Shown: one piece after another, positions 1 to 58,174 of the stretch | Layout of the letters: every line of letters begins with the position of its first letter | Position numbering within the stretch: position 1 is the stretch's first letter | Assembly: GCF_000337355.1 (NCBI RefSeq) | Contig: NZ_AOJH01000068.1 | Span: forward strand, 1-58,174 | Length of the DNA: 58,174 nt | Source of the DNA: Halorubrum kocurii JCM 14978 | GTDB taxonomy: Archaea > Halobacteriota > Halobacteria > Halobacteriales > Haloferacaceae | Direction of reading: 5' to 3' | Notes under the pieces: generated by a model | Seen by the model: only the letters and a program-made list of their open reading frames with translations | Database searches by the model: none | Told to the model about the DNA's origin: nothing | Program-made: the position numbers and the translations under genes

Positions 1-33
1 GGGCGACCGAAGGGAGCCCGAAGACGCGCCCGA

Positions 34-205
34 CGAGGCTGGGGAGGCGTGAGGTGCGGTTGCGGTGCTGGGTGGGGCGGGACTCAAAGGGGCAGTCGCG
101 AAGCCGCCGCAGACGACGCAAGCACCGGAACGAGTGAGCGGAGCGAACGAGGGAGGAGCACAGCGAGTGTGCGGCGGCTTCGCGGCTGGGGCTTTGGCGG
201 TGTTC
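34..205 (-). ncRNA. Candidate structured RNA, copy A of an intergenic repeat family
   Basis: Read on the minus strand, a TTATAA box (229-234) is followed after exactly 23 nt by the conserved 5' box GAACACCGCCAAAGCCCCAG, with +1 predicted near 205. A long stem follows (arms 170-196 and 85-111, 27 nt each, containing a CCC/CCC internal loop) around a 58-nt loop. Next comes the conserved 3' box CACGCCTCCCCAGCCTCG (about 34-51). Copies C, B and D are at 1997, 37256 and 50060. No plausible protein is encoded. Transcription is inferred only from the promoter geometry, and the 3' end is a guess. The element fills the gap downstream of cysS. Confidence 0.55.
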
Positions 206-228
206 GCCGCGGATCCGTCATCAGCCAT

Positions 229-234
229 TTATAA
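229..234 (-). promoter_or_regulatory. TATA box of repeat copy A
   Basis: TTATAA in the context CGCTTATAAATGG on the minus strand. It lies 23 nt before the conserved GAACAC box, which is the normal archaeal spacing from TATA box to transcription start. Confidence 0.5.
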
Positions 235-303
235 GCGAACGGCCGCGATTTCCGCTACTATCACCACACCGACAACCCCGCCGGCGAAACACGAAGTTCC
301 GTA

Positions 304-1818
<1,515 letters not shown>

Positions 1819-1967
1819 TAGCGGGTCGTTGCTGTGGTGAGACTTTTAAACCGTCGGATCGGGCGAGAGGACGAAGACGTGTTCTCTGTCGGTTCGTCTA
1901 CTCGAGGTTAACTGGTCGTTGTCGACGGCGGATCGGTGACGGACGCCGCAAAGCCTCGGCCGTCCAT

Positions 1968-1973
1968 TTATAA
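1968..1973 (+). promoter_or_regulatory. TATA box of repeat copy C
   Basis: TTATAA, 23 nt before the GAACAC box that begins at 1997. The spacer sequence is unlike those of the other copies, so the shared distance is not simply inherited sequence. Confidence 0.5.
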
Positions 1974-1996
1974 GTGGTTAACCGTCGGTTAGCGGA

Positions 1997-2060
1997 GAAC
2001 ACCGCCACAGCCCCAGCCGCACCGCTCCGCACAGCACCTCGCACCTCCCCAGCCTCGCCG
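1997..2060 (+). ncRNA. Candidate short RNA, copy C of the repeat family
   Basis: The copy begins with GAACACCGCCACAGCCCCAG and ends with the 3' box CACCTCCCCAGCCTCG (about 2042-2057), giving about 61 nt between boxes. It lacks the long stem of copies A and B. A six-base inverted repeat (CGCCGC/GCGGCG, within about 2056-2086) follows and could belong to the RNA or end it. It lies in the 378-nt gap between the cysS start (1818) and the ilvA stop (2197). No protein gene was found in that gap. Confidence 0.5.
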
Positions 2061-2177
2061 CTCGCTCCCTCCGGTCGCTCGCGGCGTCCCTCGCGCGTGC
2101 GACTCGCGCCCTGCGGGCGCTCGCCGGCACGCGCCACCGCAGTCCCATTTATAAACAGACGATTGCCTATCTTCACA

Positions 2178-2210
2178 GAGGAGGAAGCCCACGAGTTCAG
2201 TCGTGGGTCA
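2178..2210 (+). mobile_element. Right-end remnant of an IS200/IS605-type element
   Basis: The sequence has GAGGAAGCCC followed by a perfect hairpin, CCCACGA-gttcag-TCGTGGG (2188-2207). It resembles the right-end hairpin that haloarchaeal IS605/IS1341-type elements carry downstream of tnpB (recognition from memory). No transposase or tnpB reading frame is nearby, so only the end survives. A TTATAA at 2149-2154 lies 23 nt before its first base. The hairpin overlaps the ilvA stop codon. Confidence 0.5.
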
Positions 2211-3474
2211 CTGACGCCTCCCGCGTCGTCCACTCCACTTCGTAGCCCGCCTCGCGCACCGCCGTCAGGACCCGGTCGACGTGGGCGGGCCCGTTGGTCT
2301 CCACCTCGAACACGAGGTCGGCGTCGCCCACCGGGAGGTCCGGGCGACTGCGCTCGTGGCGCACCGTCCGGATGTTCGCGCGCTCCCCGCCGATCAGGGT
2401 GGTGATCTCCCCCATCGTGCCGGGCGTGTCGTCGATCCGGACGGACAGCTCGATCAGCTGGTCCCGGTCCACGAGGGCGTGCGTCACCACCTCCTTCAGC
2501 GTCGTGACGTCGATGTTTCCGCCGCAGAGCAGCGGGACCACCGTCTCGCCGGCCAGATCGAGCACGTCGACGGCGCCGTCGTTCAGGAGAGCGGCCGCGG
2601 CGGTCGCGCCCGCGCCCTCGATCATCTGTTTCGCGCGTTCGAGGAGGAGCAGGATCGCGCTCGCCACGTCGTCGTCGCTGACGACGACCACCTCGTCGAG
2701 GTGCTCCTCCAGAAGCCCGAAGGTGAGGTCGCTCAGCCCGCCGGTCGCGATCCCGTCGGCGATCGTGTCGGGCTCCCCGCGCGTCACGAGCTCGCCGGCC
2801 GCGAGGCTCTCCGAGAGCGTCGAGGCGCCCTCTGTCTGGACGCCGACGACCCGCGTCTCGGGCGAGCGCGCCTTGACCGCGGTCGCGACCCCGCCAGCGA
2901 GCCCGCCGCCGCCGACCGGGACGAGCACGGTGTCGACCCCGGGCACCTGCTCGAGCACTTCCAGCCCGAGCGTCCCCTGTCCGGCGACCACGTCCGGGTC
3001 GTCGAACGCGTGGACGAACCGCGTCCCGGGATCGTCTATCAGGGTCTGCGCGTGCGCCATCGCCTCCGGGAACGCGCTCCCGCGCAGCACGACCTCGGCG
3101 CCGTACCCGCGGGTCGCCTCGATCTTCGCCGCCGGCGCCGACTCAGGCATCACGACGGTCGCGTCGATCCCCGCGCCGGAGGCCGCGAGCGCGACCCCCT
3201 GCGCGTGGTTGCCCGCGCTCGCGGCCACGACCCGGTCGATCTCGGGGGCGTCGGTTCCCGCCCCGGACTCGGCGACGGCTCGAGAGATCGCGTTGTACGC
3301 GCCCCGCGTCTTGAACGAGCCGGTGCGCTGGAGGTGTTCCATCTTGAGGCGCACGTCGGCGCCGCACCGCTCGCTCAGCGACCGGCTGCGCTCGACGGGC
3401 GTGCGCTGGACGATCGCCGCCGGTTCGAGCCGATCGGCGGCGGCCTCGACGTCCGCGATCGTGACGGAGGACAT
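2197..3474 (-). CDS. ilvA: Threonine ammonia-lyase (biosynthetic threonine deaminase type)
   Basis: This PLP enzyme converts L-threonine to 2-oxobutanoate plus ammonia, the entry step to isoleucine. The fold-type II PLP domain covers residues 1-310: the lysine motif SFKTRGAYNA near residue 53, the SAGNHAQGVA motif, and the glycine-rich phosphate loop VGGGGLAGG. A C-terminal ACT domain (about 325-425: LSVRIDDTPGTMGEI) is the usual site for allosteric control. I chose the ATG at 3474 over a GTG two codons earlier. A TATA-like GATAAAAC lies near 3527-3538. The last residues (THD) and the stop codon are read from the mobile-element hairpin at 2188-2207, so the native C-terminus may have been replaced. 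Confidence 0.93.
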   Translation of the reverse strand: MSSVTIADVEAAADRLEPAAIVQRTPVERSRSLSERCGADVRLKMEHLQRTGSFKTRGAYNAISRAVAESGAGTDAPEIDRVVAASAGNHAQGVALAASGAGIDATVVMPESAPAAKIEATRGYGAEVVLRGSAFPEAMAHAQTLIDDPGTRFVHAFDDPDVVAGQGTLGLEVLEQVPGVDTVLVPVGGGGLAGGVATAVKARSPETRVVGVQTEGASTLSESLAAGELVTRGEPDTIADGIATGGLSDLTFGLLEEHLDEVVVVSDDDVASAILLLLERAKQMIEGAGATAAAALLNDGAVDVLDLAGETVVPLLCGGNIDVTTLKEVVTHALVDRDQLIELSVRIDDTPGTMGEITTLIGGERANIRTVRHERSRPDLPVGDADLVFEVETNGPAHVDRVLTAVREAGYEVEWTTREASVTHD

Positions 3475-3549
3475 GAGCACGGTGTTCTCAGCGGTCCCCG
3501 AAAAGGACTCGGTTCCGAAACGGAGTTTTATCGAGCGGACCGCCCGGCC

Positions 3550-3733
3550 CTCACCGTCTTCCCGGCCCTCACCGTCTTCCTGGCTCTCACCGTCTTCCTG
3601 GCTCTCACCGTCTTCCTGGCTCTCACTGTCTTCCCGGCCCTCACCGTCTTCCTGGCTCTCACCGTCTTCCTGGCTCTCACCGTCTTCCCGGCTCTCACTG
3701 TCTGCCCCGCCTTCACCGTCTGCCCGACCTTCA
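3550..3733. repeat. 18-bp tandem repeat, about 10 copies, between phr and ilvA
   Basis: Units of CTCACCGTCTTCCTGGCT and close variants start every 18 bases from 3550. The units nearest phr are the most diverged, and the phr stop codon lies in the last one. The other end stops about 12 nt before the ilvA TATA-like box. The period of 18 keeps all six frames open, which creates false long ORFs. I see no coding role. Confidence 0.9.
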
Positions 3734-5116
3734 CCGCTTCCCGAGCGCCTCCTCGAACACCCGCTGGGCGCGCTCGTACCCCTCGTCGCGGTCGACGATC
3801 GGCTCCGGGTAGTCCGGCGCCAGCCCCTCGCGCTCGCCCCGCGAGAGGGTCGGCCAGTCGACGATCTTCTCCGGGGGCACGTCGCGGAGCTCGGGGACGT
3901 GCGCCTTCACGAAGCGGGCCTCGTCGTCGTACTTCGCCATCTGCGCCACCGGGTCGAAGATGCGCACGTCCACCGAGTCGGTGCCCGTGGAGGCGGTCCA
4001 CTGCCACGCGCCGTGGTTCGAGGCGTGGTCGTGGTCGATCAGCTGCTTCGTGAAGTAGCGCGCCCCGCGCCGCCAGTCGATCAGGAGGTGTTTCGTCAGG
4101 AAGCTCGCGACCACCTGCCGCGGGCGGTTGTGGACGTACCCCTCCGCGTTCAGCTGGCGCATCCCCGCGTCGACGAGCGGGTACCCCGTCTCCCCGCGCG
4201 TCCACGCCTCGAAGTCCGCGTCGGACTCGCGCCACGCGATCTCGTTGGGGAACGCCTTGTAGTTCGAGACGGCCAGATCGGGGTTGTGGTACAGCAGGTG
4301 GTACATCTGCTCGCGCCACGACAGCTCGTCGCGGTACTTGTCGACGTTGCGGCGCTCGTCGCCCGTCGCCGCCTCGAACGCGGCGGTCGCGTCCGCCCAC
4401 AGCTCCCGGATCCCGATCGCGCCCGCCGCGAGGTACGGCGACATGCGCGAGACGGCCCGGGTCGGCGCCTCGACGGCTCGAGCGAGGTCGTCGCGCGTGT
4501 CGGCGTACGACCGGATCCCGTACTCGAGGAACCCGTCGAACCGGTCGCGCGCGGCCTCGTACCCCGCGGTCGGGAGGTCGATGTCGGCGTCCGGCTCCGG
4601 GACCGCCTCCCCGTCGCGCACGGTCGCGAGCGCCGCCGGATCGGGCTCCGGACGCGGGTCCCGCTTCGGAACGGCGTCCCAGTCGTCGCGGAACCGGCCG
4701 TGGTTCGGATACCGCTCCGCCAACCGACCCGGATCGACCAACACGGCGTCGGTGTGGGCCTCGGTCGCGACCCCGACGCTCCCGAGGGCCGCCTCGACGG
4801 CCCGTTGGCGAGCGCGTCGGGCCGGCCGGTAGTACTCGTTGTAGAACGCGGCGTCGGCGTCGTGCTCGTCGGCGAGCTCGACGAGGACCGACTCGGGGTC
4901 GCCGACCCGAACGACGAGGTCGCTCCCGAGTTCGCGGTACCGCGCCTTCAGTCGCTTGACGTGGCGGAGGACGAACGCGCGCTGGCGCGCGCCCGTCGTC
5001 TCGAACAGGTCGTCGTCGTAGACGAACACGGGGAGGACGGTCCCCGCGCGTGCGGCCGCCGCGAGGCCGGCGTTGTCCCGCGTGCGCGGGTCGCGTCGGT
5101 GCCAGAAGACGTGCAT
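3731..5116 (-). CDS. phr: Deoxyribodipyrimidine photo-lyase (class I, cryptochrome/photolyase family)
   Basis: It repairs UV-induced cyclobutane pyrimidine dimers with blue light through FAD. The 461 residues are usual for the family. The N-terminal Rossmann-like domain starts MHVFWHRRDPRTRDN. The FAD-binding helical domain holds LSWREQMYHL, YPLVDAGMRQL, GYVHNRPRQVVASFL and NHGAWQWTASTGTD, all family signatures. I chose the ATG at 5116 because the fold begins there; the upstream in-frame extension is arginine- and serine-rich and unlike the family. It is divergent from the small membrane protein gene starting at 5220, so the 103-nt gap should hold both promoters. Confidence 0.93.
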   Translation of the reverse strand: MHVFWHRRDPRTRDNAGLAAAARAGTVLPVFVYDDDLFETTGARQRAFVLRHVKRLKARYRELGSDLVVRVGDPESVLVELADEHDADAAFYNEYYRPARRARQRAVEAALGSVGVATEAHTDAVLVDPGRLAERYPNHGRFRDDWDAVPKRDPRPEPDPAALATVRDGEAVPEPDADIDLPTAGYEAARDRFDGFLEYGIRSYADTRDDLARAVEAPTRAVSRMSPYLAAGAIGIRELWADATAAFEAATGDERRNVDKYRDELSWREQMYHLLYHNPDLAVSNYKAFPNEIAWRESDADFEAWTRGETGYPLVDAGMRQLNAEGYVHNRPRQVVASFLTKHLLIDWRRGARYFTKQLIDHDHASNHGAWQWTASTGTDSVDVRIFDPVAQMAKYDDEARFVKAHVPELRDVPPEKIVDWPTLSRGEREGLAPDYPEPIVDRDEGYERAQRVFEEALGKR

Positions 5117-5219
5117 GGGTGTGGTACGGGCTCCGCCGGATAGTGTCCTTCGGGGCTCGCTCGACGCCGAGCCGCCGAACCCACCCGTGCGTTTATATCG
5201 TCGAGGTCGAAGCGAGGGT

Positions 5220-5588
5220 ATGCAACCGCTCGTCGTCGTCATCCTCGTCGGCGTCCCGCTCGTGTGGCTCGTCGCCTTCGCTGCCTACGCGTATCTCGAC
5301 GCACCGAACCACGGAATGGACCGGCGGAAGTGGGCGCTCATCTGCTTTTTCGTCCCGCTGTTCGGCTTCTTCGCGTACGTGTTCGAGCGCGGCGAGCTCG
5401 ACTACGACCCCTCCGAGGACCCCTACGCGCAGGGCAGCGACGCGCGCAAGGCCGGCCTCGCGGTCCACGAGCGTCGGCGCGGGGAGAAGGGGCTGGGCCC
5501 GGCCGGGACCGAGGCGGACGACGGCGAGGACGACGAGACCGACGAGTGGAACGACCCCGACGGGATCGATATCGACGACGACGGGTGA
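5220..5588 (+). CDS. Small membrane protein, unknown function
   Basis: The product has 122 residues and two predicted membrane segments: about 3-26 (VVVILVGVPLVWLVAFAAYAYL) and about 40-58 (WALICFFVPLFGFFAYVFE). A strongly acidic cytoplasmic-type tail ends in a run of Asp and Gly. The arrangement resembles the short N-terminal membrane module of phospholipase-D-like proteins, but no catalytic domain follows. The ATG at 5220 is supported by a TATA box GTTTATATCG (about 5189-5198), which predicts a leaderless message. I assign no function. Confidence 0.8.
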   Translation: MQPLVVVILVGVPLVWLVAFAAYAYLDAPNHGMDRRKWALICFFVPLFGFFAYVFERGELDYDPSEDPYAQGSDARKAGLAVHERRRGEKGLGPAGTEADDGEDDETDEWNDPDGIDIDDDG

Positions 5589-5616
5589 GCCGCCGACGGC
5601 GGGGGACCGCGGAAAC

Positions 5617-6006
5617 TCACAGCATGTCGAGCAGCGCCGAGCGCCGCCGGTCGAGATCGAACGCGGCGTCGTCGGCGTCGAGCCGCTCGAAGAACGCGAA
5701 GGCGTCTGCGCCCGACCGCTCCGCGTGCTCGACGAGCGCCTCGATCGACGCCCGGTTGAGCGCGAGCGATTCGAGGTGGCCGCAGGCGAGCGCCAGCGCG
5801 ACGCCTGCCTCGCCGGCGGGGAACGCGGGATCGACCGCGGAGAGGTCGGGGTCGCTTTCGACCGCGCCGCCGGCGTCGGCGTCGACGGCGGGGAACGTCC
5901 GGAGACAGCGGGTGCAGACCGCCGTCTCCGCCGCCGGTGCGTGGTCCCGAACCGCGGTCGGAACCGCGAACGCGACGACGTCGGCGTCACAGCGAGGACA
6001 GGGCAT
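5617..6006 (-). CDS. DUF6276-type zinc-ribbon protein
   Basis: The product is a haloarchaeal protein of 129 residues. Two CxxC pairs (CPRC near residue 2 and CTRC near 33) form a likely zinc ribbon, followed by an acidic middle and a helical C-terminal half. I start at the ATG at 6006 (MPCPRCDADV) rather than the in-frame GTG three codons upstream, because the Cys pair normally follows the start directly in this family. Role unknown. It is convergent with the membrane protein gene ending at 5588, with only 28 nt between stops. Confidence 0.8.
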   Translation of the reverse strand: MPCPRCDADVVAFAVPTAVRDHAPAAETAVCTRCLRTFPAVDADAGGAVESDPDLSAVDPAFPAGEAGVALALACGHLESLALNRASIEALVEHAERSGADAFAFFERLDADDAAFDLDRRRSALLDML

Positions 6007-6084
6007 GTCAGCCACGACGACCGTGGCGAGTATGAATGTGGCCGTCGACCGCGGCGAAGTCGATCCCCCGTCGGCCGAGCGATA

Positions 6085-7137
6085 TCAGTCCACCGTGGCG
6101 GACACGCGACCCCGAGACGCCCGGAGCGAGCGGAGCGTCGTGAAGACGATCGCCGCGGCCACGACGACCGCGGCGCCGATCACGAGGACGAGTCCCAGCG
6201 TCTCCAAGGTCTCGTTCCCGAGGTACGTCCCGATTTCGCCGATGCCCACCGCCACGGAGCCGGCGAGCAGCATGCCGCCGAAGTACACCTTGATGTCGTC
6301 GGCGTCGACCACGGCGGTCGCCGCGGAGCCGATGCGGGCGCCGAGCGCGCTCCCGAACAGGAGGGGGGCGACGATACCGAGGTCCACGCCCCCGCTCTGC
6401 CCGTACAGGTAGCTCCCGATCCCGCCGGAGAACACGATCTCGAAGAGGTCGGTCCCGACGGCGACCGGCGTGGGGACGCCGATCGCGTAGATCATCGCCG
6501 GCATCCTGATGAATCCGCCGCCGACGCCGAGGAACCCCGAGAGCACTCCCGTCGAGAAGGCGACCGCGGTGATCACCCACGCCGAAACGTGGACGTCGCC
6601 GCGGAGCGTGACCATCGGCGGGATCCGGACGGTTTCCTGGATCCGCTTGGCGATGTCCGGAATCTCGTACTCACTCAGGTCCTCGTCGGCGGCCGCGTCG
6701 TGGTCGATGCCGCCGTCGCTATCGTTCGAGAGCGCCTCGCGCGTGATCATCAGCCCGATACCGCCGAGCAGGAACACGTAGACGACGCTGATGATCCCGT
6801 CGGCGAGCCCCAGCGCCTCCAGGTAGAACACGCTGGCTCGGCCGACCTCGATCCCGACGGTCGTCCCGGCGATCATGATCGCCCCGAGCTTGTAGTCGAC
6901 CTGCCCGAGGTCGTGGTGTTTCAGCGTCGCGATCACCGCCGTCCCGAAGACGAACGCCATTCCGCTCCCCACCGCGACGGAGGCCGGATACCCCAACATC
7001 AACAGCGCGGGCGTCACGAGGAAGGAGCCTCCCATGCCGAAGAAGCCGAAGAGCAGCCCGACGACCAGCCCGAAGCCGACGAACAGCGCCAGCATCTCCG
7101 GCGAGGTGTCGACGACTCCTATCAGGTTACTGAACAT
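6085..7137 (-). CDS. TauE/SafE-type membrane permease (putative sulfite/organosulfonate exporter)
   Basis: The protein has 350 residues and about eight membrane segments in the two-repeat pattern of the TauE/SafE family. Each repeat carries the glycine-rich motif: LLFGFFGMGGSFLVTPALLM near residue 30 and VLSGFLGVGGGFIRMPAMIY near residue 200. The central acidic loop (about 150-180) is typical of haloarchaeal members. The substrate, probably a sulfur oxyanion or sulfonate, is inferred from the family only. Its start overlaps the end of the upstream 54-residue gene by 11 nt, so the two are translated from one message. Confidence 0.88.
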   Translation of the reverse strand: MFSNLIGVVDTSPEMLALFVGFGLVVGLLFGFFGMGGSFLVTPALLMLGYPASVAVGSGMAFVFGTAVIATLKHHDLGQVDYKLGAIMIAGTTVGIEVGRASVFYLEALGLADGIISVVYVFLLGGIGLMITREALSNDSDGGIDHDAAADEDLSEYEIPDIAKRIQETVRIPPMVTLRGDVHVSAWVITAVAFSTGVLSGFLGVGGGFIRMPAMIYAIGVPTPVAVGTDLFEIVFSGGIGSYLYGQSGGVDLGIVAPLLFGSALGARIGSAATAVVDADDIKVYFGGMLLAGSVAVGIGEIGTYLGNETLETLGLVLVIGAAVVVAAAIVFTTLRSLRASRGRVSATVD

Positions 7138-7291
7138 CTTTCGACCCTCCGACGATCACCCGCATGAGACGGGGACCGACGAGCCGTTCGAGCCCCCCGT
7201 AACCGACGTACAGCAGGACCGCCTCGACCAGGATCGCCCCGATCAGCATCGCCGTCTGGGGGTCCCACGTGGGGATCTCGAGACCTGACAT
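7127..7291 (-). CDS. DUF7512-type small membrane protein paired with the exporter
   Basis: The product has 54 residues and one hydrophobic segment (AMLIGAILVEAVLLYVGYGG, about 10-30), followed by a basic, glycine-rich end (RLVGPRLMRVIVGGSKD). I use the ATG at 7291 (MSGLEIPTW), because the upstream extension has no family-like character. It overlaps the TauE/SafE gene by 11 nt and likely forms an accessory subunit with it. A TATA-like TATTTTATC on the minus strand near 7367-7376 may drive the pair. Confidence 0.8.
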   Translation of the reverse strand: MSGLEIPTWDPQTAMLIGAILVEAVLLYVGYGGLERLVGPRLMRVIVGGSKDVQ

Positions 7292-7834
7292 CACTCTGCC
7301 CTCCGGTTGCTGCGAACAGTCGTTTGGGTTTCGCACATTTCTGCTCACTACACCGTATCCCGCTCACGGATAAAATAGTTGTGTATAGTCAGCACAATTC
7401 TATATCTCCGTAACCTCCCCCCGACCACAGATAACTTATTCGTGGGTTTCCCGATGGGCCGCCCGACCGCGACGCCGTGGCCCGCGCTGTCAGCGCGGCC
7501 TTCCGCCGGAAACGTCAGTTCGTCGGTCGCGGCATTCTCCGCGTGGCACATTCCGTCGATCGCTACATCCTGTCGACCGCCGCATCTCGTCCATCTCCAT
7601 ACCCCGCCGACCGCCATATTCCATCAGCCGCCGGTTTGCAGGTCTTAATATTGTATAATAATGTGGTTGATACACACTAAATTCGACCTCGAAGCGACGG
7701 CTTCCGACTCGTCGACGGCGGCTAACGCAGCGAAAAGGCGTCGCTGACGCAGCGAAAAGGCGTCGCTGACGGAGCGGCGGCGGCGAGCGGATTCAAAAGG
7801 GGGCGACTCCGCGAAACGGACTCGACCGGCCGCC
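7292..7834. other. Intergenic region, 543 nt, no gene seen
   Basis: The open frames here look like neither haloarchaeal proteins nor known families. The region holds the promoter of the DUF7512/TauE pair, the inverted repeat TTGTG-tatagtcag-CACAA near 7378-7396, an AT-rich patch with TATTGTATAATA near 7650-7665, and a two-copy 22-bp direct repeat at 7725-7768 next to the atpD stop. It is less GC-rich than its surroundings in places. Confidence 0.6.
7725..7768. repeat. 22-bp direct repeat, two copies
   Basis: ACGCAGCGAAAAGGCGTCGC plus TG occurs twice, head to tail, and a third degenerate start (ACGGAGCGG) follows. It lies about 66 nt beyond the atpD stop. Confidence 0.8.
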
Positions 7835-8533
7835 TCAGTCGGCGGGTTCGGGGTCCTCGACCGCGGCGGCTTCGACCTCGGCGGCCGCCTCGGCCTCCGC
7901 CTTCTCCTCTTCTTCCTTCTTGGCCTTGATCTTCTTCATGCGGAAGATCTCCTCGCGCTCCTGCTCTTCGAGCTTCTGCTCGATGTACTCCTGATTCTCG
8001 TAGAGGGTCGGGAGCAGCGTGAACTCGAGGGCGTTCACGCGGCGCTTCGTGGTCTCGATCTCCGTGAGCATCTTCTTCATCGCCGTCTCGACCTCAGCGG
8101 CGAGAATGATCTTCTCCAGCAGCTCCTCGTAGGCGTCCGCGGCCTCGTCGATCCGCGCGGAGGACCCGAGCAGTCCGTACCCCCGCTCGTCGAGGCTCTT
8201 TTTCACCTTCGAGGACTCGATCTGCGGGACCACGACGCCCATGATGTTCTTCGACTGGGTCGTGATCTCGGGGTGCTCTTTCAGCGCCGCGGCCGCGCCA
8301 CGGACGGCGACGTCGCCCTCCATCGCGCGGGCCATGTCGATCTTGCGCTGGGCCGTCTCGTAGTTCTCGGACACGTCCGAGCGGACGTCCTGCGCCTGAT
8401 CGAGGATGTCCATGAACTCCATGATGAGGCCGTCACGCTTCTGTTCGAGCGTGTCGTGACCGCGCTCGGAGAGCTCGATGCGGTCCTCGATCGCCATCAG
8501 GTTCTTGCGAGTCGGTTTGACGTCCTTGGCCAT
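7835..8533 (-). CDS. atpD: A-type ATP synthase subunit D
   Basis: This is the central-stalk subunit that turns inside the A3B3 head. The 232 residues begin [19 protein letters not shown] and form two long antiparallel coiled-coil helices, with the family core GRAR-type turn replaced by [14 protein letters not shown] near residue 120. An acidic, alanine-rich tail is usual in halophiles. It is the last atp gene and is separated from atpB by about 3 kb containing bat and bop. A TATA-like AATAAAAGG on the minus strand near 8566-8575 may give it its own promoter. Confidence 0.95.
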
Positions 8534-8887
8534 CTATTGGAGGGAGATAACGAACCGAGCCTGTTAACCTTTTATTGTTTGTCGACGGATTCCCGCGCTC
8601 GCCGCTCTGCGGTCCGTCCGGCGCTGTCGGTCGGTCGCCGCCGTCGCTTCCGCCGCTCGACGAGCGGCTGACGACGCTAACCGAACTGCGGAACGGCGCG
8701 GCCGGCACGCGGACCGCGAGGAGAGACCGAACGCAGACGGACGGACCGCCCGCCCTCGAAACCGGTGCAGCCGCGCCGTCGGTTCACACGACGTGTCGGT
8801 TCGCGGGACACGCCGTCGGTCGGCAGCCGTCGATCCTCCGCCACCGCCGAGCGTCCCGACCTCGTCGGGCGCGCTCGGACGTTTCTA
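8534..8887. other. Intergenic region between bop and atpD, 354 nt
   Basis: No convincing gene. The part next to atpD holds a TATA-like AATAAAAGG (minus strand, near 8566-8575) placed to start a short-leader atpD message. The rest is GC-rich without clear repeats. The length and the promoter suggest that atpD does not depend only on read-through from the bop unit. Confidence 0.55.
8566..8575 (-). promoter_or_regulatory. Possible atpD promoter (TATA-like)
   Basis: AATAAAAGG lies about 33-42 nt before the atpD ATG at 8533. It is the only AT-rich stretch in the gap. Confidence 0.4.
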
Positions 8888-9637
8888 TCAGTCCGCCGCT
8901 CCGGGCTCGGCCGTCGCCGAGCCGGCGGCGTCGAGGACCTCGCGGCTCGACAGCAGGATGAACCCGAAGCCGACCTTCGCGACGAGGTCGAGGACCATGA
9001 ACCCTGCCGTCTCAATGTTGAGCGTGAGGATCTGCAGCCCTTCGGTCCCGAGGAGCCACCAGACGGGGTAGACCAGCCAGATGACGACGATCAGCGTCCG
9101 AAGGGTGCTGAACGTCGACGCGGCCGAGCCGGACAACCGGGATGCCTTCTCGTCGAGCGAGCCGTACAGCATGTACAGGAGCACCAGCAGGAAGCCGGTG
9201 GAGACGCCCCACCAGACGAGACGATTCCCGCCGGCGCCGAGCACGGCCGCGCTCGTCGACAGCGTCGCGATCGCACCGGTACCGATCATCAGCACGTCGA
9301 GGCCCACCAGCGAGGCGAGCTCGTTCCGGTTCGCTCCGGCGAGCAGACCGAGGTCGAGGAGCAGAAGCGGCGTCGTGAACAGCCAATCGGTGTACCGTGC
9401 CCAGTAGATCGGAACCTCTTCACCGGCGAGCGTAATCGTCGTTAACCCGAACCCGAGCGCCATCGCGAGGTAGTTGACGAACGCGATGGCGGTGATGAAG
9501 ATCGTTACGATGTAGAACTCCTGCCGCCGCCTGTCGGTCTCCCCCCACCCCCTCGCGATGAAGTACAACATCCCGAGGAGCATCCCTAGCGTCCCTATCC
9601 AGAGCCAGATCCCTTCGCTACCGGGTTGTGCCATCAT
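8888..9637 (-). CDS. bop: Bacteriorhodopsin, light-driven outward proton pump
   Basis: This is a seven-helix retinal protein of 249 residues. All key pump residues align with classical bacteriorhodopsin (classical numbers in brackets): R81 (82), D84 counter-ion/acceptor (85), D95 proton donor (96), D114 (115), E199 (194) and E209 (204) of the release group, D217 (212), and the retinal lysine K221 (216). The helix C block [18 protein letters not shown] is diagnostic. The helix B proline (P50) is replaced by T49, while the helix C and F prolines are kept. The start has two ATG codons in a row; 9637 is used. Sequence patterns look closer to Haloquadratum-type pumps than to archaerhodopsin 1/2, judged from memory. 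It follows bat by 118 nt in the same direction. Confidence 0.96.
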
Positions 9638-9666
9638 GGCGCGGGTAAAGATATGTGAAGATCCGT

Positions 9667-9673
9667 ACTAAAC
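9667..9673 (-). promoter_or_regulatory. bop TATA-like box
   Basis: On the minus strand TTTAGTA lies 30-36 nt before the first bop ATG, which gives a leader of only a few nucleotides. It lies directly downstream of the Bat-type site at 9679-9693. Confidence 0.5.
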
Positions 9674-9678
9674 GGCGT

Positions 9679-9693
9679 ACCCAACTAGTGTGG
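9679..9693. promoter_or_regulatory. Bat-type upstream activator site of bop
   Basis: ACCCAACTAGTGTGG matches the published bop-regulon activator consensus ACCcnactagTTnGG, recalled from Halobacterium salinarum work, except for one position (G for the second T of TT). The core ACTAGT is palindromic. It lies just upstream of the bop TATA-like box, the same order as in H. salinarum. Confidence 0.75.
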
Positions 9694-9755
9694 CTCTCCG
9701 CTGAGAACCGGTCACACCTGCTCGAAGCGAGGTGGTCGCGGCCGGCCGGCCCCGT

Positions 9756-11423
9756 TCACTGGTCGACGATCGCCGCCACGATCTTGCGCTGTGCCACTCG
9801 CAAGTGCTGGTGGAACGTCGATCGGGTGACGCCCATCGACTCGGCGATCTCGTCTCCGCTCGTTTCGTGTGGCCACGCGAAGTACCCGCTCGTGTGCGCG
9901 CGGACCAGCGCGGCGCGCTGTCGCTCCGTCAACTGCGACTCGATCTCGCCGACGAACCCGCGATGCGTCCGGTGGGTGTGTTCCCGCCGCCGATAGCTGC
10001 GGAGGTCCGCGTTCGGCAGGTCCTCCATCGCGTCGGCTGCGAGAGACCGCGCCAAGGCTTCCCGACCGACTTCGATCGTCGCGACCGCGACGCCGTCTTC
10101 GACCGACCAGCGACACAGCTCGCCGCTGTACTCCCTGAGAAGCCCCTCCAGCGGCGTCTGGTCGACGGACAGCTCGACCAGGGTTGCGGCGGTCTCCGCG
10201 GCGAGGATCGCGTGGACGGTGACGCCCGCTGCCTCGGCGGCCGCGTGGACACGCTCGTCGTCGACCCCCGTCGCGCCGTCGAGTTCGAACAGCAACGACT
10301 GCTCGCCCCGATCGCCGACGGTCCCGGTGTGGCGGAGCGAGCAGGACAGCGCCTCGGCGAACGCCCCCAGCGGGTGGTCGCCGAGCGCCAGCTCGAACTC
10401 GACGACGTTGTCCCCCCGGAGCGTCCGCTGGCTCTCGAGCGCGTTGATGCCGATCGCGACGGTCCGACCGAGCGCCGTCAGCACGTCGCGTTCGTGCCGC
10501 TGAAACTCCTCGGTCTGTGCGTAGACCGCGATGGCGCCGTAGGTCGCCTCGCCGAAGTAGAGCGGCACGCCGGCGACCGCGGCCGCCTCGGCCGGCTCGG
10601 TGGATTCGATCGGTTCGAGCTGCACGCGCCGGTCCTCGACCGCCGCCGCGACGACGGGGCTCGCCGAGCGAGCGCTGCCCTCCGTGGAGTCCATGGAGAT
10701 AGATTCGATGTCCGGCCCGACCTCGCCCGCCGTCGCTTTCGGTTCGACCGTTTCGGTCGCCGGATCGTACGTCCCGATCCACGCGCCGGTGTACGTGTTC
10801 GCGATGCTCCGCACCACGTCCCGTCGGAGCTCGTCCCGTGACGACGCCAGCGCCACGGCTTCTGTCACGTCGGCAACGACGCCGTCCAGCCGCTCCAGCA
10901 GGCGGGACTGCCCGGTCCGCTCGCGTTCGACCCGTTCCGCGCGCTCCGCAGCGGCCTCTTCGGCCCGCTTGCGGCGCGTGACGTCCTGTTGGAAGCCGAC
11001 GTAGTACGCGATCTCGTCCGCCTCGTCCCGGAGCGGCGCGAGCGTCACCTCGTTCCAGAACAGCTCGCCGTCCCGCCGGTAGTTTCGGAGTTCGACGGTC
11101 GTGGGCTCCCCGTTCTCGATCGCGGCGCGCATCTGACGCACCGGCTTCTCGCGGGTCGCCTCGCCCTGCAGGAACCGGCAGTTCCGACCGACCGCGTAGG
11201 ACGTCGAGTACCCGGTCATCCGCTCGAACGCCGCGTTCACGTAGATCAGCGGCATGTCCGGCTCCGTCGCGTCCGCGATCGTGATCCCGACCGGCGCCTC
11301 GTCCATCGTGCGGGTCTTCAGCGCCTCGTCGACGGCGTCGGTGCTCGCGGACGTCGCCGAACCGGACGCGCGGGTCGACCGTTCGGACCCCCGTTCGGAC
11401 CTCGGGAACTCCGGCCGTGTCAT
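9756..11423 (-). CDS. bat: Bat-like regulator of bacteriorhodopsin: LOV/PAS, GAF and HTH_10
   Basis: The product has 555 residues. A PAS domain of LOV type (about 38-150) has GRNCRFLQG with Cys82 where LOV domains form the flavin adduct, plus the flavin-contact residues Asn114 (LRNYRRDG), Asn124 (FWNEV) and Gln145 (VGFQQD). A coiled linker (about 150-175) and a GAF-like domain (about 180-320) follow. The C-terminal bacterioopsin-activator region (about 330-490) ends in an HTH_10 domain (LTERQRAALVRAH ... GVTRSTFHQHLRVAQRKI). Bat activates the bop regulon; light or redox sensing by the LOV part is inferred from its residues. It is encoded just before bop and behind atpB (118-nt gap). The start is the ATG at 11423; no clear TATA box precedes it. 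Confidence 0.88.
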   Translation of the reverse strand: MTRPEFPRSERGSERSTRASGSATSASTDAVDEALKTRTMDEAPVGITIADATEPDMPLIYVNAAFERMTGYSTSYAVGRNCRFLQGEATREKPVRQMRAAIENGEPTTVELRNYRRDGELFWNEVTLAPLRDEADEIAYYVGFQQDVTRRKRAEEAAAERAERVERERTGQSRLLERLDGVVADVTEAVALASSRDELRRDVVRSIANTYTGAWIGTYDPATETVEPKATAGEVGPDIESISMDSTEGSARSASPVVAAAVEDRRVQLEPIESTEPAEAAAVAGVPLYFGEATYGAIAVYAQTEEFQRHERDVLTALGRTVAIGINALESQRTLRGDNVVEFELALGDHPLGAFAEALSCSLRHTGTVGDRGEQSLLFELDGATGVDDERVHAAAEAAGVTVHAILAAETAATLVELSVDQTPLEGLLREYSGELCRWSVEDGVAVATIEVGREALARSLAADAMEDLPNADLRSYRRREHTHRTHRGFVGEIESQLTERQRAALVRAHTSGYFAWPHETSGDEIAESMGVTRSTFHQHLRVAQRKIVAAIVDQ

Positions 11424-11541
11424 ATGGGTACACGGTCGCGGACGACCAAAACCTACCGGGTCGCGCGAGCAGCCGGTCGGAGCCGTCCCTCAGCGCCGCC
11501 GCTGGCCGGAACGGGCGCGAAAGAGTGGAAAGAAGGCGGCG

Positions 11542-12963
11542 TCAGTCGGCCGCTTCGACGACCTGCCGCTCCGAGTCGTCCTCGCGGTAGTACTCCTCGA
11601 TGAACTCCTCGTCGATCCGGTTGAGGGCGTCCTTCGGGAGCATCGAGAGCAGGTCCCAGCCGATCTCCAGCGTCTCCTCGATGTCGCGGTTCTGGTCGAA
11701 GCCTTGGTCGACGAACTCCGACTCGAACGCGTCCGCGAAGTCCAGGTACTTGTTGTCCAGCTCCGAGAGCGCCTCGCGACCGACGATGTTCACGAGGTCG
11801 CGCAGGTCCTCGCCCTCCGCGTACGCCGCGAACATCTGGTCTTTCACGTCGGCGTGGTCCTCGCGGGTGAGCCCCTCGCCGATCCCGTCGTCCATCAGCC
11901 GCGACAGGCTGGGAAGCACGTTTATCGGCGGCTGCAGGCCCTGACTGTTCAGGTCGGGGTCGACGTAGATCTGCCCCTCCGTGATGTACCCGGTCAGGTC
12001 CGGGATCGGGTGGGTGTCGTCGTCGCCCGGCATCGTGAGGATCGGAATCTGCGTGACCGAGCCCTCACGGCCCTGAATCCGCCCGGCGCGCTCGTACAGC
12101 TGCGCCAGGTCAGTGTACATGTATCCGGGGTAGCCACGCCGACCAGGGACCTCCTCGCGGGCCGCTCCGATCTCGCGGAGCGCCTCGCAGTAGTTGGTCA
12201 TGTCCGTCAGGATGACGAGGACGTGGTAGTCCTTCTCGAAGGCGAGGTACTCGGCCGTGGTGAGCACCATCCGCGGGGTGACCGTCCGCTCGACGGCGGG
12301 GTCGTCCGCGAGGTTCATGAAGACGACGGAGCGCTCTAGCGCGCCGGTGCGCTCGAAGTCCTCCATGAACTCGTTGGCCTCCTCCTGTGTGATCCCCATC
12401 GCGCCGAAGATGACGGCGAACTCGGAGCTCTCCTCGTCGTCGCCCTCCTCCTCTTCGGGCACGCTGGCCTGCCGGGCGATCTGCATCGCCAGCTCGCTGT
12501 GCGGCTGGCCGGAGCTGGAGAAGATCGGGAGCTTCTGGCCGCGAACGAGGGTGTTCATCCCGTCGATCGCCGAGACGCCCGTCTCGATGAACTCCTCGGG
12601 GTACTCCCGGGAGTACGGGTTGATCGCCGCGCCGACGATGTCTTGACGCTCCTCGGGGACGATCTCCGGACCGTCGTCGATCGGGCGGCCGGAGCCGTCG
12701 AGGACCCGTCCGAGCAGGTCCTCGGTGACGGGCATCTTCATCGTCTCGCCCAGGAAGCGGACGGACGCGTTCTGGTCGATACCGGAGGTGCCCTCGAACA
12801 CTTGGATGGCGACGACGCCCTCCGAGGATTCGAGCACCTGTCCGCGCAGCGTCTCCCCCTGTGCCGTCTCGATCTCGACGATCTCGTCGTAGCCGATCGA
12901 CTCGTCGACCTCGGCGTACACGAGGGGGCCGCTGATCTCGGTGATGGTTTGATACTCTTTCAT
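11542..12963 (-). CDS. atpB: A-type ATP synthase subunit B (regulatory head subunit)
   Basis: This is the non-catalytic nucleotide-binding subunit of the A3B3 head. The 473 residues begin [18 protein letters not shown]. The degenerate P-loop region reads [15 protein letters not shown], as expected for B subunits that lack a canonical Walker A motif. Later motifs are [19 protein letters not shown] and [21 protein letters not shown]. The gene starts one nucleotide after the atpA stop (12965), so it belongs to the same message. It is the last atp gene before bat. Confidence 0.97.
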
Positions 12964-12964
12964 G

Positions 12965-14743
12965 TTAGTAGAGGCTCCGGAGTTCCTCGGCGATCTCCGA
13001 TTTGAGCTCCTCGACGTACTCCTCGTAGTCCTCTTGGACGCCGATCCGGTTGATCCGGGGGGCGGCCTCGGTGTCGACGATCTCCTCGACGGGGACGCCC
13101 GCTTCGAGCGCCTTGAACGCCTCGTCGTTGAACGTCTCGATCGTCGTCAGCATGAGGTACGTCTTCTCCGGCGGACAGAACGTGTCGACCGGGTGGAACG
13201 CGTTCTGCTGGAGGTACGCCTCGCGCAGGTAGCGGGCGACCTCCAGGGTGAGCTGCTGGTCGTCGGGGAGGGCGTCCTTCCCGACGAGCTGGACGATCTC
13301 CTGCAGCTCGGTCTCCTCGTCGAGCACGTCGACCGCCCACTGGCGCTTCGTCGCCCAGTCGTCTGCGACCTCGTCTTCGAACCACGGGTCGAGCTGGTCC
13401 TTGTACAGCGAGTACGACTCGTTCCAGTTGATCGACGGGAAGTGGCGGCGCTCCGCCAGGTCCGCGTCGAGCGCCCAGAACGTCTTCACGATGCGCAGGG
13501 TGTTCTGGGTGACCGGCTCGGAGAAGTCGCCGCCGGGCGGCGACACCGCGCCGATCGCCGAGACGGACCCCTCCGTCCCGTTGACGTTCTCGAAGTAGCC
13601 GGCGCGCTCGTAGAACTGCGCGAGCCGGGCGGCGAGGTACGCGGGGTACCCCTCCTCGCCGGGCATCTCCTCCAGCCGGGAGGAGATCTCGCGCATGGCC
13701 TCCGCCCACCGCGAGGTGGAGTCCGCCATCAGCGCCACGTCGTACCCCATGTCGCGATAGTACTCGGCGATCGTGATCCCCGTGTAAATGCAGGACTCAC
13801 GCGCCGCGACGGGCATGTTCGAGGTGTTCGCGATGAGCGAGGTGCGGGCCATCAGCGGGTTGCCGTTGGCCGGGTCCTCCAGCTCGGGGAAGTCCTCGAT
13901 GACCTCGGTCATCTCGTTGCCGCGCTCGCCGCAGCCGACGTAGACGATGATGTCCGCGTCGGCGTACTTCGCGAGCTGGTGCTGGGTGACCGTCTTCCCC
14001 GAGCCGAACGGCCCCGGGATCGCGGCCGTCCCGCCCTTCGCGATGGGGAACAGGCCGTCGAGGATGCGCTGCCCGGACACCAGCGGCGTCCGGGGCGTCT
14101 TCTTGTTCTCGGAGGGGCGCGCCTCGCGGACGGGCCACTCCTGGTGCATCGACACGTCCGTGCCGTTGGCGAGTTCGGCCACCGTCTCGGTGACGTCGAA
14201 CGACCCCGCCTCGATGGCGGTGACCTCGGTGGTCTCGTCCTCCTCGAGCGCGTCCGGCGGCACCATCACCTTGTGGTCGATGGTGACCGTCTCCTCGACG
14301 ACGCCGACCACGTCCCCGCGGCCGACCTCGTCGCCGACCTCGACCGTGGGCTCGAACTCCCACTCCTTCTCGAGGTCGATGCCGGGCGCGTCGACCCCGC
14401 GGTCGAGGTACGGACTGCCCATCTTGCCCTCCAGCACGTCCAGGGGCCGCTGGACGCCGTCGTAGATGGCGTCCAGCATGCCCGGACCAAGGTCGACCGA
14501 CAGCGGCTCGCCCGTGTTCTCGACGGGCTCGCCGGGGGCGACCCCGGAGGTTTCCTCGTACACCTGAACGGTCGTGATGTCGCCTTCGATCTCGATCACT
14601 TCCCCCATGAGGCCTTCGTCGCCGACGTAGACGACGTCGTTCATGCGGGCGTCGAGGTCGCGGGCGCTCACGACCGGACCGCTCACGCTCTGGATAACAC
14701 CGTCTTCGCTTATGGTGGTCTCCGTGGATTCTGCTTTACTCAT
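12965..14743 (-). CDS. atpA: A-type ATP synthase subunit A (catalytic)
   Basis: This catalytic head subunit makes or hydrolyses ATP. It has 592 residues. The Walker A motif GPFGSGKT lies near residue 240, and the catalytic region [11 protein letters not shown] follows near residue 266. The A-type bulge domain (about 115-190) precedes them, with its WPVR motif near residue 200. [20 protein letters not shown] is the catalytic-site loop. No intein is present. The gene lies between atpF (stop 14745) and atpB with 1-nt gaps on both sides, so translation is probably coupled. Confidence 0.98.
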
Positions 14744-14744
14744 A

Positions 14745-15074
14745 TTAGTCGTCCTCCTCCATCAGGTCGATCCCGATGGCTCGTTTGATCTGGTCGCGCA
14801 GCCCGCCGCTGCCGGCGCCGGACCCGCCGAGGGTCACGAGCACGGGCTCGATGCTCCCCTCCACCGACTCGCGGGTCCCCCGCGAGAGGTGGTCGAGGTC
14901 GTCGTCGTGCATCACGATGATGCCGGTGTCCTCGTCGCCGAGGGTCCGTTCGACGGCGTCGTCGAGCCGCTCGTCCTTCTCGTCGTCCGGTACGTTCTCG
15001 AACTTCCGCACGCCGGCGAGCCGGAACCCGGTGGTGAACTCAGGGCTCCCGACGACGGCGATCTCCTGGCTCAT
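14745..15074 (-). CDS. atpF: A-type ATP synthase subunit F
   Basis: This small central-stalk subunit interacts with D and regulates rotation. It has 109 residues with the CheY-like alternating fold. Visible are [22 protein letters not shown] at the N-terminus, the [13 protein letters not shown] strand-helix turn in the middle, and [10 protein letters not shown] toward the end. It lies 11 nt after atpC and 1 nt before atpA. Confidence 0.94.
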
Positions 15075-15085
15075 GTTATCACCAG

Positions 15086-16117
15086 CTACGATTCGATCTG
15101 GTCGACCGGCAGCCCGGCCTCCTTCCCGCGGGCGATCGCCCGGATGTTCTCCACCTCGCGCTCCTTCGCGAGGATGTAGGAGATGATCGGGGTGACCGAC
15201 ACCGGGTGAATCGTGCCGAGCCGGTCGCCGTACGCCAGCAGGGCGGCGTCGGTCGCGTGCTCGAACGCGATGAGGCTGTCCGCCTCCTCGAGCTCGCGAA
15301 GCGCCGGCCCAAGCTCCTCCCCGTACTGGCTGTCTCCGATGTACTCCACGAGCTCGTCGAGGTTCCGCGCGAGCCGCGCGAGCGAGTCGCGGGTGAACAG
15401 CTCGCCGCCCTCGATGAAGTACGCCGCGGGGTCGATGTCCGCGCCCGACCGGGCGAGCCGGAGGGCGTTCGTCGCGTTCCGAAAGTCGACCTCCGCCTTG
15501 AGGAACGCCTCGTACTGCCGGGTCGGCTCTGCGTTGCCGAGTCCCGACAGGAGGCGCTCGTAGAACGCGCGGTCGACGGCGTTCTCCAGCGGCACGAGCG
15601 TGTCCGTCTCCTCGTACTCGCCGTACGCCTCCCGCAGCGGGTCCCCGTAGATCGTGTCTTCGAGCACCTCGACGACGGCGTCGATCGAGTCGGCCTCGAG
15701 CAGCCGCCGCATCCGGCGGCCGTCGAACTCCCCAGCGCGGATCAGGTCGACCTCTATCGCCGACTGGTCCGCGTCCGTGTAGGCTCCGCGGATGACCGTC
15801 TTCACGTTCCAGGCGTCGAACTTGCGGAGGTACCGGGCGATCAGGTCGTACAGCGACCCCTCGCTCCAGTCGAGGATGTCGTCGAACTGCCCGGCGAGGT
15901 TCCGGTTCAACGCGTACTCGATCAGGTCCACGCCGCCGTGCCGACTGCCGAGGGCGTTGATGTCTGCGCCGTAGCTCGACTCCTCCATGAACCGGGCGAT
16001 CTCCGCCGGGCCCATCCGGGTCAGCTTCCGGTACTCCTCGTCGCCGTAGAGGCTGCCGCGGCGGGCACGAACCCGCGCGACGACGTACTCTGGGTTCGAG
16101 CTCCCGACGGCGCTCAT
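15086..16117 (-). CDS. atpC: A-type ATP synthase subunit C
   Basis: This funnel-shaped subunit links the central stalk to the membrane ring. It has 343 residues, almost entirely helical, in three repeats of the V-ATPase subunit d family. It starts MSAVGSSNPEYVVARVRARRG and carries YGADINALGSRHGGVDLIEYALNRNL near residue 50. Its ATG overlaps the atpE stop by 4 nt, a coupling overlap. Confidence 0.95.
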   Translation of the reverse strand: MSAVGSSNPEYVVARVRARRGSLYGDEEYRKLTRMGPAEIARFMEESSYGADINALGSRHGGVDLIEYALNRNLAGQFDDILDWSEGSLYDLIARYLRKFDAWNVKTVIRGAYTDADQSAIEVDLIRAGEFDGRRMRRLLEADSIDAVVEVLEDTIYGDPLREAYGEYEETDTLVPLENAVDRAFYERLLSGLGNAEPTRQYEAFLKAEVDFRNATNALRLARSGADIDPAAYFIEGGELFTRDSLARLARNLDELVEYIGDSQYGEELGPALRELEEADSLIAFEHATDAALLAYGDRLGTIHPVSVTPIISYILAKEREVENIRAIARGKEAGLPVDQIES

Positions 16118-16692
16118 TGGTCGAACAGCTGCTCCGAGATGTTCTTCAACTCGTCGTCCCAGACGGACTCCAGGATCGAGTCGAACGTGTTGTTCACGCG
16201 AACGCGAGAGGTATCGCTCTCCGCGACGACCCCGCCGAGGCAGTCGACTTCGCCGTCGACCTCGGCGTTGCGGTCCTCGACGAGCTCCTCGACGAGCTCG
16301 ACGTCCTCGGGGCGGGTGTAGACGGCGACGTCCTCGTCGTCGTCGAACTCCGCGAGGGTCGCGTCGAGCAGCGTCTCGGTCAGCTCGCGGCGGCGGTCGC
16401 CGTCGAGCCCCTCGATGGCGGCCTCGACGTCGTCGTAGACGTCTTCCAAGACGTCGCGACGGGCGCCGAGCCGCTCCTGTTTGGCCTCGAGTTTGGCCGA
16501 GGAGAGGGTCTGCTCGCGTTCCTGATCGATCTGTCGATCGACCTCTGCGAGCCGCTCCTCGCGGATGCGCTCGGCGTCGGTCTCCGCCTCGGCGACGATC
16601 TCGTCGGCCTCGGACTCCGCCGCCTCGCGGATCTCCTCTGCACGCGCGCGGGCTTCGTCTCGAACGTCCTCAACGACAGTGTCCAAACTCAT
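16114..16692 (-). CDS. atpE: A-type ATP synthase subunit E
   Basis: This peripheral-stalk subunit pairs with subunit H. It has 192 residues. The N-terminal half (1-100) is a long charged helix rich in Ala, Glu and Arg with heptad-like spacing. The C-terminal half is a globular domain with DCLGGVVAESDTSRVRVNNTFD, typical of the family. It overlaps atpC by 4 nt and lies 21 nt after atpK. Confidence 0.95.
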   Translation of the reverse strand: MSLDTVVEDVRDEARARAEEIREAAESEADEIVAEAETDAERIREERLAEVDRQIDQEREQTLSSAKLEAKQERLGARRDVLEDVYDDVEAAIEGLDGDRRRELTETLLDATLAEFDDDEDVAVYTRPEDVELVEELVEDRNAEVDGEVDCLGGVVAESDTSRVRVNNTFDSILESVWDDELKNISEQLFDQ

Positions 16693-16713
16693 TGGTGTGA
16701 AAGGGAGTGCCGC

Positions 16714-16965
16714 TTAGACGATGAAGACGACGACGAGCGCGAGGATGACGATCGTCTCGGGAAGGACAGTCAGGATGAGCCCGTTGACGAAGAGGTCGTC
16801 GTCCTCGGCCATCGCGCCGACGGCCGCCGAACCGATACCTCGCTCGGCGTAGCCCGCGCCGAGCGCCGCCAGCCCGACAGCGAGTGCTGCCGCGGCGTTG
16901 GCGTCAGTCAGCGTTCCACCGGCCTGCAGTGCGACGTTCCCGAGTTCGTTGGTAGCTTCAAGCAT
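16714..16965 (-). CDS. atpK: A-type ATP synthase subunit K (membrane rotor ring)
   Basis: This is the proteolipid that carries ions through the rotor ring. The 83 residues form two membrane helices: about 26-50 (ALAVGLAALGAGYAERGIGS) and about 60-82. The ion-binding glutamate is in LPETIVILALVV. No sodium-type Gln/Ser ligand set is obvious, so proton coupling is the likely mode (inference). It has a 230-nt gap from atpI and its own TATA-like box (17021-17030), allowing the extra expression that a multi-copy subunit needs. Confidence 0.95.
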   Translation of the reverse strand: MLEATNELGNVALQAGGTLTDANAAAALAVGLAALGAGYAERGIGSAAVGAMAEDDDLFVNGLILTVLPETIVILALVVVFIV

Positions 16966-17020
16966 TGGTAGTAGTTGCGGTTGCTCGTCTCCGAACAGTT
17001 GCTAGTTGCCGCCACAGTGG

Positions 17021-17030
17021 TCATAAAGCT
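17021..17030 (-). promoter_or_regulatory. Internal promoter before atpK
   Basis: AGCTTTATGA on the minus strand lies about 56-65 nt before the atpK ATG, in the longest gap of the operon (16966-17195). Transcription would start near 17000 and leave a leader of about 35 nt. Confidence 0.4.
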
Positions 17031-17195
17031 TCCCAAAACAACCGAATAGAGCGCCCCTGATTCGAAAGAGAGATACGACTGACAACGGTGATTCTCGCGC
17101 TCCGTGCGACGCCGGCGAGGCGATTCGCGGAGGCGGCCCCCGAAGGTGGACTCGGGGCGGACCGGACCGCGTCGGCGATTTTGCGTCCGTCGCGG

Positions 17196-19388
17196 TCAGT
17201 CGTCCTCGGCGGTGTACCGCCGGTCGTAGCCGAACGGCAGGTACGAGTCGCCGCCGCCCTCGTAGAAGTTCCCGAAGAACTCCACGTACTCGAGACGCAC
17301 CGCCTGAATGCCGGCGGAGGTGACCCCGAGCGCGAGGACGACGATGTGCCCGACGACCGCGACGACGACACCCGCGACGAGAGCGAGGATGCCGACGATG
17401 GCGCTGGATTCGGGACTGTTGAACGCGGTCGTCATCCCCGCGAAGACCAGCTCGTAGTCGGCGGTGTTCTGGACCTCGGCGAGGTAGTCGGCGCTGAAGA
17501 TGAAGTGGAAGCTCCCGTCTCCGCCGTCGTCAATGTACGCGCCGAACGCGAGCAGGTTCACGGCGAGCGCCATCCCGCCCTTCGCGAGCAGCACCGCCAT
17601 GATCCGGGCGTACGAGATCACGTTGACGATCGGCGCGAGCACCTCGGCGAGCTCCGGCGGCTCACCGATCGCGAGCAGGACGATCCCGAGCACGATGGCC
17701 GCGATGGCGGCGTACCCGACCGCGACCGGGAAGCCGGCGAACGATACCGCGCCGAAGGTGAGGATGGAGAACGACTCGAACAGGAACTCCGGCTTCGGAC
17801 CGGGGAGCTGCTGGCTGAAGATCCAGATCCACGCGCCGTTGAGGATCAGCAGCCACGAGCCGCCCTCGTACATCGCGTGTTTCAGGTCGTGCTGCTGGTA
17901 GTTGCTCACGAACGAGAGGACGTGCCCCACGTTCAGGTGAACGAGTCCGAACAGCACGCTGGCGACGAGGAACGACAGCGCCCAGTCGATGTCGGCGGGC
18001 GAGAGCCCCTTCCCGTCGACGGGCCAGTGGATATCGCCCGGCAGCAGCTGGTAGGCGTGGTAGCCGAACACGTCGATGCCGAAGTAGATGCCGAACAGGA
18101 TCGTGAAGCCGCCGGCCCACAGCGCGACGGCGCCGAGTTCGCGGAACGTCCCGTCGTACCTGCTGTACAGGAAGGCGCCGATCGCGGCGTACAGCACGCC
18201 GTAGCCCACGTCGCCGATCATGAAGCCGAACATGAGCGGGAATGTGAGGAAGACCAGAAGCGTCGGGTCGAACTCCGAGTACTTCGGCCGCCCGAAGCCT
18301 CGCACGAGCACTTCGAAGGGGCCGGCCGCGCCCCCGTTGTCCTGGACGACCGGCGGGTCGTCGCTGCCGTGGGTCGCGTGGCCGCCGTCCGTGGCCGCCT
18401 CGCGCTCGCCGCCGCCGTCAGCGACCGCCTCGGTGTGGTGGTCGCCGTCGGGGGTGAACGACGCGCGCTCCAGCTCCTCGACCTCGGCGTGGTCGCCGAC
18501 CGCGTCGGCGATAGCCGTCTGCAGGTCGGGGAACGTCTCGGTCGGGACCCACCCCTCGGCAATGAAGGCGTTCTCGGTGGTCGCGAAGGAGAGGGGCGCC
18601 TGCTTCTTCTCGGCCTCGATGGTGAGCCGCTCTTCGGCGCGCAGCAGGAAGCCGGCCGCCTCCTCCTTCACCGCCGCGAGCTCGGCCTGAACTTCGTCGA
18701 GGTCCTTCAGCAGTCCATCGCGTTCGCGCTCCAGCTCTGCGACGTAGTCGCTCGGGCTGGCGTCCGCGCCCGGCACCTCGAGCAGCGCGATGTCGACGCC
18801 CACGAGCGAGTCCTGCAGGACGCCCTCCTCGGCGCCCTCGGCGGGTCGCGCGAAGATCGCGACGACGTCGCCTCCGGCGAACACCTCGAACGCGTCGATT
18901 CCGTCCGCGTCGGCGAGCGCCGCCTCGACCGCATCCGGCTTCGCCTCGCCGACGACGACTTCGAGCGAGTCGTAGCCGCCGAGCAGGTCGAGCTCGATTC
19001 CCAGGTCCGCGAACGGCTCCATCCGCTCGATCTCCTCCTCGCGGTCGCGGATCTCGCCTTTCAGCTCGTCTTGGCGGTCGTTGAGCTCGTTGACGCGGTC
19101 GCGCACGTCGGCGAGCTCCGCCTCGAGTTCCTCGTCGTCGAGCGGGCGGGCCTCGTCGGCCTCGTCGCCCTCGACGTCGAGGATGCTCTCCAGCGAGCGG
19201 ACCGTGACGAGTCGCTCGTTAACGGTCTCCGCGCCGTCGAGCGACTCGCCGGGCGCGAACCCCTCGTAGCGCTCGTCGTAGTCGGTGACGTGCAGGGAGT
19301 GGTGTTCGTACGTCGCCTCGATCACATCGTCGATGACGCGCTTCGAGCCCGTCACCGACACCTTGCTCATCCGCTCAGGCCTGAGCAT
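17196..19388 (-). CDS. atpI: A-type ATP synthase subunit I (membrane stator, a-type)
   Basis: This stator subunit forms the ion half-channels beside the K ring. It has 730 residues. The N-terminal soluble arm (about 1-370) includes coiled-coil stretches near 90-125 and 250-280. A His/Asp/Gly-rich halophile insertion lies near 320-350. The membrane part (about 385-725) has about seven or eight helices, including LLVFLTFPLMFGFMIGDVGYG and the conserved ARIMAVLLAKGGMALAVN segment with the stator arginine. The start at 19388 (MLRPERMSKV) matches haloarchaeal homologues and overlaps atpH by 14 nt. Confidence 0.96.
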   Translation of the reverse strand: MLRPERMSKVSVTGSKRVIDDVIEATYEHHSLHVTDYDERYEGFAPGESLDGAETVNERLVTVRSLESILDVEGDEADEARPLDDEELEAELADVRDRVNELNDRQDELKGEIRDREEEIERMEPFADLGIELDLLGGYDSLEVVVGEAKPDAVEAALADADGIDAFEVFAGGDVVAIFARPAEGAEEGVLQDSLVGVDIALLEVPGADASPSDYVAELERERDGLLKDLDEVQAELAAVKEEAAGFLLRAEERLTIEAEKKQAPLSFATTENAFIAEGWVPTETFPDLQTAIADAVGDHAEVEELERASFTPDGDHHTEAVADGGGEREAATDGGHATHGSDDPPVVQDNGGAAGPFEVLVRGFGRPKYSEFDPTLLVFLTFPLMFGFMIGDVGYGVLYAAIGAFLYSRYDGTFRELGAVALWAGGFTILFGIYFGIDVFGYHAYQLLPGDIHWPVDGKGLSPADIDWALSFLVASVLFGLVHLNVGHVLSFVSNYQQHDLKHAMYEGGSWLLILNGAWIWIFSQQLPGPKPEFLFESFSILTFGAVSFAGFPVAVGYAAIAAIVLGIVLLAIGEPPELAEVLAPIVNVISYARIMAVLLAKGGMALAVNLLAFGAYIDDGGDGSFHFIFSADYLAEVQNTADYELVFAGMTTAFNSPESSAIVGILALVAGVVVAVVGHIVVLALGVTSAGIQAVRLEYVEFFGNFYEGGGDSYLPFGYDRRYTAEDD

Positions 19389-19731
19389 CCACCGCCTCCT
19401 CGGCCTGTTGGTTCACCGCTTCTTCGAACCGTTCGACGGCGTAGTCGACGGCCGAGTCCACGCGGTCGCGGGCCTCGCGTTCGAGCTCGTCGCGGTCGGC
19501 ACGACCCGATTCGAGGATCTCCTCGCGGCGTTCCTCGATCTCCTCGCGGGCCGCCGCCAGCCGGTCGTCGGCCTCGGAGTCCGCCTCTTCCTCGGCCTCC
19601 GCGCGGATCTCATCCGCGCGTTGTCGAGCCTCGGCGAGGCGCTCGTCGGCGTCCGATTCCGCCTTCGCGATGATCTCGTCCGCCTCCGTTTCAGCCTCTT
19701 TGATCCGGTCGAGCACCTCTGGTCTCGCCAT
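19375..19731 (-). CDS. atpH: A-type ATP synthase subunit H
   Basis: This peripheral-stalk coiled-coil partner of subunit E has 118 residues, nearly all one charged Ala/Glu/Arg helix (MARPEVLDRIKEAETEADEI). The ATG at 19731 is preferred over an in-frame codon 24 nt upstream, because the TATA box CCTTATACGT (19761-19770) puts transcription start close to it. It is the first gene of the cluster, and its end overlaps atpI. Confidence 0.92.
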   Translation of the reverse strand: MARPEVLDRIKEAETEADEIIAKAESDADERLAEARQRADEIRAEAEEEADSEADDRLAAAREEIEERREEILESGRADRDELEREARDRVDSAVDYAVERFEEAVNQQAEEAVDAQA

Positions 19732-19760
19732 GCTACTAATCGCCTGAAACTCCACAAGCG

Positions 19761-19770
19761 ACGTATAAGG
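19761..19770 (-). promoter_or_regulatory. Main promoter of the atp operon
   Basis: The TATA box CCTTATACGT lies 30-39 nt before the atpH ATG. It is shared back-to-back with the minD4 promoter (TTTAAGTA near 19858-19865) in a 156-nt divergent gap. Confidence 0.6.
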
Positions 19771-19887
19771 TGTTTGCGAAAGTGCGCGCGCGCTTCCGCC
19801 GATTCAGGCGGTCGACCGCGTCGAAACGCCGACGGGATCGCCCCGTCGCCGCCTACCTTTAAGTACCAGTCGCCGGACCCTCACCGT

Positions 19888-21597
19888 ATGGCAACGGTGT
19901 ATGCGGTCGCGTCGGCGAAAGGTGGGGTCGGCAAGACCACCACGACCGCGGCGGTGGCGACGCTCCTGGCCGACTCGGGCGCCGACGTCGTCGCGATCGA
20001 CGCCGACCTCGGCATGGCGAACCTCGCAGAGGCCGCGGGCGTGGCCCCCGGCGGGATCACCCTCCACGACGTGCTGGCGGGGGCGGCCGATCCCCTCGAC
20101 GCGGTCCACGAGGGACCGGCCGGTCTCCGCGTCGTCCCCGGGGCGGCGGACCTCGACGCGTACGCGGCGGCCGACCCATCCGGGCTCAGGGAGGTCGTCG
20201 GCGCGTTCGACGACGCGGACTACGTGTTCGTCGACGCCGGCGCGGGCCTCTCCCACGACTCCACGCTCCCGCTCGGGCTCGCGGACGAGACGCTGCTCGT
20301 CTCCACCGCCGAGCGGAGCGCCCTCGGCGACACCGAGAAGACCCGACAGCTGACCGAGCGCCTCGGCGGCTCCGTCGCGGGCGCCGCGATCACTCGCCTC
20401 GACCCCGCGACCGCCGCGGACGACGGCCCGATCGACGCGGTCGAGGGGACGCTCGACGCGCCCGTGATCGGACGGATCCCCGAGGACGACGCGGTGTTGC
20501 GCGCGGCGGAGTCGGCTCGGCCGCTCCCGCTCTTCGCCCCGGACTCCCCCGCGACCCGGGCGTACCGAGACCTGACGCGAGCGCTGACCGGCGCGGCGAT
20601 CGACGGTCCCGGGCTCGCTGCCGGTGGGGTCGCAGAACCCGACCTCGCCGAACCCGAGGAGACCGACGCAGACGACCCGGACGCCGAGGAGACCGACGCA
20701 AGCGACGCGGACGCCGAGGAGACCGACGCAAGCGACGCGGACGCCGAGGAGACCGACGCAAGCGACGCGGACGCCGAGGAGACCGACGCGGAGACCGACT
20801 CCGGGGCGGAAGGCGAAGCCACCGACGGAGTTGGCGAGGCGGAGCGCGCCGCCGAGGGTGACGAGGCCGCGGCGGCCACCGCGGACGACGAGGCCGACAC
20901 CGCGGACGACGAGGGTGACACCGCGGACGACGACACCGCGGACGACGAGACCGACGAGGACATCATCGTCGCGGACTCCGAGCGGGCCGGCCTCGGCGAG
21001 CCGGGCGACGAGGAGGACATCATCGTTGCCGCGGAGTCGGCCGTCGACGACGTCGAGGAGGCCGAGCCCGAAGCGTCGGCCGAAGACGCTCAGCCGACCG
21101 AATCGCCCGAGCCGACCGACGAGCCCACGACCGGCCCCGCGAGCGATTCGGAGGCGACCGAGACCGGCGCCGTCGCCGGCGACACGGAGACGGTCGGGGA
21201 GGACCACGTCGACGGCGACGACCTCGAAGCGATGATCGAGGACGACCTCGGCCCGGAGCAGTTCGACGACGAGGGTGGCTCGGCCGCCGAGTCGACCGTG
21301 GACGACGAGCCGGCGGCGGACGCGTCGGCGCCCGACGAGCCGGCGGCGGACGCGGAGCCTCCTGCGGAGCCGTCAGCGGACGACACGCCCGAGTCCGGCG
21401 GAGAGGCGACGACGGAGACGGACCCGGCGTCGAACGAGGCGGCCGAGGCCGACCCGGACGACGAGCTCGCCGGCAGCGTCCCGTTCCGCGACGACGACAC
21501 CGGAACGATGAACACCGTCCTCTCGGAAGACGAGGCGGACGACGAGGAGGAGGAGGACAAAGACGGCGGCTTCTTCAGTCGGCTGCTCGGTCGCTAG
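19888..21597 (+). CDS. minD4: MinD4-like ParA/MinD ATPase with long acidic tail
   Basis: The product has 569 residues. Residues 1-240 are a MinD/ParA ATPase: deviant Walker A KGGVGKTTTTAAVATLLAD, IDADLGMANL, and YVFVDAGAGLS as Walker B. Residues 250-560 are a very acidic, low-complexity tail with four copies of a 10-residue repeat (EETDASDADA type) and the repeated EDIIVA motif. The final residues GGFFSRLLGR could be a short amphipathic membrane anchor. In Haloferax volcanii MinD4, a polar organiser that helps place archaella and chemotaxis arrays, has a C-terminal extension and, as I recall, lies near the atp genes; that context suggests the name. TATA-like CTTTAAGTA (about 19857-19865) gives a nearly leaderless start. 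Confidence 0.75.
   Translation: MATVYAVASAKGGVGKTTTTAAVATLLADSGADVVAIDADLGMANLAEAAGVAPGGITLHDVLAGAADPLDAVHEGPAGLRVVPGAADLDAYAAADPSGLREVVGAFDDADYVFVDAGAGLSHDSTLPLGLADETLLVSTAERSALGDTEKTRQLTERLGGSVAGAAITRLDPATAADDGPIDAVEGTLDAPVIGRIPEDDAVLRAAESARPLPLFAPDSPATRAYRDLTRALTGAAIDGPGLAAGGVAEPDLAEPEETDADDPDAEETDASDADAEETDASDADAEETDASDADAEETDAETDSGAEGEATDGVGEAERAAEGDEAAAATADDEADTADDEGDTADDDTADDETDEDIIVADSERAGLGEPGDEEDIIVAAESAVDDVEEAEPEASAEDAQPTESPEPTDEPTTGPASDSEATETGAVAGDTETVGEDHVDGDDLEAMIEDDLGPEQFDDEGGSAAESTVDDEPAADASAPDEPAADAEPPAEPSADDTPESGGEATTETDPASNEAAEADPDDELAGSVPFRDDDTGTMNTVLSEDEADDEEEEDKDGGFFSRLLGR
20656..20775 (+). repeat. 30-bp in-frame tandem repeat in minD4, four copies
   Basis: Units beginning GAGGAGACCGACGCAAGCGA encode ten acidic residues each. 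Three copies are almost identical and the first differs at a few bases, which points to recent expansion by slippage or unequal exchange. Confidence 0.9.
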
Positions 21598-21651
21598 CGG
21601 CGCTCTCAGGCTCGGCTCGGTCCGAGTACGGTCGAAGAACGATCCGGCCGG

Positions 21652-22623
21652 TCAGGCCTCCGACGGCGCCTTCGCCCGGTCGCGGATGAGCTCGCGGATG
21701 TCTTCCGGGTCGGAGATGTCGGCGAGCTCCTTGCAGGAGACGAGGGCGGTGCCGTCGACCGATTCGCGCTTCTCGTTCTCCTCGGTGAAGTACACCGAGC
21801 GGGTGCGCGCGACTTCCCCGATCGAGGACATGATCCGGGCGCGCTTCTCCGCGGCCGGCGTGAACGTCGAGTGGCCGGTGAGCACCCGCGTCACGGCGCT
21901 CCCCTCGTCCTCGGAGACCGCCTTGAACGGCGCGCGGGCGGTCGGGTGGACCGTGAAGCCCGCGTTCGTGAGCACGTGGAGGACGTGCTCGTCGTCGGGG
22001 TCGGTCTCGGGCGCCGACGGAGTGGGGTCGGCGTCGCGGACCTCGTCGGCTCCGTCGAGCACGTCGACCGGGCTGGAGAACGGCTCGTTGAACAGCTCCT
22101 CCAGCTGGATCGCCACCTCGATGGAGGCGTTCATCCCGTCCTCGTACTTCGAGACGGTGCGCCGTGAGACGCCGAGCTCGGTGGCGAGGCGGCCGAGCGA
22201 CCAGCCGCGCTCCTCGCGCTCGTCGGCGAGCAGGTCGCCGTCGAGGCTGACGTAGAGCCCGCCGGGGGCCGCGTAGATGAGCGGCGGCATCCCCTCGACG
22301 AACAGGTCGTACCCCGTGTCGGGGTTGATCACCGGGACGCCGTGCCGGAAGTAGACGACTCCGGGCTTCAGCTCCTCGTCGCGGGTCCGGACCCCGATCA
22401 CCATCGGCGTCGCCTGCAGGTACTCGCCGAGCCGGCGCATCTCCGCGCCCGTCTCCGCGTCGAGCGCGTCGACGTTCCCGAGGATCTTCAAAAGGACGAG
22501 GTCCTCGTCGCGCCGGGCCGCCACGTCGAAGCTCTTGGGCCGGACCGCACACCGGTCGCTGACGAGGAAGCCCGCGTCCTCCAGCATCGCGGTGACGTTT
22601 TCGATCAGCGCAGTCCGGGACAT
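21652..22623 (-). CDS. COG1395-type transcriptional regulator with HTH_3 domain
   Basis: The product has 323 residues. The N-terminal domain (about 1-120) looks like the nuclease-like module of this archaeal family ([17 protein letters not shown]). A helix-turn-helix of Cro/C1 type follows (about 130-180: [25 protein letters not shown]). The C-terminal domain (about 215-315) repeats the N-terminal pattern ([21 protein letters not shown]). Targets are unknown. TATA-like CATATATACGG on the minus strand (about 22646-22656) supports the ATG at 22623. It is divergent from tiaS. Confidence 0.82.
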
Positions 22624-22797
22624 GGTCGAGATAAGCGGCTCGCCGTATATATGCGTTGTGTCAGTCGTATACGCTCGAAATCGCCGCCCGCCTGCGATTT
22701 TCCCGATCGGGGTGCCGGTGCAGTTATATACGGCTTCGCGAGGGCCGGCGTCGCCCCCGCCCGAAACCGGTTAGTCCGCGAGCGCGAAAGGGCGGGT

Positions 22798-24237
22798 ATG
22801 CCCATCGTCGCCGTCGACGACACCGACTCCCGCGAGCGCGGGATGTGCACGACGTACGTCGGCGCGCGGCTGGCCGAGCGGCTCGGCGCGGCCGGCGGCC
22901 GCGTCCGCCGTCGGCTCCTCGTCCGACTCAACCCCGCGGTGAAACACAAGACGCGAGGCAACGCCGCGGTCGCGCTCCACGTCTCCGGCGTCGGCGCCGA
23001 GGCGGCGTTCGACCTCGCCGCGGAGACCGTCCGGAAGTTCGCCGCGGCCGACGACCCGCGAACCTCGCCCGGCGTCGTCGTCGCCGACCTCGACGTGGCC
23101 GACCTCGACATGGCCGACCTCGACGCGGCCGGTGACTCCCTCGAGCCAAGCGCTGTGACGATCCCCCCCGCCGTGGCCGATTTCGCCTGCCGCGCGCTCC
23201 GGCACCGCCTCTCGCTCGACGAGGCGCTCGAACTGGCGGACGAGCACGGGTTCCGCCACGCTGCGTTCGGATCCGGCGGGGAGGCCGAGGCGGACGCGGT
23301 CGCGGGACGCGGGCGGATCGGCGCGCTCGCGGCGGTCGGCGCCCCCGCCGCGTTCGACGACTGGACCGTCGAGCGGATCTCCTACCGCGAGCTGGACCGC
23401 TGCGGCACGCCCCGCGACGTCGACGTCGAGAGCGTGTTCGCGGCCGCCGACCGGGGGTACCCGACCGTCTGGGACACCGTCGACCGCGGGACCGGCGAGG
23501 CGGTCTGCGTCCCGAACGCTCCCGGCCCGATCCTCCACGGGATCCGCGGCGACGACGCCGGCGCGTGCCGCGAGGTCGCCGAGGCGATCGCCGCCGAGCC
23601 GGTCGAGCGCGCCGCGACGTTCCTGACGAACCAGGGGACCGACGCGCACCTCGCCCCCGGTGCGATCGGCGACCTCCGCGACGGCGCGGGGTACCGCGTC
23701 CCCGGCGTCGTCGCGAGCGAGCCGGAGACGAAACGCGGGGGGCACGTCCACGTCGACGTGGCGGCCCCGACCGACTCGACGCCGGACGCCGACCGTTCTC
23801 CCCGCCTCCGCTGCGTCGCGTTCAACCCGACCGGCCGATTTCGAGACCGGGTGCGCGCCCTCCGACCCGGCGACCGGGTGACGGTGTGCGGCGAGCACGA
23901 GGTCCGGACCGCCGAGGGCGACAGCGGAGGAACCGGGGGCAACGGTAATCCGACGACGGACACGCTGAAACTGGAGAAGTTCGCCGTGCGCGACCTCGTC
24001 GAGACGGAGCCCGTCGTGCCGACGTGCCCGGACTGCGGGCGGTCGATGTCCTCGGCGGGCCGGGATCAGGGGTACCGCTGTCGGGACTGCGGCACCGACG
24101 CGCCCGGGAAGGTCGAGGAGGCGATCGACCGCGAGGTAGCCCTCGGCTGGTACGAGGTCCCGCCGAGCGCCCGGCGCCACGTCGCGAAGCCGCTGGTTCG
24201 CGGCGGCTTCGACGGGCCGACCCATCCGGAGCGGTGA
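22798..24237 (+). CDS. tiaS: tRNA(Ile2) 2-agmatinylcytidine synthetase
   Basis: It attaches agmatine to C34 of the CAU anticodon of tRNA-Ile2 so that it reads AUA, an archaea-only modification. It has 479 residues. The N-terminal domain opens MPIVAVDDTDSRERGMCTTYV, the DDTD catalytic/phosphate motif. An OB-fold-like region lies near 345-400, and a C-terminal zinc ribbon has CPDCG and CRDCG near 415-440. The ATG at 22798 follows a TATA box GTTATATAC (about 22730-22738). Compared with relatives, a short run of repeated ADLDVADLDMADLD residues near 100 is unusual. Confidence 0.93.
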   Translation: MPIVAVDDTDSRERGMCTTYVGARLAERLGAAGGRVRRRLLVRLNPAVKHKTRGNAAVALHVSGVGAEAAFDLAAETVRKFAAADDPRTSPGVVVADLDVADLDMADLDAAGDSLEPSAVTIPPAVADFACRALRHRLSLDEALELADEHGFRHAAFGSGGEAEADAVAGRGRIGALAAVGAPAAFDDWTVERISYRELDRCGTPRDVDVESVFAAADRGYPTVWDTVDRGTGEAVCVPNAPGPILHGIRGDDAGACREVAEAIAAEPVERAATFLTNQGTDAHLAPGAIGDLRDGAGYRVPGVVASEPETKRGGHVHVDVAAPTDSTPDADRSPRLRCVAFNPTGRFRDRVRALRPGDRVTVCGEHEVRTAEGDSGGTGGNGNPTTDTLKLEKFAVRDLVETEPVVPTCPDCGRSMSSAGRDQGYRCRDCGTDAPGKVEEAIDREVALGWYEVPPSARRHVAKPLVRGGFDGPTHPER

Positions 24238-24279
24238 GGGGCGGCGGTCAGCGCGGTCGCGCCGACAGCGGGGGTCCCG

Positions 24280-25584
24280 TCACTCGCTCGCGACCAGCTT
24301 GTAACACATCCCGGGCTCGTCGGAGCCCTCCGGGGCGCGCTCCGCGTAGTAGATCGCGTCGTCGGTCACGAACGGCGCGCTGGTCACGTCGCCGCGCCCC
24401 CCGGCGGTCCAGGTGACCGACCCGTCGTCGCGGTCGAGCGCGTACAGCTTCGCGTCGTACGAGCCGACGAGCACGTGGTCGTTCGTGGCCACCGCGCTCC
24501 CAGTGATCCAGCCGCCCGTCGGGGTCGACCACAGCTTCTCGCCGGTCTCGAGGTCGATCGCGTAGGCGTTGCTGTCGTGGCTCCCCACGTACACCTCCCC
24601 GTCGTGGACCGCCGGGGCGCACATGACGCCGCCCGTGCTTCCCGGGTCGGGATCGTCCTTCGAGGTCTCGCCGCCCTCGGTCTCGAACTCCCACAGCTTC
24701 GAGCCGTCCTCGACGTCGAGCCCCGTGACGGTCCCCGCCCACGAGGGGACGACCGCGATCCCCTCGCTGATCGCGAGCGGGAGCTTCACGTCGCCGCCGG
24801 TGTCGTAGGCCCACTCGCGCTCCAGCTCCGGGAACGACCACGCGTAGCAGTGGCCGTCGTTCGAGCCGAAGATGAGGCGGCCGTGCTCGCGGTCGATCGC
24901 GACCGTCGAGTGCGGGTGGTCGGTGGGTCGCCTGTCGCGCTCGTCGATCTCGCCGCTCTCCGCGTCCATCTTGACGAAGCTCCCGTTCGGGGGCGCGTGC
25001 TCGACCGCGACGTAGAGCTTCCCGTCGAGGTAGGTCGGGCTGGCGGCGGCCGAGCCGCCCACCTTGTTCTGCCACAGGATCTCGCCGTCGTCGAGCGCCA
25101 GCGCCGAGACCACGCCGTCGTAGGTGCCGACGTACAGGCTCCCGTCCGCGATCGCCGGGGTCCCGTGGCTGCCCCGGTCGTCGTCGCTGATCGAGGTCGC
25201 CCAGTTCACCGACCCGTCCGGCGCGATCGACTGCACCCGACCGGTGTCGTCGGCGAGCACGACCGCGCCGTTCGGCGCCTCGATCGGGCTCCCCTTCGAG
25301 GCCGAGTGGTCGCCGCGGTTCGCCGGCAGCTCCCAGGCGGTCTCGACGGCCTCGGGGATCGCCGCGTCGACGTACCCGGTGTTCCGGAGCCCCTGGCGGA
25401 ACTGCGTCTTCACCCCGTCGTCGGGGCCCGTCGTCGGGCGGTCGCTGCTGTCTCCGGAGCCGCCGTTCCCGGAGGTGTCGTCCTCGGCCGGTCCGCCGGC
25501 GTCGAAGGCGGAGCAGCCGGCGAGCCCCGCGGCGCTCGCGGCCCCGAGGGCCCGGAGCCAGTCGCGGCGCGTTCGTTCGGTCAT
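24280..25584 (-). CDS. Tat lipoprotein with PQQ-type beta-propeller repeats
   Basis: The product has 434 residues. The N-terminus has a twin-arginine signal (RTRRDWLRALG) and a lipobox LAGC with Cys near residue 23, so it is exported folded and anchored by a lipid. An acidic low-complexity linker follows. The rest is eight or so PQQ/WD-like blades with repeats such as GSLYVGTYDGVVSALALDDG and VYVGSHDSNAYAIDLETG. No PQQ-dehydrogenase ligands are obvious, so it is more likely a binding scaffold than an enzyme. I start at the ATG at 25584, because the signal peptide begins there. TATA-like TTTTTATTCC lies near 25604-25613 on the minus strand. Confidence 0.85.
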   Translation of the reverse strand: MTERTRRDWLRALGAASAAGLAGCSAFDAGGPAEDDTSGNGGSGDSSDRPTTGPDDGVKTQFRQGLRNTGYVDAAIPEAVETAWELPANRGDHSASKGSPIEAPNGAVVLADDTGRVQSIAPDGSVNWATSISDDDRGSHGTPAIADGSLYVGTYDGVVSALALDDGEILWQNKVGGSAAASPTYLDGKLYVAVEHAPPNGSFVKMDAESGEIDERDRRPTDHPHSTVAIDREHGRLIFGSNDGHCYAWSFPELEREWAYDTGGDVKLPLAISEGIAVVPSWAGTVTGLDVEDGSKLWEFETEGGETSKDDPDPGSTGGVMCAPAVHDGEVYVGSHDSNAYAIDLETGEKLWSTPTGGWITGSAVATNDHVLVGSYDAKLYALDRDDGSVTWTAGGRGDVTSAPFVTDDAIYYAERAPEGSDEPGMCYKLVASE

Positions 25585-25640
25585 GGTGGCCCATACCCCA
25601 GCGGGAATAAAAAGCCACGTTCCTCGGCGGCGCTCTTCGG

Positions 25641-25744
25641 GAGACGCTGGACCGAGACACCGGACCGAGACGCTGGACCGAGACACCGGACCGAGACGCT
25701 GGACCGAGACACCGGACCGAGACGCTGGACCGAGATGCCGGGAC
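25641..25744. repeat. 13-bp tandem repeat with alternating units, about 7.5 copies
   Basis: GAGACGCTGGACC and GAGACACCGGACC alternate, so the true period is 26. The array lies between the promoter of the Tat lipoprotein (minus) and the VOC gene (plus). It opens false frames on both strands. No coding role seen. Confidence 0.9.
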
Positions 25745-25787
25745 GCCGCCCGGTGTCGTGAAGTACCTCGTGCCCGTTTTCGGAGCC

Positions 25788-26153
25788 ATGTCCGGAATCG
25801 TCTTCCACGCGACGGAGCGGCACGACGCGGTCGTCGAGTTCTACCGCGAGACGATGGGCGCCGCGGTGCGGCTCGAACAGCCCGACTGCACGATCTTGGG
25901 GTACGACAACATGCTGTTCGGGTTCTGCGAGCGCGACCGCACCGACGACTGCGGGACGCTCACGTTCGTGTACCCGGACCGCGAGGCGGTCGACGAGGCC
26001 CGCGAGCGGCTCGCCGAGGCGCCCGGCGCCCGCGCCGTCGAGGCGCCGCGCGAGAACGAGCGCTACGACATTTACCAGTTCTTCGCCGAGGACCCCGACG
26101 GCCGGACGATCGAGTGTCAGGCGTTCCTCGACGACGCGGTGTCGCTCCCTTGA
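25788..26153 (+). CDS. VOC-superfamily (glyoxalase/dioxygenase-like) protein
   Basis: The product has 121 residues with two beta-alpha-beta-beta-beta repeats: SGIVFHATERHDAVVEFYRE at the start and YQFFAEDPDGRTIECQAF at the end. Possible metal ligands are the first-strand His and the last-strand Glu. The ATG at 25788 is chosen over the in-frame GTG at 25758, because the VOC fold begins right after it. Substrate unknown. Confidence 0.85.
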   Translation: MSGIVFHATERHDAVVEFYRETMGAAVRLEQPDCTILGYDNMLFGFCERDRTDDCGTLTFVYPDREAVDEARERLAEAPGARAVEAPRENERYDIYQFFAEDPDGRTIECQAFLDDAVSLP

Positions 26154-26209
26154 GCGCCGGCCCGGGCCCGGTCGCGGGGTCGTCGTCGTGGACCAGTCGG
26201 CGCTGCCGA

Positions 26210-26437
26210 TCAGTCGATGTTGCGCTCCTCGCGCCACGCGGCCGCGCGGTCGAGCGCGGCCTCGCGCTCGTCGAACCGCTCGCGCTCGTAGGCCGACTCG
26301 TCGTCGGCCTGCTCCATCACGTCGAGGCGGGCGACGAACCCGCCGTCGCCGCGCTCGCGGACCCGGACCGTCGCGTAGCCGTCGGAGCGCTCCCACTCGG
26401 TGATCACGTCGTCTTCGCGTCCCAGTGACCAAGCCAT
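26210..26437 (-). CDS. Small conserved haloarchaeal protein (DUF7543-like)
   Basis: The product has 75 residues rich in Glu, Arg and Trp (ITEWERSDGYATVRVRERGDGG), with a predicted beta-hairpin followed by a C-terminal helix (EAALDRAAAWREERNID). It has no signal peptide or Cys motif. The family name is tentative and the function unknown. Confidence 0.7.
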   Translation of the reverse strand: MAWSLGREDDVITEWERSDGYATVRVRERGDGGFVARLDVMEQADDESAYERERFDEREAALDRAAAWREERNID

Positions 26438-26508
26438 ACCGGAGAGGGCGGGCGGCCGAGGCTAAAACGGCGCGGTTCGTGTCCGGCGAGGGGAGCGCGC
26501 CGCTCCGG

Positions 26509-26652
26509 TCACTCCCCGTCGGCTCCGGGTGCCGTCGCGTGCGAGCAGACCGGACAGACGGCGTAGCCGAGGGCGTCGTACGGCACCGACGCCGAGGGAG
26601 CGGTCACGCCGCACTGGGGACAGTCGAACGTCGACCCCTTCTGGATGCTCAT
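26509..26652 (-). CDS. Small double-CPxCG zinc-finger protein
   Basis: This 47-residue protein starts MSIQKGSTFDCPQCG and has a second knuckle VCPVCSHA, so four cysteines can bind one zinc ion. Codon positions are GC-rich at the third base like the neighbours. The minus-strand TATA-like TCATAACGA (about 26677-26685) lies about 25-33 nt before the ATG, predicting a leaderless message. Such small zinc-finger proteins are abundant regulators or binding modules in haloarchaea. The specific role is unknown. Confidence 0.78.
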   Translation of the reverse strand: MSIQKGSTFDCPQCGVTAPSASVPYDALGYAVCPVCSHATAPGADGE

Positions 26653-26746
26653 ACCCGCTCGTGGGCCGCTTCGCATATCGTTATGAGCCGCTTGCCGCCC
26701 CTCAACGCATCCCTACTTATAAGCGACCGCCGGTCCGAATGCGACC

Positions 26747-27883
26747 GTGACAGAAGACGTCCACGCGGAACGGCGCGAGCGCGCCGCGGCGCGACTCCGG
26801 GAGACCGGCGCCGACGGGCTCGTCTGCTTCCCCAGTCGGAACCTCCAGTACCTCACCGGCTTCGCCGAGGAGCCGGCCGAGCGGCACCTCCTGCTCGTCG
26901 TCCCGGCGGGTGACCGCGCGACGGACGGGGCCTCCGTCCCCGAACCGGCGTTCCTCGTCCCGGCCCTCTACGAGACGCAGGTCCGGGAGGAGACCACCGT
27001 CGGCGCAGTGCGAACGTGGGCCGACGGCGACGACCCGACCGCGGCCGCCCGGGAGCTGCTCGGCGACCTCGGGCTCCGCGGGGGGCGCCTCCTCGTCGAC
27101 GACACGATGTGGGCGACGTTCACGCAGGACCTCCGGACCGCGGCGCCGGGCGCCGAGTGGGGGCTCGCGAGCGAGGCGCTCGCGGACCTCCGGGTGCGGA
27201 AGGACGAGGCGGAGCTGGACGCGATGCGCGCGGCCGCGGCGGCCGCCGACGAGACGGTCCGGGACCTCCGCGACCTCGGCGCGGACGCGATCGGGATGAC
27301 CGAGCGCGACCTCGCCGACCGGATAGCGGACCGGCTGGCCGCTCACGGCGGCGCGGGGACTTCCTTCGAGACGATCGTCGGTGCGGGGCCGAACGGGGCG
27401 AAGCCCCACCACGGCTGCGGCGACCGCGAGATCCGGGCGGGCGAGCCCGTCGTGCTCGACTTCGGCACGCGGGTCGACGGGTACCCCTCCGACCAGACGC
27501 GGACGCTCGTGTTCGACGGCGACCCGCCAGCCGAGTACGAGCGCGTTCACGAGGTCGTTCGGGAGGCGCAGGCCGCCGCGGTCGAGGCGGTCGAGCCGGG
27601 CGTCCCCGCCGAGGCGATCGACCGGGCCGCCCGCGAGGTCATCGAGGACGCCGGGTACGGGGACGCGTTCGTCCACCGCACCGGCCACGGGGTGGGGCTC
27701 GACGTCCACGAGGAGCCGTACGTCGTGGCCGGCAACGACCGGGAGCTGGAGCCGGGAATGGTCTTCTCGGTGGAGCCGGGGATCTACCTCGACGGCCGGT
27801 TCGGCTGTCGGATCGAGGACCTCGTCGTCGTGACCGAGGACGGGTGCGAGCGGCTGAACGACACCGACCGCGGGTGGCGCTGA
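26747..27883 (+). CDS. M24-family Xaa-Pro peptidase (aminopeptidase P type)
   Basis: The metallopeptidase has 378 residues. The N-terminal creatinase-like domain (1-150) contains SRNLQYLTGF. The C-terminal pita-bread domain holds all five metal ligands: the two Asp of DFGTRVDGYPSDQTR, His in HRTGHGVGLDVHE, Glu in SVEPGIY and Glu in RIEDLVVV. The start is a GTG at 26747. It is supported by the TATA box CTTATAAGCG (about 26715-26724), which sets transcription start a few nt before it. It probably removes N-terminal residues before proline. Confidence 0.9.
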   Translation: MTEDVHAERRERAAARLRETGADGLVCFPSRNLQYLTGFAEEPAERHLLLVVPAGDRATDGASVPEPAFLVPALYETQVREETTVGAVRTWADGDDPTAAARELLGDLGLRGGRLLVDDTMWATFTQDLRTAAPGAEWGLASEALADLRVRKDEAELDAMRAAAAAADETVRDLRDLGADAIGMTERDLADRIADRLAAHGGAGTSFETIVGAGPNGAKPHHGCGDREIRAGEPVVLDFGTRVDGYPSDQTRTLVFDGDPPAEYERVHEVVREAQAAAVEAVEPGVPAEAIDRAAREVIEDAGYGDAFVHRTGHGVGLDVHEEPYVVAGNDRELEPGMVFSVEPGIYLDGRFGCRIEDLVVVTEDGCERLNDTDRGWR

Positions 27884-27898
27884 GCGGAGTCGAGGGGA

Positions 27899-27949
27899 GT
27901 CGGTTCCCGCTGGGCGTCGGTTCCCGCTGGGCGTCGGTTCCCGCTGGGC
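27899..27949. repeat. 17-bp tandem repeat, three perfect copies
   Basis: GTCGGTTCCCGCTGGGC occurs three times head to tail. It lies between the peptidase stop and the promoter region of the 28019 gene. Confidence 0.9.
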
Positions 27950-28018
27950 GTCGTCGCGCCGCTCCGGCTCTTGGCTCGCATCGAAACCATTAGTGTCGCC
28001 GGAGCGAAAGCGCGGGGT

Positions 28019-28315
28019 ATGAGCGACACCGACGAGGCCGAGGCGGAGGAGGCGGAGGAGCCGGCCGTCGAGCTGGGCGAGGGGCCGGACGTGGCGGGCG
28101 AGCCGATCGCCCGCGTCGCGTCCCGGCTCACGTGGCCCGCGAAGCGCAGCGACCTGCGCGCTCAGGAGGGCGACGCGACGATCCGCACCCCGGAGGGCCC
28201 CCGCGACCTCGACGACGTGCTCGCGGACTCCGAGGTCCCGCTGTTCGAGAGCCGGAGCGAGTTCGTGACCGAGGTCGAGGAGGTCGTCGGACGCGGCCCG
28301 GTCGCGACCGAGTAG
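28019..28315 (+). CDS. DUF5789 family protein
   Basis: The product has 98 residues: an acidic N-terminus, then the family core with ARVASRLTWPAKRSDL, ATIRTPEGPRDLDDVL and a final VGRGPV motif. It resembles the small DUF2795/DUF5789 helical domain of haloarchaea. The ATG at 28019 is used, since the upstream in-frame stretch lacks acidic bias. TATA-like CATTAGTG lies near 27988-27995. Confidence 0.82.
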   Translation: MSDTDEAEAEEAEEPAVELGEGPDVAGEPIARVASRLTWPAKRSDLRAQEGDATIRTPEGPRDLDDVLADSEVPLFESRSEFVTEVEEVVGRGPVATE

Positions 28316-28411
28316 CCGGTCCCGCTCCGCTTTCGTTCCCCTCCCGGATCCGCTTCCGTTTCGCCGCTCCGCCGCCGCGGGCTTTTTGTCCGGGCGCCTC
28401 GGAGTCGAGCT

Positions 28412-28858
28412 ATGTCGATCCCGTTCGATCCGCACGAACTCGACCCCGAGGAGTACGGCGAGACGCAGACGACGCTGGAAACCGACCACGAGTCGGCGAT
28501 CGAGCGCGTCCGCGAGGTGTGTCTCGACGCGGGCTTCGGGATCCCGGTGGAGTTCTCACCGTCCGACATGCTCAACGAGAAGGTCGACGCCGGCCGCGAC
28601 CCGTACTACGTCCTCGGCGCCTGCAACCCCGCCGTGGCCGACCGCGCGCTCGACGCGACGGACGGACGGATCGGCGGCCTGTTCCCCTGTAACATGGTGA
28701 TCTGGGAGGCGGCGCCCGGCGAGCAGGTCGTCTACCACATCTCGATCATGAAGACCGCGCGGCTCCTCGGGCTCCCGACCGACGACGAGGAGATGGACGC
28801 GATCATCGCCGACACCGGCGAGATGGTCGACGCCGTGTTCGCGGAGCTGGATGAGTAG
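28412..28858 (+). CDS. DUF302 family protein
   Basis: The product has 148 residues. The DUF302 core (about 25-145) includes ESAIERVREVCLDAGFGIPVEF, YYVLGACNPAVADRAL and LFPCNMVIWEA. The family adopts a small alpha/beta fold and often binds a ligand or metal; no function is established. The TATA-like CTTTTTGTC before the ATG predicts a short leader. Confidence 0.88.
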   Translation: MSIPFDPHELDPEEYGETQTTLETDHESAIERVREVCLDAGFGIPVEFSPSDMLNEKVDAGRDPYYVLGACNPAVADRALDATDGRIGGLFPCNMVIWEAAPGEQVVYHISIMKTARLLGLPTDDEEMDAIIADTGEMVDAVFAELDE

Positions 28859-28894
28859 CGCTCTCGGAGCCGAAACCGTTTGAGAGCGCGGGAT

Positions 28895-29962
28895 TCAACT
28901 GCTGAAGTCGTTACAAACAGGAATCCCGAGCGTGTTGTAATCGCTCATTGCCGCCAGTTCGTCGGGCACTGAGTGGATGTCGATCGTCTTGTCGACCAAC
29001 GCCGTCGGATCCAGCTTCCCGGAACTGATCATGTCCAGCATCTCGCTGTATCGGGACGGTTGGAGCCCTAACGACCCCTTGAAATCGATCTCTTTCGCGA
29101 CGAACTCGTCCGTCGGGAGCGACACCATTCCCTCTTCTTCGGACGTCGTCAGCCCGATCTGCACGTGTGTGCCCCCTTTTCGGAGGCTGTTGACCGCGTT
29201 TCGACAGGTCGTTGCGATGCCGAGTGCGTCTGCTGAGACATCCGCACCGCCGTTCGTGATGTCGCGCACTTCGGAGGCGGGGTCGTCGACCTCCGCGGCG
29301 TTGACGGTGGCGACGGCACCGAGCTCCTCGGCTTTCGTTAGTTTGTTGTCCATCAAGTCGACGCCGATGACGTTGGCGCCGAGCGCGTTGGCGATGTGGA
29401 TTGCCGAGAGGCCGATTCCGCCGCAGCCGTGGATGACGACATCGTCCCCTGCGCTAACGGGCGCCCTGTGTGCCATCGCGTGGAACGAGGTCATAAACCG
29501 GCAGCCGCAGCCGGCAGCCGCCTCCGCATCGATATCATCAGGCAGCGGCACCGCGTTGATGTCTGCGTTGGGGATGTGGACCTCCTCAGCGAACGCTCCC
29601 GGTGCCTCGTTCATGAAGCCGAGGCCGACGTGGTTCTCACAGATATTCTCCCGCCCGTTCCGACACATGTCACAGTCGCCGCAGGCGAAGTTGAACGGGA
29701 TCGCAATCTCCTGTCCCTCTTCGACGTTCTCGACCTCGTCGCCGACAGCGACGATGCGTCCTGTCGGTTCGTGACCGAGGACGTGCGGCGGGTCAGGGCG
29801 GTATCCGAACCAGTCCCAATCTCCCTGCCAGCAGTGCCAGTCCGATCGGCACACACCACAGCCGATCACTTCGGCGACGGCTCCGTCGGGTTCCGGTTCG
29901 GGACGCTCAACGTCTTGTACCTCCAGCGGTTCCTGAAACTCCTCGAGTAGCACGGCTTGCAT
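28895..29962 (-). CDS. Zinc-dependent alcohol dehydrogenase (MDR family)
   Basis: The product is 355 residues. The catalytic zinc site has GCGVCRSDWH and GHEPTGRI. The structural zinc loop has four Cys in CGDCDMCRNGRENIC. The Rossmann domain has GCGGIGLSAIHIANALGANV. The motif AAAGCGCRFMTSFHAM between the domains is typical of a haloarchaeal subgroup; the substrate is unknown. The ATG at 29962 is preferred over a GTG one codon upstream. Its codons are visibly less GC-rich than in neighbouring genes, and an AT-rich promoter with an operator-like palindrome lies upstream, so it may be a regulated or acquired gene. Confidence 0.9.
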   Translation of the reverse strand: MQAVLLEEFQEPLEVQDVERPEPEPDGAVAEVIGCGVCRSDWHCWQGDWDWFGYRPDPPHVLGHEPTGRIVAVGDEVENVEEGQEIAIPFNFACGDCDMCRNGRENICENHVGLGFMNEAPGAFAEEVHIPNADINAVPLPDDIDAEAAAGCGCRFMTSFHAMAHRAPVSAGDDVVIHGCGGIGLSAIHIANALGANVIGVDLMDNKLTKAEELGAVATVNAAEVDDPASEVRDITNGGADVSADALGIATTCRNAVNSLRKGGTHVQIGLTTSEEEGMVSLPTDEFVAKEIDFKGSLGLQPSRYSEMLDMISSGKLDPTALVDKTIDIHSVPDELAAMSDYNTLGIPVCNDFSS

Positions 29963-29984
29963 CACGTTAGCACGATTGGTGAGT

Positions 29985-30026
29985 TAGACATTAAAATTAA
30001 TTATATATAGTATACAAAGATATACT
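29985..30026 (-). promoter_or_regulatory. AT-rich promoter and operator-like palindrome of the alcohol dehydrogenase gene
   Basis: A perfect inverted repeat AGTATA-caaaga-TATACT lies at 30009-30026. It abuts a TATATATAA-type run (about 29998-30008) upstream of the ATG at 29962. The stretch is almost free of G and C, unlike most promoters in the window. A dimeric regulator is the simplest reading. Confidence 0.5.
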
Positions 30027-30068
30027 CTTCATGTCATATTTCTCATATCCCGAAGTGTGTGGCAGGGC

Positions 30069-30085
30069 GGCCGTCGTTCACGGCC
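30069..30085. terminator. Hairpin downstream of the antiporter gene
   Basis: GGCCGT-cgttc-ACGGCC is a perfect six-pair stem between the antiporter stop (30169) and the alcohol dehydrogenase promoter. No T-run follows on the minus strand, so terminator function is uncertain. Confidence 0.3.
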
Positions 30086-30168
30086 CTGATTCACGGACGA
30101 AAAGAGGCGTCAGGCACCGTCGACGGCGGAACGTCTCGGGACGGAGAGAGCCGACCCGCTTCGTTCGG

Positions 30169-31389
30169 TCACTCCGACGACAGCGGTCGATCCAGCCACG
30201 AGATCGCGACCGACTCGAACGGCTCCGAGTACTGCATCAGCGTCGTCCCGAGGATCGCCATCACGAGGACGTAGCCGACGGCGAATGCGTTGATCCTCGC
30301 CGCGAGCGCCGGGTCGAACGCGCCGGCCTGACCCGCAGTCACCGCGATCGTCGCGATGATCAGCGAGAACTCCCCGCGGGTGGTCATCCCGAGCGCGACG
30401 CGGGTCGACCGGCGGGTGTCCAGGTCGAACGCGCGCCCCGCGAGGAAGCCGGTCACGAGCTTCGTCGGGGTCGTCACGACCACGGCGAGCGCGATCAGCG
30501 CCGCCACCCCGCCGAACAGCAGCGGGTCGGTGACGAGCCCGATCCAGAAGAAGAACACCGCGGCGAACGTGTCGCGGACGGGTTCGAGCAGCGCCTCGAT
30601 CTCGTGGTTGTACTCCGTCGAGGCGAACGCCATCCCGACGAAGAAGGCCGCGACCGCCTCGCTGACGCCGAGCGCGAGCGCCGCGCCAGCGATCAGCACC
30701 ACGGTCGCGATCGACCGGAGCGCGACGAACTCCCGGTTGTCCGTCTCGACGAGCCGGGAGAAGGCGGGCGTGCCGAACCACACGAGCGCCAGGAGCCCGA
30801 GGATGAACCCGATCGCGATCCCGATGTCGACGGCTGCGGCCCCAATGTCTCCGCCGCCGAGCGCGATCGCGGACGCGACCGCGAGGTACACCGCGATGAA
30901 CAGGTCCTCGTAGACGAGGGTGCCGAGCAGCGGCTCCGCCTCGTCGTTGGCGATCCAGCCGAGGTCGATGAGCGACTTCGTGATCACCGCCGACGAGGAG
31001 ATGTACACGATGCCGGCGACCAGGAACGCCGGCAGGAACGCGCCGAAGACGAGCCACCCGAGGACGAGCCCGACACCGAAGTTCGCGAGGTCGATCGTCC
31101 CGGCGGTGCCGATCTGCGTCCGGCGGGCGAGCAGGCGGTCGAGGTTGAACTCCAGCCCGAGGAAAAACAGGAGGAAGACGATCCCGAGCTCCGCGCCGAG
31201 CGCGATGAACTCCGTCTCGGGGACGTAGGCGGTTCCCCAAACCGGCAGCGCGACCCGGCCGAGCACGAACTCGCCGAGGGCCATCCCCGCGACGATATAA
31301 AAGGGGATCACGGACTGGCCGAGGCGGTCCGCGAGCGCGCCGGCGACCGCGACCGCGGCGAACATGACGCCGACATCGAGCAGCGCCAC
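30169..31389 (-). CDS. Cation:proton antiporter, CPA2/KhtU-like
   Basis: The product has 406 residues and about twelve membrane helices. Conserved features are PFYIVAGMALGEFVLG, LGAELGIVFLLFFLGLEFN, SSSAVITKSL with the Asp/Asn-containing crossing helix nearby, and TRGEFSLIIATIA. It has no C-terminal TrkA-N domain; the regulator is a separate upstream gene 61 nt away. Together they match the KhtT/KhtU K+/H+ antiporter arrangement. The ion preference is inferred. Confidence 0.88.
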   Translation of the reverse strand: MALLDVGVMFAAVAVAGALADRLGQSVIPFYIVAGMALGEFVLGRVALPVWGTAYVPETEFIALGAELGIVFLLFFLGLEFNLDRLLARRTQIGTAGTIDLANFGVGLVLGWLVFGAFLPAFLVAGIVYISSSAVITKSLIDLGWIANDEAEPLLGTLVYEDLFIAVYLAVASAIALGGGDIGAAAVDIGIAIGFILGLLALVWFGTPAFSRLVETDNREFVALRSIATVVLIAGAALALGVSEAVAAFFVGMAFASTEYNHEIEALLEPVRDTFAAVFFFWIGLVTDPLLFGGVAALIALAVVVTTPTKLVTGFLAGRAFDLDTRRSTRVALGMTTRGEFSLIIATIAVTAGQAGAFDPALAARINAFAVGYVLVMAILGTTLMQYSEPFESVAISWLDRPLSSE

Positions 31390-31450
31390 TACCGGTCACC
31401 TCTGAGACGACCGGCCGGCGCGGTCGAGTCGGCGGCGTCTGACCGGCCGC

Positions 31451-31930
31451 TCATCCGGCCAGGATCTCCTCGAACGCCTCGCAGTCCTCCGGCGTTCCGA
31501 CTCCGATCAGGGTGTCGCCCTCGCGCAGAGTGGCCTCGGCGCCGGGGCTGTCGATCACCTCGTCGTCGCGCTGGATCGCGACGACGGTGAGCCCGGTCCG
31601 GTTCCCGATGTCGGCGCTCTCCAGCGTCTCGCCGACGAGCGGGGAGCCCGGGGGGAGCTCGTACCACTCCAGGAGGATGCCGCCCGGCAGCGTCGTCTCC
31701 TGGGTGTCCGGCTCGACCGGCTGGAAGTACGCGCCCTCGATGATCGACCCGATCGTCCGGGCGAGGTCGTCGCCGAACTCGAACACCTTCTCGGAGTCGG
31801 CGCCCGGATTTGGCCGGCGGAACACCTCGCGTTTCCCAGTGTTGTGGATGACGACGACCATCTCGCCGTCTCGGAGTTCGATCTCGAACTTCTTCCCGAC
31901 GCCCGGAAGGTCGGATTCCCTGATCGGCAT
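31451..31930 (-). CDS. KhtT-like regulatory subunit with TrkA-C (RCK_C) domain
   Basis: The product has 159 residues. The N-terminal domain (about 1-70: MPIRESDLPGVGKKFEI) is KhtT-like, and the C-terminal RCK_C domain (about 85-157) carries GLTVVAIQRDDEVI and LREGDTLIGVGTPEDCEAFE. Such domains bind a small ligand (c-di-AMP in Bacillus KhtT) and open the antiporter; the ligand here is not known. It is the first gene of the pair with the antiporter. Confidence 0.87.
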   Translation of the reverse strand: MPIRESDLPGVGKKFEIELRDGEMVVVIHNTGKREVFRRPNPGADSEKVFEFGDDLARTIGSIIEGAYFQPVEPDTQETTLPGGILLEWYELPPGSPLVGETLESADIGNRTGLTVVAIQRDDEVIDSPGAEATLREGDTLIGVGTPEDCEAFEEILAG

Positions 31931-32059
31931 ATCGGAGGCAAACGGGGCGACCGTCTTAGTAGTGTAGCTCGCCGGGGACGGATCGGCCCCGAGGCGGCCC
32001 GTCCGACGGGCGTCTGCCGCGTACCAAACGCTAAGTACGCCCGGTCCGAGGTGAGAGAC

Positions 32060-32368
32060 ATGTGGCGCTCCCGGAAAAGCCGGGACCGGCGGACGGTGAT
32101 CTGCATCGCCTGTGGCGACTCCGTGCTGCGCGAGGACGCGCGCGAGTACGACAAGGAGGGCGACCGCTGGAACCGGCGCGACAAGGAGTTCGAGTACCTC
32201 TGTACCGACTGCGACGACGAGATCTGTCACCAGCCGCGCGACGGGCTCGAATCGCTGATCCTCTCGATCGAGTCGGACGGGCTCTCTCGCGAGGAGTTCC
32301 TCGACCGCTACGCCGAGGCCGTCGCCGACGCCGGCGGGTCGCCCGGCCGTTCCGAGCGCGACCGGTAA
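32060..32368 (+). CDS. DUF7562-type zinc-finger protein
   Basis: The product has 102 residues with CIACG and CTDCDDEICH Cys pairs (about residues 15-55), a likely zinc site. A C-terminal helical part follows (LSREEFLDRYAEAVADAG). The ATG at 32060 (MWRSRKSRDRR) is used. The upstream in-frame codons run back into the regulatory subunit on the other strand. Function unknown. Confidence 0.78.
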   Translation: MWRSRKSRDRRTVICIACGDSVLREDAREYDKEGDRWNRRDKEFEYLCTDCDDEICHQPRDGLESLILSIESDGLSREEFLDRYAEAVADAGGSPGRSERDR

Positions 32369-32446
32369 CGGTCGAGCGTCGTCGTCGACCGTCGCCGTCC
32401 CCCGCTCCCCGACAGGCCTTTCTAACGGACCCGCGTTGGTCACCGT

Positions 32447-33748
32447 ATGTCAGACGACGAGCCGAAACCGGGGTCCGCGGAGGACCAGGGTCCCGTGACG
32501 ATCACGCCGGATCTGGCCGACACCCTCGCCGAGAAGCGGACGGAGCTGTTCGAGGAGTTCGAGATCCGCGACGAGTTCCCGAGCGAGGTCCTCCGTGAGG
32601 CCGAGGCCCGGACCGAGGACGTGTACGAGGAGATCGAGGCCGAGATCGACGAGCGGGAGGACCTCCGCGACCTGACCACGTGGACCACCGACCCGATCGA
32701 CGCGCAGGACTTCGACGACGCGATCTCCATCAAGCGCGAGGAGGGCGCCTACCGGCTGTGGGTCCACATCGCCGACGTGACCCACTACGTCACCCCCGAC
32801 ACCGCGATGTGGGAGGAGGCGGTCCAGCGGTCGAACACCGTCTACCTGCCCGACTACACGATCCACATGCTCCCGCCGGTGCTCGCCGAGACCGTCTGCT
32901 CGCTCGTCCCGAACGAGGACCGGCTCGCGCACACCGTCGAGATGGAGATCGACGACGAGACGCTCTCATTCGAGAACATCGATATCTACAAGTCCGTCAT
33001 CAACTCCGACGAGCGACTCACGTACAACGAGTGCGAGGAGCGGCTCGAGGACCCCTCGCTCCCCCTCGGCGAGGAGAACGAACTCGCCTTCGAGCTCGCC
33101 GATCGGATGCACGAACAGCGCAAGGAGGACGGCTCCCTCGTGTTGAACCCCCGGAGAGACCGCGCGCACACCATCATCGAGGAGTCGATGCTGAAAGCGA
33201 ACAAGGCGGTCACGCACACGCTGATGTGGGACCGCGGCGTCGAGGCGATGTACCGCGTCCACCCGCAGCCGACCCCCGATCAGTGGAACCAGGCGTTAAA
33301 AGAGATCCAGGAGCTCGACTCCGTCTCCATCCCCGGCGACGCGTGGGGCGACGACCCGCGTAAGGCGGTCAACGCCGCCTTAGAGGAGTCGCCCGGCCGC
33401 CAGCTCAACAAGATCCAGCGCGCCGTGCTGAAGGTGATGCCCCGCGCGAAGTACATGAACGACCCGTTCGGCGGCCACCACGCGCTCAACTTCGACATCT
33501 ACGGCCACTTCACCTCGCCGATCCGCCGCCTTTCGGACACGATCAACCACTGGATCGTCCACGAGAACGACGTGCCGGAGAACCTCGTCGAGCTGTGCGA
33601 CCACGCCAGCGACAAGCAGAAGGACGGCGAGACCGCGGAGCGGCTCTACAAGCAGTTCCTCCAAGAGGTCGGCCTCGACCCCCACGCGGTCAACAACCGC
33701 GGCGTCGAGGTCGTCGAGGACCCCGACGAAGCGAAGCACACGGCCTGA
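32447..33748 (+). CDS. rnr: RNase R-like 3'-5' exoribonuclease (RNB domain)
   Basis: The product has 433 residues. The RNB catalytic motif TTDPIDAQDFDDAIS near residue 82 holds the four acidic metal ligands. HIADVTHYV, the LPP loop and the C-terminal HFTSPIRRLSD motif complete the active site. The cold-shock and S1 RNA-binding domains of bacterial RNase R are missing, as in other haloarchaeal forms. It degrades RNA in the cytoplasm; haloarchaea lack a typical exosome, so it is expected to be a main decay enzyme. Confidence 0.92.
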   Translation: MSDDEPKPGSAEDQGPVTITPDLADTLAEKRTELFEEFEIRDEFPSEVLREAEARTEDVYEEIEAEIDEREDLRDLTTWTTDPIDAQDFDDAISIKREEGAYRLWVHIADVTHYVTPDTAMWEEAVQRSNTVYLPDYTIHMLPPVLAETVCSLVPNEDRLAHTVEMEIDDETLSFENIDIYKSVINSDERLTYNECEERLEDPSLPLGEENELAFELADRMHEQRKEDGSLVLNPRRDRAHTIIEESMLKANKAVTHTLMWDRGVEAMYRVHPQPTPDQWNQALKEIQELDSVSIPGDAWGDDPRKAVNAALEESPGRQLNKIQRAVLKVMPRAKYMNDPFGGHHALNFDIYGHFTSPIRRLSDTINHWIVHENDVPENLVELCDHASDKQKDGETAERLYKQFLQEVGLDPHAVNNRGVEVVEDPDEAKHTA

Positions 33749-33900
33749 AACGCGGCAGCTTGCACTCTCTGCGCACCGATCTCTTCTCCTGTCCCGCTTC
33801 TCGCGTCCCTCGCTTCCCGTTCGCGCCCGCTCGCCGTTTCTCTGAACCGATGTCTCGTCGATTTCGGGCGCGCGATCGCGGGATCGCCCGTCGATTCGTC

Positions 33901-34029
33901 CTACAACGACGCCGTGAACAGCAGCAGCGCGACGGCGACGAGGGAGACGAGGATGATCCACCCGACCATGATGATCCCCATCTGGCGATGCGTGAGGTTC
34001 TGGCCCTCAAGAATGTCGGAGATGCCCAT
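33901..34029 (-). CDS. Tiny single-span membrane protein, unknown
   Basis: The product has 42 residues, starting MGISDILEGQNLTHRQMG, then one membrane helix (IIMVGWIILVSLVAVALLLF). The ATG at 34029 has the TATA box CTTATATATTCC 21-32 nt upstream (34050-34061), the expected leaderless spacing; longer frames run through a tandem repeat and are not credible. Role unknown. Confidence 0.65.
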   Translation of the reverse strand: MGISDILEGQNLTHRQMGIIMVGWIILVSLVAVALLLFTASL

Positions 34030-34107
34030 ACGACGCCAAACTGACTCGGAATATATAAGCGGTCTGGGTCGCGGTACGGCGTCCGTCCGCGCCGGTACGC
34101 CGTCTCG

Positions 34108-34149
34108 CCGCGTCGTCACGCCGTTTGGCCGCGTCGTCACGCCGTTTGG
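34108..34149. repeat. 21-bp direct repeat, two copies with degenerate flanks
   Basis: CCGCGTCGTCACGCCGTTTG plus G occurs twice, with partial copies on both sides (about 34090-34165). It lies about 50 nt upstream of the TATA box of the 42-residue protein gene. Confidence 0.85.
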
Positions 34150-34308
34150 CCGCATCGCCGTACCGCCTCGCAGAGAAACCGAGAGCCAGAGCGACCGCGC
34201 GGCGCCGAGGTGCGCTCACCCGGCTCGCTGGGCCGCGGACTTGCGGTCATTTTGTCAATCGGCCAACCAGACCTCGTTCGTTCAATTTTCGTCCCTGATA
34301 TTCATGCC

Positions 34309-34404
34309 ATTAAGTACATAAGCGAGGTCCGCATCGCTTCAGCTAACCAGCAACCGATCGGAACGCGCGTGGGGGGTCCGCGGCGTCGTCGACGGCGCGC
34401 GGAC
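34309..34404 (+). promoter_or_regulatory. Pilin promoter and structured leader
   Basis: The TATA-like ATTAAGTACATA (34309-34320) predicts transcription start near 34345, leaving a leader of about 100 nt, long for this genome. The leader holds a strong hairpin, GTCCGCG...CGCGGAC (34376-34404), with a nested CGTC/GACG stem. Confidence 0.45.
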
Positions 34405-34444
34405 TCACTCCTCACGTTCCTCGGTGGGCCGCTGGGTTCAACTC

Positions 34445-34852
34445 ATGAAACCAAGCAACCAGTCCAACGCAGACGACCGTGCAGTGAGCCCCGTTATCGG
34501 GGTTATCCTGATGGTCGCAATCACTGTCATTCTGGCCTCCGTCATCGGGACGTTCGTGCTCGGGCTCGGCGATCAGCTCGGAGACACCGCGCCGCAGGCG
34601 TCGTTTACTGTCGACGGGAATTCCTCGGATAACATCACCGTCGTCAAAACCGGCGGCGAACCGATCGAAGGCGCTGACCTCGTCGTCTCGGTCGACGGTG
34701 AGAGAGGCGAGGCATTCGACAGCGGTGCTTGGGAGAGCGGGCAAAAAAAGAACGCTACCATTACCGGCCTTAGCCCCGGCGAAAACAGCGTCGTCCGGAT
34801 CATCCACGATCCCAGCGGAAACACGATCTACGAAGAAACGTACGACTTCTAA
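34445..34852 (+). CDS. Type IV pilin-like protein (archaeal PilA family)
   Basis: The product has 135 residues. The class III signal DDRAVSPVIG is followed by the hydrophobic pilin helix VILMVAITVILASVIGTFVL. A PibD-like peptidase would cut just before AVSP. The remainder is a short beta-rich ectodomain with a possible N-glycosylation sequon (NIT, near residue 63). It is expected to form adhesion pili at the cell surface. The ATG at 34445 is used; an in-frame ATG 21 nt earlier would lengthen the positive N-terminus without need. Confidence 0.9.
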   Translation: MKPSNQSNADDRAVSPVIGVILMVAITVILASVIGTFVLGLGDQLGDTAPQASFTVDGNSSDNITVVKTGGEPIEGADLVVSVDGERGEAFDSGAWESGQKKNATITGLSPGENSVVRIIHDPSGNTIYEETYDF

Positions 34853-34928
34853 TCCTGCGTTTTCTTTTGAGAATTTCTTCAAACCTGTTTTCTAATACCA
34901 TACCCGCTCTAACAGCGGTATTGCCATT

Positions 34929-34948
34929 GACTCGCGGGGATTTGAACC
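34929..34948 (-). repeat. 20-bp partial copy of the tRNA-Ala 3' end (old att site)
   Basis: GACTCGCGGGGATTTGAACC is identical to 35194-35213 inside tRNA-Ala(CGC), covering the T-arm and part of the acceptor stem. Integrases of mobile elements leave such copies. Confidence 0.7.
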
Positions 34949-35104
34949 AGAGCCAGACGTGCTCGCTCACTGCTCACGGCTCCGCCGCTCGCTTATCGAG
35001 GTGATCGCTTCGCTCGCACCGTTCGCTGTGCGCGACTGGCAGGGTTCAAACCTCGCTCGTTGCAGGGTTGCGCCGCTCGCGGTGTTGCTCGCGGCGCAAA
35101 AACA

Positions 35105-35118
35105 TGGACTCGCGGGGG
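35105..35118 (-). repeat. Second partial copy of the tRNA-Ala 3' end
   Basis: TGGACTCGCGGGGG repeats the last bases of the tRNA (from 35192), with a mismatch at its inner end. It is shorter and more eroded than the copy at 34929. Confidence 0.5.
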
Positions 35119-35191
35119 TCTCGCGAGTGAACGCAGTGAGCGAGTGGGACCACGCGAGGGAACGACTAAGCGAACGAAGTGAGCGAAGGAG

Positions 35192-35263
35192 TGGACTCGC
35201 GGGGATTTGAACCCCGGGCCTCTTCCTTGCGAAGGAAGCGATCTGCCGCTGATCTACGAGCCC
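35192..35263 (-). tRNA. tRNA-Ala (anticodon CGC)
   Basis: This 72-nt cloverleaf lies on the minus strand. The acceptor stem GGGCTCG pairs with CGAGTCC, with one G-U pair, and the discriminator is A. The anticodon loop TTCGCAA reads CGC for GCG codons. The T-loop is GGTTCAAATCC with its stem GGGG/CCCC. The D-arm is GATCAGCGGCAGATC. CCA is not encoded. The 3' end has been used as an integration site (see copies at 34929 and 35105). Confidence 0.95.
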
Positions 35264-35554
35264 GCACCCGAAACCAATCGCCGTTCGTATTTGTACCTTA
35301 CCTTTCGACGACCTGCACGCGGGTGAGTCTCACCCCTCGCCGCCGACCGCCGCGCCGTTGGAGCCTCCCGCTCGACGCCGTCACAGCTCGCGACGAGGAC
35401 CGCCGATACCGACGGGATTAGGTACCGGGGTCACCGAGTTTCGGTTGACGAAACAGCTCGCCGACGCGCGGATCCCACTGCAAACGCTGTTAACGTTTTT
35501 GGGATGCATCTCATTTCCGTTACTCTTTTGCGTGCGGACGACGCAGATCTGATC
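35264..35554. other. Gap between tRNA-Ala and rbkR, no gene seen
   Basis: It holds the tRNA promoter side and the rbkR upstream region. Short AT-rich patches (CGTTCGTATTTGTACC near 35280, GTTAACGTTTTTGG near 35489) could be promoter parts. No convincing protein frame. Confidence 0.4.
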
Positions 35555-36307
35555 ATGGCAGAAGCGACGTCGACGGCGGACCCCGACCCGGCCGCTATCG
35601 CGGCCCTGAAACACGTCGGGCTCGTCGGCGGCCTGACCGAGACGAAGGTGTCGTGCGCGGCGCTCGGCGACCGGCTCGACGCCTCGACGCAGACCGCCTC
35701 TCGGCGGCTCCAGAGCCTCGAATCGGCGGGGTACATCGAGCGCGACGTGGTCGGCGACGGGCAGTGGGTGCGCGTCACCGACGAGGGCGAGGCGGCGCTC
35801 CGCGCCGAGTACGCCGACTACCGCCGGCTGTTCGAGACCGACGTGGAGCTCGTGCTCCGCGGCGCGGTCACCGGGGGAATGGGTGAGGGACGCCACTACA
35901 TCACCCTCCCCGGCTACGCCGAGCAGTTCCGGTCCCGGCTGGGCTACGAGCCGTTCCCGGGGACGCTCAACGTCGACCTCTCGGAGGAGAGCGTTCGCCG
36001 GCGCGGCGAGATGGCCGGTATCGACGCGGTCCCGATCGACGCGTGGGAGGGCGAGGACCGGACCTACGGCGCGGCCTCGTGTTATGGCGTCACGATCGTC
36101 GCGGGCGACGACCGGTATGAGGAGGTCCACGCGATCGTCCCGGACCGAACCCACCACGACGACGACCAGTTCGAACTGATCGCTCCCGATCGGCTCCGCG
36201 ACGCGCTCGACCTCGACGACGGGGACGCCGTCGAGGTCCGCGTGGCCGCCACGAGCCGGGCGGACGCGCCCGAGAACGAGGCGGAGCTGGAGACGGAGGT
36301 CGCCTGA
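35555..36307 (+). CDS. rbkR: CTP-dependent riboflavin kinase with N-terminal HTH (RbkR/RibK)
   Basis: It phosphorylates riboflavin to FMN using CTP and, through its DNA-binding part, regulates riboflavin genes in many archaea. It has 250 residues. The winged HTH spans about 15-85 (CAALGDRLDASTQTASRRLQ). The kinase domain spans about 95-235 with GRHYITLPGYAEQF, GYEPFPGTLNVDL and CYGVTIV. The ATG at 35555 (MAEATST) is used because the HTH follows it; the upstream in-frame codons look non-coding. Its stop overlaps the ribB start (TGATG). Confidence 0.93.
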   Translation: MAEATSTADPDPAAIAALKHVGLVGGLTETKVSCAALGDRLDASTQTASRRLQSLESAGYIERDVVGDGQWVRVTDEGEAALRAEYADYRRLFETDVELVLRGAVTGGMGEGRHYITLPGYAEQFRSRLGYEPFPGTLNVDLSEESVRRRGEMAGIDAVPIDAWEGEDRTYGAASCYGVTIVAGDDRYEEVHAIVPDRTHHDDDQFELIAPDRLRDALDLDDGDAVEVRVAATSRADAPENEAELETEVA

Positions 36308-37026
36308 TGCGCGCCGACGCCGACGCCGAGGGCGACGCCGCCGGGTCCGCACCGGACGCGGCGGCCGACCCGGTCGAGTGCGCGCTCGACGCGTTCCGCG
36401 CGGGCGACCCCGTGTGCGTCCACGACTTCGCGGACCGCGAGGGGGAGACGGACATCGTCTACCCGGCCGGCGCCGTCGACGAGGCGGCCGTCGCCCACAT
36501 GCGCAACGACGCGGGCGGGCTGATCTGCGTGGCCGTGAGCGACGCGGTCGGCGACTCGTTCGACTTACCGTTCCTCGCGGACGCGCTCGACCACCCCGCG
36601 GTCGACGACGACCCCGAGTACGACGACCGGTCGTCGTTCTCGCTCCCCGTGAACCACCGCGAGACGTTCACCGGGATCACCGACGAGGACCGCGCTCGGA
36701 CCATCGTCGAACTGGCGAGCGCGGCGGCCGCCGTCGACGCCGACCCCGCGGGGTACGGCCCCGAGGACTTCGCCGCGGAGTTCCGCGCGCCCGGTCACGT
36801 CCACGTGCTGCGGGGCGCTCGGGACGGCTTGGGCGGCCGGACCGGCCACACGGAACTCGGGCTCGCGATGGCTGAGGCGGTCGACGCCGCCCCAGCCGCC
36901 GTCGTCTGCGAGATGCTCGACGACGAGACGGGCGCCGCGCTCTCGCCCGAGGACGCCGAGGCGTACGCCCGCCGGCGCGGGATCCCCTACGTCGAGGGGG
37001 CCGCGCTCGTCGAGGCGTTTAAATAA
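36307..37026 (+). CDS. ribB: 3,4-dihydroxy-2-butanone 4-phosphate synthase
   Basis: It converts ribulose 5-phosphate to the four-carbon unit of riboflavin. It has 239 residues. The acidic active-site loop reads DREGETDIVYPA, with RNDAGGLICVA, GITDEDRARTI and GRTGHTELGLAMA further on. An acidic Ala/Asp-rich extension of about 25 residues precedes the core. It overlaps rbkR by one nucleotide, so the kinase-regulator and this enzyme form one operon. Confidence 0.94.
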   Translation: MRADADAEGDAAGSAPDAAADPVECALDAFRAGDPVCVHDFADREGETDIVYPAGAVDEAAVAHMRNDAGGLICVAVSDAVGDSFDLPFLADALDHPAVDDDPEYDDRSSFSLPVNHRETFTGITDEDRARTIVELASAAAAVDADPAGYGPEDFAAEFRAPGHVHVLRGARDGLGGRTGHTELGLAMAEAVDAAPAAVVCEMLDDETGAALSPEDAEAYARRRGIPYVEGAALVEAFK

Positions 37027-37098
37027 CGAACTACGGTGCTGTCGGCGCGCGCCGCCGAACGGCCGCCTCCGGCGGCCGTGAGGTGCGCGTGCGAGGGA

Positions 37099-37256
37099 GT
37101 CGCTGGTGCCCGAAGCGAAGCGGAGGGTGCCAGCGACGAGGCTGGGGAGGCGTGAGGTGCGGTGCTGTGCGGTGCGCGGCGGGACTCAAAGGGGCAGTCG
37201 CGAGGACAGCGCACGCTCGCTGCGCTGTCCTCGCGACTGGGGCTTTGGAAGTGTTC
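37099..37256 (-). ncRNA. Candidate structured RNA, copy B of the repeat family
   Basis: The predicted +1 is near 37256, 23 nt after a TTATAA box (37280-37285). The 5' box GAACACTTCCAAAGCCCCAG leads into a perfect 19-pair stem (37221-37239 with 37195-37213) closed by a 7-nt loop. The stem extends past a CCC/CCC internal loop by five more pairs (CAAAG/CTTTG). The 3' box (37138-37163) is identical over 26 nt to copy A. A hairpin with G-U pairs (37099-37137) follows and may form the end. Confidence 0.6.
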
Positions 37257-37279
37257 TCCGCCGATCAGTGATTGAGTGT

Positions 37280-37285
37280 TTATAA
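37280..37285 (-). promoter_or_regulatory. TATA box of repeat copy B
   Basis: TTATAA in the context CGCTTATAAACAC, 23 nt before the GAACAC box. Confidence 0.5.
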
Positions 37286-37289
37286 GCGA

Positions 37290-37313
37290 GCGGCTGGGGC
37301 TGTGGCGGTGTTC
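37290..37313 (-). repeat. Half copy of the repeat family (5' box only)
   Basis: The minus strand reads GAACACCGCCACAGCCCCAG plus CCGC, matching the 5' box of copy C. It lacks the TTATAA at the 23-nt position and any 3' box. It ends 5 nt before the TATA box of copy B. Confidence 0.6.
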
Positions 37314-37417
37314 GTCGTGGAGCCGTGAGCAGCTGGTTCATTGTCCAACCTCGGTTCCTCGCGGCAGCCCCCGCCCGGTTGTCACAGTTTTAAGCCCGCC
37401 GACCGCAACCTCCGAGT

Positions 37418-38347
37418 ATGGGATTCGACGAGATGGATGTCGACACGATCTGGAAGAACGGTGAGTTCCTCGACTGGGAGGACGCGACGACTCACGTTCT
37501 GACGCACGCGCTGCACTACGGGAGCGGCGTGTTCGAGGGTGTCCGCTGTTACGACACCGAACAGGGACCGGCGATCTTCCGCTGGGACGAGCACCTCGAC
37601 CGGCTGTTCGACTCCGCGAAGCTGTACGACCTCGAGATCGAGCACTCCCGCGAGGAGATCACCGAGGCGACCCTCGAACTGCTCAACCGACAGGACCTGG
37701 AGTCCTGTTACATCCGGCCGATCGCCTACTACGGCTACGACTCGCTGGGCGTCTCGCCGAAGGACTGCCCGACGGACCTCGTCGTCGCCGCGTGGCCGTG
37801 GGGCGCGTACCTCGGCGAGGAGGCCCTGGAGGACGGCGTCGACGTGATGGTCTCCTCGTGGCGGAAGCACGCCTCCTCGCAGGTGCCCACGAACGTCAAG
37901 ACCACCGGGCTGTACGTCAACTCCATGCTCGCGGGCGAGGAGGCCCGCCGCAACGGCTACGTCGAGGCCATCGTCCTGAACAAGGAGGGGAACGTCGCCG
38001 AGGGGCCGGGCGAGAACATCTTCATGGTCAACGACGGCGAGATCTACACCACCGGCCTCGCGCAGTCGATCCTCGAGGGGATCACCCGCGACACCGTCAT
38101 CGAACTGGCGGAAGAGCGCGGCTACACCGTCCACGACGAGGCCGTTATCTCACGGGGACAGCTGTACACCGCCGACGAGCTGTTCTTCACGGGCTCTGCG
38201 GCCGAGGTGACTCCCATCCGATCGGTCGACGACACGGAGATCGGCGCGGGCACCCGCGGCCCCGTCACGGAGGAGCTCCAGAGCGCCTTCTTCGATCTGG
38301 TGGAACGCCGGACCGACGACCACGACGACTGGTTCAAGTACTTATAA
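37418..38347 (+). CDS. ilvE: Branched-chain amino acid aminotransferase
   Basis: This fold-type IV PLP enzyme is the last step to Val, Leu and Ile. It has 309 residues. Visible are the HALHYGSGVFEGVRCY motif near residue 30, the Schiff-base lysine in NVKTTGLYVNSMLA near residue 160, EGPGENIFMV, and the LFFTGSAAEVTPI loop. The ATG at 37418 has a TATA-like GTTTTAAGC about 25-32 nt upstream, fitting a leaderless message. With ilvA in the same window it covers both ends of the isoleucine pathway, though the genes are not linked in an operon. Confidence 0.95.
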   Translation: MGFDEMDVDTIWKNGEFLDWEDATTHVLTHALHYGSGVFEGVRCYDTEQGPAIFRWDEHLDRLFDSAKLYDLEIEHSREEITEATLELLNRQDLESCYIRPIAYYGYDSLGVSPKDCPTDLVVAAWPWGAYLGEEALEDGVDVMVSSWRKHASSQVPTNVKTTGLYVNSMLAGEEARRNGYVEAIVLNKEGNVAEGPGENIFMVNDGEIYTTGLAQSILEGITRDTVIELAEERGYTVHDEAVISRGQLYTADELFFTGSAAEVTPIRSVDDTEIGAGTRGPVTEELQSAFFDLVERRTDDHDDWFKYL

Positions 38348-38448
38348 AACGACCCTCTCGGGCGTCTCTCTGCCTCTCCGCGGTCTCCGCGGTCTCCGCC
38401 GAGACTCCCTCCGATTCTCGCGTTTTCTCCGCCGGGCTCACCTCCCGA

Positions 38449-38496
38449 TCAGTCGCCGTCTCAGTCGCTCTCGCCGTCTCAGTCGCTCTCGCCGAT
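38449..38496. repeat. 18-bp direct repeat at the DUF502 gene 3' end
   Basis: TCAGTCGCTCTCGCCGTC occurs as two near-full copies (38461, 38479) plus a 12-base partial copy before them, next to the stop of the minus-strand gene. A shorter GCGGTCTCC repeat lies at about 38378-38396. Confidence 0.7.
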
Positions 38497-39206
38497 CAGT
38501 CGCCCTCGCCGCTGCCGTCGGTCGACGGCCGCTCGGCCTCGCCCGGGGTCCCGTCGGTGCGGACGCCGCCGACGCCGCCCGGCTTGCCGGTGGTCCCCTC
38601 GGGCGGGCGCTCCTCCTCGACGGGGACCTGGTGTGCGGACTCGGCGAAGCCGGCCGAGAGGACGCGCGTCATCCCCTCCTCGACGGTCTCGCCGGTCTCC
38701 TCGATGCGCTCCGGCTCGACTTCGATGACGAAGCCGGTGGTGATGTTCGGAGCGGTCGGCATGAACAGGACGATCTTCCCGTCGCGGGTCTTCTTCCCGG
38801 TCCGGAACGCGGTCATGCGGATCCCCGGCCACGTCTCGATGTACACCGGGCTCTGGAGCTCGTCCGTCCCGGAGACGGCCGTCTCGATCGCGAGCTTCGA
38901 CGCGTTGTACACCACGCGCAGCGCCGGGATTCTGTTTATCGCGCCGTCGACGGCCGACTCCGCCAGCCGGCCGAGCGTCGTCCGCATGAAGTAGCCGACC
39001 GCGAGGACGACGGTCGCGAACACCGCCAGCGCGATGATCACCCGGGAGACCGGCTCCAGCGGGGCGGGAATGATCGCCGGCTGGAGCCCCTCGATCAGCG
39101 GGATCGACGCGATGTACCGGTAGATCCACTGGAGGACTAAGAGCAGCACCAACAGGGGGGCCAGCACGATGAGACCGCTGGCGAAGTCGCGTTTCCACGT
39201 GGACAT
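38496..39206 (-). CDS. DUF502 family membrane protein
   Basis: The product has 236 residues with two membrane helices near the N-terminus (about 10-30, GLIVLAPLLVLLLVLQWIY, and about 55-75). The conserved DUF502 cytoplasmic part follows (RIPALRVVYNASKLAIETA, then GKIVLFMPTAPNITTGFVIEV). The tail is Gly/Pro/Glu-rich. A plant homologue acts in membrane trafficking, but no archaeal role is known. TATA-like CTTAAGGG (39228-39235, minus strand) supports the ATG. Confidence 0.87.
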   Translation of the reverse strand: MSTWKRDFASGLIVLAPLLVLLLVLQWIYRYIASIPLIEGLQPAIIPAPLEPVSRVIIALAVFATVVLAVGYFMRTTLGRLAESAVDGAINRIPALRVVYNASKLAIETAVSGTDELQSPVYIETWPGIRMTAFRTGKKTRDGKIVLFMPTAPNITTGFVIEVEPERIEETGETVEEGMTRVLSAGFAESAHQVPVEEERPPEGTTGKPGGVGGVRTDGTPGEAERPSTDGSGEGD

Positions 39207-39328
39207 CTATCGAGTCGATATGTGGCGGCGACCCTTAAGAGGGCTTCTACGGGAGCGCACGGCTACGCTTCCTCGGCTCGCGTCCGGGCGTCCGCGACGA
39301 TCGCTCGGCGCCTCGCTCACCGAATCGC

Positions 39329-40168
39329 TCACTGGCCGACCACCGCCCGCAGCGCGAACGTCAGGTTCTGTCTGCGCTCGCGCACTCGCCGGTAGAAGTA
39401 CGAGAGCCACTTCGTCCCGTAGGGGGCGTACTGGGCCACGTCCACTCCCTGCGCGGCGAGGTCGCGCTGGGCGTCCTCTCGGACGCCCATCAGCATCTGG
39501 ACCTCGTAGTCGGTCCCGTGTTCGCGGGCGAGGCGGTCGGCCAGCCCGATCATCTCGGGGTCGTGGCTGCCGACGGCGACGCCCCGGTCTCGGGCCTCGA
39601 ACAGGAAGCGGAGGTCGTCGCGGTACGCCTCGTCGACCCGCGATTTCTCCCTGTACGCGATCGACTTCGGCTCGTCGTACGCGCCCTTCACGAGCCGTAT
39701 CTTCCCGGGCACGTCGCGGAGCCGGTCGAGGTCCTCGCGGGTGCGCTTGAGGTTCGACTGGACGCACTGGCCGACGCTCCACGGGTACTCCGCGGCGATC
39801 GACTCGAAGGCGCCGAGCGTCGCGTCGGTGGTGTCGGCGTCCTCCATGTCGCACCAGACGAACGCGTCGAGCTCGTGGGCGCGAGCGACGATCTCGCGGT
39901 AGTGCTCCTCGAAGCACTCGTCGGACACGTCGAGGCCGATCTGGGAGGGCTTCACCGAGACGCAGGCGTCCAGCCCGCTGTCGGCGATGTCCTCCAAGAG
40001 CGCGAGGTACGCGTCGGTGTCCGCGCGCGCGTCGTCGCGGTCGTCGTAGTGCTCCCCGAGCAGGTTCAGGATGACGGCGACGCCGTCCTCGTTGCGCGCT
40101 CGGGCGTGCTCGATGGCTTCCGGGACGCTCTCGCCGGCGACGAACCGACGCGCGATCGGAGGGATCAT
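39329..40168 (-). CDS. Proline dehydrogenase
   Basis: This FAD enzyme oxidises L-proline to pyrroline-5-carboxylate. It has 279 residues forming a short TIM barrel. Typical elements are AVILNLLGEHYDD, CVSVKPSQIGLD, FVWCDMEDADTTD, KIRLVKGAYDEPK, VGSHDPEMI, YEVQMLMGVR and the C-terminal YAPYGTKWLSYFYRRVRERR that binds substrate carboxylate. It stands alone; no pyrroline carboxylate dehydrogenase is nearby. It probably also lets the cell use proline as a carbon source. Confidence 0.94.
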   Translation of the reverse strand: MIPPIARRFVAGESVPEAIEHARARNEDGVAVILNLLGEHYDDRDDARADTDAYLALLEDIADSGLDACVSVKPSQIGLDVSDECFEEHYREIVARAHELDAFVWCDMEDADTTDATLGAFESIAAEYPWSVGQCVQSNLKRTREDLDRLRDVPGKIRLVKGAYDEPKSIAYREKSRVDEAYRDDLRFLFEARDRGVAVGSHDPEMIGLADRLAREHGTDYEVQMLMGVREDAQRDLAAQGVDVAQYAPYGTKWLSYFYRRVRERRQNLTFALRAVVGQ

Positions 40169-40304
40169 ACAGCCTACTCGCGTCGGTAGCGACTTGATTG
40201 TTGCCGACTCGGACGGTTTCGGGGCGGACCGCGCGTGAGTCGACCGTCGCTTCGGCCCGGTCCGGATCCGAGGTTTATATACCCCAGACGGGCGACGGTG
40301 GGGT

Positions 40305-40847
40305 ATGATCGGTTCGCTCGTCGCGACCGCGTTCTGGGCGATGTTGCCCGCCTACGTGCCGAACAACGCCGCGGTGATCGCCGGCGGCGGCCGCCCCATC
40401 GACGGCGGTCGCGAGTGGCGCGGCGCCCGCCTGCTCGGCGACGGCAAGACGTGGCGCGGCACCGCGGTCGGCACCCTGGCCGGGGTCGCCCTCGCGCTCG
40501 CGCTCAACGCCCTCGCGGAGCCCGCGAGCGCCGCGCTCGGCGTCGACCTCCCGACGTTCGCGCTCCCGGCCGCGTTCGCGCTCGCGTTCGGCGCGATGTG
40601 CGGCGACATCGGCGCCTCGTTCCTCAAGCGCCGGTCGGGCCGGGAGCGTGGGGCTGCGTTCCCCGGGCTCGACCAGCTCGACTTCGTCGTCGTCGCGCTC
40701 GCGGCCGTCTTCGTCGTCGACACCGACTGGGCGCTCGCGGTGTTCACGCCGTCCGTCCTGTTGGTCGTCCTCGTGATGACGCCGATCCTCCACGTCGTCA
40801 CGAACGTCGGCGCCTACGCGCTCGGGCTGAAGAACGAGCCCTGGTAG
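40305..40847 (+). CDS. carS: CDP-archaeol synthase
   Basis: It transfers CMP to the archaeal ether lipid DGGGP, making the activated CDP-lipid for polar head groups. It has 180 residues and five membrane helices. The cytoplasmic loop with RRPIDGG and [18 protein letters not shown], and the [21 protein letters not shown] motif with its Asp and Lys, are the catalytic signatures. TATA box GGTTTATATACC (about 40271-40282) predicts a leaderless transcript starting at this ATG. Confidence 0.95.
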
Positions 40848-40962
40848 GCGCGTCGCGCTGAGCGACGCGGCGGACGCGTCGCCGCCGCCTCCTCGACCTT
40901 CGTTCACACGGGACATCCGCTTGCTGTAGGTTTTTGCGCCGACGGGCACAACCGTTCGATCG

Positions 40963-41976
40963 ATGACCCCAGAACTCGACGCGATCGACCTCGACACGGT
41001 CCCCCTCGGCCGAACCGGCCTCCGGACGAGCGAGCTCCAGCTCGGCACGTGGCGGTTCGGTCGCGTGACCGAGGCGGGCAACGTGGAGATCGACGAGGCC
41101 CGCGCCCACGAGCTGCTCGACGGGTACGAGGCCGCCGGCGGGCGCTACATCGACACCGCCGACGTGTACGGCGGCGGCGACTGCGAGCGCTGGATCGGCG
41201 ACTGGCTCGCCGAGCGCGACCGCGAGCGCTTTACGATCGCCTCGAAGGTGTACTGGCAGATCCGCGACGGCGACCCGAACAGCCGCGGCACGAACCGCAA
41301 GAACGTCCGCCACCGCGTCGACGCCCTCCTCGACCGGCTCGACACCGACTACCTCGACGTCCTCTACATCCACCGCTGGGACGACGAGACGCCGGCCCGC
41401 GAGCTGATGAAGACGCTCAACGGGCTCGTCGAGTCCGGAAAGGTCCACTACATCGGCGCCTCCACGCTCCGCCCGAACGCGTGGAAGGTCGCCCGCGCCA
41501 ACCAGATCGCCCGCGACGAGGGGTGGGAGCCGTTCACCGTCCTCCAGCCGCGCTACAACCTCGTCGACCGCGAGATCGAGGGAGACTACCTGGAGTTCGC
41601 GCGCCAGCGCGACCTCGCCGTCTCGCCGTGGAGCCCGCTCGGACAGGGCTTCCTGACCGGGAAGTACGACCGCGACGAGGACCTCCCGGAGGAGTCGAAG
41701 GCCGCCGAGTCGAGCCGCTTCCAGGAGGCGTACCTCACCGAGACGAACTTCGACCTCCACGACGAGCTCGACGCGGTCGCCGACGCGGTCGACGCGACCC
41801 CCGCACAGACCGCCCTCTCGTGGCTCGCTCACCGCGACGGCGTCACCGCGCCGATCGTCGGCGCGCGCACGACCGATCAGCTCGCGGAGAACCTCGCGGC
41901 CGCGGAGATCGACCTGTCCGACGAGCAGGTCGACCGGCTCACCGCCGCGAAGCCCGGGCCGTACGACGGACTGTGA
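40963..41976 (+). CDS. Aldo/keto reductase
   Basis: This NADPH-dependent oxidoreductase of the AKR superfamily has 337 residues. The TIM barrel shows RYIDTADVYGGGDCE (catalytic Asp and Tyr), IASKVYWQI (catalytic Lys), LYIHRWDDETP (catalytic His), and the cofactor-site LSWLAHRDGVTAPIVGARTTDQ. The substrate is unknown. It is a single gene with a short gap to the convergent hisH. Confidence 0.92.
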   Translation: MTPELDAIDLDTVPLGRTGLRTSELQLGTWRFGRVTEAGNVEIDEARAHELLDGYEAAGGRYIDTADVYGGGDCERWIGDWLAERDRERFTIASKVYWQIRDGDPNSRGTNRKNVRHRVDALLDRLDTDYLDVLYIHRWDDETPARELMKTLNGLVESGKVHYIGASTLRPNAWKVARANQIARDEGWEPFTVLQPRYNLVDREIEGDYLEFARQRDLAVSPWSPLGQGFLTGKYDRDEDLPEESKAAESSRFQEAYLTETNFDLHDELDAVADAVDATPAQTALSWLAHRDGVTAPIVGARTTDQLAENLAAAEIDLSDEQVDRLTAAKPGPYDGL

Positions 41977-42012
41977 GGCGGGTCTTGGGTCGACTCGCCT
42001 CCGACTCGGGGC

Positions 42013-42726
42013 CTACCGGTCCGCGCAGTACTCGACGAAGTTCCGCAGAATTCTGAGCCCCGTCTCCCCGCTCTTCTCGGGGTGGAACTGCGTGCCGAAC
42101 ACGTTGCCCGCCTCGTTGGCGACGACGGCGGGGAAGTCGACCCCGTAGTCCGCGGTGGCGACGACCGCGTCCGGGTCGTCGGGCTCCGCGTAGTAGGAGT
42201 GGACGAAGTAGGCGTACTCCCCGTCGACGGACCCCCCCGTGGGTCCGTCTGCCTGCGGGGTCTCTGACCCCGCTCTGTCGACCCCCTCGACGATGGGGTG
42301 GTCGCGCTCGACCTCGAGCTCGTTCCAGCCCATGTGCGGGACCTTGCGGTCGACGTCGAACCGGACGTTGGTGCCGGAGACGAGATCGAGGCCGGTCACC
42401 TCGCCTTCCCCCTCGTGGTCGGCCTCCTCGCTAGAGGTGAGAAGCATCTGCATCCCGAGACAGATTCCGAAGAGGGGACGGCCAGCCTCAGCGTGGTCGG
42501 TCAGCGCCTCGCGCAGGGGCCCGGCGTTCTCCATCCCCTCGCGGAACGCGCCGACGCCGGGGAGGACGACGCCGTCGGCGGCCGCGAATGCCTCCGGGTC
42601 GTCAGTGATGTCGACCGAGGCGCCCGCGCGTTCCAGCCCGCGGGTCGCGGACCGAAGGTTCCCGAGACCGTAGTCGACCAGAACCACGTCCGCCAGCGTC
42701 TCCGCGGGCGGTTCGAAAGTGCTCAT
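42013..42726 (-). CDS. hisH: Imidazole glycerol phosphate synthase, glutamine amidotransferase subunit
   Basis: It supplies ammonia to HisF for the imidazole ring of histidine. It has 237 residues. Class I amidotransferase signatures: VVLPGVGAFREGM, the catalytic Cys in FGICLGMQML, and His/Glu in FGTQFHPEKSGETG. I chose the ATG at 42726 (MSTFEPP), which is followed by the DYGLGNLRS motif. Between VEGV and EYAYFVHSYY there is an extra stretch of about 18 residues encoded by two palindromes (42223-42282), absent from typical HisH proteins. Confidence 0.94.
   Translation of the reverse strand: MSTFEPPAETLADVVLVDYGLGNLRSATRGLERAGASVDITDDPEAFAAADGVVLPGVGAFREGMENAGPLREALTDHAEAGRPLFGICLGMQMLLTSSEEADHEGEGEVTGLDLVSGTNVRFDVDRKVPHMGWNELEVERDHPIVEGVDRAGSETPQADGPTGGSVDGEYAYFVHSYYAEPDDPDAVVATADYGVDFPAVVANEAGNVFGTQFHPEKSGETGLRILRNFVEYCADR
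42223..42282. repeat. In-frame palindromic insert within hisH
   Basis: Two GTCGAC copies (42223-42228, 42277-42282) bracket 48 nt made largely of two hairpins: GGACCC-ccccgt-GGGTCC (42229-42246) and CGGGGTC-tct-GACCCCG (42256-42272). The start-to-start distance of the GTCGAC copies is 54 nt, exactly 18 codons, so the frame is kept. Confidence 0.6.
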
Positions 42727-42849
42727 GGGTCCCCTCCGAGGGGGACGGAAAAGTCGGTTTCCCTTGTGGCAGTTCGGTGGACGGCCGTCCACTCCGGACG
42801 GGTGCGGTCCGGTTTAAACGGGGCGCGGACGGCGAGGGCGCTGCGGCGG

Positions 42850-43938
42850 TTATCTCAGCATCGAGTCAGCCATCCGGCGCGGGAAGCCCGTGATGAGCTC
42901 CCAGATGCTCATCTCCACGTCGTCGGAGCGCAGCCGCGACCGGAGCCGCTGGCTGAACAGCTCGACGGAGATGATGAGCAGGAAGATGGCGAGTAGCGTC
43001 GCCATCATGTTCGTGAACCGCAGCAGGTTCTGCTGCGAGGTGAGGACGTACCCGAGTCCGCCCGCACCGATGACGCCGACGGTGACGCCGATGCGGACGT
43101 TGATCTCGAAGATGTACAGCGTCCACGCGATGAACGCGGTCCGGACTTGGCTCAGCATGCCGAAGAAGACGATCTGCGGCTTGCTTGCCCCGGTCGTGCG
43201 CATCGCCTCGATCGGCCCGTCCTCGATCTCCTCGAGCTCGTCGACGAACAGCCGTCCGAGGTTCCCGATCGTGTCGAACGCGATCGCGATCGCGGCCGAG
43301 GCGGGCCCGAGCCCGAGGAACGGGATGAAGATGAGCGTCCAGATGATCGCGGGGATCGCCCGGATGAACGACATCGTCCCGCGGAAGATGAAGTTGAAGG
43401 GGAACGGGGTGACGCGCTCGGAGCCGAGCGTCCCGAAGACGAGCGCGAACGGGAACCCGAGAACCGTCCCGACGAACCCCATCGCGAGCGTGATGCCGGC
43501 CTCCCCGAAGATCTGGAAGATCCCGAGCTCCTGGAAGAAGAACACGTAGATATCCGTCGGGTTCGGCGGGAACTGGAACAGGAGCCCGCCGATCTCGGGG
43601 TCGTACAGCAGGTTCTCCTGTCTGATGAAACTGATGTACTGGCCGACGTCGAGGAACGGGATCACGCCGAAGTAGTCGGTGATCGGGAAGAAGCCGGTCA
43701 GCGATTCGGTGAACGTCTCGAGGCGCGCGTCCGGATCCAGCAGCTCCGTCGCGGCGAACGCCTGCAGGGTCGTAAACGCGAGGAACGCCAGCAGTCCGGT
43801 CCACCCGAGCGCCCGGCGGCGACGGGTCTGCTTGATGTTCTCGAACTGTTCGGTGATGCGGTCCGGAACGTCGGCGTCGTCGACGCCGACCGCCTTCGAT
43901 CTGCGCGTCCCGTCGGAATCGGTGGTGTCTGTTGTCAC
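42850..43938 (-). CDS. phnE: Phosphonate/phosphate-type ABC transporter permease
   Basis: The product is an inner-membrane channel subunit of a PhnCDE-type importer, with 362 residues and about six or seven helices. The EAA-type loop reads EAMRTTGASKPQIVFFGMLSQ near residue 265. A first helix (LGWTGLLAFLAFTTLQAF) and a periplasmic loop (about 65-135) precede the core. I use the GTG at 43938 rather than the ATG at 44001, because the extra 21 residues are arginine-rich out-of-frame reading of the phnC end; the gap to phnC is then 22 nt. Confidence 0.87.
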   Translation of the reverse strand: MTTDTTDSDGTRRSKAVGVDDADVPDRITEQFENIKQTRRRRALGWTGLLAFLAFTTLQAFAATELLDPDARLETFTESLTGFFPITDYFGVIPFLDVGQYISFIRQENLLYDPEIGGLLFQFPPNPTDIYVFFFQELGIFQIFGEAGITLAMGFVGTVLGFPFALVFGTLGSERVTPFPFNFIFRGTMSFIRAIPAIIWTLIFIPFLGLGPASAAIAIAFDTIGNLGRLFVDELEEIEDGPIEAMRTTGASKPQIVFFGMLSQVRTAFIAWTLYIFEINVRIGVTVGVIGAGGLGYVLTSQQNLLRFTNMMATLLAIFLLIISVELFSQRLRSRLRSDDVEMSIWELITGFPRRMADSMLR

Positions 43939-43960
43939 TCGTAGATCAGCTCCGTTCTCG

Positions 43961-44746
43961 TCACGTCGTCGCGACCTCGTCGGCCGCGCCGTCCCCGTCA
44001 CCGTCGTCGCGGACGAACATCCCCTTCGTGTCTATGTCGCCGTAGAGGTCGTCGATGACATCGATCGTCAGATCGTCCCGGTACCCGTCGAACACCTTCT
44101 TGCCGTCTCTGAGACCGATGAACCGGTGTCCGAACTTCCGGGCGATGTTCACCTGGTGGAGGCTACAGAAGGTCGTCAGATCGCGGTCGTCGGAGGCGGT
44201 TCGGAGGTACCCCATTACGCTCTGTGCGCTGCCGGGGTCGAGGCTCGCGACCGGTTCGTCTGCGAGCAAGACGTTCGGCTGTTGAACGAGCGCGCGAGAG
44301 ATCCCCACCCGCTGCTGTTGGCCGCCGCTCATGCTCCGCGCCTTCTGTTCGGCCTCGTCGAGGAGCCCGACCGTGTCGAGCGCGTCGAGGGCGCGGTGTT
44401 TCTCCTCGGGGTCCTGTAGCTGCAGCACGCTCGTGAGGAACCCCGAGCGGTGGACGCCGCCGGAAAGCGAGTTCGAGTACGCCGTCATATCGCCGATGAT
44501 GTTGTGCTGCTGGAAGATCATCGCGACGTCCGGCCGCGGCTCGATCATCGGCTCGTCGTCGATCCGGATCTCCCCCTCCGTCGGGGCGAGCAGCCCGCTC
44601 AGCGTCCGGAGCAGCGTCGACTTCCCGGAGCCCGAGACCCCGAGCACGATGACGAACTCGCCGGCGGGAACCTCGAAGGACACGTCGTCGAGCGCGACCG
44701 TGTCGCCGAACCGTTTCGTAAGACCGTCTACTTCGATGTAAGTCAT
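43961..44746 (-). CDS. phnC: Phosphonate/phosphate-type ABC transporter ATPase
   Basis: The importer's ATPase has 261 residues. Walker A is GVSGSGKST, the signature is MSGGQQQRVG and Walker B is NVLLADEPVASLD, with the H-loop in FCSLHQVN. The C-terminus ends in an acidic tail. I start at the ATG at 44746 (MTYIEVDGL), where the fold begins. Located between phnD (28 nt upstream) and phnE. Confidence 0.92.
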   Translation of the reverse strand: MTYIEVDGLTKRFGDTVALDDVSFEVPAGEFVIVLGVSGSGKSTLLRTLSGLLAPTEGEIRIDDEPMIEPRPDVAMIFQQHNIIGDMTAYSNSLSGGVHRSGFLTSVLQLQDPEEKHRALDALDTVGLLDEAEQKARSMSGGQQQRVGISRALVQQPNVLLADEPVASLDPGSAQSVMGYLRTASDDRDLTTFCSLHQVNIARKFGHRFIGLRDGKKVFDGYRDDLTIDVIDDLYGDIDTKGMFVRDDGDGDGAADEVATT

Positions 44747-44774
44747 AAAGAAAGCGTGTAACAGCTCGCTCGGT

Positions 44775-45926
44775 CTACAGGTCGCTCCACTCCAGCCCGA
44801 GCTCCTGACCGAGCTCCGCGACGGGGTCGTAGTCATCGACGCCCGCCTCGACGACGCCGCTGAACCAGAGGGAGTGGGCCTCGACGAGCTCCAGATCGGC
44901 CTGCTGATCCTCGCTCAGCTCGGACTCCTCCATGTCGAGGATCTCGGGGTCGACGCTGAGCGCCTCGGCGATGTCCGCCTGCGACTCGTGTTCGAACGCC
45001 TCCTGCGGCGCGTCGATCATGAGCTGACGGAGGTCGTCTTTGAGCGACTCCTCCCACGCGGCGTTGCTCACGATCGGCGCGCGCGGGATCGGGTCGGAGA
45101 CCGCGAGCAGCCGGAGCTCGGGATCGGCTTCGCCGGCCCCCTCGTACTCGGCCGAGATGTCGACGAAGTCCTGCGACATCTCGTCGAACTGCTCCTGCGG
45201 CACGTGCGCGGCCGTGGAGAACGCGCCGGTCCCGGCGGCCGCGATCCGGTCGTCTTGGATGAGCTGTTCGCGGGCGGTCGAGTGGTCAGAGGTCCGGAGC
45301 TCGAAGTCCTCGGGCGAGCCGGAGGGGGCGCTCCCGATGTCGAGCCCGGCGTTGCTGAGCATGAACAGCGGGAACAGCGTCCCGGAGACCGACGTCGGGG
45401 CGGCCGACGCGACGAGCTCGCCTTCGAGATCAGAGAGCGACTCGATGCCGCTGTCGGTCGTCGTCGTGATGAGCGAGAAGTACTTCTCGGCGCCGTAGGC
45501 GACACGCATCCCCGTGACGTCGAGCTCGCTGGGAATCTGTGCGACCGCGCCGGGCGACACGTCGGCGAAGATCCGATCGCCCTCCGCCGCGCGGCGGAGC
45601 TCCTGTGCCGTGCCGGAGTAGCTCGCGGTCGGCTGTTCGACGATCTCCACCTCGGCCTCGGACTCGAGGTACTCGAACAGCGGCTGGTACTGGACCTGAA
45701 TGTCGATCTCCTCCTCCGCGGGGTTCAACACCCACGTGACCTCCGTTACGGAGTCGCTGGAGTCGCCGGCCGTCCCGCCGTCCGAACCGTCGCTTCCGTC
45801 TCCCGATCCGTCGTCGCTCCCGTCTCCGCCGCTGCTGTCAGAACAGCCGGCGAGCCCGACCACGCCAGCCGCGCCAGCCGTCTTGACAAACGTTCGCCGA
45901 TCCGCCGACCACCTGTTGTCGGACAT
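44775..45926 (-). CDS. phnD: Phosphonate/phosphate-type ABC substrate-binding lipoprotein
   Basis: The product has 383 residues. Tat signal DRRTFVKTAGAAG and lipobox LAGC (Cys near residue 28) anchor it outside the cell. A Ser/Gly/Asp linker follows, then the PhnD-type binding fold (TWVLNPAEEEIDIQVQYQPLF, ADVSPGAVAQI, TGAFSTAAHV). The ligand (phosphonate, phosphite or phosphate) cannot be read from sequence. It is first in the phnD-C-E order and has an AT-rich promoter with an inverted repeat. Confidence 0.9.
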   Translation of the reverse strand: MSDNRWSADRRTFVKTAGAAGVVGLAGCSDSSGGDGSDDGSGDGSDGSDGGTAGDSSDSVTEVTWVLNPAEEEIDIQVQYQPLFEYLESEAEVEIVEQPTASYSGTAQELRRAAEGDRIFADVSPGAVAQIPSELDVTGMRVAYGAEKYFSLITTTTDSGIESLSDLEGELVASAAPTSVSGTLFPLFMLSNAGLDIGSAPSGSPEDFELRTSDHSTAREQLIQDDRIAAAGTGAFSTAAHVPQEQFDEMSQDFVDISAEYEGAGEADPELRLLAVSDPIPRAPIVSNAAWEESLKDDLRQLMIDAPQEAFEHESQADIAEALSVDPEILDMEESELSEDQQADLELVEAHSLWFSGVVEAGVDDYDPVAELGQELGLEWSDL

Positions 45927-45950
45927 ACAATTGTGGGTTCGACTCGCATG

Positions 45951-46000
45951 GTATATTATTTTCTATGTTTCATATACAGCGCCACTGTGACGAACGTTCG
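45951..46000. promoter_or_regulatory. phnD promoter region with two inverted repeats
   Basis: The AT-rich repeat GTATAT-15 nt-ATATAC (45951-45977) covers the TATA region of phnD. The perfect ten-base palindrome CGAACGTTCG (45991-46000) lies behind it. Either could be an operator for phosphate-type control. Confidence 0.45.
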
Positions 46001-46028
46001 CACGGCTTTTTTGCCCGATACGTTCGTT

Positions 46029-46670
46029 TCAGAACTCCCCGAGCCGCGACTGACCGCCCGACTCGCCGCCGGCGGTCCCGCTCAGCTCGCCCGCCCGTGC
46101 GATGGTCTCGAAGAACCCGTCGCGCTGGCTCCGGTCGTACAGCGTCGCCGCCGGGTGGACGGAGAGGAGCACGCGCCGCGAGGCCCCCGCGATCCGCGCG
46201 TCGACCACTTCGCCCGACTCCGCGGTGATCGCCACCGACCGGTCCAGCAGGTGCTCGCTCGGCACCTTCCCGAGGGTGACGATCAGCTCGGGGTCGAGCC
46301 GGTGAATCTCGCTTTCGAGGTGCCCGCGGCAGTTCGCCAGCTCCTCGCCCGTCGGGTCGCGGTTGTCCGGCGGGCGGCAGCGAACGCAGTTGGTGATCCG
46401 CACGTCTGCCCGCGCGAGCCCGGCGTCGCGGAGCGCGTCGTCGAGCACGTCGCCCGACCGGCCCACGAAGGGCTCGCCCTGCTCGTCCTCCTGTGCGCCC
46501 GGGCCCTCGCCGACGAACAGCAGATCTGCGTCCGTCGGGCCGACGCCGTCGACGATCCGGCTCCGCGACTCGACGAGCGCCGGGCAGCGCTCGCAGGACG
46601 GCACTCGGAGGTCCTCGTCGAGCGCGCTCTCCGAGGCTCCGCCGGCGGGCGCGTCCCCGTTCTCGGTCAT
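46029..46670 (-). CDS. udg: Family 4 uracil-DNA glycosylase (iron-sulfur)
   Basis: It removes uracil from DNA. It has 213 residues. The motif GEGPGAQEDEQGEPFVGRSG contains the water-activating region, and HPAATLYDR is the DNA-insertion motif. Four Cys for the 4Fe-4S cluster include CERCPAL and CVRCRPPDNRDP. The ATG at 46670 is used since the upstream in-frame codons read through the promoter. It lies between phnD and the glycerate kinase, all on the minus strand. Confidence 0.92.
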   Translation of the reverse strand: MTENGDAPAGGASESALDEDLRVPSCERCPALVESRSRIVDGVGPTDADLLFVGEGPGAQEDEQGEPFVGRSGDVLDDALRDAGLARADVRITNCVRCRPPDNRDPTGEELANCRGHLESEIHRLDPELIVTLGKVPSEHLLDRSVAITAESGEVVDARIAGASRRVLLSVHPAATLYDRSQRDGFFETIARAGELSGTAGGESGGQSRLGEF

Positions 46671-46778
46671 GGATCGAGGTGTGAGCGGGGCGGACATAAG
46701 TCCGTCCGCCTCGGATCGATCTCTCGATCGGCTGAGCGGGGTCGGTCGTTTATAACTAATCGTCGTGCGCCTCGACAC

Positions 46779-48236
46779 TCACTCTCGTTTCTCCACCACG
46801 ATCGCTCGCAGGTCGTTGACGTTCGTCCCGGTCGGGCCGGTCTCTAAGAGCGCGTCCGCGTCGTCGAGGAGCGGGTACACGTCGTGGCGGTCGAGGGCGT
46901 CGCGGGCGGCGTCGGGGTCCAGCGTCGTCGCGTCCGCGACCGCTCCGGCGACGTCGGTCGGGCCGTCGAGCCCGTCGGTGTCGACGCTCGCGACGACCAC
47001 TCGGTGGTCGGTCTCGTCCTCGGTCCGCGCTCCGTCCCCCAGCGGCCCCTCCGCGAGCGCCACCCCCGCGCTCGCGACGAACTCGGCGTTCGGGCCGCCG
47101 GTTCCCGGCTCCTCCGCGTCCGAGAGCGTCACGGTCGTCTCGCCGCCGGAGAGCAGCACGGCCGGCGGCTCGACCGGCGACCCGCGGGCGGCGCACTCCT
47201 CGGCGATCGCGGCGTGGGTCGGGCCGACCTCGCGCGCCTCGCCCCGGACGCTCGCCGAGAGCACCAGCGGCTGGTACCCGCGCTCCGCCGCGGCGCCCGC
47301 GGCCGCGTCCAGCGCGGTCCGGCCGTTGCCGACCACGAACGCCGCGCTCCGGGCGAACGCCGGATCGCCCGCGGCCGGGGTCTCGGGTCGGTCCCCCTCG
47401 GCGCCGGCCGACAGGCGCTCGCGCACCGCCGCGGGCGCGTCGAGGTCGTACCGGTCGAGGACCGCCAGCGCGTCCGCGTAGGTCGAGGGGTCCGGGACGG
47501 TCGGCCCGCTCGCGATCGTGTCGAGCGGGTCGCCGATAACGTCGCTGACCGCGAGCGCGACGGTCGTCGCGGGGGCCGCGGCGCGCGCCAGCCCCCCGCC
47601 CTTCACCGCCGAGCAGTGCTTCCGGACCGCGTTGATCTCGTCGATCGACGCCCCCGACGCCAGCAGCCCCGACGTGAGCGCGCGGAGGTCCTCGACCGAG
47701 ACGGGGTCCGCGGGCGCGGCCAAGAGCGCGCTCCCCCCACCGGTGACGACCGCGAGAACGAGGTCGTCGGGGCCGGCGCGCTCGGCCGCGTCGAGCACGC
47801 GCCGGGCGCTCTCGACGCCCCGCTCGCTCGGGAGCGGGTGATCGCCCGGGATCACCTCGATCCCGGCGGCCGCCGAGGGGTTGGTCGAGGGTTCTCCGCC
47901 CCCGGCCGGCGGGTCGTCGGTGACGACGAGCGCCTCGTCGACCTCCGCGTCGCCCCCGCCGAGCACTCCGGCGAGCCCGCGCGCCGCGCCCGCGGCCGCC
48001 TTCCCCGCGCCGAGGAGGACGATCCGGTCGTACGCGTCCAGGTCGTACTCGCCGACCGCGCCGTCGACGCCCGCGATCCGGAGGGTCCCGTCCGTGACCG
48101 AGGCGGCGTCGCGGACCAGCCGCTCCGGAAGCGCGGCCTCGATCCCGGCCGCGAGGCAGTCGAGGGCGATCCCGTGCCCCGCCGTCCGAGCGAGTCGCTC
48201 GCGGTCGCGGAACGTCACGGCTGTCTCGTGTGTCAT
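46779..48236 (-). CDS. Glycerate 2-kinase (MOFRL/DUF4147 family)
   Basis: It phosphorylates glycerate to 2-phosphoglycerate, feeding the semi-phosphorylative Entner-Doudoroff route used by haloarchaea. It has 485 residues. The N-terminal DUF4147 domain has VLLGAGKAAAGAARGL and VTGGGSALLAAP with EINAVRKHCSAVKGGGLA. The C-terminal MOFRL domain has LLSGGETTVTL, GGPNAEFV and DTDGLDGPTD. TATA box GTATATATGC (48259-48268) lies about 23-32 nt before the ATG. Confidence 0.91.
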   Translation of the reverse strand: MTHETAVTFRDRERLARTAGHGIALDCLAAGIEAALPERLVRDAASVTDGTLRIAGVDGAVGEYDLDAYDRIVLLGAGKAAAGAARGLAGVLGGGDAEVDEALVVTDDPPAGGGEPSTNPSAAAGIEVIPGDHPLPSERGVESARRVLDAAERAGPDDLVLAVVTGGGSALLAAPADPVSVEDLRALTSGLLASGASIDEINAVRKHCSAVKGGGLARAAAPATTVALAVSDVIGDPLDTIASGPTVPDPSTYADALAVLDRYDLDAPAAVRERLSAGAEGDRPETPAAGDPAFARSAAFVVGNGRTALDAAAGAAAERGYQPLVLSASVRGEAREVGPTHAAIAEECAARGSPVEPPAVLLSGGETTVTLSDAEEPGTGGPNAEFVASAGVALAEGPLGDGARTEDETDHRVVVASVDTDGLDGPTDVAGAVADATTLDPDAARDALDRHDVYPLLDDADALLETGPTGTNVNDLRAIVVEKRE

Positions 48237-48271
48237 GGCGGCGGATCTCGGCGGAGCGGTATATATGCGGC

Positions 48272-48358
48272 GCGCGACGGGTCGCTTCGGACGGACTGGT
48301 GCGCGACGGGTCGCTTCGGACGGACTGGTGCGCGACGGGTCGCTTCGGGCGGACTGGC
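48272..48358. repeat. 29-bp tandem repeat, three copies
   Basis: GCGCGACGGGTCGCTTCGGA plus CGGACTGGT occurs three times, with two differences in the last copy. It begins a few nt upstream of the glycerate kinase TATA box and ends before the stop of the DUF99 gene. Confidence 0.9.
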
Positions 48359-48392
48359 GCGTGGCGAGTCACCGCGTCACGCGCGACGGCGG

Positions 48393-48980
48393 TTACTCCC
48401 CCGCCGTCGCCTCTCGGTGGGCGCTCGCCGCGATCGCGGCGATCCTGAGCGGCTCCGGGCGGCGGAACCCCTCGCGGACCAGCCCGCGGACCGCGGCTGC
48501 GGCCTCGTCGGCGTCGATCCCGACCGCGCGGACGAACAGGGGGTCGAGGGGGTCGCCGGCGGACTCCCCCGTCACGTCGCGCTCCACCCGAACCCGCGGC
48601 GGGAGGGACCGATAGGTGTCGAGTCGCCGTGCGAGCGCCGCGCCGTCGAACGCGTCGCGGAGCGCCGGTTCGAGCCCGGGGCTCTCCTCGTAGCTCACGG
48701 CGTACGCCGGTCGGCCGAGGGCCTCGCGGATCCGCGGCAGTTCGAGGAGGTTGAACCACGCCGGCGCGATCCCGGCGACGGCGACGTGACGCACGTCCTC
48801 GCGGCCGAGGCGGTCGAAGAGCGCGATCGCGGCGTCGGTCGCGTCGACCCCGCCGACGGTGCAGGTCTCGAACCCGAGCCCGTCGAGGGTCCCGTCGTCC
48901 CTGACGACAGCCCCGGCTAGGACGCTGGTTCGGTCGCCGTCCGAAAACGCGATACCGAGCGTCCGGCTCGGCGGCGTCAC
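48393..48980 (-). CDS. DUF99 family protein (endonuclease dU-like)
   Basis: The product has 195 residues. Members of DUF99 include endonuclease-V-like enzymes acting on deoxyuridine in DNA. Visible are SRTLGIAFSDGD, VAVAGIAPAWFNLLELPRI and AYAVSYEESPGLEPALRD. The start is taken as the GTG at 48980, 4 nt after the stop of the upstream 60-residue gene; longer frames are non-coding. The neighbouring uracil glycosylase fits a DNA-repair setting. Confidence 0.82.
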   Translation of the reverse strand: MTPPSRTLGIAFSDGDRTSVLAGAVVRDDGTLDGLGFETCTVGGVDATDAAIALFDRLGREDVRHVAVAGIAPAWFNLLELPRIREALGRPAYAVSYEESPGLEPALRDAFDGAALARRLDTYRSLPPRVRVERDVTGESAGDPLDPLFVRAVGIDADEAAAAVRGLVREGFRRPEPLRIAAIAASAHREATAGE

Positions 48981-48984
48981 CCGC

Positions 48985-49167
48985 TCAGGTCTCCTCGGAC
49001 TTGATCTCCTGGAGCCGGTCGAGCAGCTCGTCGTTCGACGCGCCGGGCTCGTAGTCGACGGACCCCTCGTGTACCTCTTCTGCGGCTCGGACTCCGTCGT
49101 CGTCGTCGAAATCCGCATCCAGGTCTTGGTTCTCCTGTTCGGATTCGTCGTAGCTTCCGAAGCCCAT
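48985..49167 (-). CDS. DUF5786 family small acidic protein
   Basis: The product has 60 residues, starting MGFGSYDESEQENQDLDAD, highly acidic, ending in a helix (ASNDELLDRLQEIK). It is a conserved haloarchaeal family without known function. It is cotranscribed with the DUF99 gene, 4 nt downstream. Confidence 0.88.
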   Translation of the reverse strand: MGFGSYDESEQENQDLDADFDDDDGVRAAEEVHEGSVDYEPGASNDELLDRLQEIKSEET

Positions 49168-49283
49168 ATGTGCGTGAAACTAACACGCCGCGACGGATAA
49201 ATCCCCGGGCGGACCGAAATCGCCGCCGTCTCCGGGCTCCCGGGGACTGCACGCTTTTCCCGTCGGGCGCCGTCCGTGGGCGT

Positions 49284-49925
49284 ATGGAGCCGATCACCGT
49301 CACCGCGAACGCCGAGGAGTTCACCTGCAACGCGTACCTCGTGCCCGGCGAGGCGCCGACCCTCGTGGACGCCGGGACGATGCCGGGCGTCGACGACGTC
49401 ATCGCCGACGCGCTCGATGAGGCCGGCGTCGACGGGCTCGACCGGGTGGTGTTGACCCACCAGCACCACGACCACGTCGGCGAGCTCGACGCGGTGCTCG
49501 ACCGCTTCGACGCGACCCTCTACGCCAACGCCGCCCACCCCCGACGCGACGTGGCGATCGGCGACGGCGACGAGATCCTCGTCGGCGACGAGCCCTGCGA
49601 GGTCGCGTTCACGCCCGGTCACGCCCCCGACCACGTCGCGCTCGTGGGCGAGGAGCGGCTCTACTCCGGCGACGTGGTCGTCTACAACGACGGCGCGTTC
49701 GACGACGGCTCGTTCGGCCGCACCGACATGGCCGGCCAGTCGCGCGAGGAGCTGATCGAGAGCCTCCACACGATCCTCAACGCGCTCCCGGATACCGTCG
49801 AGGCGATGTACCCCGGGCACGGCGACGTCTACCGCGCGAGCGACGGCCCCGACACGGTTCGCGAAGTCATCGAACGCGCGACCGAGCGCGCGGAGCGCCG
49901 CGAGCCGAAGTACCCGGAGGAGTAG
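49284..49925 (+). CDS. Metallo-beta-lactamase-fold hydrolase
   Basis: The product has 213 residues. The metal motif is LTHQHHDHVGEL near residue 58, with further ligands in FTPGHAPDHVAL, SGDVVV and PGHGDVY. The pattern is that of the glyoxalase II-like branch; the substrate is unknown. The ATG at 49284 is chosen because the fold starts with MEPITVTANAEEFTCNAYL; the upstream extension is arginine-rich. Confidence 0.9.
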   Translation: MEPITVTANAEEFTCNAYLVPGEAPTLVDAGTMPGVDDVIADALDEAGVDGLDRVVLTHQHHDHVGELDAVLDRFDATLYANAAHPRRDVAIGDGDEILVGDEPCEVAFTPGHAPDHVALVGEERLYSGDVVVYNDGAFDDGSFGRTDMAGQSREELIESLHTILNALPDTVEAMYPGHGDVYRASDGPDTVREVIERATERAERREPKYPEE

Positions 49926-50002
49926 GCCAGGGATCGCGCGCGGGACGACGGACAGCTATATATAAACAAATATGTGGTGGCGCGCGCCTCCGAGCGGCCA
50001 TC

Positions 50003-50060
50003 GACGAGGTTGGGGAGGTGAGGGGTGCGGGGCGGTCGGGTGGGGATTTTGGCGGTGTTC
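50003..50060 (-). ncRNA. Candidate short RNA, copy D of the repeat family
   Basis: On the minus strand the box GAACACCGCCAAAATCCCCA starts at 50060, 23 nt after a TTATAA (50084-50089). A diverged 3' box CACCTCCCCAACCTCG ends near 50005. Like copy C it is the short form, without the long stem. Confidence 0.45.
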
Positions 50061-50083
50061 ACCGTCGATCCGGTCTCAATCAG

Positions 50084-50089
50084 TTATAA
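50084..50089 (-). promoter_or_regulatory. TATA box of repeat copy D
   Basis: TTATAA in CGCTTATAACTG, 23 nt before the GAACAC box at 50060. Confidence 0.45.
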
Positions 50090-50187
50090 GCGAGCGACCG
50101 GAGCTAGACACCGACCTGGGCCTCGATCCACAGATCCACCGCTCGCAGAAGCGATCTGCAGGAGAAACGAGGGGGCCGGGGACCGAT

Positions 50188-50337
50188 CTACGCCGCGCGG
50201 CGTTCCTTCGCCTTCGGGCGGAGATTCGTGTAGCCGCACTTGCGGCAGCGGTCCGCGTCCGGGGAGTTGCGGGCGTTACAGCGCATGCAGATGTGTCGGT
50301 CGAGGTTGCGGCGTTCCGCGGCGTCGAAACTGGCCAT
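50188..50337 (-). CDS. rpl40e: 50S ribosomal protein L40e
   Basis: The product has 49 residues. A zinc ribbon is formed by CMRC and CRKC (about residues 17-34) in the order typical of L40e: [20 protein letters not shown], then [13 protein letters not shown]. It binds rRNA in the large subunit. It is a single short gene. Confidence 0.95.
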
Positions 50338-50433
50338 ACCGCAACTGTCGGGCCGACGCTGTAAAAGGTTGCGAGACGCGGCGGGGGCGAGCCGACCGCC
50401 TTCGGCTCCCCTGAGTGCCCGTGGTGTCCCCGG

Positions 50434-50703
50434 TCAGGCGCCCGCTTCGGAGAGCGCGGCCTCGATGTCCTCGCGCTGGGTGACGCCGACGAACCGGTCG
50501 ACGACGCCCTCGTCGTTCTCGACGATGAGGGTCGGCAGCGAGCGCACTTGATACTGGTTGGCGACGTCCTGCTCCTCGTCAACGTTCACCTTCTGCAGCT
50601 CGAAGGCGTCGCCGAGGTCCTCCTGGATCTCCTCCAGAATCGGGTCCTGCGTCTTACACGGGCCGCACCAGTCAGCGTGAAAATCCAGCAGTCGAACAGT
50701 CAT
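50434..50703 (-). CDS. Thioredoxin
   Basis: The product has 89 residues. Active site ADWCGPCKTQD near residue 11 and cis-Pro loop VRSLPTLIV. It is shorter than E. coli thioredoxin at the N-terminus, a common halophile form. I use the ATG at 50703 (MTVRLLDFHADWCG). It reduces disulfides; its partner reductase is not in the window. Confidence 0.92.
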   Translation of the reverse strand: MTVRLLDFHADWCGPCKTQDPILEEIQEDLGDAFELQKVNVDEEQDVANQYQVRSLPTLIVENDEGVVDRFVGVTQREDIEAALSEAGA

Positions 50704-50885
50704 TATCCGGCGCAACCTACCCCCGGGCCGCGCATAAGGGTTTCCCACTCGTGCACGCGTCGGCGTCGAACCGCGGCGGTGACGCTCCGATCGCGGCCGT
50801 GGCGCTCGGAGATTGACGTCCCGAGCGGGCCCCGCGCCGATCGTCGAACGAAACGTTTAGAACGCCGCGAGGCGCACCGTCGCGT

Positions 50886-51050
50886 ATGAGCAGTGGTTCC
50901 AACTCCGGCGGGCTGATGTCCAGCGCGGGGCTCGTCCGATACTTCGACAGCGACGACCGGAACGCGATCACGATCAACCCGAAGACCGTCCTCGCGTTCT
51001 GCATCCTCTTCGGCGTGTTCGTGCAGGTCCTCTCGCTGACCGTCGCGTAG
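50886..51050 (+). CDS. secG: Preprotein translocase subunit Sec61-beta (SecG)
   Basis: The product has 54 residues: a short Ser/Gly-rich N-terminus with MSSGSNSGGLMSSAGL, the conserved RYFDSDDRNAITINP, and one membrane helix (TVLAFCILFGVFVQVLSLTV). It is the small subunit of the SecYEG channel. TATA-like GTTTAGAA (about 50855-50862) suits the ATG. Confidence 0.93.
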   Translation: MSSGSNSGGLMSSAGLVRYFDSDDRNAITINPKTVLAFCILFGVFVQVLSLTVA

Positions 51051-51151
51051 GTCCGCCGGTCGAGTGTTCCGCTTCCTCTCACCGCCCCGCAACCTCCCGC
51101 TTTCCGGTCCGTAGCGCGCCCTTTTTGCCCGTCCCCCACCGACCGGTTCAC

Positions 51152-51745
51152 ATGCAAGCAGGCGTCATCGCCGTCCAGGGGGACGTAGCCGAACACGCCG
51201 CGGCCGTCGAGCACGCCGCGGCCGCTCACGGCGAGCCCGCGGAAGTAGTCGAGGTTCGAGACGCGGGGATCGTCCCCGACTGCGACGTGCTTCTCATGCC
51301 GGGCGGAGAGTCGACGACCATCTCGCGGCTGATCCGCCAGGAGGGGATCGACGAGGAGATCCGCGAGCACGTCGCGAGCGGGAAGCCCGTGCTGGCCACC
51401 TGCGCGGGGCTCATCGTCTGCTCGCGCGACGCGAAGGACGACCGCGTCGACCCGCTCGGGCTCGTCGACGTCTCCGTCGACCGCAACGCGTTCGGCAGGC
51501 AGAAGGACTCCTTCGAGGCGAAGGTCCCGGTGACCGGGCTCGACGACCCGTTCCACGCCGTGTTCATCCGGGCGCCGCTCATCGACGAGGTGGGCGCGGG
51601 CGTCGAGGTCCTCGCCACCGTCGACGACCGCCCGGTCGCGGTCCGGGACGGCCCCGTCGTCGCCACCGCGTTCCACCCGGAGCTCACCGACGACCCGCGG
51701 ATCCACGACCTCGCCTTCTTCCCCGAACGGGAGGTGGTCGCGTGA
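51152..51745 (+). CDS. pdxT: Pyridoxal 5'-phosphate synthase glutaminase subunit
   Basis: It supplies ammonia to PdxS for vitamin B6. It has 197 residues. GVIAVQGDVAEHAAAV opens the fold, followed by MPGGESTTISRL, the catalytic Cys in LATCAGLIV, and His/Glu in ATAFHPELTDD. Its stop overlaps the hisE start (GTGA), so the two genes are translationally coupled. Confidence 0.95.
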   Translation: MQAGVIAVQGDVAEHAAAVEHAAAAHGEPAEVVEVRDAGIVPDCDVLLMPGGESTTISRLIRQEGIDEEIREHVASGKPVLATCAGLIVCSRDAKDDRVDPLGLVDVSVDRNAFGRQKDSFEAKVPVTGLDDPFHAVFIRAPLIDEVGAGVEVLATVDDRPVAVRDGPVVATAFHPELTDDPRIHDLAFFPEREVVA

Positions 51746-52086
51746 GCGACCCGGACGCGGAGCCCGACGGTGTCGAGCACGCAGCGAACCCCGACGTCCC
51801 CTCCGAGGCCGTCCTCGACGAGCTGTTCGCCACCATCGAGTCGCGGAAAGCGGAGCTCCCCGAAGGCTCGTACACCGCCTCGCTGTTCACCCACGAGAAG
51901 GGCGAGAACGCCGTCTTAGAGAAGCTCGGCGAGGAGTCCACGGAGACGATCCTCGCGGCGAAAGACGACGACCTCGACGAGCTCACCTACGAGGGCGCCG
52001 ACCTCGTCTACCACCTGCTGGTGCTGTTCGCGATGAAGGACCTCGACCTCGACGACCTGCGCGACGAGCTTCGGGACCGTTTTTAA
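51742..52086 (+). CDS. hisE: Phosphoribosyl-ATP diphosphatase
   Basis: It carries out step 2 of histidine synthesis. It has 114 residues; MazG-type helical fold: LDELFATIESRKAELPEGSYT, LFTHEKGENAVLEKLGEEST and YEGADLVYHLLVLF with the metal-binding Glu and Asp residues. The start is a GTG inside the pdxT stop region (overlap of 4 nt). An acidic N-terminal extension of about 22 residues is usual here. Confidence 0.94.
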   Translation: MSDPDAEPDGVEHAANPDVPSEAVLDELFATIESRKAELPEGSYTASLFTHEKGENAVLEKLGEESTETILAAKDDDLDELTYEGADLVYHLLVLFAMKDLDLDDLRDELRDRF

Positions 52087-52089
52087 TTG

Positions 52090-52515
52090 CTAGCGCTCGC
52101 GTTCGAGTTCCTGTTCGATATCGGCGACCTTCCGGTCGACGTCGTCAGGCTCCTCAGTCTCCAGCTCGCTCGCGATCCGGCGTTCGAACTCCGCTTCGCT
52201 GATCTGTCCCTCGACGTACTGCCGGCGGAGCCGGTCCTGCCGGCTCTCCGCGGCGGCGTCGGTCGACGCCGAGGCCGACCGCGACCCCCCGACCGAGTCG
52301 CTCGCGGAGTAGTCCGCGTCGTCGCCGCCCAACAGCCACGCTCCGGTCTTATAAAGGACGTAGACGACGCCGGCGAGCACGGCGAGCGAGACGATCCCGG
52401 AGACGATCGCCCACGCGAGACTCAGAAGCGCCGAGACCACGGAGACGACGATGCTGACCCCGATCAACACCGCGATCCCGATCGCCGCGTAGTAGAGGGC
52501 CCTCTTGCCGTCCAT
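52090..52515 (-). CDS. Membrane protein with C-terminal SHOCT domain
   Basis: The product has 141 residues. Two hydrophobic stretches (about 8-65: AAIGIAVLIGVSIVVSVVSA and IVSLAVLAGVVYVLYK) precede a Ser/Asp linker and a SHOCT helix-turn-helix-like motif (RLRRQYVEGQISEAEFERRI). The ATG at 52515 is used. The gene is convergent with hisE, with only 3 nt between stops. Confidence 0.83.
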   Translation of the reverse strand: MDGKRALYYAAIGIAVLIGVSIVVSVVSALLSLAWAIVSGIVSLAVLAGVVYVLYKTGAWLLGGDDADYSASDSVGGSRSASASTDAAAESRQDRLRRQYVEGQISEAEFERRIASELETEEPDDVDRKVADIEQELERER

Positions 52516-52618
52516 ACCCCGGAGTCGGGTGGCCGGCCGCAAATACCTTCTCCCGGGAGCGTTCCGCTCGTCCGTCCGTCAGAAGACTTATTCGCCGCTA
52601 CGCTCGTGAGTTAACGAA

Positions 52619-52684
52619 ATGCATCCGGAGCCGCGGTCTTCGACGGACGATCCGCCCACGGAGGACCCGGAGGTGCGCCCGTGA
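52619..52684 (+). CDS. Possible 21-residue leader peptide upstream of the lipoprotein
   Basis: ATG at 52619 opens a 21-residue frame (MHPEPRSSTDDPPTEDPEVR plus P). It ends in TGA at 52682-52684, overlapping the GTG of the next gene by four nt. The TATA-like ACTTATTC (about 52586-52593) is 25-30 nt upstream, so a leaderless message would meet this ATG first. The downstream GTG could then be reached by coupling. Confidence 0.4.
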   Translation: MHPEPRSSTDDPPTEDPEVRP

Positions 52685-54957
52685 CCGATCGCGCCGACGC
52701 TGAGGGCGGTCGCTCCGACGCCGGGAGCGGTCGCTCCGACGGCGGCGTCGACCGTCGGACCGTCCTCGGCGCGCTCGCCGGAGCGGGGAGCGCCGCGATC
52801 GCGGGCTGTTCCGGCTCGGAGCCGGACGACGCCGCGACCAGCGGACTGGAGGCGGAGACGCTCGAGGAGCTCGCGGCCCGGTTCGCGCCGACGCTGTACT
52901 TCGACTCCGCGGAGCCGTGGTTCCCGACCGACCCCCGCCCGTACACGGTCGAGGAGGGCGGCGAGACGGTCGTCGACGGGTTCGCGGCGTTCGACGGCTA
53001 CCATGAGCGGTACGACGAGGCGGGGGAGCCGCCCGACCCGACCGTCTTCTACAACGGTGTCCGGTACGAGGACTCCCCGCTCGCGGTCGTCCAGTTCTGG
53101 ATCTACTCCTCGTTCGATCAGTTCACGGCCAACTTCCACTGGCACGACTGGGAGGTGCTCCACGTCTTCGTCGACCTCGACACGGGCGACCCGCAGCTGT
53201 ACGTCGCCAGCTCGCACTCCCGCAGCGTGCCGAACAACGAGTTCCTCGACCCGGAGCCCGACGCGATCCCGCGGATCCTCACCGAGCTCGGGTCGCACTC
53301 CAGCACCCTCTCGGTCAACGAGAACCCCGACGGCTTCCAGCGGGTCGGCGAGGAGGGGCTGCTCGCGGACATCACGAACACGACGATCGACACCGTCGAG
53401 GACCTCCTCGGGATCCCCATCGCGTACGGGCTCCCGCGCGACGAGGGGATGCGGCTTCCGTTCGTCGTCCCCGAGTACGAGGGCGAGCCGATCTACGAGC
53501 ACCCCGACCTCCCGTCGGTCACCGCCGAGTCGCTGGTCGACGACGCCCTCTCGATCCGGTCGCTCGACGCGCTGCGCTCGCCGCCGACCGACCTCCCGCT
53601 CCGGGAGACGGGGATCGCCTTCCGGTACGCCGACCGCGAGGACGCGACCGCGGACGAGGTCGCCGAGGAAGTCGTCGGGTACGACCTCGTCGAGACCGCC
53701 GAACTGGAGGACATCGCGGCGTTCACCGGCCCGCAGCTGAGCTTCGAGTTCGCGGTTCCGGAAGCCGTCGAAGACGCCGTCGCCGGCCACATCACGACCA
53801 CCGGCGTCCCGTGGGACCAGCCGCGGTACGAGAACCCCGCGCTCGACGTGACCGCCGGGAACCACCGCGCGGAGCTCGCCGGTCGGTACGACGCGATCGC
53901 CGACGCCGAGTCGCTCGGCGCCGGGGCGGCCGAGGAGCTCGACGCCGTCGTCGCGCGCGTCACCCGGGCGACCGAGACCGACGAGGCCCCCGACGGGGAG
54001 GGGTTGACGACGACCGATGCGGTCACCGAGTCGTTCGTGCTGATCGAGAGCGACCCCGAGGCGGTTCCGACGTTCGCCGGCGGGGTCGCGGTCGCGAACG
54101 GGGTCCCGGAGGGCGACCACCGCCTGACGATCAACGGCGCCGGGCAGGCCCCGCACAGCGAGACGCTGACCGTCTCGGCCGACGAGCCGGTGACGACGGC
54201 GGGCGTCGACAGCGAGATCCCTCTCGTCGCCAGGGAGAACGCGCGGAAGGTGGAGATCGACGACGCGGACAGCGACGTCGACCTGGCCCGCACGGCGATC
54301 GAGGACGACTTCGCCGGTCGGATTTACGACTCCGCTGTCGACGGGACCGACGCGGTGTACGTGCACGCCGGCGGCGCGTACACGACCGAGGTCCGCGACG
54401 CCGACGACGAGATCGGGGCGTACCGGGTCAACCCTGACCCGCCGGGGAGAGACGACGACTCGGACGACGGTGACGACTCGGACGACGGCGCCGACTCCGA
54501 GGGGAACGCCCCGATCCGGATCGACCGCCCGGAGACCGGCGCGGCTCCGCTCGCCGGCTACGTCGCCGACGTGGCCGAGGAGACGCGCGCCGCGGTCGCG
54601 GCCGCGGCGGCGGAGGGCGACGACGGCGACGACGATGACGACGACGGGAGCGACGACGCTAGCGGCGGGGGCGGCTCCGGCGGCTCCGGCGGCCCGTCGA
54701 ACGCGGTGAACGGCCTCGAACGCGCCCTCGCCGCAGCGGTCGACGCCGCGGAGCGGGCCGAGGAGCGCGCCCGCGAGGGCGACGGCGAGGGGACCGACCG
54801 CCAGCTGGAGAACGTGCTCGCCCGGATCGCGCGGATCGAGGAGCGGCTCGAAGCGGCGCGCGAGGGGCTCCCCCCCGGCCTCGCGAACGCGACCGGGAAG
54901 CGGGTCGAGCAGGCGACCCGGCGGGTCGAGCAGGCGCAAAACGCCGGGAAGCTATAG
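52681..54957 (+). CDS. Large Tat lipoprotein with HDWE motif, unknown
   Basis: The product has 758 residues. Tat signal DRRTVLGALAG and lipobox IAGC (Cys near residue 43). The domain at about 65-230 has FWIYSSFDQFTANF followed by HWHDWEVLHVFVD. The HDWE element and the Asp/Tyr-rich surroundings resemble NPP1/NLP and Vps62 beta-sandwich families, but I cannot confirm it. The middle (about 330-560) is beta-rich with an Ig-like patch (VPEGDHRLTINGAGQ). An Asp/Gly linker (about 595-675) precedes a C-terminal coiled helix (LENVLARIARIEERLEAARE). The start GTG overlaps the leader peptide stop. Confidence 0.7.
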   Translation: MTDRADAEGGRSDAGSGRSDGGVDRRTVLGALAGAGSAAIAGCSGSEPDDAATSGLEAETLEELAARFAPTLYFDSAEPWFPTDPRPYTVEEGGETVVDGFAAFDGYHERYDEAGEPPDPTVFYNGVRYEDSPLAVVQFWIYSSFDQFTANFHWHDWEVLHVFVDLDTGDPQLYVASSHSRSVPNNEFLDPEPDAIPRILTELGSHSSTLSVNENPDGFQRVGEEGLLADITNTTIDTVEDLLGIPIAYGLPRDEGMRLPFVVPEYEGEPIYEHPDLPSVTAESLVDDALSIRSLDALRSPPTDLPLRETGIAFRYADREDATADEVAEEVVGYDLVETAELEDIAAFTGPQLSFEFAVPEAVEDAVAGHITTTGVPWDQPRYENPALDVTAGNHRAELAGRYDAIADAESLGAGAAEELDAVVARVTRATETDEAPDGEGLTTTDAVTESFVLIESDPEAVPTFAGGVAVANGVPEGDHRLTINGAGQAPHSETLTVSADEPVTTAGVDSEIPLVARENARKVEIDDADSDVDLARTAIEDDFAGRIYDSAVDGTDAVYVHAGGAYTTEVRDADDEIGAYRVNPDPPGRDDDSDDGDDSDDGADSEGNAPIRIDRPETGAAPLAGYVADVAEETRAAVAAAAAEGDDGDDDDDDGSDDASGGGGSGGSGGPSNAVNGLERALAAAVDAAERAEERAREGDGEGTDRQLENVLARIARIEERLEAAREGLPPGLANATGKRVEQATRRVEQAQNAGKL

Positions 54958-55068
54958 GCGGCGGTCCGCTTCTCGCCGGCTTCACCGCCGCCCACGAGCC
55001 AGTGTGCCACGGCGCACCACTGGATGGAAAGCTATACGACGCCGACCCGACCACGGGTATATAAGCAG

Positions 55069-57741
55069 ATGTCTCAGGAGGGTTACGACCACACCGCGGT
55101 CGAGAAACGGTGGCAGGAGGCGTGGGACGACGCCTCCGTGTATCGCACGCCGGACGAGGTGGACGACCCCACCTACGTGCTGGGGATGTACCCGTACCCG
55201 TCCGGGAAGCTGCACATGGGCCACGTCCGCAACTACACCATCACGGACGCGTACGCCCGGTACCGCCGGATGCGCGGCGACGACGTGCTCCACCCGATGG
55301 GGTGGGACGCGTTCGGGCTCCCGGCCGAGAACGCCGCGAAGGAGCGGGACACCAACCCCCGCGACTGGACGTTCGACTGCATCGACACGATGAAGGGACA
55401 GATGAAGTCGATGGGGTTCGGCTACGACTGGGACCGGGAGGTCACCACCTGCACCCCGGAGTACTACCAGTGGAACCAGTGGCTGTTCCGCCGGTTCCAC
55501 GAGGCGGGGCTCGTCGAGCGCCGCGACGCCGAGGTGAACTGGTGTCCCTCCTGCGAGACCGTCCTCGCCGACGAGCAGGTGGAGGGCGACGACGAGCTGT
55601 GCTGGCGCTGTGACACCCCCGTCGAGACCCGCGACCTGGACCAGTGGTTCCTGGAGATTACGGAGTACGCCGACGAGCTGATCGACGCGATCGACGAGCT
55701 GGAGGGGTGGCCCGACTCCGTGCGCCAGATGCAGCGCAACTGGATCGGCCGCCAGCACGGGACGACGCTCGATTTCCACATCGATGGCCACGGCCCCGTG
55801 CAGGCGTTCACCACCCGCGTCGACACGATCCACGGCGCGACGTTCTTCGCGCTCGCCCCCGATCACCCGATCAGCGAGGAGCTGGCCGCCGAGGACGACG
55901 CGGTCCACGAGTTCGTCCACCACGAGGCCGACCCCGAGGGCGATGAGCCGAACGGCGTCGCGACCGGCCTCACCGCCACCAACCCCGCCACGGGCGAGGA
56001 GATCCCCGTGTTCGTCGCCGACTTCGTTCTCTCCGACGTGGGGACGGGCGCGCTGATGGCGGTGCCCGGGCACGACGACCGCGACCACGCGTTCGCCGAG
56101 AAGATGGGCGTCGACATCGAGCCGGTGATCGCCCCGGAGCCCGACGACTGGGACGGCGAGACGCTCCCTGAGGCCCCCGACGTGAGCGAGGCGGCGTTCA
56201 CGGACGACGGCGTCGTGATCAACTCCGGCGAGTACAGCGGCCTCGACAGCGAGACGGCCCGCGAGCGGCTCACGGAGGACATCGAGAGCGCCGAGGCGAC
56301 CACCCAGTACCGCCTCCGCGACTGGGGCATCTCCCGGCAGCGCTACTGGGGGACCCCGATCCCGGTCGTCCACTGCGACGACTGCGGCTCGGTGCTCGTG
56401 CCCGAGGCGGACCTGCCGGTCGAGCTACCCGAGTTCATCAACACGACGGGGAACCCGCTCGACGCCGCCGAGGAGTGGAAGCAGACGACCTGCCCGGAGT
56501 GCGGCGGGCCCGCGACCCGCGAGACGGACACGATGGACACGTTCGTCGACTCCTCGTGGTACTTCCTGCGCTACGTCTCGCCCGGGAACGAGGCGGTCCC
56601 CTTCGACCTGGACCGCGCGAACGACTGGATGCCGGTCGACCAGTACGTGGGCGGCATCGAGCACGCTGTGATGCACCTGCTGTACTCCCGGTTCGTCACC
56701 AAGGTGCTGGCCGACGAAGAGGGGCTCGACCACCGCGAGCCGTTCACGAACCTGCTGGCGCAGGGGATGGTCCAGCTGGAGGGCGAGAAGATGTCCAAGT
56801 CGAAGGGGAACACGGTCTCTCCGCAGCGCATCGTCGAGGAGTACGGCGCCGACACGGCCCGCCTGTTCATGATGCAGGCCGCCCAGCCGGAGCGCGACTT
56901 CGACTGGTCCGAGGAGGGCGTCAAGTCGACGCACCGCTTCCTGGCGCGGCTGACCGACCTGGTCGAGGCGTACGCGGCCGGGGAGACGGGAACCGCGCCC
57001 GCCGACGCCGGCCGCGATGAAATCGACGACTACGTCGCCGGCGAGGTCGACGCCGCGGTCGCCATCGCCGGCGCGGAGTACGACGACCTCACGTTCAACG
57101 TCGCGCTGCGCGAGGCGCAGGACCTCGTGGGGACGCTCCGAAGCTACCGGGACCACGCCGACCCGAACCCGGAGACGTACGAGCGCGGCCTCGACGCGGC
57201 CGTCCGCCTGCTCGCGCCGGTCGTCCCGCACCTCGCCGAGGAGCTGTGGGCGACGCTGGACCGCGACGGGTTCGTCGTCGAGGCCGACTGGCCGACCGCG
57301 ACGGCCGACCGCGAGACGGTCGAGCGCCGCCGCCGGCTGGTCGAGAACACCCGCGAGGACGTGCGCGACATCGTCGACGTCGCGGGCATCGAGGACCCCG
57401 AGCGGATCGACGTCGTCGTCGCGCCCGACTGGAAGTACGACGCGCTGTCGATCGCGATCGACAGCGACGCCGACAACCTCATCTCCGAGCTGATGGGGGA
57501 GCCGCACATCCGCGAGCGGGGCGACGACGCGGCCTCGTACGGGCAGGACCTGCAGGCGAACCGCGAGGCGCTACAGGAGACCCTGTCGGGGGACGACGAG
57601 TATGAGGCACTGCGCGCGGCCTCGTGGCTGATCGAGCGCGAGTTCGACGCGCCGGTGAGCGTCGAGCGCGCCGCGGACGCCGACGAGTCGGTGGTCCGGA
57701 AGGCCGAGCCAGGCCGGCCGGCGATCGACATCGTCGAGTAG
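55069..57741 (+). CDS. leuS: Leucyl-tRNA synthetase
   Basis: It charges tRNA-Leu. It has 890 residues. HIGH-equivalent HMGH in YPSGKLHMGHVRNY, a CP1 editing domain (about 230-430: TTRVDTIHGATFFALAP with the editing Asp), zinc-ribbon Cys in CPSCETV and CWRCDTP, KMSKS in KMSKSKGNTV, and the C-terminal anticodon domain. The MSQEGYD start matches haloarchaeal homologues. TATATAAG lies only 5-12 nt before the ATG, too close to be its TATA box; GCTATACGA (55031-55039) is better placed. Confidence 0.96.
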   Translation: MSQEGYDHTAVEKRWQEAWDDASVYRTPDEVDDPTYVLGMYPYPSGKLHMGHVRNYTITDAYARYRRMRGDDVLHPMGWDAFGLPAENAAKERDTNPRDWTFDCIDTMKGQMKSMGFGYDWDREVTTCTPEYYQWNQWLFRRFHEAGLVERRDAEVNWCPSCETVLADEQVEGDDELCWRCDTPVETRDLDQWFLEITEYADELIDAIDELEGWPDSVRQMQRNWIGRQHGTTLDFHIDGHGPVQAFTTRVDTIHGATFFALAPDHPISEELAAEDDAVHEFVHHEADPEGDEPNGVATGLTATNPATGEEIPVFVADFVLSDVGTGALMAVPGHDDRDHAFAEKMGVDIEPVIAPEPDDWDGETLPEAPDVSEAAFTDDGVVINSGEYSGLDSETARERLTEDIESAEATTQYRLRDWGISRQRYWGTPIPVVHCDDCGSVLVPEADLPVELPEFINTTGNPLDAAEEWKQTTCPECGGPATRETDTMDTFVDSSWYFLRYVSPGNEAVPFDLDRANDWMPVDQYVGGIEHAVMHLLYSRFVTKVLADEEGLDHREPFTNLLAQGMVQLEGEKMSKSKGNTVSPQRIVEEYGADTARLFMMQAAQPERDFDWSEEGVKSTHRFLARLTDLVEAYAAGETGTAPADAGRDEIDDYVAGEVDAAVAIAGAEYDDLTFNVALREAQDLVGTLRSYRDHADPNPETYERGLDAAVRLLAPVVPHLAEELWATLDRDGFVVEADWPTATADRETVERRRRLVENTREDVRDIVDVAGIEDPERIDVVVAPDWKYDALSIAIDSDADNLISELMGEPHIRERGDDAASYGQDLQANREALQETLSGDDEYEALRAASWLIEREFDAPVSVERAADADESVVRKAEPGRPAIDIVE

Positions 57742-57813
57742 GGACCCGGCGCTCATTTTTAAACGGCCCCGGCGGCCCGGAAGCGATTAGTCGGCGGCGA
57801 CACCCGTTCGCGT

Positions 57814-58174
57814 ATGGAGGACCCTGACGCCCCCGCCCGCGACGACCCCTACGCCCCCGCCCGCGACGCCCTCGCCGGCGACGGACTGGCCGGCGGCGCA
57901 GCCGATTCCGACCCCGCCGTCCTCGCCGCTCGCCTCGACGACGCGGACCCGCTCTCCTCGTTCGCCGACCGGTACCGCGTTCCGGACGACCTGCTCTACA
58001 TGGACGGCAACTCGCTCGGCCCCGCCAGCGACGCCGCCCTCGCGAGCCTCGATCGGGTCGTCGACGAGTGGCGCGAGCTCCTGATCTCCGGGTGGACCGA
58101 CGCCGACCCGCCCTGGTTCTCGGTCGGCGAGCGGCTCGGCGACGCGCTCGCGCCGCTCGTCGGTGCCGACCCCG
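57814..58174 (+). CDS. kynU: Kynureninase, 5' part (runs off the window)
   Basis: This PLP enzyme splits kynurenine to anthranilate and alanine in tryptophan breakdown. Only the first 120 residues are present. After a Pro/Ala-rich halophile extension they show LYMDGNSLGPASDAAL, the conserved N-terminal motif, then WRELLISGWTDADPPWFS, the Trp-rich family signature. The ATG at 57814 is the likely start; TATA-like sequences are near 57756-57764 and 57784-57790. Confidence 0.85.
   Translation, partial: MEDPDAPARDDPYAPARDALAGDGLAGGAADSDPAVLAARLDDADPLSSFADRYRVPDDLLYMDGNSLGPASDAALASLDRVVDEWRELLISGWTDADPPWFSVGERLGDALAPLVGADP

Follow-up and report, generated by a model that had tools for sequence, protein, structure and literature searches.

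A composite, modular interspersed DNA repeat with TATA-bearing tandem units in Halorubrum

Four intergenic sites in the window, a stretch of 58,174 nt from Halorubrum kocurii JCM 14978, hold a TATA-like hexamer (TTATAA) at one fixed distance from a box that begins with GAACAC, and raise the question of whether they are genes with their own promoters or copies of something else. An earlier note, made from the sequence alone, had counted exactly 23 nt between the hexamer and the box at each site and had proposed a family of small RNA genes. Direct reading of the sequence bears out the 23-nt spacer in 4/4 window copies (A to D, Table 1). The 5' box, with up to three mismatches, occurs four times in the window versus 0.00 expected, and the 3' box four times versus 0.10 expected. 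A fifth box, overlooked at the time, stands exactly 57 nt upstream of the box of copy B, which places the TATA of that copy within a tandem unit. Stem-loop 1 of copy B is short and perfect, and the box of copy D is degenerate (GAACACCGCCAAAATCCCCAC), with its GAACAC starting at position 50060.

Table 1. Positions of the four window copies and their parts
Feature	Position	Strand	Remark
Copy A, whole	1..234	-	cut off by contig/window start
Copy A, TATA	229-234	-	
Copy A, TATA-to-box spacer	206-228	-	23 nt; GAACAC box from 205
Copy A, A box	186-205	-	
Copy A, stem-loop 1	96-185	-	
Copy A, S box	80-95	-	
Copy A, E box	32-47	-	
Copy C, decayed upstream unit	about 1937-1964		
Copy C, whole	1967..2154	+	without stem-loop 1
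Copy C, TATA	1968-1973	+	
Copy C, spacer	1974-1996	+	
Copy C, A box	1997-2016	+	
Copy C, E box	2044-2059	+	
Copy C, hairpins 2 and 3	about 2058-2133	+	
Copy C, end box		+	GCGCCACCGCA
Copy C, 3' TTTATAA	2148-2154	+	
Copy B, whole	37044..37313	-	two tandem units
Copy B, upstream A box	37294-37313	-	fifth box
Copy B, TATA	37280-37285	-	
Copy B, spacer	37257-37279	-	
Copy B, A box	37237-37256	-	
Copy B, stem-loop 1	37198-37236	-	
Copy B, S box	37182-37197	-	
Copy B, E box	37137-37150	-	
Copy B, hairpins 2 and 3		-	before the end box
Copy B, end box	37044-37053	-	GGCGCGCGCC
Copy D, whole	49975..50089	-	degenerate, without stem-loop 1
Copy D, TATA	50084-50089	-	
Copy D, spacer	50061-50083	-	
Copy D, box	50041-50060	-	
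Copy D, E box	50005-50018	-	

Plan and spread of the repeat

The plan of the element was derived by reading 97 distinct copies of the box and 70 terminal copies. Its 5' end consists of one to four units of the form TTATAA-N23-GAACACCTCCAAAGCCCCAG-CCGCTCGC, often two to four in tandem, after which comes a palindromic stem-loop (stem-loop 1) with CAG at its start and CTG at its end. On the 3' side of this stem-loop lie CTGCCCCTTTGAGTCCCACC and then, after a CCGCACAGCACC-rich stretch, CCTCACGCCTCCCCAGCCTCGTC; the conserved core is CTGCCCCTTTGAGTCC…CCTCACGCCTCCCCAGCCTCGTC. The 3' part continues with a first hairpin and GACTCCCTCGCGCGTGC, then a long second hairpin and GGCGCGCGCCACCGCA, and about half of the copies have TTTATAA ∼13 nt beyond GCGCGCC. 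Some copies carry additional inserted hairpin modules. Short and long forms both exist, as had been noted before, and what separates them is the absence (as in copies C and D) or presence of stem-loop 1. Several short copies look like deletions between the CCCCAGCC of the A box and the CCCCAGCC of the E box, and presumed A-to-E deletion forms are found at L130, L083, L121 and L025. The sites are a composite, modular interspersed DNA repeat, made up of tandem TATA/A-box units, stem-loop 1, the S-E core and two more palindromes.

The host genome has 86 places that match the box with up to three mismatches, against one for a reversed control. At up to two mismatches, the A box was found in 33 of 34 genomes of the same genus, at 3 to 206 places each, and was absent from all 24 genomes of other genera examined. 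Matches to the 68-nt S-E core (E-value of 0.001 or better) turn up in 90 of the 293 genomes, spread over 30 of the order's 87 genera; the core has two matches in plasmid records, both haloarchaeal and one of them of Halorussus, and none in phage records. These counts leave aside a scan of the genome and viral collections with a 15-nt pattern, which is too short and yields mostly chance matches outside Halorubrum. Other genera follow the same plan but with GAAAGCCCC...GCCCCTTTCAGTCCC, so that beside AAAG/CTTT Halorubrum has a C-G pair and the other genera have G-C. Units of GAAAGCCCC in tandem occur in 21 of 243 genomes, from 13 genera, and the examples from other genera that were read by eye are without TTATAA. 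In Halorussus and relatives (L398, L424, L425, L427 and L428), a different 5' half, which has a AGCTAGCT-based stem and sequence resembling GGCTTGAACCAATCA, joins the same 3' half, CCGCACAGCACC...CCTCACGCCTCCCCAGCC. Our search of the open-access literature found no description of the family.

TATA spacing and pairing in the stems

The family itself is real: it has multiple intergenic copies, with a TATA-like hexamer preferentially placed 23 nt from the box, and it is found across Halorubrum. That its members are small RNA genes, each transcribed from its own archaeal promoter at the TATA towards the 3' box, would fit this preferred distance, the strong covariation of the stem arms, and an orientation that is independent of the neighbours in codirectional gaps (10 copies each way), but we consider it unlikely. 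The 23-nt rule holds as the commonest case and is not universal: among 95 units of the host genome, TTATAA stands at 23 nt unaltered in 37 and with a single mismatch in another 10 (47/95), so only half of the units keep it. Other units have the TATA at 17, 20, 26 or 29 nt, and it is absent from about a third of all units. It has also been lost from several copies at cysS orthologues. The TATA is preceded by the degraded end of another unit (CAGCCGCTCG), with no GAAA-like, A-rich BRE; several tRNA TATA boxes here have one, in a comparison that is rough because few tRNA TATA boxes could be placed. As the copies are homologous, their common spacing is no independent evidence for promoters, and we infer that the 23 nt were inherited with the 57-nt tandem unit. 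The spacing, which had been taken for the archaeal TATA-to-start distance, belongs to a repeat unit whose length varies in 3-nt steps. The TATA of some copies may still promote some transcripts, but such activity is not the defining trait of the family.

The stems point in the same direction. In the outer 12 pairs of stem-loop 1, 90.5% are Watson-Crick versus 70.2% with the arms shuffled among copies, and the most variable column has all four pair types. However, wobble pairs are nearly missing on the + strand, where ∼2,800 pairs from three stems include 8 GT/TG and 35 AC/CA, as compared with 5.0% GU in 31 tRNAs of the same genome (ARAGORN structures). In some copies stem-loop 1 is missing or inverted, and loops are inverted between intact arms at L136 (scored by script) and at L132 and L157 (by eye). 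Because the arms covary almost without GU wobble and loops occur inverted, we conclude that the palindromes are maintained mainly as DNA. Rfam gave no match at the gathering score nor at an E-value of 1, which also counts against small RNA genes.

An RNA of the opposite, G-rich strand, read from the 3' TTTATAA back to the A box, is a less probable reading still. The excess of AC over GT on the + strand (35 versus 8) speaks for it, as AC there is GU on the - strand, and some copies do have TTATAA past the end box. Yet GU amounts to only ∼1.2% of the pairs on that strand, in counts that are not phylogenetically independent, and the 3' TATA is missing from about half of the copies.

Three-nucleotide ladder of the tandem units

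The tandem units have lengths of 48, 51, 54, 57, 60, 63 nt and so on, at least 98% of them being multiples of 3. In the loci compared, the distance between neighbouring A boxes is a multiple of 3 (51, 54, 57, 60, 66 or 69) for 108 of 110 pairs and 56 for the other two, and a 57-nt period accounts for 73 of the 110; the set includes two pairs that arose by chance in a bacterial contig. The 60 TATA-less units sampled are all multiples of 3, and the TATA spacers keep to the same ladder. Since many units share ancestry, the independent length changes may number perhaps ten. None of the other segments of these elements keeps to one class: the counts for remainders 0/1/2 are 42/47/33 from A to S, 50/39/47 from S to E and 32/70/64 from E to the hairpin. 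The ladder is looser in other genera, at about 59/6/38 in a manual count.

A 5' array measured in triplets could be one that is, or recently was, read as codons (for a peptide such as KAPAARLYVIDDSAVNTS), or one that is copied or trimmed by a process that steps in triplets, for instance a RadA filament; we put this forward tentatively and with considerable doubt. Stops interrupt the frame AAA-GCC-CCA in 8 of the 60 TATA-less units, versus 43 and 25 for the other frames and ∼19 expected. Codon-phase (3-periodic) conservation was not found in the units (P = 0.97), and coding as judged by such conservation was rejected. In TATA-type units, TTA-TAA falls in the frame AAA-GCC-CCA and so supplies a stop, the sequence past the last unit keeps no frame, and Pfam and NCBIfam returned only sub-cut-off matches with the repeat peptide. 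If the array did prove to be coding, such repeats would be cradles of new small proteins. The ladder is a striking, clean and testable anomaly that a plain parasitic-repeat model does not predict.

Inheritance, gene context and origin

We compared the cysS locus (copies A and C) and the ilvE locus (copy B) in 30 species each. At cysS, the first box lies 96–99 nt past the stop codon in about 11 of the 30 species, always on the strand of the gene; at ilvE, it lies upstream, in many species either at -114 or near -141, and the count of units, 57 nt apart, goes from one (L140) through two (L142) and three (L146) to four (L145). The locus is thus inherited, and it is the number of units and the hairpin modules that change. 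Many Halorubrum species share copies in corresponding gaps, with unchanged orientation. The element is also patchy, missing at a given locus in many species and altogether from many genera. The host genome has no near-identical full copies, its best repeated stretch being 91% over 207 nt. The copies are old and show no trace of having moved recently, and, with no repeated stretch that spans a whole element, we rejected transposition in this genome in recent times. TTATAAA-like hexamers stand at both ends of the element, although only about half of the copies have the one at the 3' end.

Neighbouring genes were called with a simple codon-usage gene caller. Convergent gene pairs flank 25 of the 55 copies with both neighbours called versus 3 of 39 window gaps of at least 60 nt, a small control sample that becomes 10/57 if all adjacent window gene pairs are counted. 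Such a bias is expected of an element that has no fixed relation to neighbouring transcripts and is excluded from promoters; BOX elements have been reported to show it too (PMC3049150). A structural DNA or 3'-end element maintained by the host mainly between convergent genes, such as a boundary, a terminator or a protein-binding array, would also account for this enrichment, together with the long retention at the same loci and the conservation of the boxes across genera. We hold this to be improbable: avoidance of promoter regions yields the same bias, T-rich terminators are lacking, and the element is patchy both across species at a locus and across genera.

We favor the reading that these sites are a BOX-like composite interspersed DNA repeat of haloarchaea, ancient and, within Halorubrum, passed on largely at fixed positions, and that this repeat is probably a non-autonomous element, by now almost or wholly immobile. 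It may have originated as a non-autonomous mobile element spread by a trans-acting enzyme that recognized the conserved boxes and DNA hairpins, with new insertion now presumably rare. Recombination between A boxes would make the arrays grow and shrink, deletion between the two CCCCAGCC sequences would generate the short forms, and the arms would remain complementary because palindromes are copied, converted or inverted as whole units. Against this reading, conservation of the boxes across genera could mean a cellular function, and no transposition event, target duplication or clean empty site was seen among relatives, the closest pairs of which are only about 94–97% identical, nor did the analysis turn up a transposase.

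BOX elements of Streptococcus pneumoniae have the structure boxA-(boxB)n-boxC (PMC3049150). Like them, the Halorubrum repeat is a modular intergenic composite with a variable number of tandem modules at fixed loci and strong secondary structure, is enriched between convergent genes, and has open frames arising in it. In contrast to BOX, the haloarchaeal tandem units are 5', carry TTATAA, change by 3-nt steps and are GC-rich. The likeness is meant in the sense that the two appear to work alike, with no claim of common descent. The MITEs, PATEs and SMRs of Haloquadratum walsbyi, described as mobile families whose insertions are specific to strains (PMC3119063), are likewise transposase-free, high-copy haloarchaeal palindromic repeats with IS605-type ends nested in or near them, but the Halorubrum copies are old, diverged, modular and common to orthologous loci. 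Bacterial BIME/REP, ERIC and NIME are similar intergenic mosaics of palindromic modules (PMC3049150 and general knowledge) that differ in sequence, size and modules, and no RAYT-like partner was identified here. HF1-like haloviruses have class I/II intergenic repeats with promoter elements and AT-rich viral promoters (PMC7230728); intergenic position, presence in haloarchaeal genetic elements and promoter-type sequence are shared, whereas the Halorubrum core has no match in the phage collection. With as many as 206 matches to the A box in a single Halorubrum genome, the repeat would amount to a composite family of pan-haloarchaeal reach. It would give archaea a counterpart of BOX, account for much of the intergenic sequence of Halorubrum, and provide a natural system for the persistence of long palindromes and tandem arrays in haloarchaea.

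Several other features lie close to the repeats or elsewhere in the window. Hairpins resembling the right ends of IS200/IS605 (TnpB-type) elements were seen by eye beside or inside repeats at window positions 2178-2212 and at L010, L063, L087, L143 and L135; the one in the window overlaps the stop of a threonine-deaminase-like gene, next to the 3' TTTATAA of copy C. Three elements (G000 C27:8005, C43:44619 and C23:53234) are ∼300-600 nt from tRNA genes. Two minisatellites were also found in the window: an 18-nt repeat at 3543-3722, where CCTGGCTCTCACCGTCTT recurs about nine times in the gap between the threonine-deaminase-like gene and a photolyase-like gene, and one of 13-nt units at 25641-25741, where GAGACGCTGGACC alternates with GAGACACCGGACC in a gap between divergent genes.

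What the first reader, a model, noticed from the sequence alone, without database searches (positions are those of the whole stretch)
37187..37247. Long stem in copies A and B with compensating base changes
Copy B has a perfect 19-pair stem, then a CCC/CCC internal loop and five more pairs. Copy A (85-111 with 170-196) has the same 27-nt arms and internal loop, but four stem pairs are changed on both sides (for example A-T to G-C), plus one G-T/A-C position. The loops differ widely (7 and 58 nt). Paired changes mean selection on structure, or repeated palindrome conversion.
Basis: seen in the sequence. Interest (0 to 1): 0.7.

Follow-up and report, generated by a model that had tools for sequence, protein, structure and literature searches.

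The report
Folded repeat scattered through haloarchaeal chromosomes
The stem is one piece of a three-hairpin DNA repeat, present in dozens to over a hundred copies between the genes of many salt-loving archaea, whose sequence changes freely while its fold is kept, which suggests an old and apparently undescribed family of structured elements.

Summary
This stem (H2) is part of a longer element: H0 hairpin, GCGAGGGA, H1 hairpin, G-rich linker, H2, tandem tail units. The window's genome has 73 copies, two relatives at least 150 each. It is in 52 of 52 genomes of the genus and 42 of 87 sampled genera of the order. Pairing is maintained: 93.7% of H2 arm cells are Watson-Crick in 102 copies, against 79.3% with arms shuffled; between genera the H2 base is CAAAG/CTTTG, CGAAG/CTTCG, GAAAG/CTTTC or GGAAG/CTTCC. 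A GA/GA mismatch persists in 88 of 106 genus H0 hairpins, which speaks against palindrome correction. Wobble bias points to the + strand, mainly at two positions. Best reading: an old REP/BIME- or MITE-like dispersed repeat selected to fold as a single strand; RNA or DNA is untested. No Rfam or literature match was found.

The parts
37044..37092 (+). Copy B, hairpin H0, with GA (37057-37058) facing GA (37080-37081)
   Evidence: Sequence; model match 37041-37195, 120 bits, E 4.8e-24; fold
37091..37098 (+). Copy B, invariant GCGAGGGA (its first two bases close H0)
   Evidence: Invariant columns of alignment A1
37099..37137 (+). Copy B, hairpin H1 (sequence hypervariable between copies, pairing kept)
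37138..37186 (+). Copy B, G-rich linker GAGGCTGGGGAGG... up to GGGACT
   Evidence: Invariant columns of alignment A1
37187..37247 (+). Copy B, hairpin H2 (the finding): CAAAG, GGG, 19-bp stem, 7-nt loop, GGG, CTTTG
37248..37305 (+). Copy B, tail unit with TTATAA at 37280-37285, ending in a second, degenerate CTGGGGCTGTGG
37018..37026 (+). TTTAAATAA just upstream of copy B, overlapping the stop of the preceding gene; possible left-end TATA-like box
   Evidence: Sequence; one search lists it. Role inferred only
1..34 (+). Copy A, part of H1 (cut by the contig end)
   Evidence: Sequence; truncated model match 1-93
35..84 (+). Copy A, linker
   Evidence: Sequence
85..196 (+). Copy A, hairpin H2: CAAAG 85-89, GGG, arm 93-111, 58-nt loop, arm 170-188, GGG, CTTTG 192-196
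   Evidence: Sequence; fold
197..238 (+). Copy A, tail with TTATAA at 229-234
   Evidence: Sequence
2004..2138 (-). Copy C: H0, H1 and linker kept, H2 lost
   Evidence: Model match 82.1 bits, E 5.2e-16; sequence

Best explanation
Copies A and B are two members of an old, order-wide family of dispersed intergenic repeats of haloarchaea. Shown: the unit is H0 hairpin, GCGAGGGA, H1 hairpin, G-rich linker, H2 hairpin, tail; it occurs in tens to more than 100 copies between genes; stems change sequence while pairing is kept; specific non-Watson-Crick loops (GA/GA, GGG/GGG) are kept; sites are occupied in some species and empty or degenerate in others; in other genera H2 also occurs as a head-to-head inverted pair. 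Inferred: it behaves like a REP/BIME- or MITE-like element, a non-coding repeat that is copied or converted around the chromosome with help from a protein supplied elsewhere, and it must fold as a single strand (the + strand here) to be recognised. In some other lineages the element may ride inside inverted terminal repeats. The recognising protein, and whether the folded strand is ssDNA or RNA, are not known.
For: 73 copies in the own genome, at least 150 in two relatives, 52 of 52 genus genomes, 42 of 87 genera of the order sample. H2 arms 93.7% Watson-Crick against 79.3% shuffled; H1 8.04 of 9 against 5.78; compensatory H2 base between genera. GA/GA loop in 88 of 106, 4 of 18 and 15 of 38 H0 hairpins of three groups. 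Wobbles favour + (H2 40 to 10; H0 46 to 8); H2 folds better as + in 82 of 94. At one site 17 of 30 genomes have an intact element and 6 have none. Inverted H2 pairs at 32 of 134 motif occurrences in named loci, like BIMEs. Inverted GTGTTCAGATAAG-like ends around 9 of 159 elements outside the genus.
Against: No transposase found: 0 of 10 Y1 transposase loci have the element in the flanks held, and G066 has 58 copies and no Y1 match. No target duplication seen. Copies at a shared site are no more alike than others (0.78-0.79 against 0.78), which insertion, conversion or saturation could each explain. The strand bias rests largely on two positions, and unregistered H1 counts run the other way (23 to 57). 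GA/GA is found in only 4 of 18 other-genus H0 hairpins. Elements are rare on plasmids, unusual for an active mobile element.
Confidence: 0.55

Rival explanations
1. A multi-copy structured RNA family: the + strand is transcribed as an RNA of roughly 200-350 nt (H0, H1, linker, H2) that acts in trans or binds a protein; the conserved linker and internal loops are the functional sites.
For: Compensatory changes, wobbles and GA/GA loops on one strand; invariant unpaired motifs; TATA-like boxes on the left of 56 of 105 genus copies.
Against: No TATA-like box upstream of H0 in 60 copies of other genera and families. In the genus most boxes start 16-26 nt before H0, which would place a start site inside H0 (spacing rule recalled). 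Head-to-head H2 pairs without H0, H1 and linker. No Rfam match. No expression data available here.
Confidence: 0.25
2. Transcription terminator or insulator: the hairpins stop or stabilise transcripts at gene ends.
For: Convergent contexts 23, tandem 29, divergent 8 of 60 copies with both neighbours called; a hairpin upstream of a termination site terminated 59% of transcripts in Haloferax volcanii (passages of PMC7237163).
Against: The + strand lies in the left gene's direction in only 34 of 60 copies, so the strand that looks selected is not consistently in a 3' UTR; avoidance of promoters alone gives the same context bias.
Confidence: 0.1
3. DNA-level palindrome correction (template switching or conversion between arms) keeps the stems matched, with no function.
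For: H1 and the inner H2 hairpin are replaced wholesale while staying palindromic.
Against: GA/GA and GGG/GGG mismatches persist; wobbles are strand-biased; linker and GCGAGGGA, outside any stem arm or at its edge, are invariant across genera.
Confidence: 0.07

Closest known systems
Bacterial REP elements, BIMEs and REPINs with RAYT (Y1) transposases
   Same: Many extragenic copies, hairpins, inverted pairs, stems that vary with pairing kept, as in the abstracts and passages of PMC2817692 (listing only), PMC3733652 and PMC12306157
   Different: Three hairpins over about 200-300 nt rather than 20-40 bp; no GTAG or CGTC tag seen; no Y1 gene beside copies; confined in our hits to haloarchaea
MITEs, PATEs and small mobile repeats (SMRs) of Haloquadratum walsbyi
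   Same: Transposase-free repeats of a haloarchaeon; PATEs have palindromes, SMRs have inverted ends (passages of PMC3119063)
   Different: Those families are 5-6 per category in one species and defined by ends; ours is defined by a conserved three-hairpin core over many genera. Their sequences were not compared (supplement not readable here)
Rfam structured RNA families
   Same: Compensatory stems and conserved unpaired motifs
   Different: No window match at gathering score other than a tRNA; best sub-threshold hit at copy B is sX7, 24.5 of 55 bits

Membership tests
REP/BIME (RAYT-associated) | High copy number, extragenic | tested here: met
   73 to at least 150 copies; 0 of 68 genus copies inside a called gene
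REP/BIME (RAYT-associated) | RAYT (Y1 transposase) gene flanked by the repeat | tested here: not met
   0 of 10 Y1_Tnp loci have the element in the flanks held; G066 has copies and no Y1_Tnp match
REP/BIME (RAYT-associated) | Short 20-40 bp palindrome with a GTAG/CGTC-type tag | tested here: not met
   Element spans about 200-300 nt with three hairpins; definition from the abstract of PMC3733652
REP/BIME (RAYT-associated) | Inverted pairs in alternating orientation | tested here: met
   32 of 134 motif occurrences in named loci have a head-to-head partner; not seen in the window's genus
MITE | Terminal inverted repeats shared with a transposon | tested here: inconclusive
   Inverted GTGTTCAGATAAG-like ends in 9 of 159 elements outside the genus; inward TTATAA boxes in the genus; parent transposon not searched
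MITE | Target-site duplication | tested here: inconclusive
   None evident by eye in 38 genus copies, ends uncertain
Structured RNA family | Compensatory base changes over divergent genomes | tested here: met
   R-scape itself not run, phylogeny not weighted; does not distinguish RNA from ssDNA
Structured RNA family | Transcription of the structured strand | not testable with these tools
   No expression data; promoter-like boxes not conserved outside the genus
Known Rfam family | Match above gathering score | tested here: not met

The most novel reading that the evidence does not exclude
The element is the gene of a class-wide haloarchaeal structured RNA, in over 100 copies, whose core is a G-quadruplex set into a helix: tracts GGG-N-GGG-ACTSAAA-GGGG-[H2]-GGGG bracketed by the H2 base helix, made very stable by the potassium-rich haloarchaeal cytoplasm, with expendable hairpins around it. 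The first three tracts are present in 102, 111 and 113 of 120 genus copies, 22 of 22 copies of other genera of the family, and 16, 15 and 26 of 27 copies of other families; the fourth is the GGG of the internal loop. Quadruplex formation and the potassium argument are inference and recall.
Probability: 0.15. Interest if true: 0.88.

Novelty: new variant of a known kind. Interest (0 to 1): 0.63.

Why it matters
If right, many haloarchaeal chromosomes carry a large, apparently unannotated family of folded elements that has kept the same motifs across many families. It would give archaea a counterpart of bacterial REP/BIME systems, apparently without the usual Y1 transposase, or else one of the more abundant structured RNAs of the domain. 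Either way the question (RNA or ssDNA, and which protein reads it) can be settled in laboratory haloarchaea.

Tried and rejected
Rfam: nothing but a tRNA in the window; low hits near copy B (sX7, miRNAs) rejected as chance. Minus-strand RNA with its own TATA promoter: considered first because a TATA-like box precedes CCAAAGCCCC; set aside because wobbles and GA/GA loops favour + and the box is missing outside the genus. CRISPR-like repeat (ACTGAAAG resembles a repeat end, from recall): set aside because the genus has ACTCAAAG with a compensating CTTTG. REP/RAYT membership: no Y1 gene beside copies. Viral carriage: 16 viral contigs with the 15-mer, 0 with an H2 partner; phages none. Regular spacing or strand order: none in G035 (100 of 103 copies). 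Sequence signal of vertical descent at shared sites: none. Target-site duplication: none seen. Literature strings: GACTGAAAGGGGC, GACTCAAAGGGGC and complements gave 2 unrelated papers; GGCTGGGGAGG with 'halo' gave PMC7565180 and three unrelated ones, where I read passages but did not see the place of the string; the end repeat gave nothing haloarchaeal. Other searches for haloarchaeal intergenic repeats, REPs and structured RNAs listed no paper whose title or abstract start describes this family; only PMC3119063, PMC7565180, PMC12306157, PMC3733652, PMC7237163 and PMC3990103 were opened, passages only. The MAFFT attempt was spoilt by chance matches; the fold-energy line is unusable; the H0 count (16 copies) used too strict a pattern and was replaced; one search did not measure the fourth G tract in the genus because its pattern missed CTTTG.

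Full report
Observation. Copy B occupies 37187-37247 and copy A 85-196 exactly as described: 5-bp base, 3x3 internal loop, 19-bp stem, loops of 7 and 58 nt, four two-sided changes and one one-sided change. On the + strand the loop is GGG/GGG. Copy B folds far better than shuffled sequence (z -4.19).

The whole element. BLAST with 141 bases around copy B found 80 matches in the window's own genome, 40 of 94 candidates being scored. Reading 38 regions of that genome and 20 of two relatives showed a fixed order on the + strand: GGTGGCGCG, hairpin H0, GCGAGGGA, hairpin H1, GAGGCTGGGGAGGCGTGAGG linker, GGGACT, hairpin H2, then one to six tail units of about 57 bp that repeat the 3' base GGGGCTTTGG. 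Some copies lack a part or carry a different module on one side, and hairpin loops hold further hairpins in some. In alignment A1 of 49 chosen copies, GCGAGGGA and most of the linker are invariant. The window holds a third copy at 2004-2138 on the - strand with H2 lost, and a weak match at 49932-50056 (E 0.00019).

Numbers and spread. BLAST finds the element in 52 of 52 genomes of the genus and, with an 88-base query, in 53 of 148 genomes and 11 of 28 genera of the family sample. R1 finds it in 140 of 293 genomes and 42 of 87 genera of the order sample. E-values of this model are rough and single weak hits may be chance, but 13 re-searched genomes gave 3 to 52 matches each, and most of the 30 loci read there show the linker, many with H2 (L181 and L195 did not show the linker in the frame printed). 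In those loci H2 closes with at least 8 pairs in 95 of 134 occurrences, 16 have the linker and 32 a head-to-head inverted partner (examples).

Replicons. All 100 G035 matches that I copied from the list lie on the 3.2-Mb contig of a 3.6-Mb genome, and the 10 listed of 16 in G085 on its 3.0-Mb contig of 4.3 Mb; G066 and G106 each have a listed match on another contig. Among 72,556 plasmid records the window copy hits 1, a Haloarcula copy 21 and a copy of another family 5, those listed being large haloarchaeal replicons. Phage records: none. Spacing and strand order along G035 do not differ from random (100 of 103 copies).

Structure under selection. H2: 102 unique genus copies, 12 pairs each, 1147 of 1224 cells Watson-Crick (93.7%) against a mean of 79.3% and maximum of 81.8% in 1000 arm shuffles; position 3 alone is C-G 43, T-A 37, T.G 20, C.A 2. 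Copies without a detectable right arm, with too short a loop or with N were left out. H1: read without gaps, 69.3% against 46.6% over 148 copies; with the offset free, 8.04 of 9 against 5.78 in 99 genus copies, 6.33 against 4.49 in 24 and 6.11 against 4.41 in 37 copies of other groups. A subset chosen for at least five pairs gave 792 of 805. Base of H2 in 240 copies, right side free: CAAAG/CTTTG 88, CGAAG/CTTCG 7, GAAAG/CTTTC 122, GGAAG/CTTCC 6, the rest mixed; all five positions pair in 96 of 103, 19 of 20, 9 of 10 and 103 of 107 copies of the four groups. These tests do not weight by phylogeny.

Against palindrome correction. Folding of unique H0 hairpins gives a 2x2 GA/GA internal loop in 88 of 106 genus copies, 4 of 18 in other genera of the family and 15 of 38 in other families; over the 107 cases the pair outside it is C-G 89, T-A 11, T.G 6, G-C 1. 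H2 keeps GGG/GGG (required by the search pattern). A process that copies one arm onto the other would tend to remove these mismatches.

Which strand. G.T against A.C cells on the + strand: H2 40 to 10, H0 46 to 8, registered H1 6 to 3. Half of the H2 wobbles and 36 of the 46 in H0 sit at one pair each, so the effect rests on few positions and on related copies. In the unregistered H1 count the order is reversed (23 to 57); I take that for misregister, but it is no support. H2 folds better as + in 82 of 94 copies. This favours a selected + single strand, RNA or DNA.

Surroundings. By my own codon-based gene finder, 60 genus copies with both neighbours called lie between convergent genes 23 times, tandem 18 and 11, divergent 8; 8 more lack a neighbour; 0 of 68 lie inside a called gene. 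Copy B sits between the gene ending at 37026 and a gene at 37418-38347 whose protein matches branched-chain aminotransferases named ilvE in plasmid records. At that site 17 of 30 genomes have an intact element within 900 bp upstream of the gene, 2 have one interrupted by N, 4 have parts or remnants, 6 have none and 1 is unclear. Around the gene at 304-1818, 24 of 30 loci have at least one element. Copies at one site in different species share 0.78-0.79 mean identity, copies at different sites 0.78, copies within one genome 0.76-0.79, so hairpins turn over or convert quickly.

Ends. TATA-like boxes face inward at both ends in this genus: 56 of 105 copies on the left against 2 in a control stretch, and 71 of 176 tail units have TTATAA exactly 31 nt downstream; none lies upstream of H0 in 60 copies from elsewhere. 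Elsewhere 9 of 159 elements lie between inverted GTGTTCAGATAAG-like 13-mers. No target duplication was evident.

Mechanism. The most economical account is a dispersed repeat that must fold as a single strand to be recognised, as bacterial REPs and single-strand transposon ends do (general knowledge), with fast turnover of hairpins and strict upkeep of recognition motifs. It fails a REP membership test on the transposase and on size and tag. An RNA gene family is the main rival. No paper opened, or listed with a telling title or abstract, in the searches named in Tried and rejected describes this family; that library lacks most subscription journals.

Noticed in passing
window 2004-2138 (-): Third copy of the element in the window, with H2 deleted down to a GGCTGGGGCTGTGG remnant.
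   Followed up: partly
window 49932-50056 (+): Weak model match (27.5 bits, E 0.00019), perhaps a decayed copy.
   Followed up: no
window 35191-35263 (-) and 51852-51926 (-): tRNA-Ala (CGC) and tRNA-Glu (CTC) by ARAGORN; Rfam at gathering score reports only the first.
   Followed up: no
L119, L149, L153, L031, L013: A separate palindromic module (GGTCCCGCGAGCG...AACGTCTTCCGG) sits inside or replaces the linker in some copies, so the element is modular.
   Followed up: no
own genome G000, e.g. C68:1, C79:1, C52:1, C45:42423: Several contigs start or end inside copies, and runs of N occur within copies, so short-read assemblies break at this repeat.
   Followed up: no
L085, L093, L110, L227, L230, L262, L266, L338, L341: Inverted GTGTTCAGATAAG-like 13-mers bound the element outside the window's genus; a parent transposon was not identified.
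   Followed up: partly
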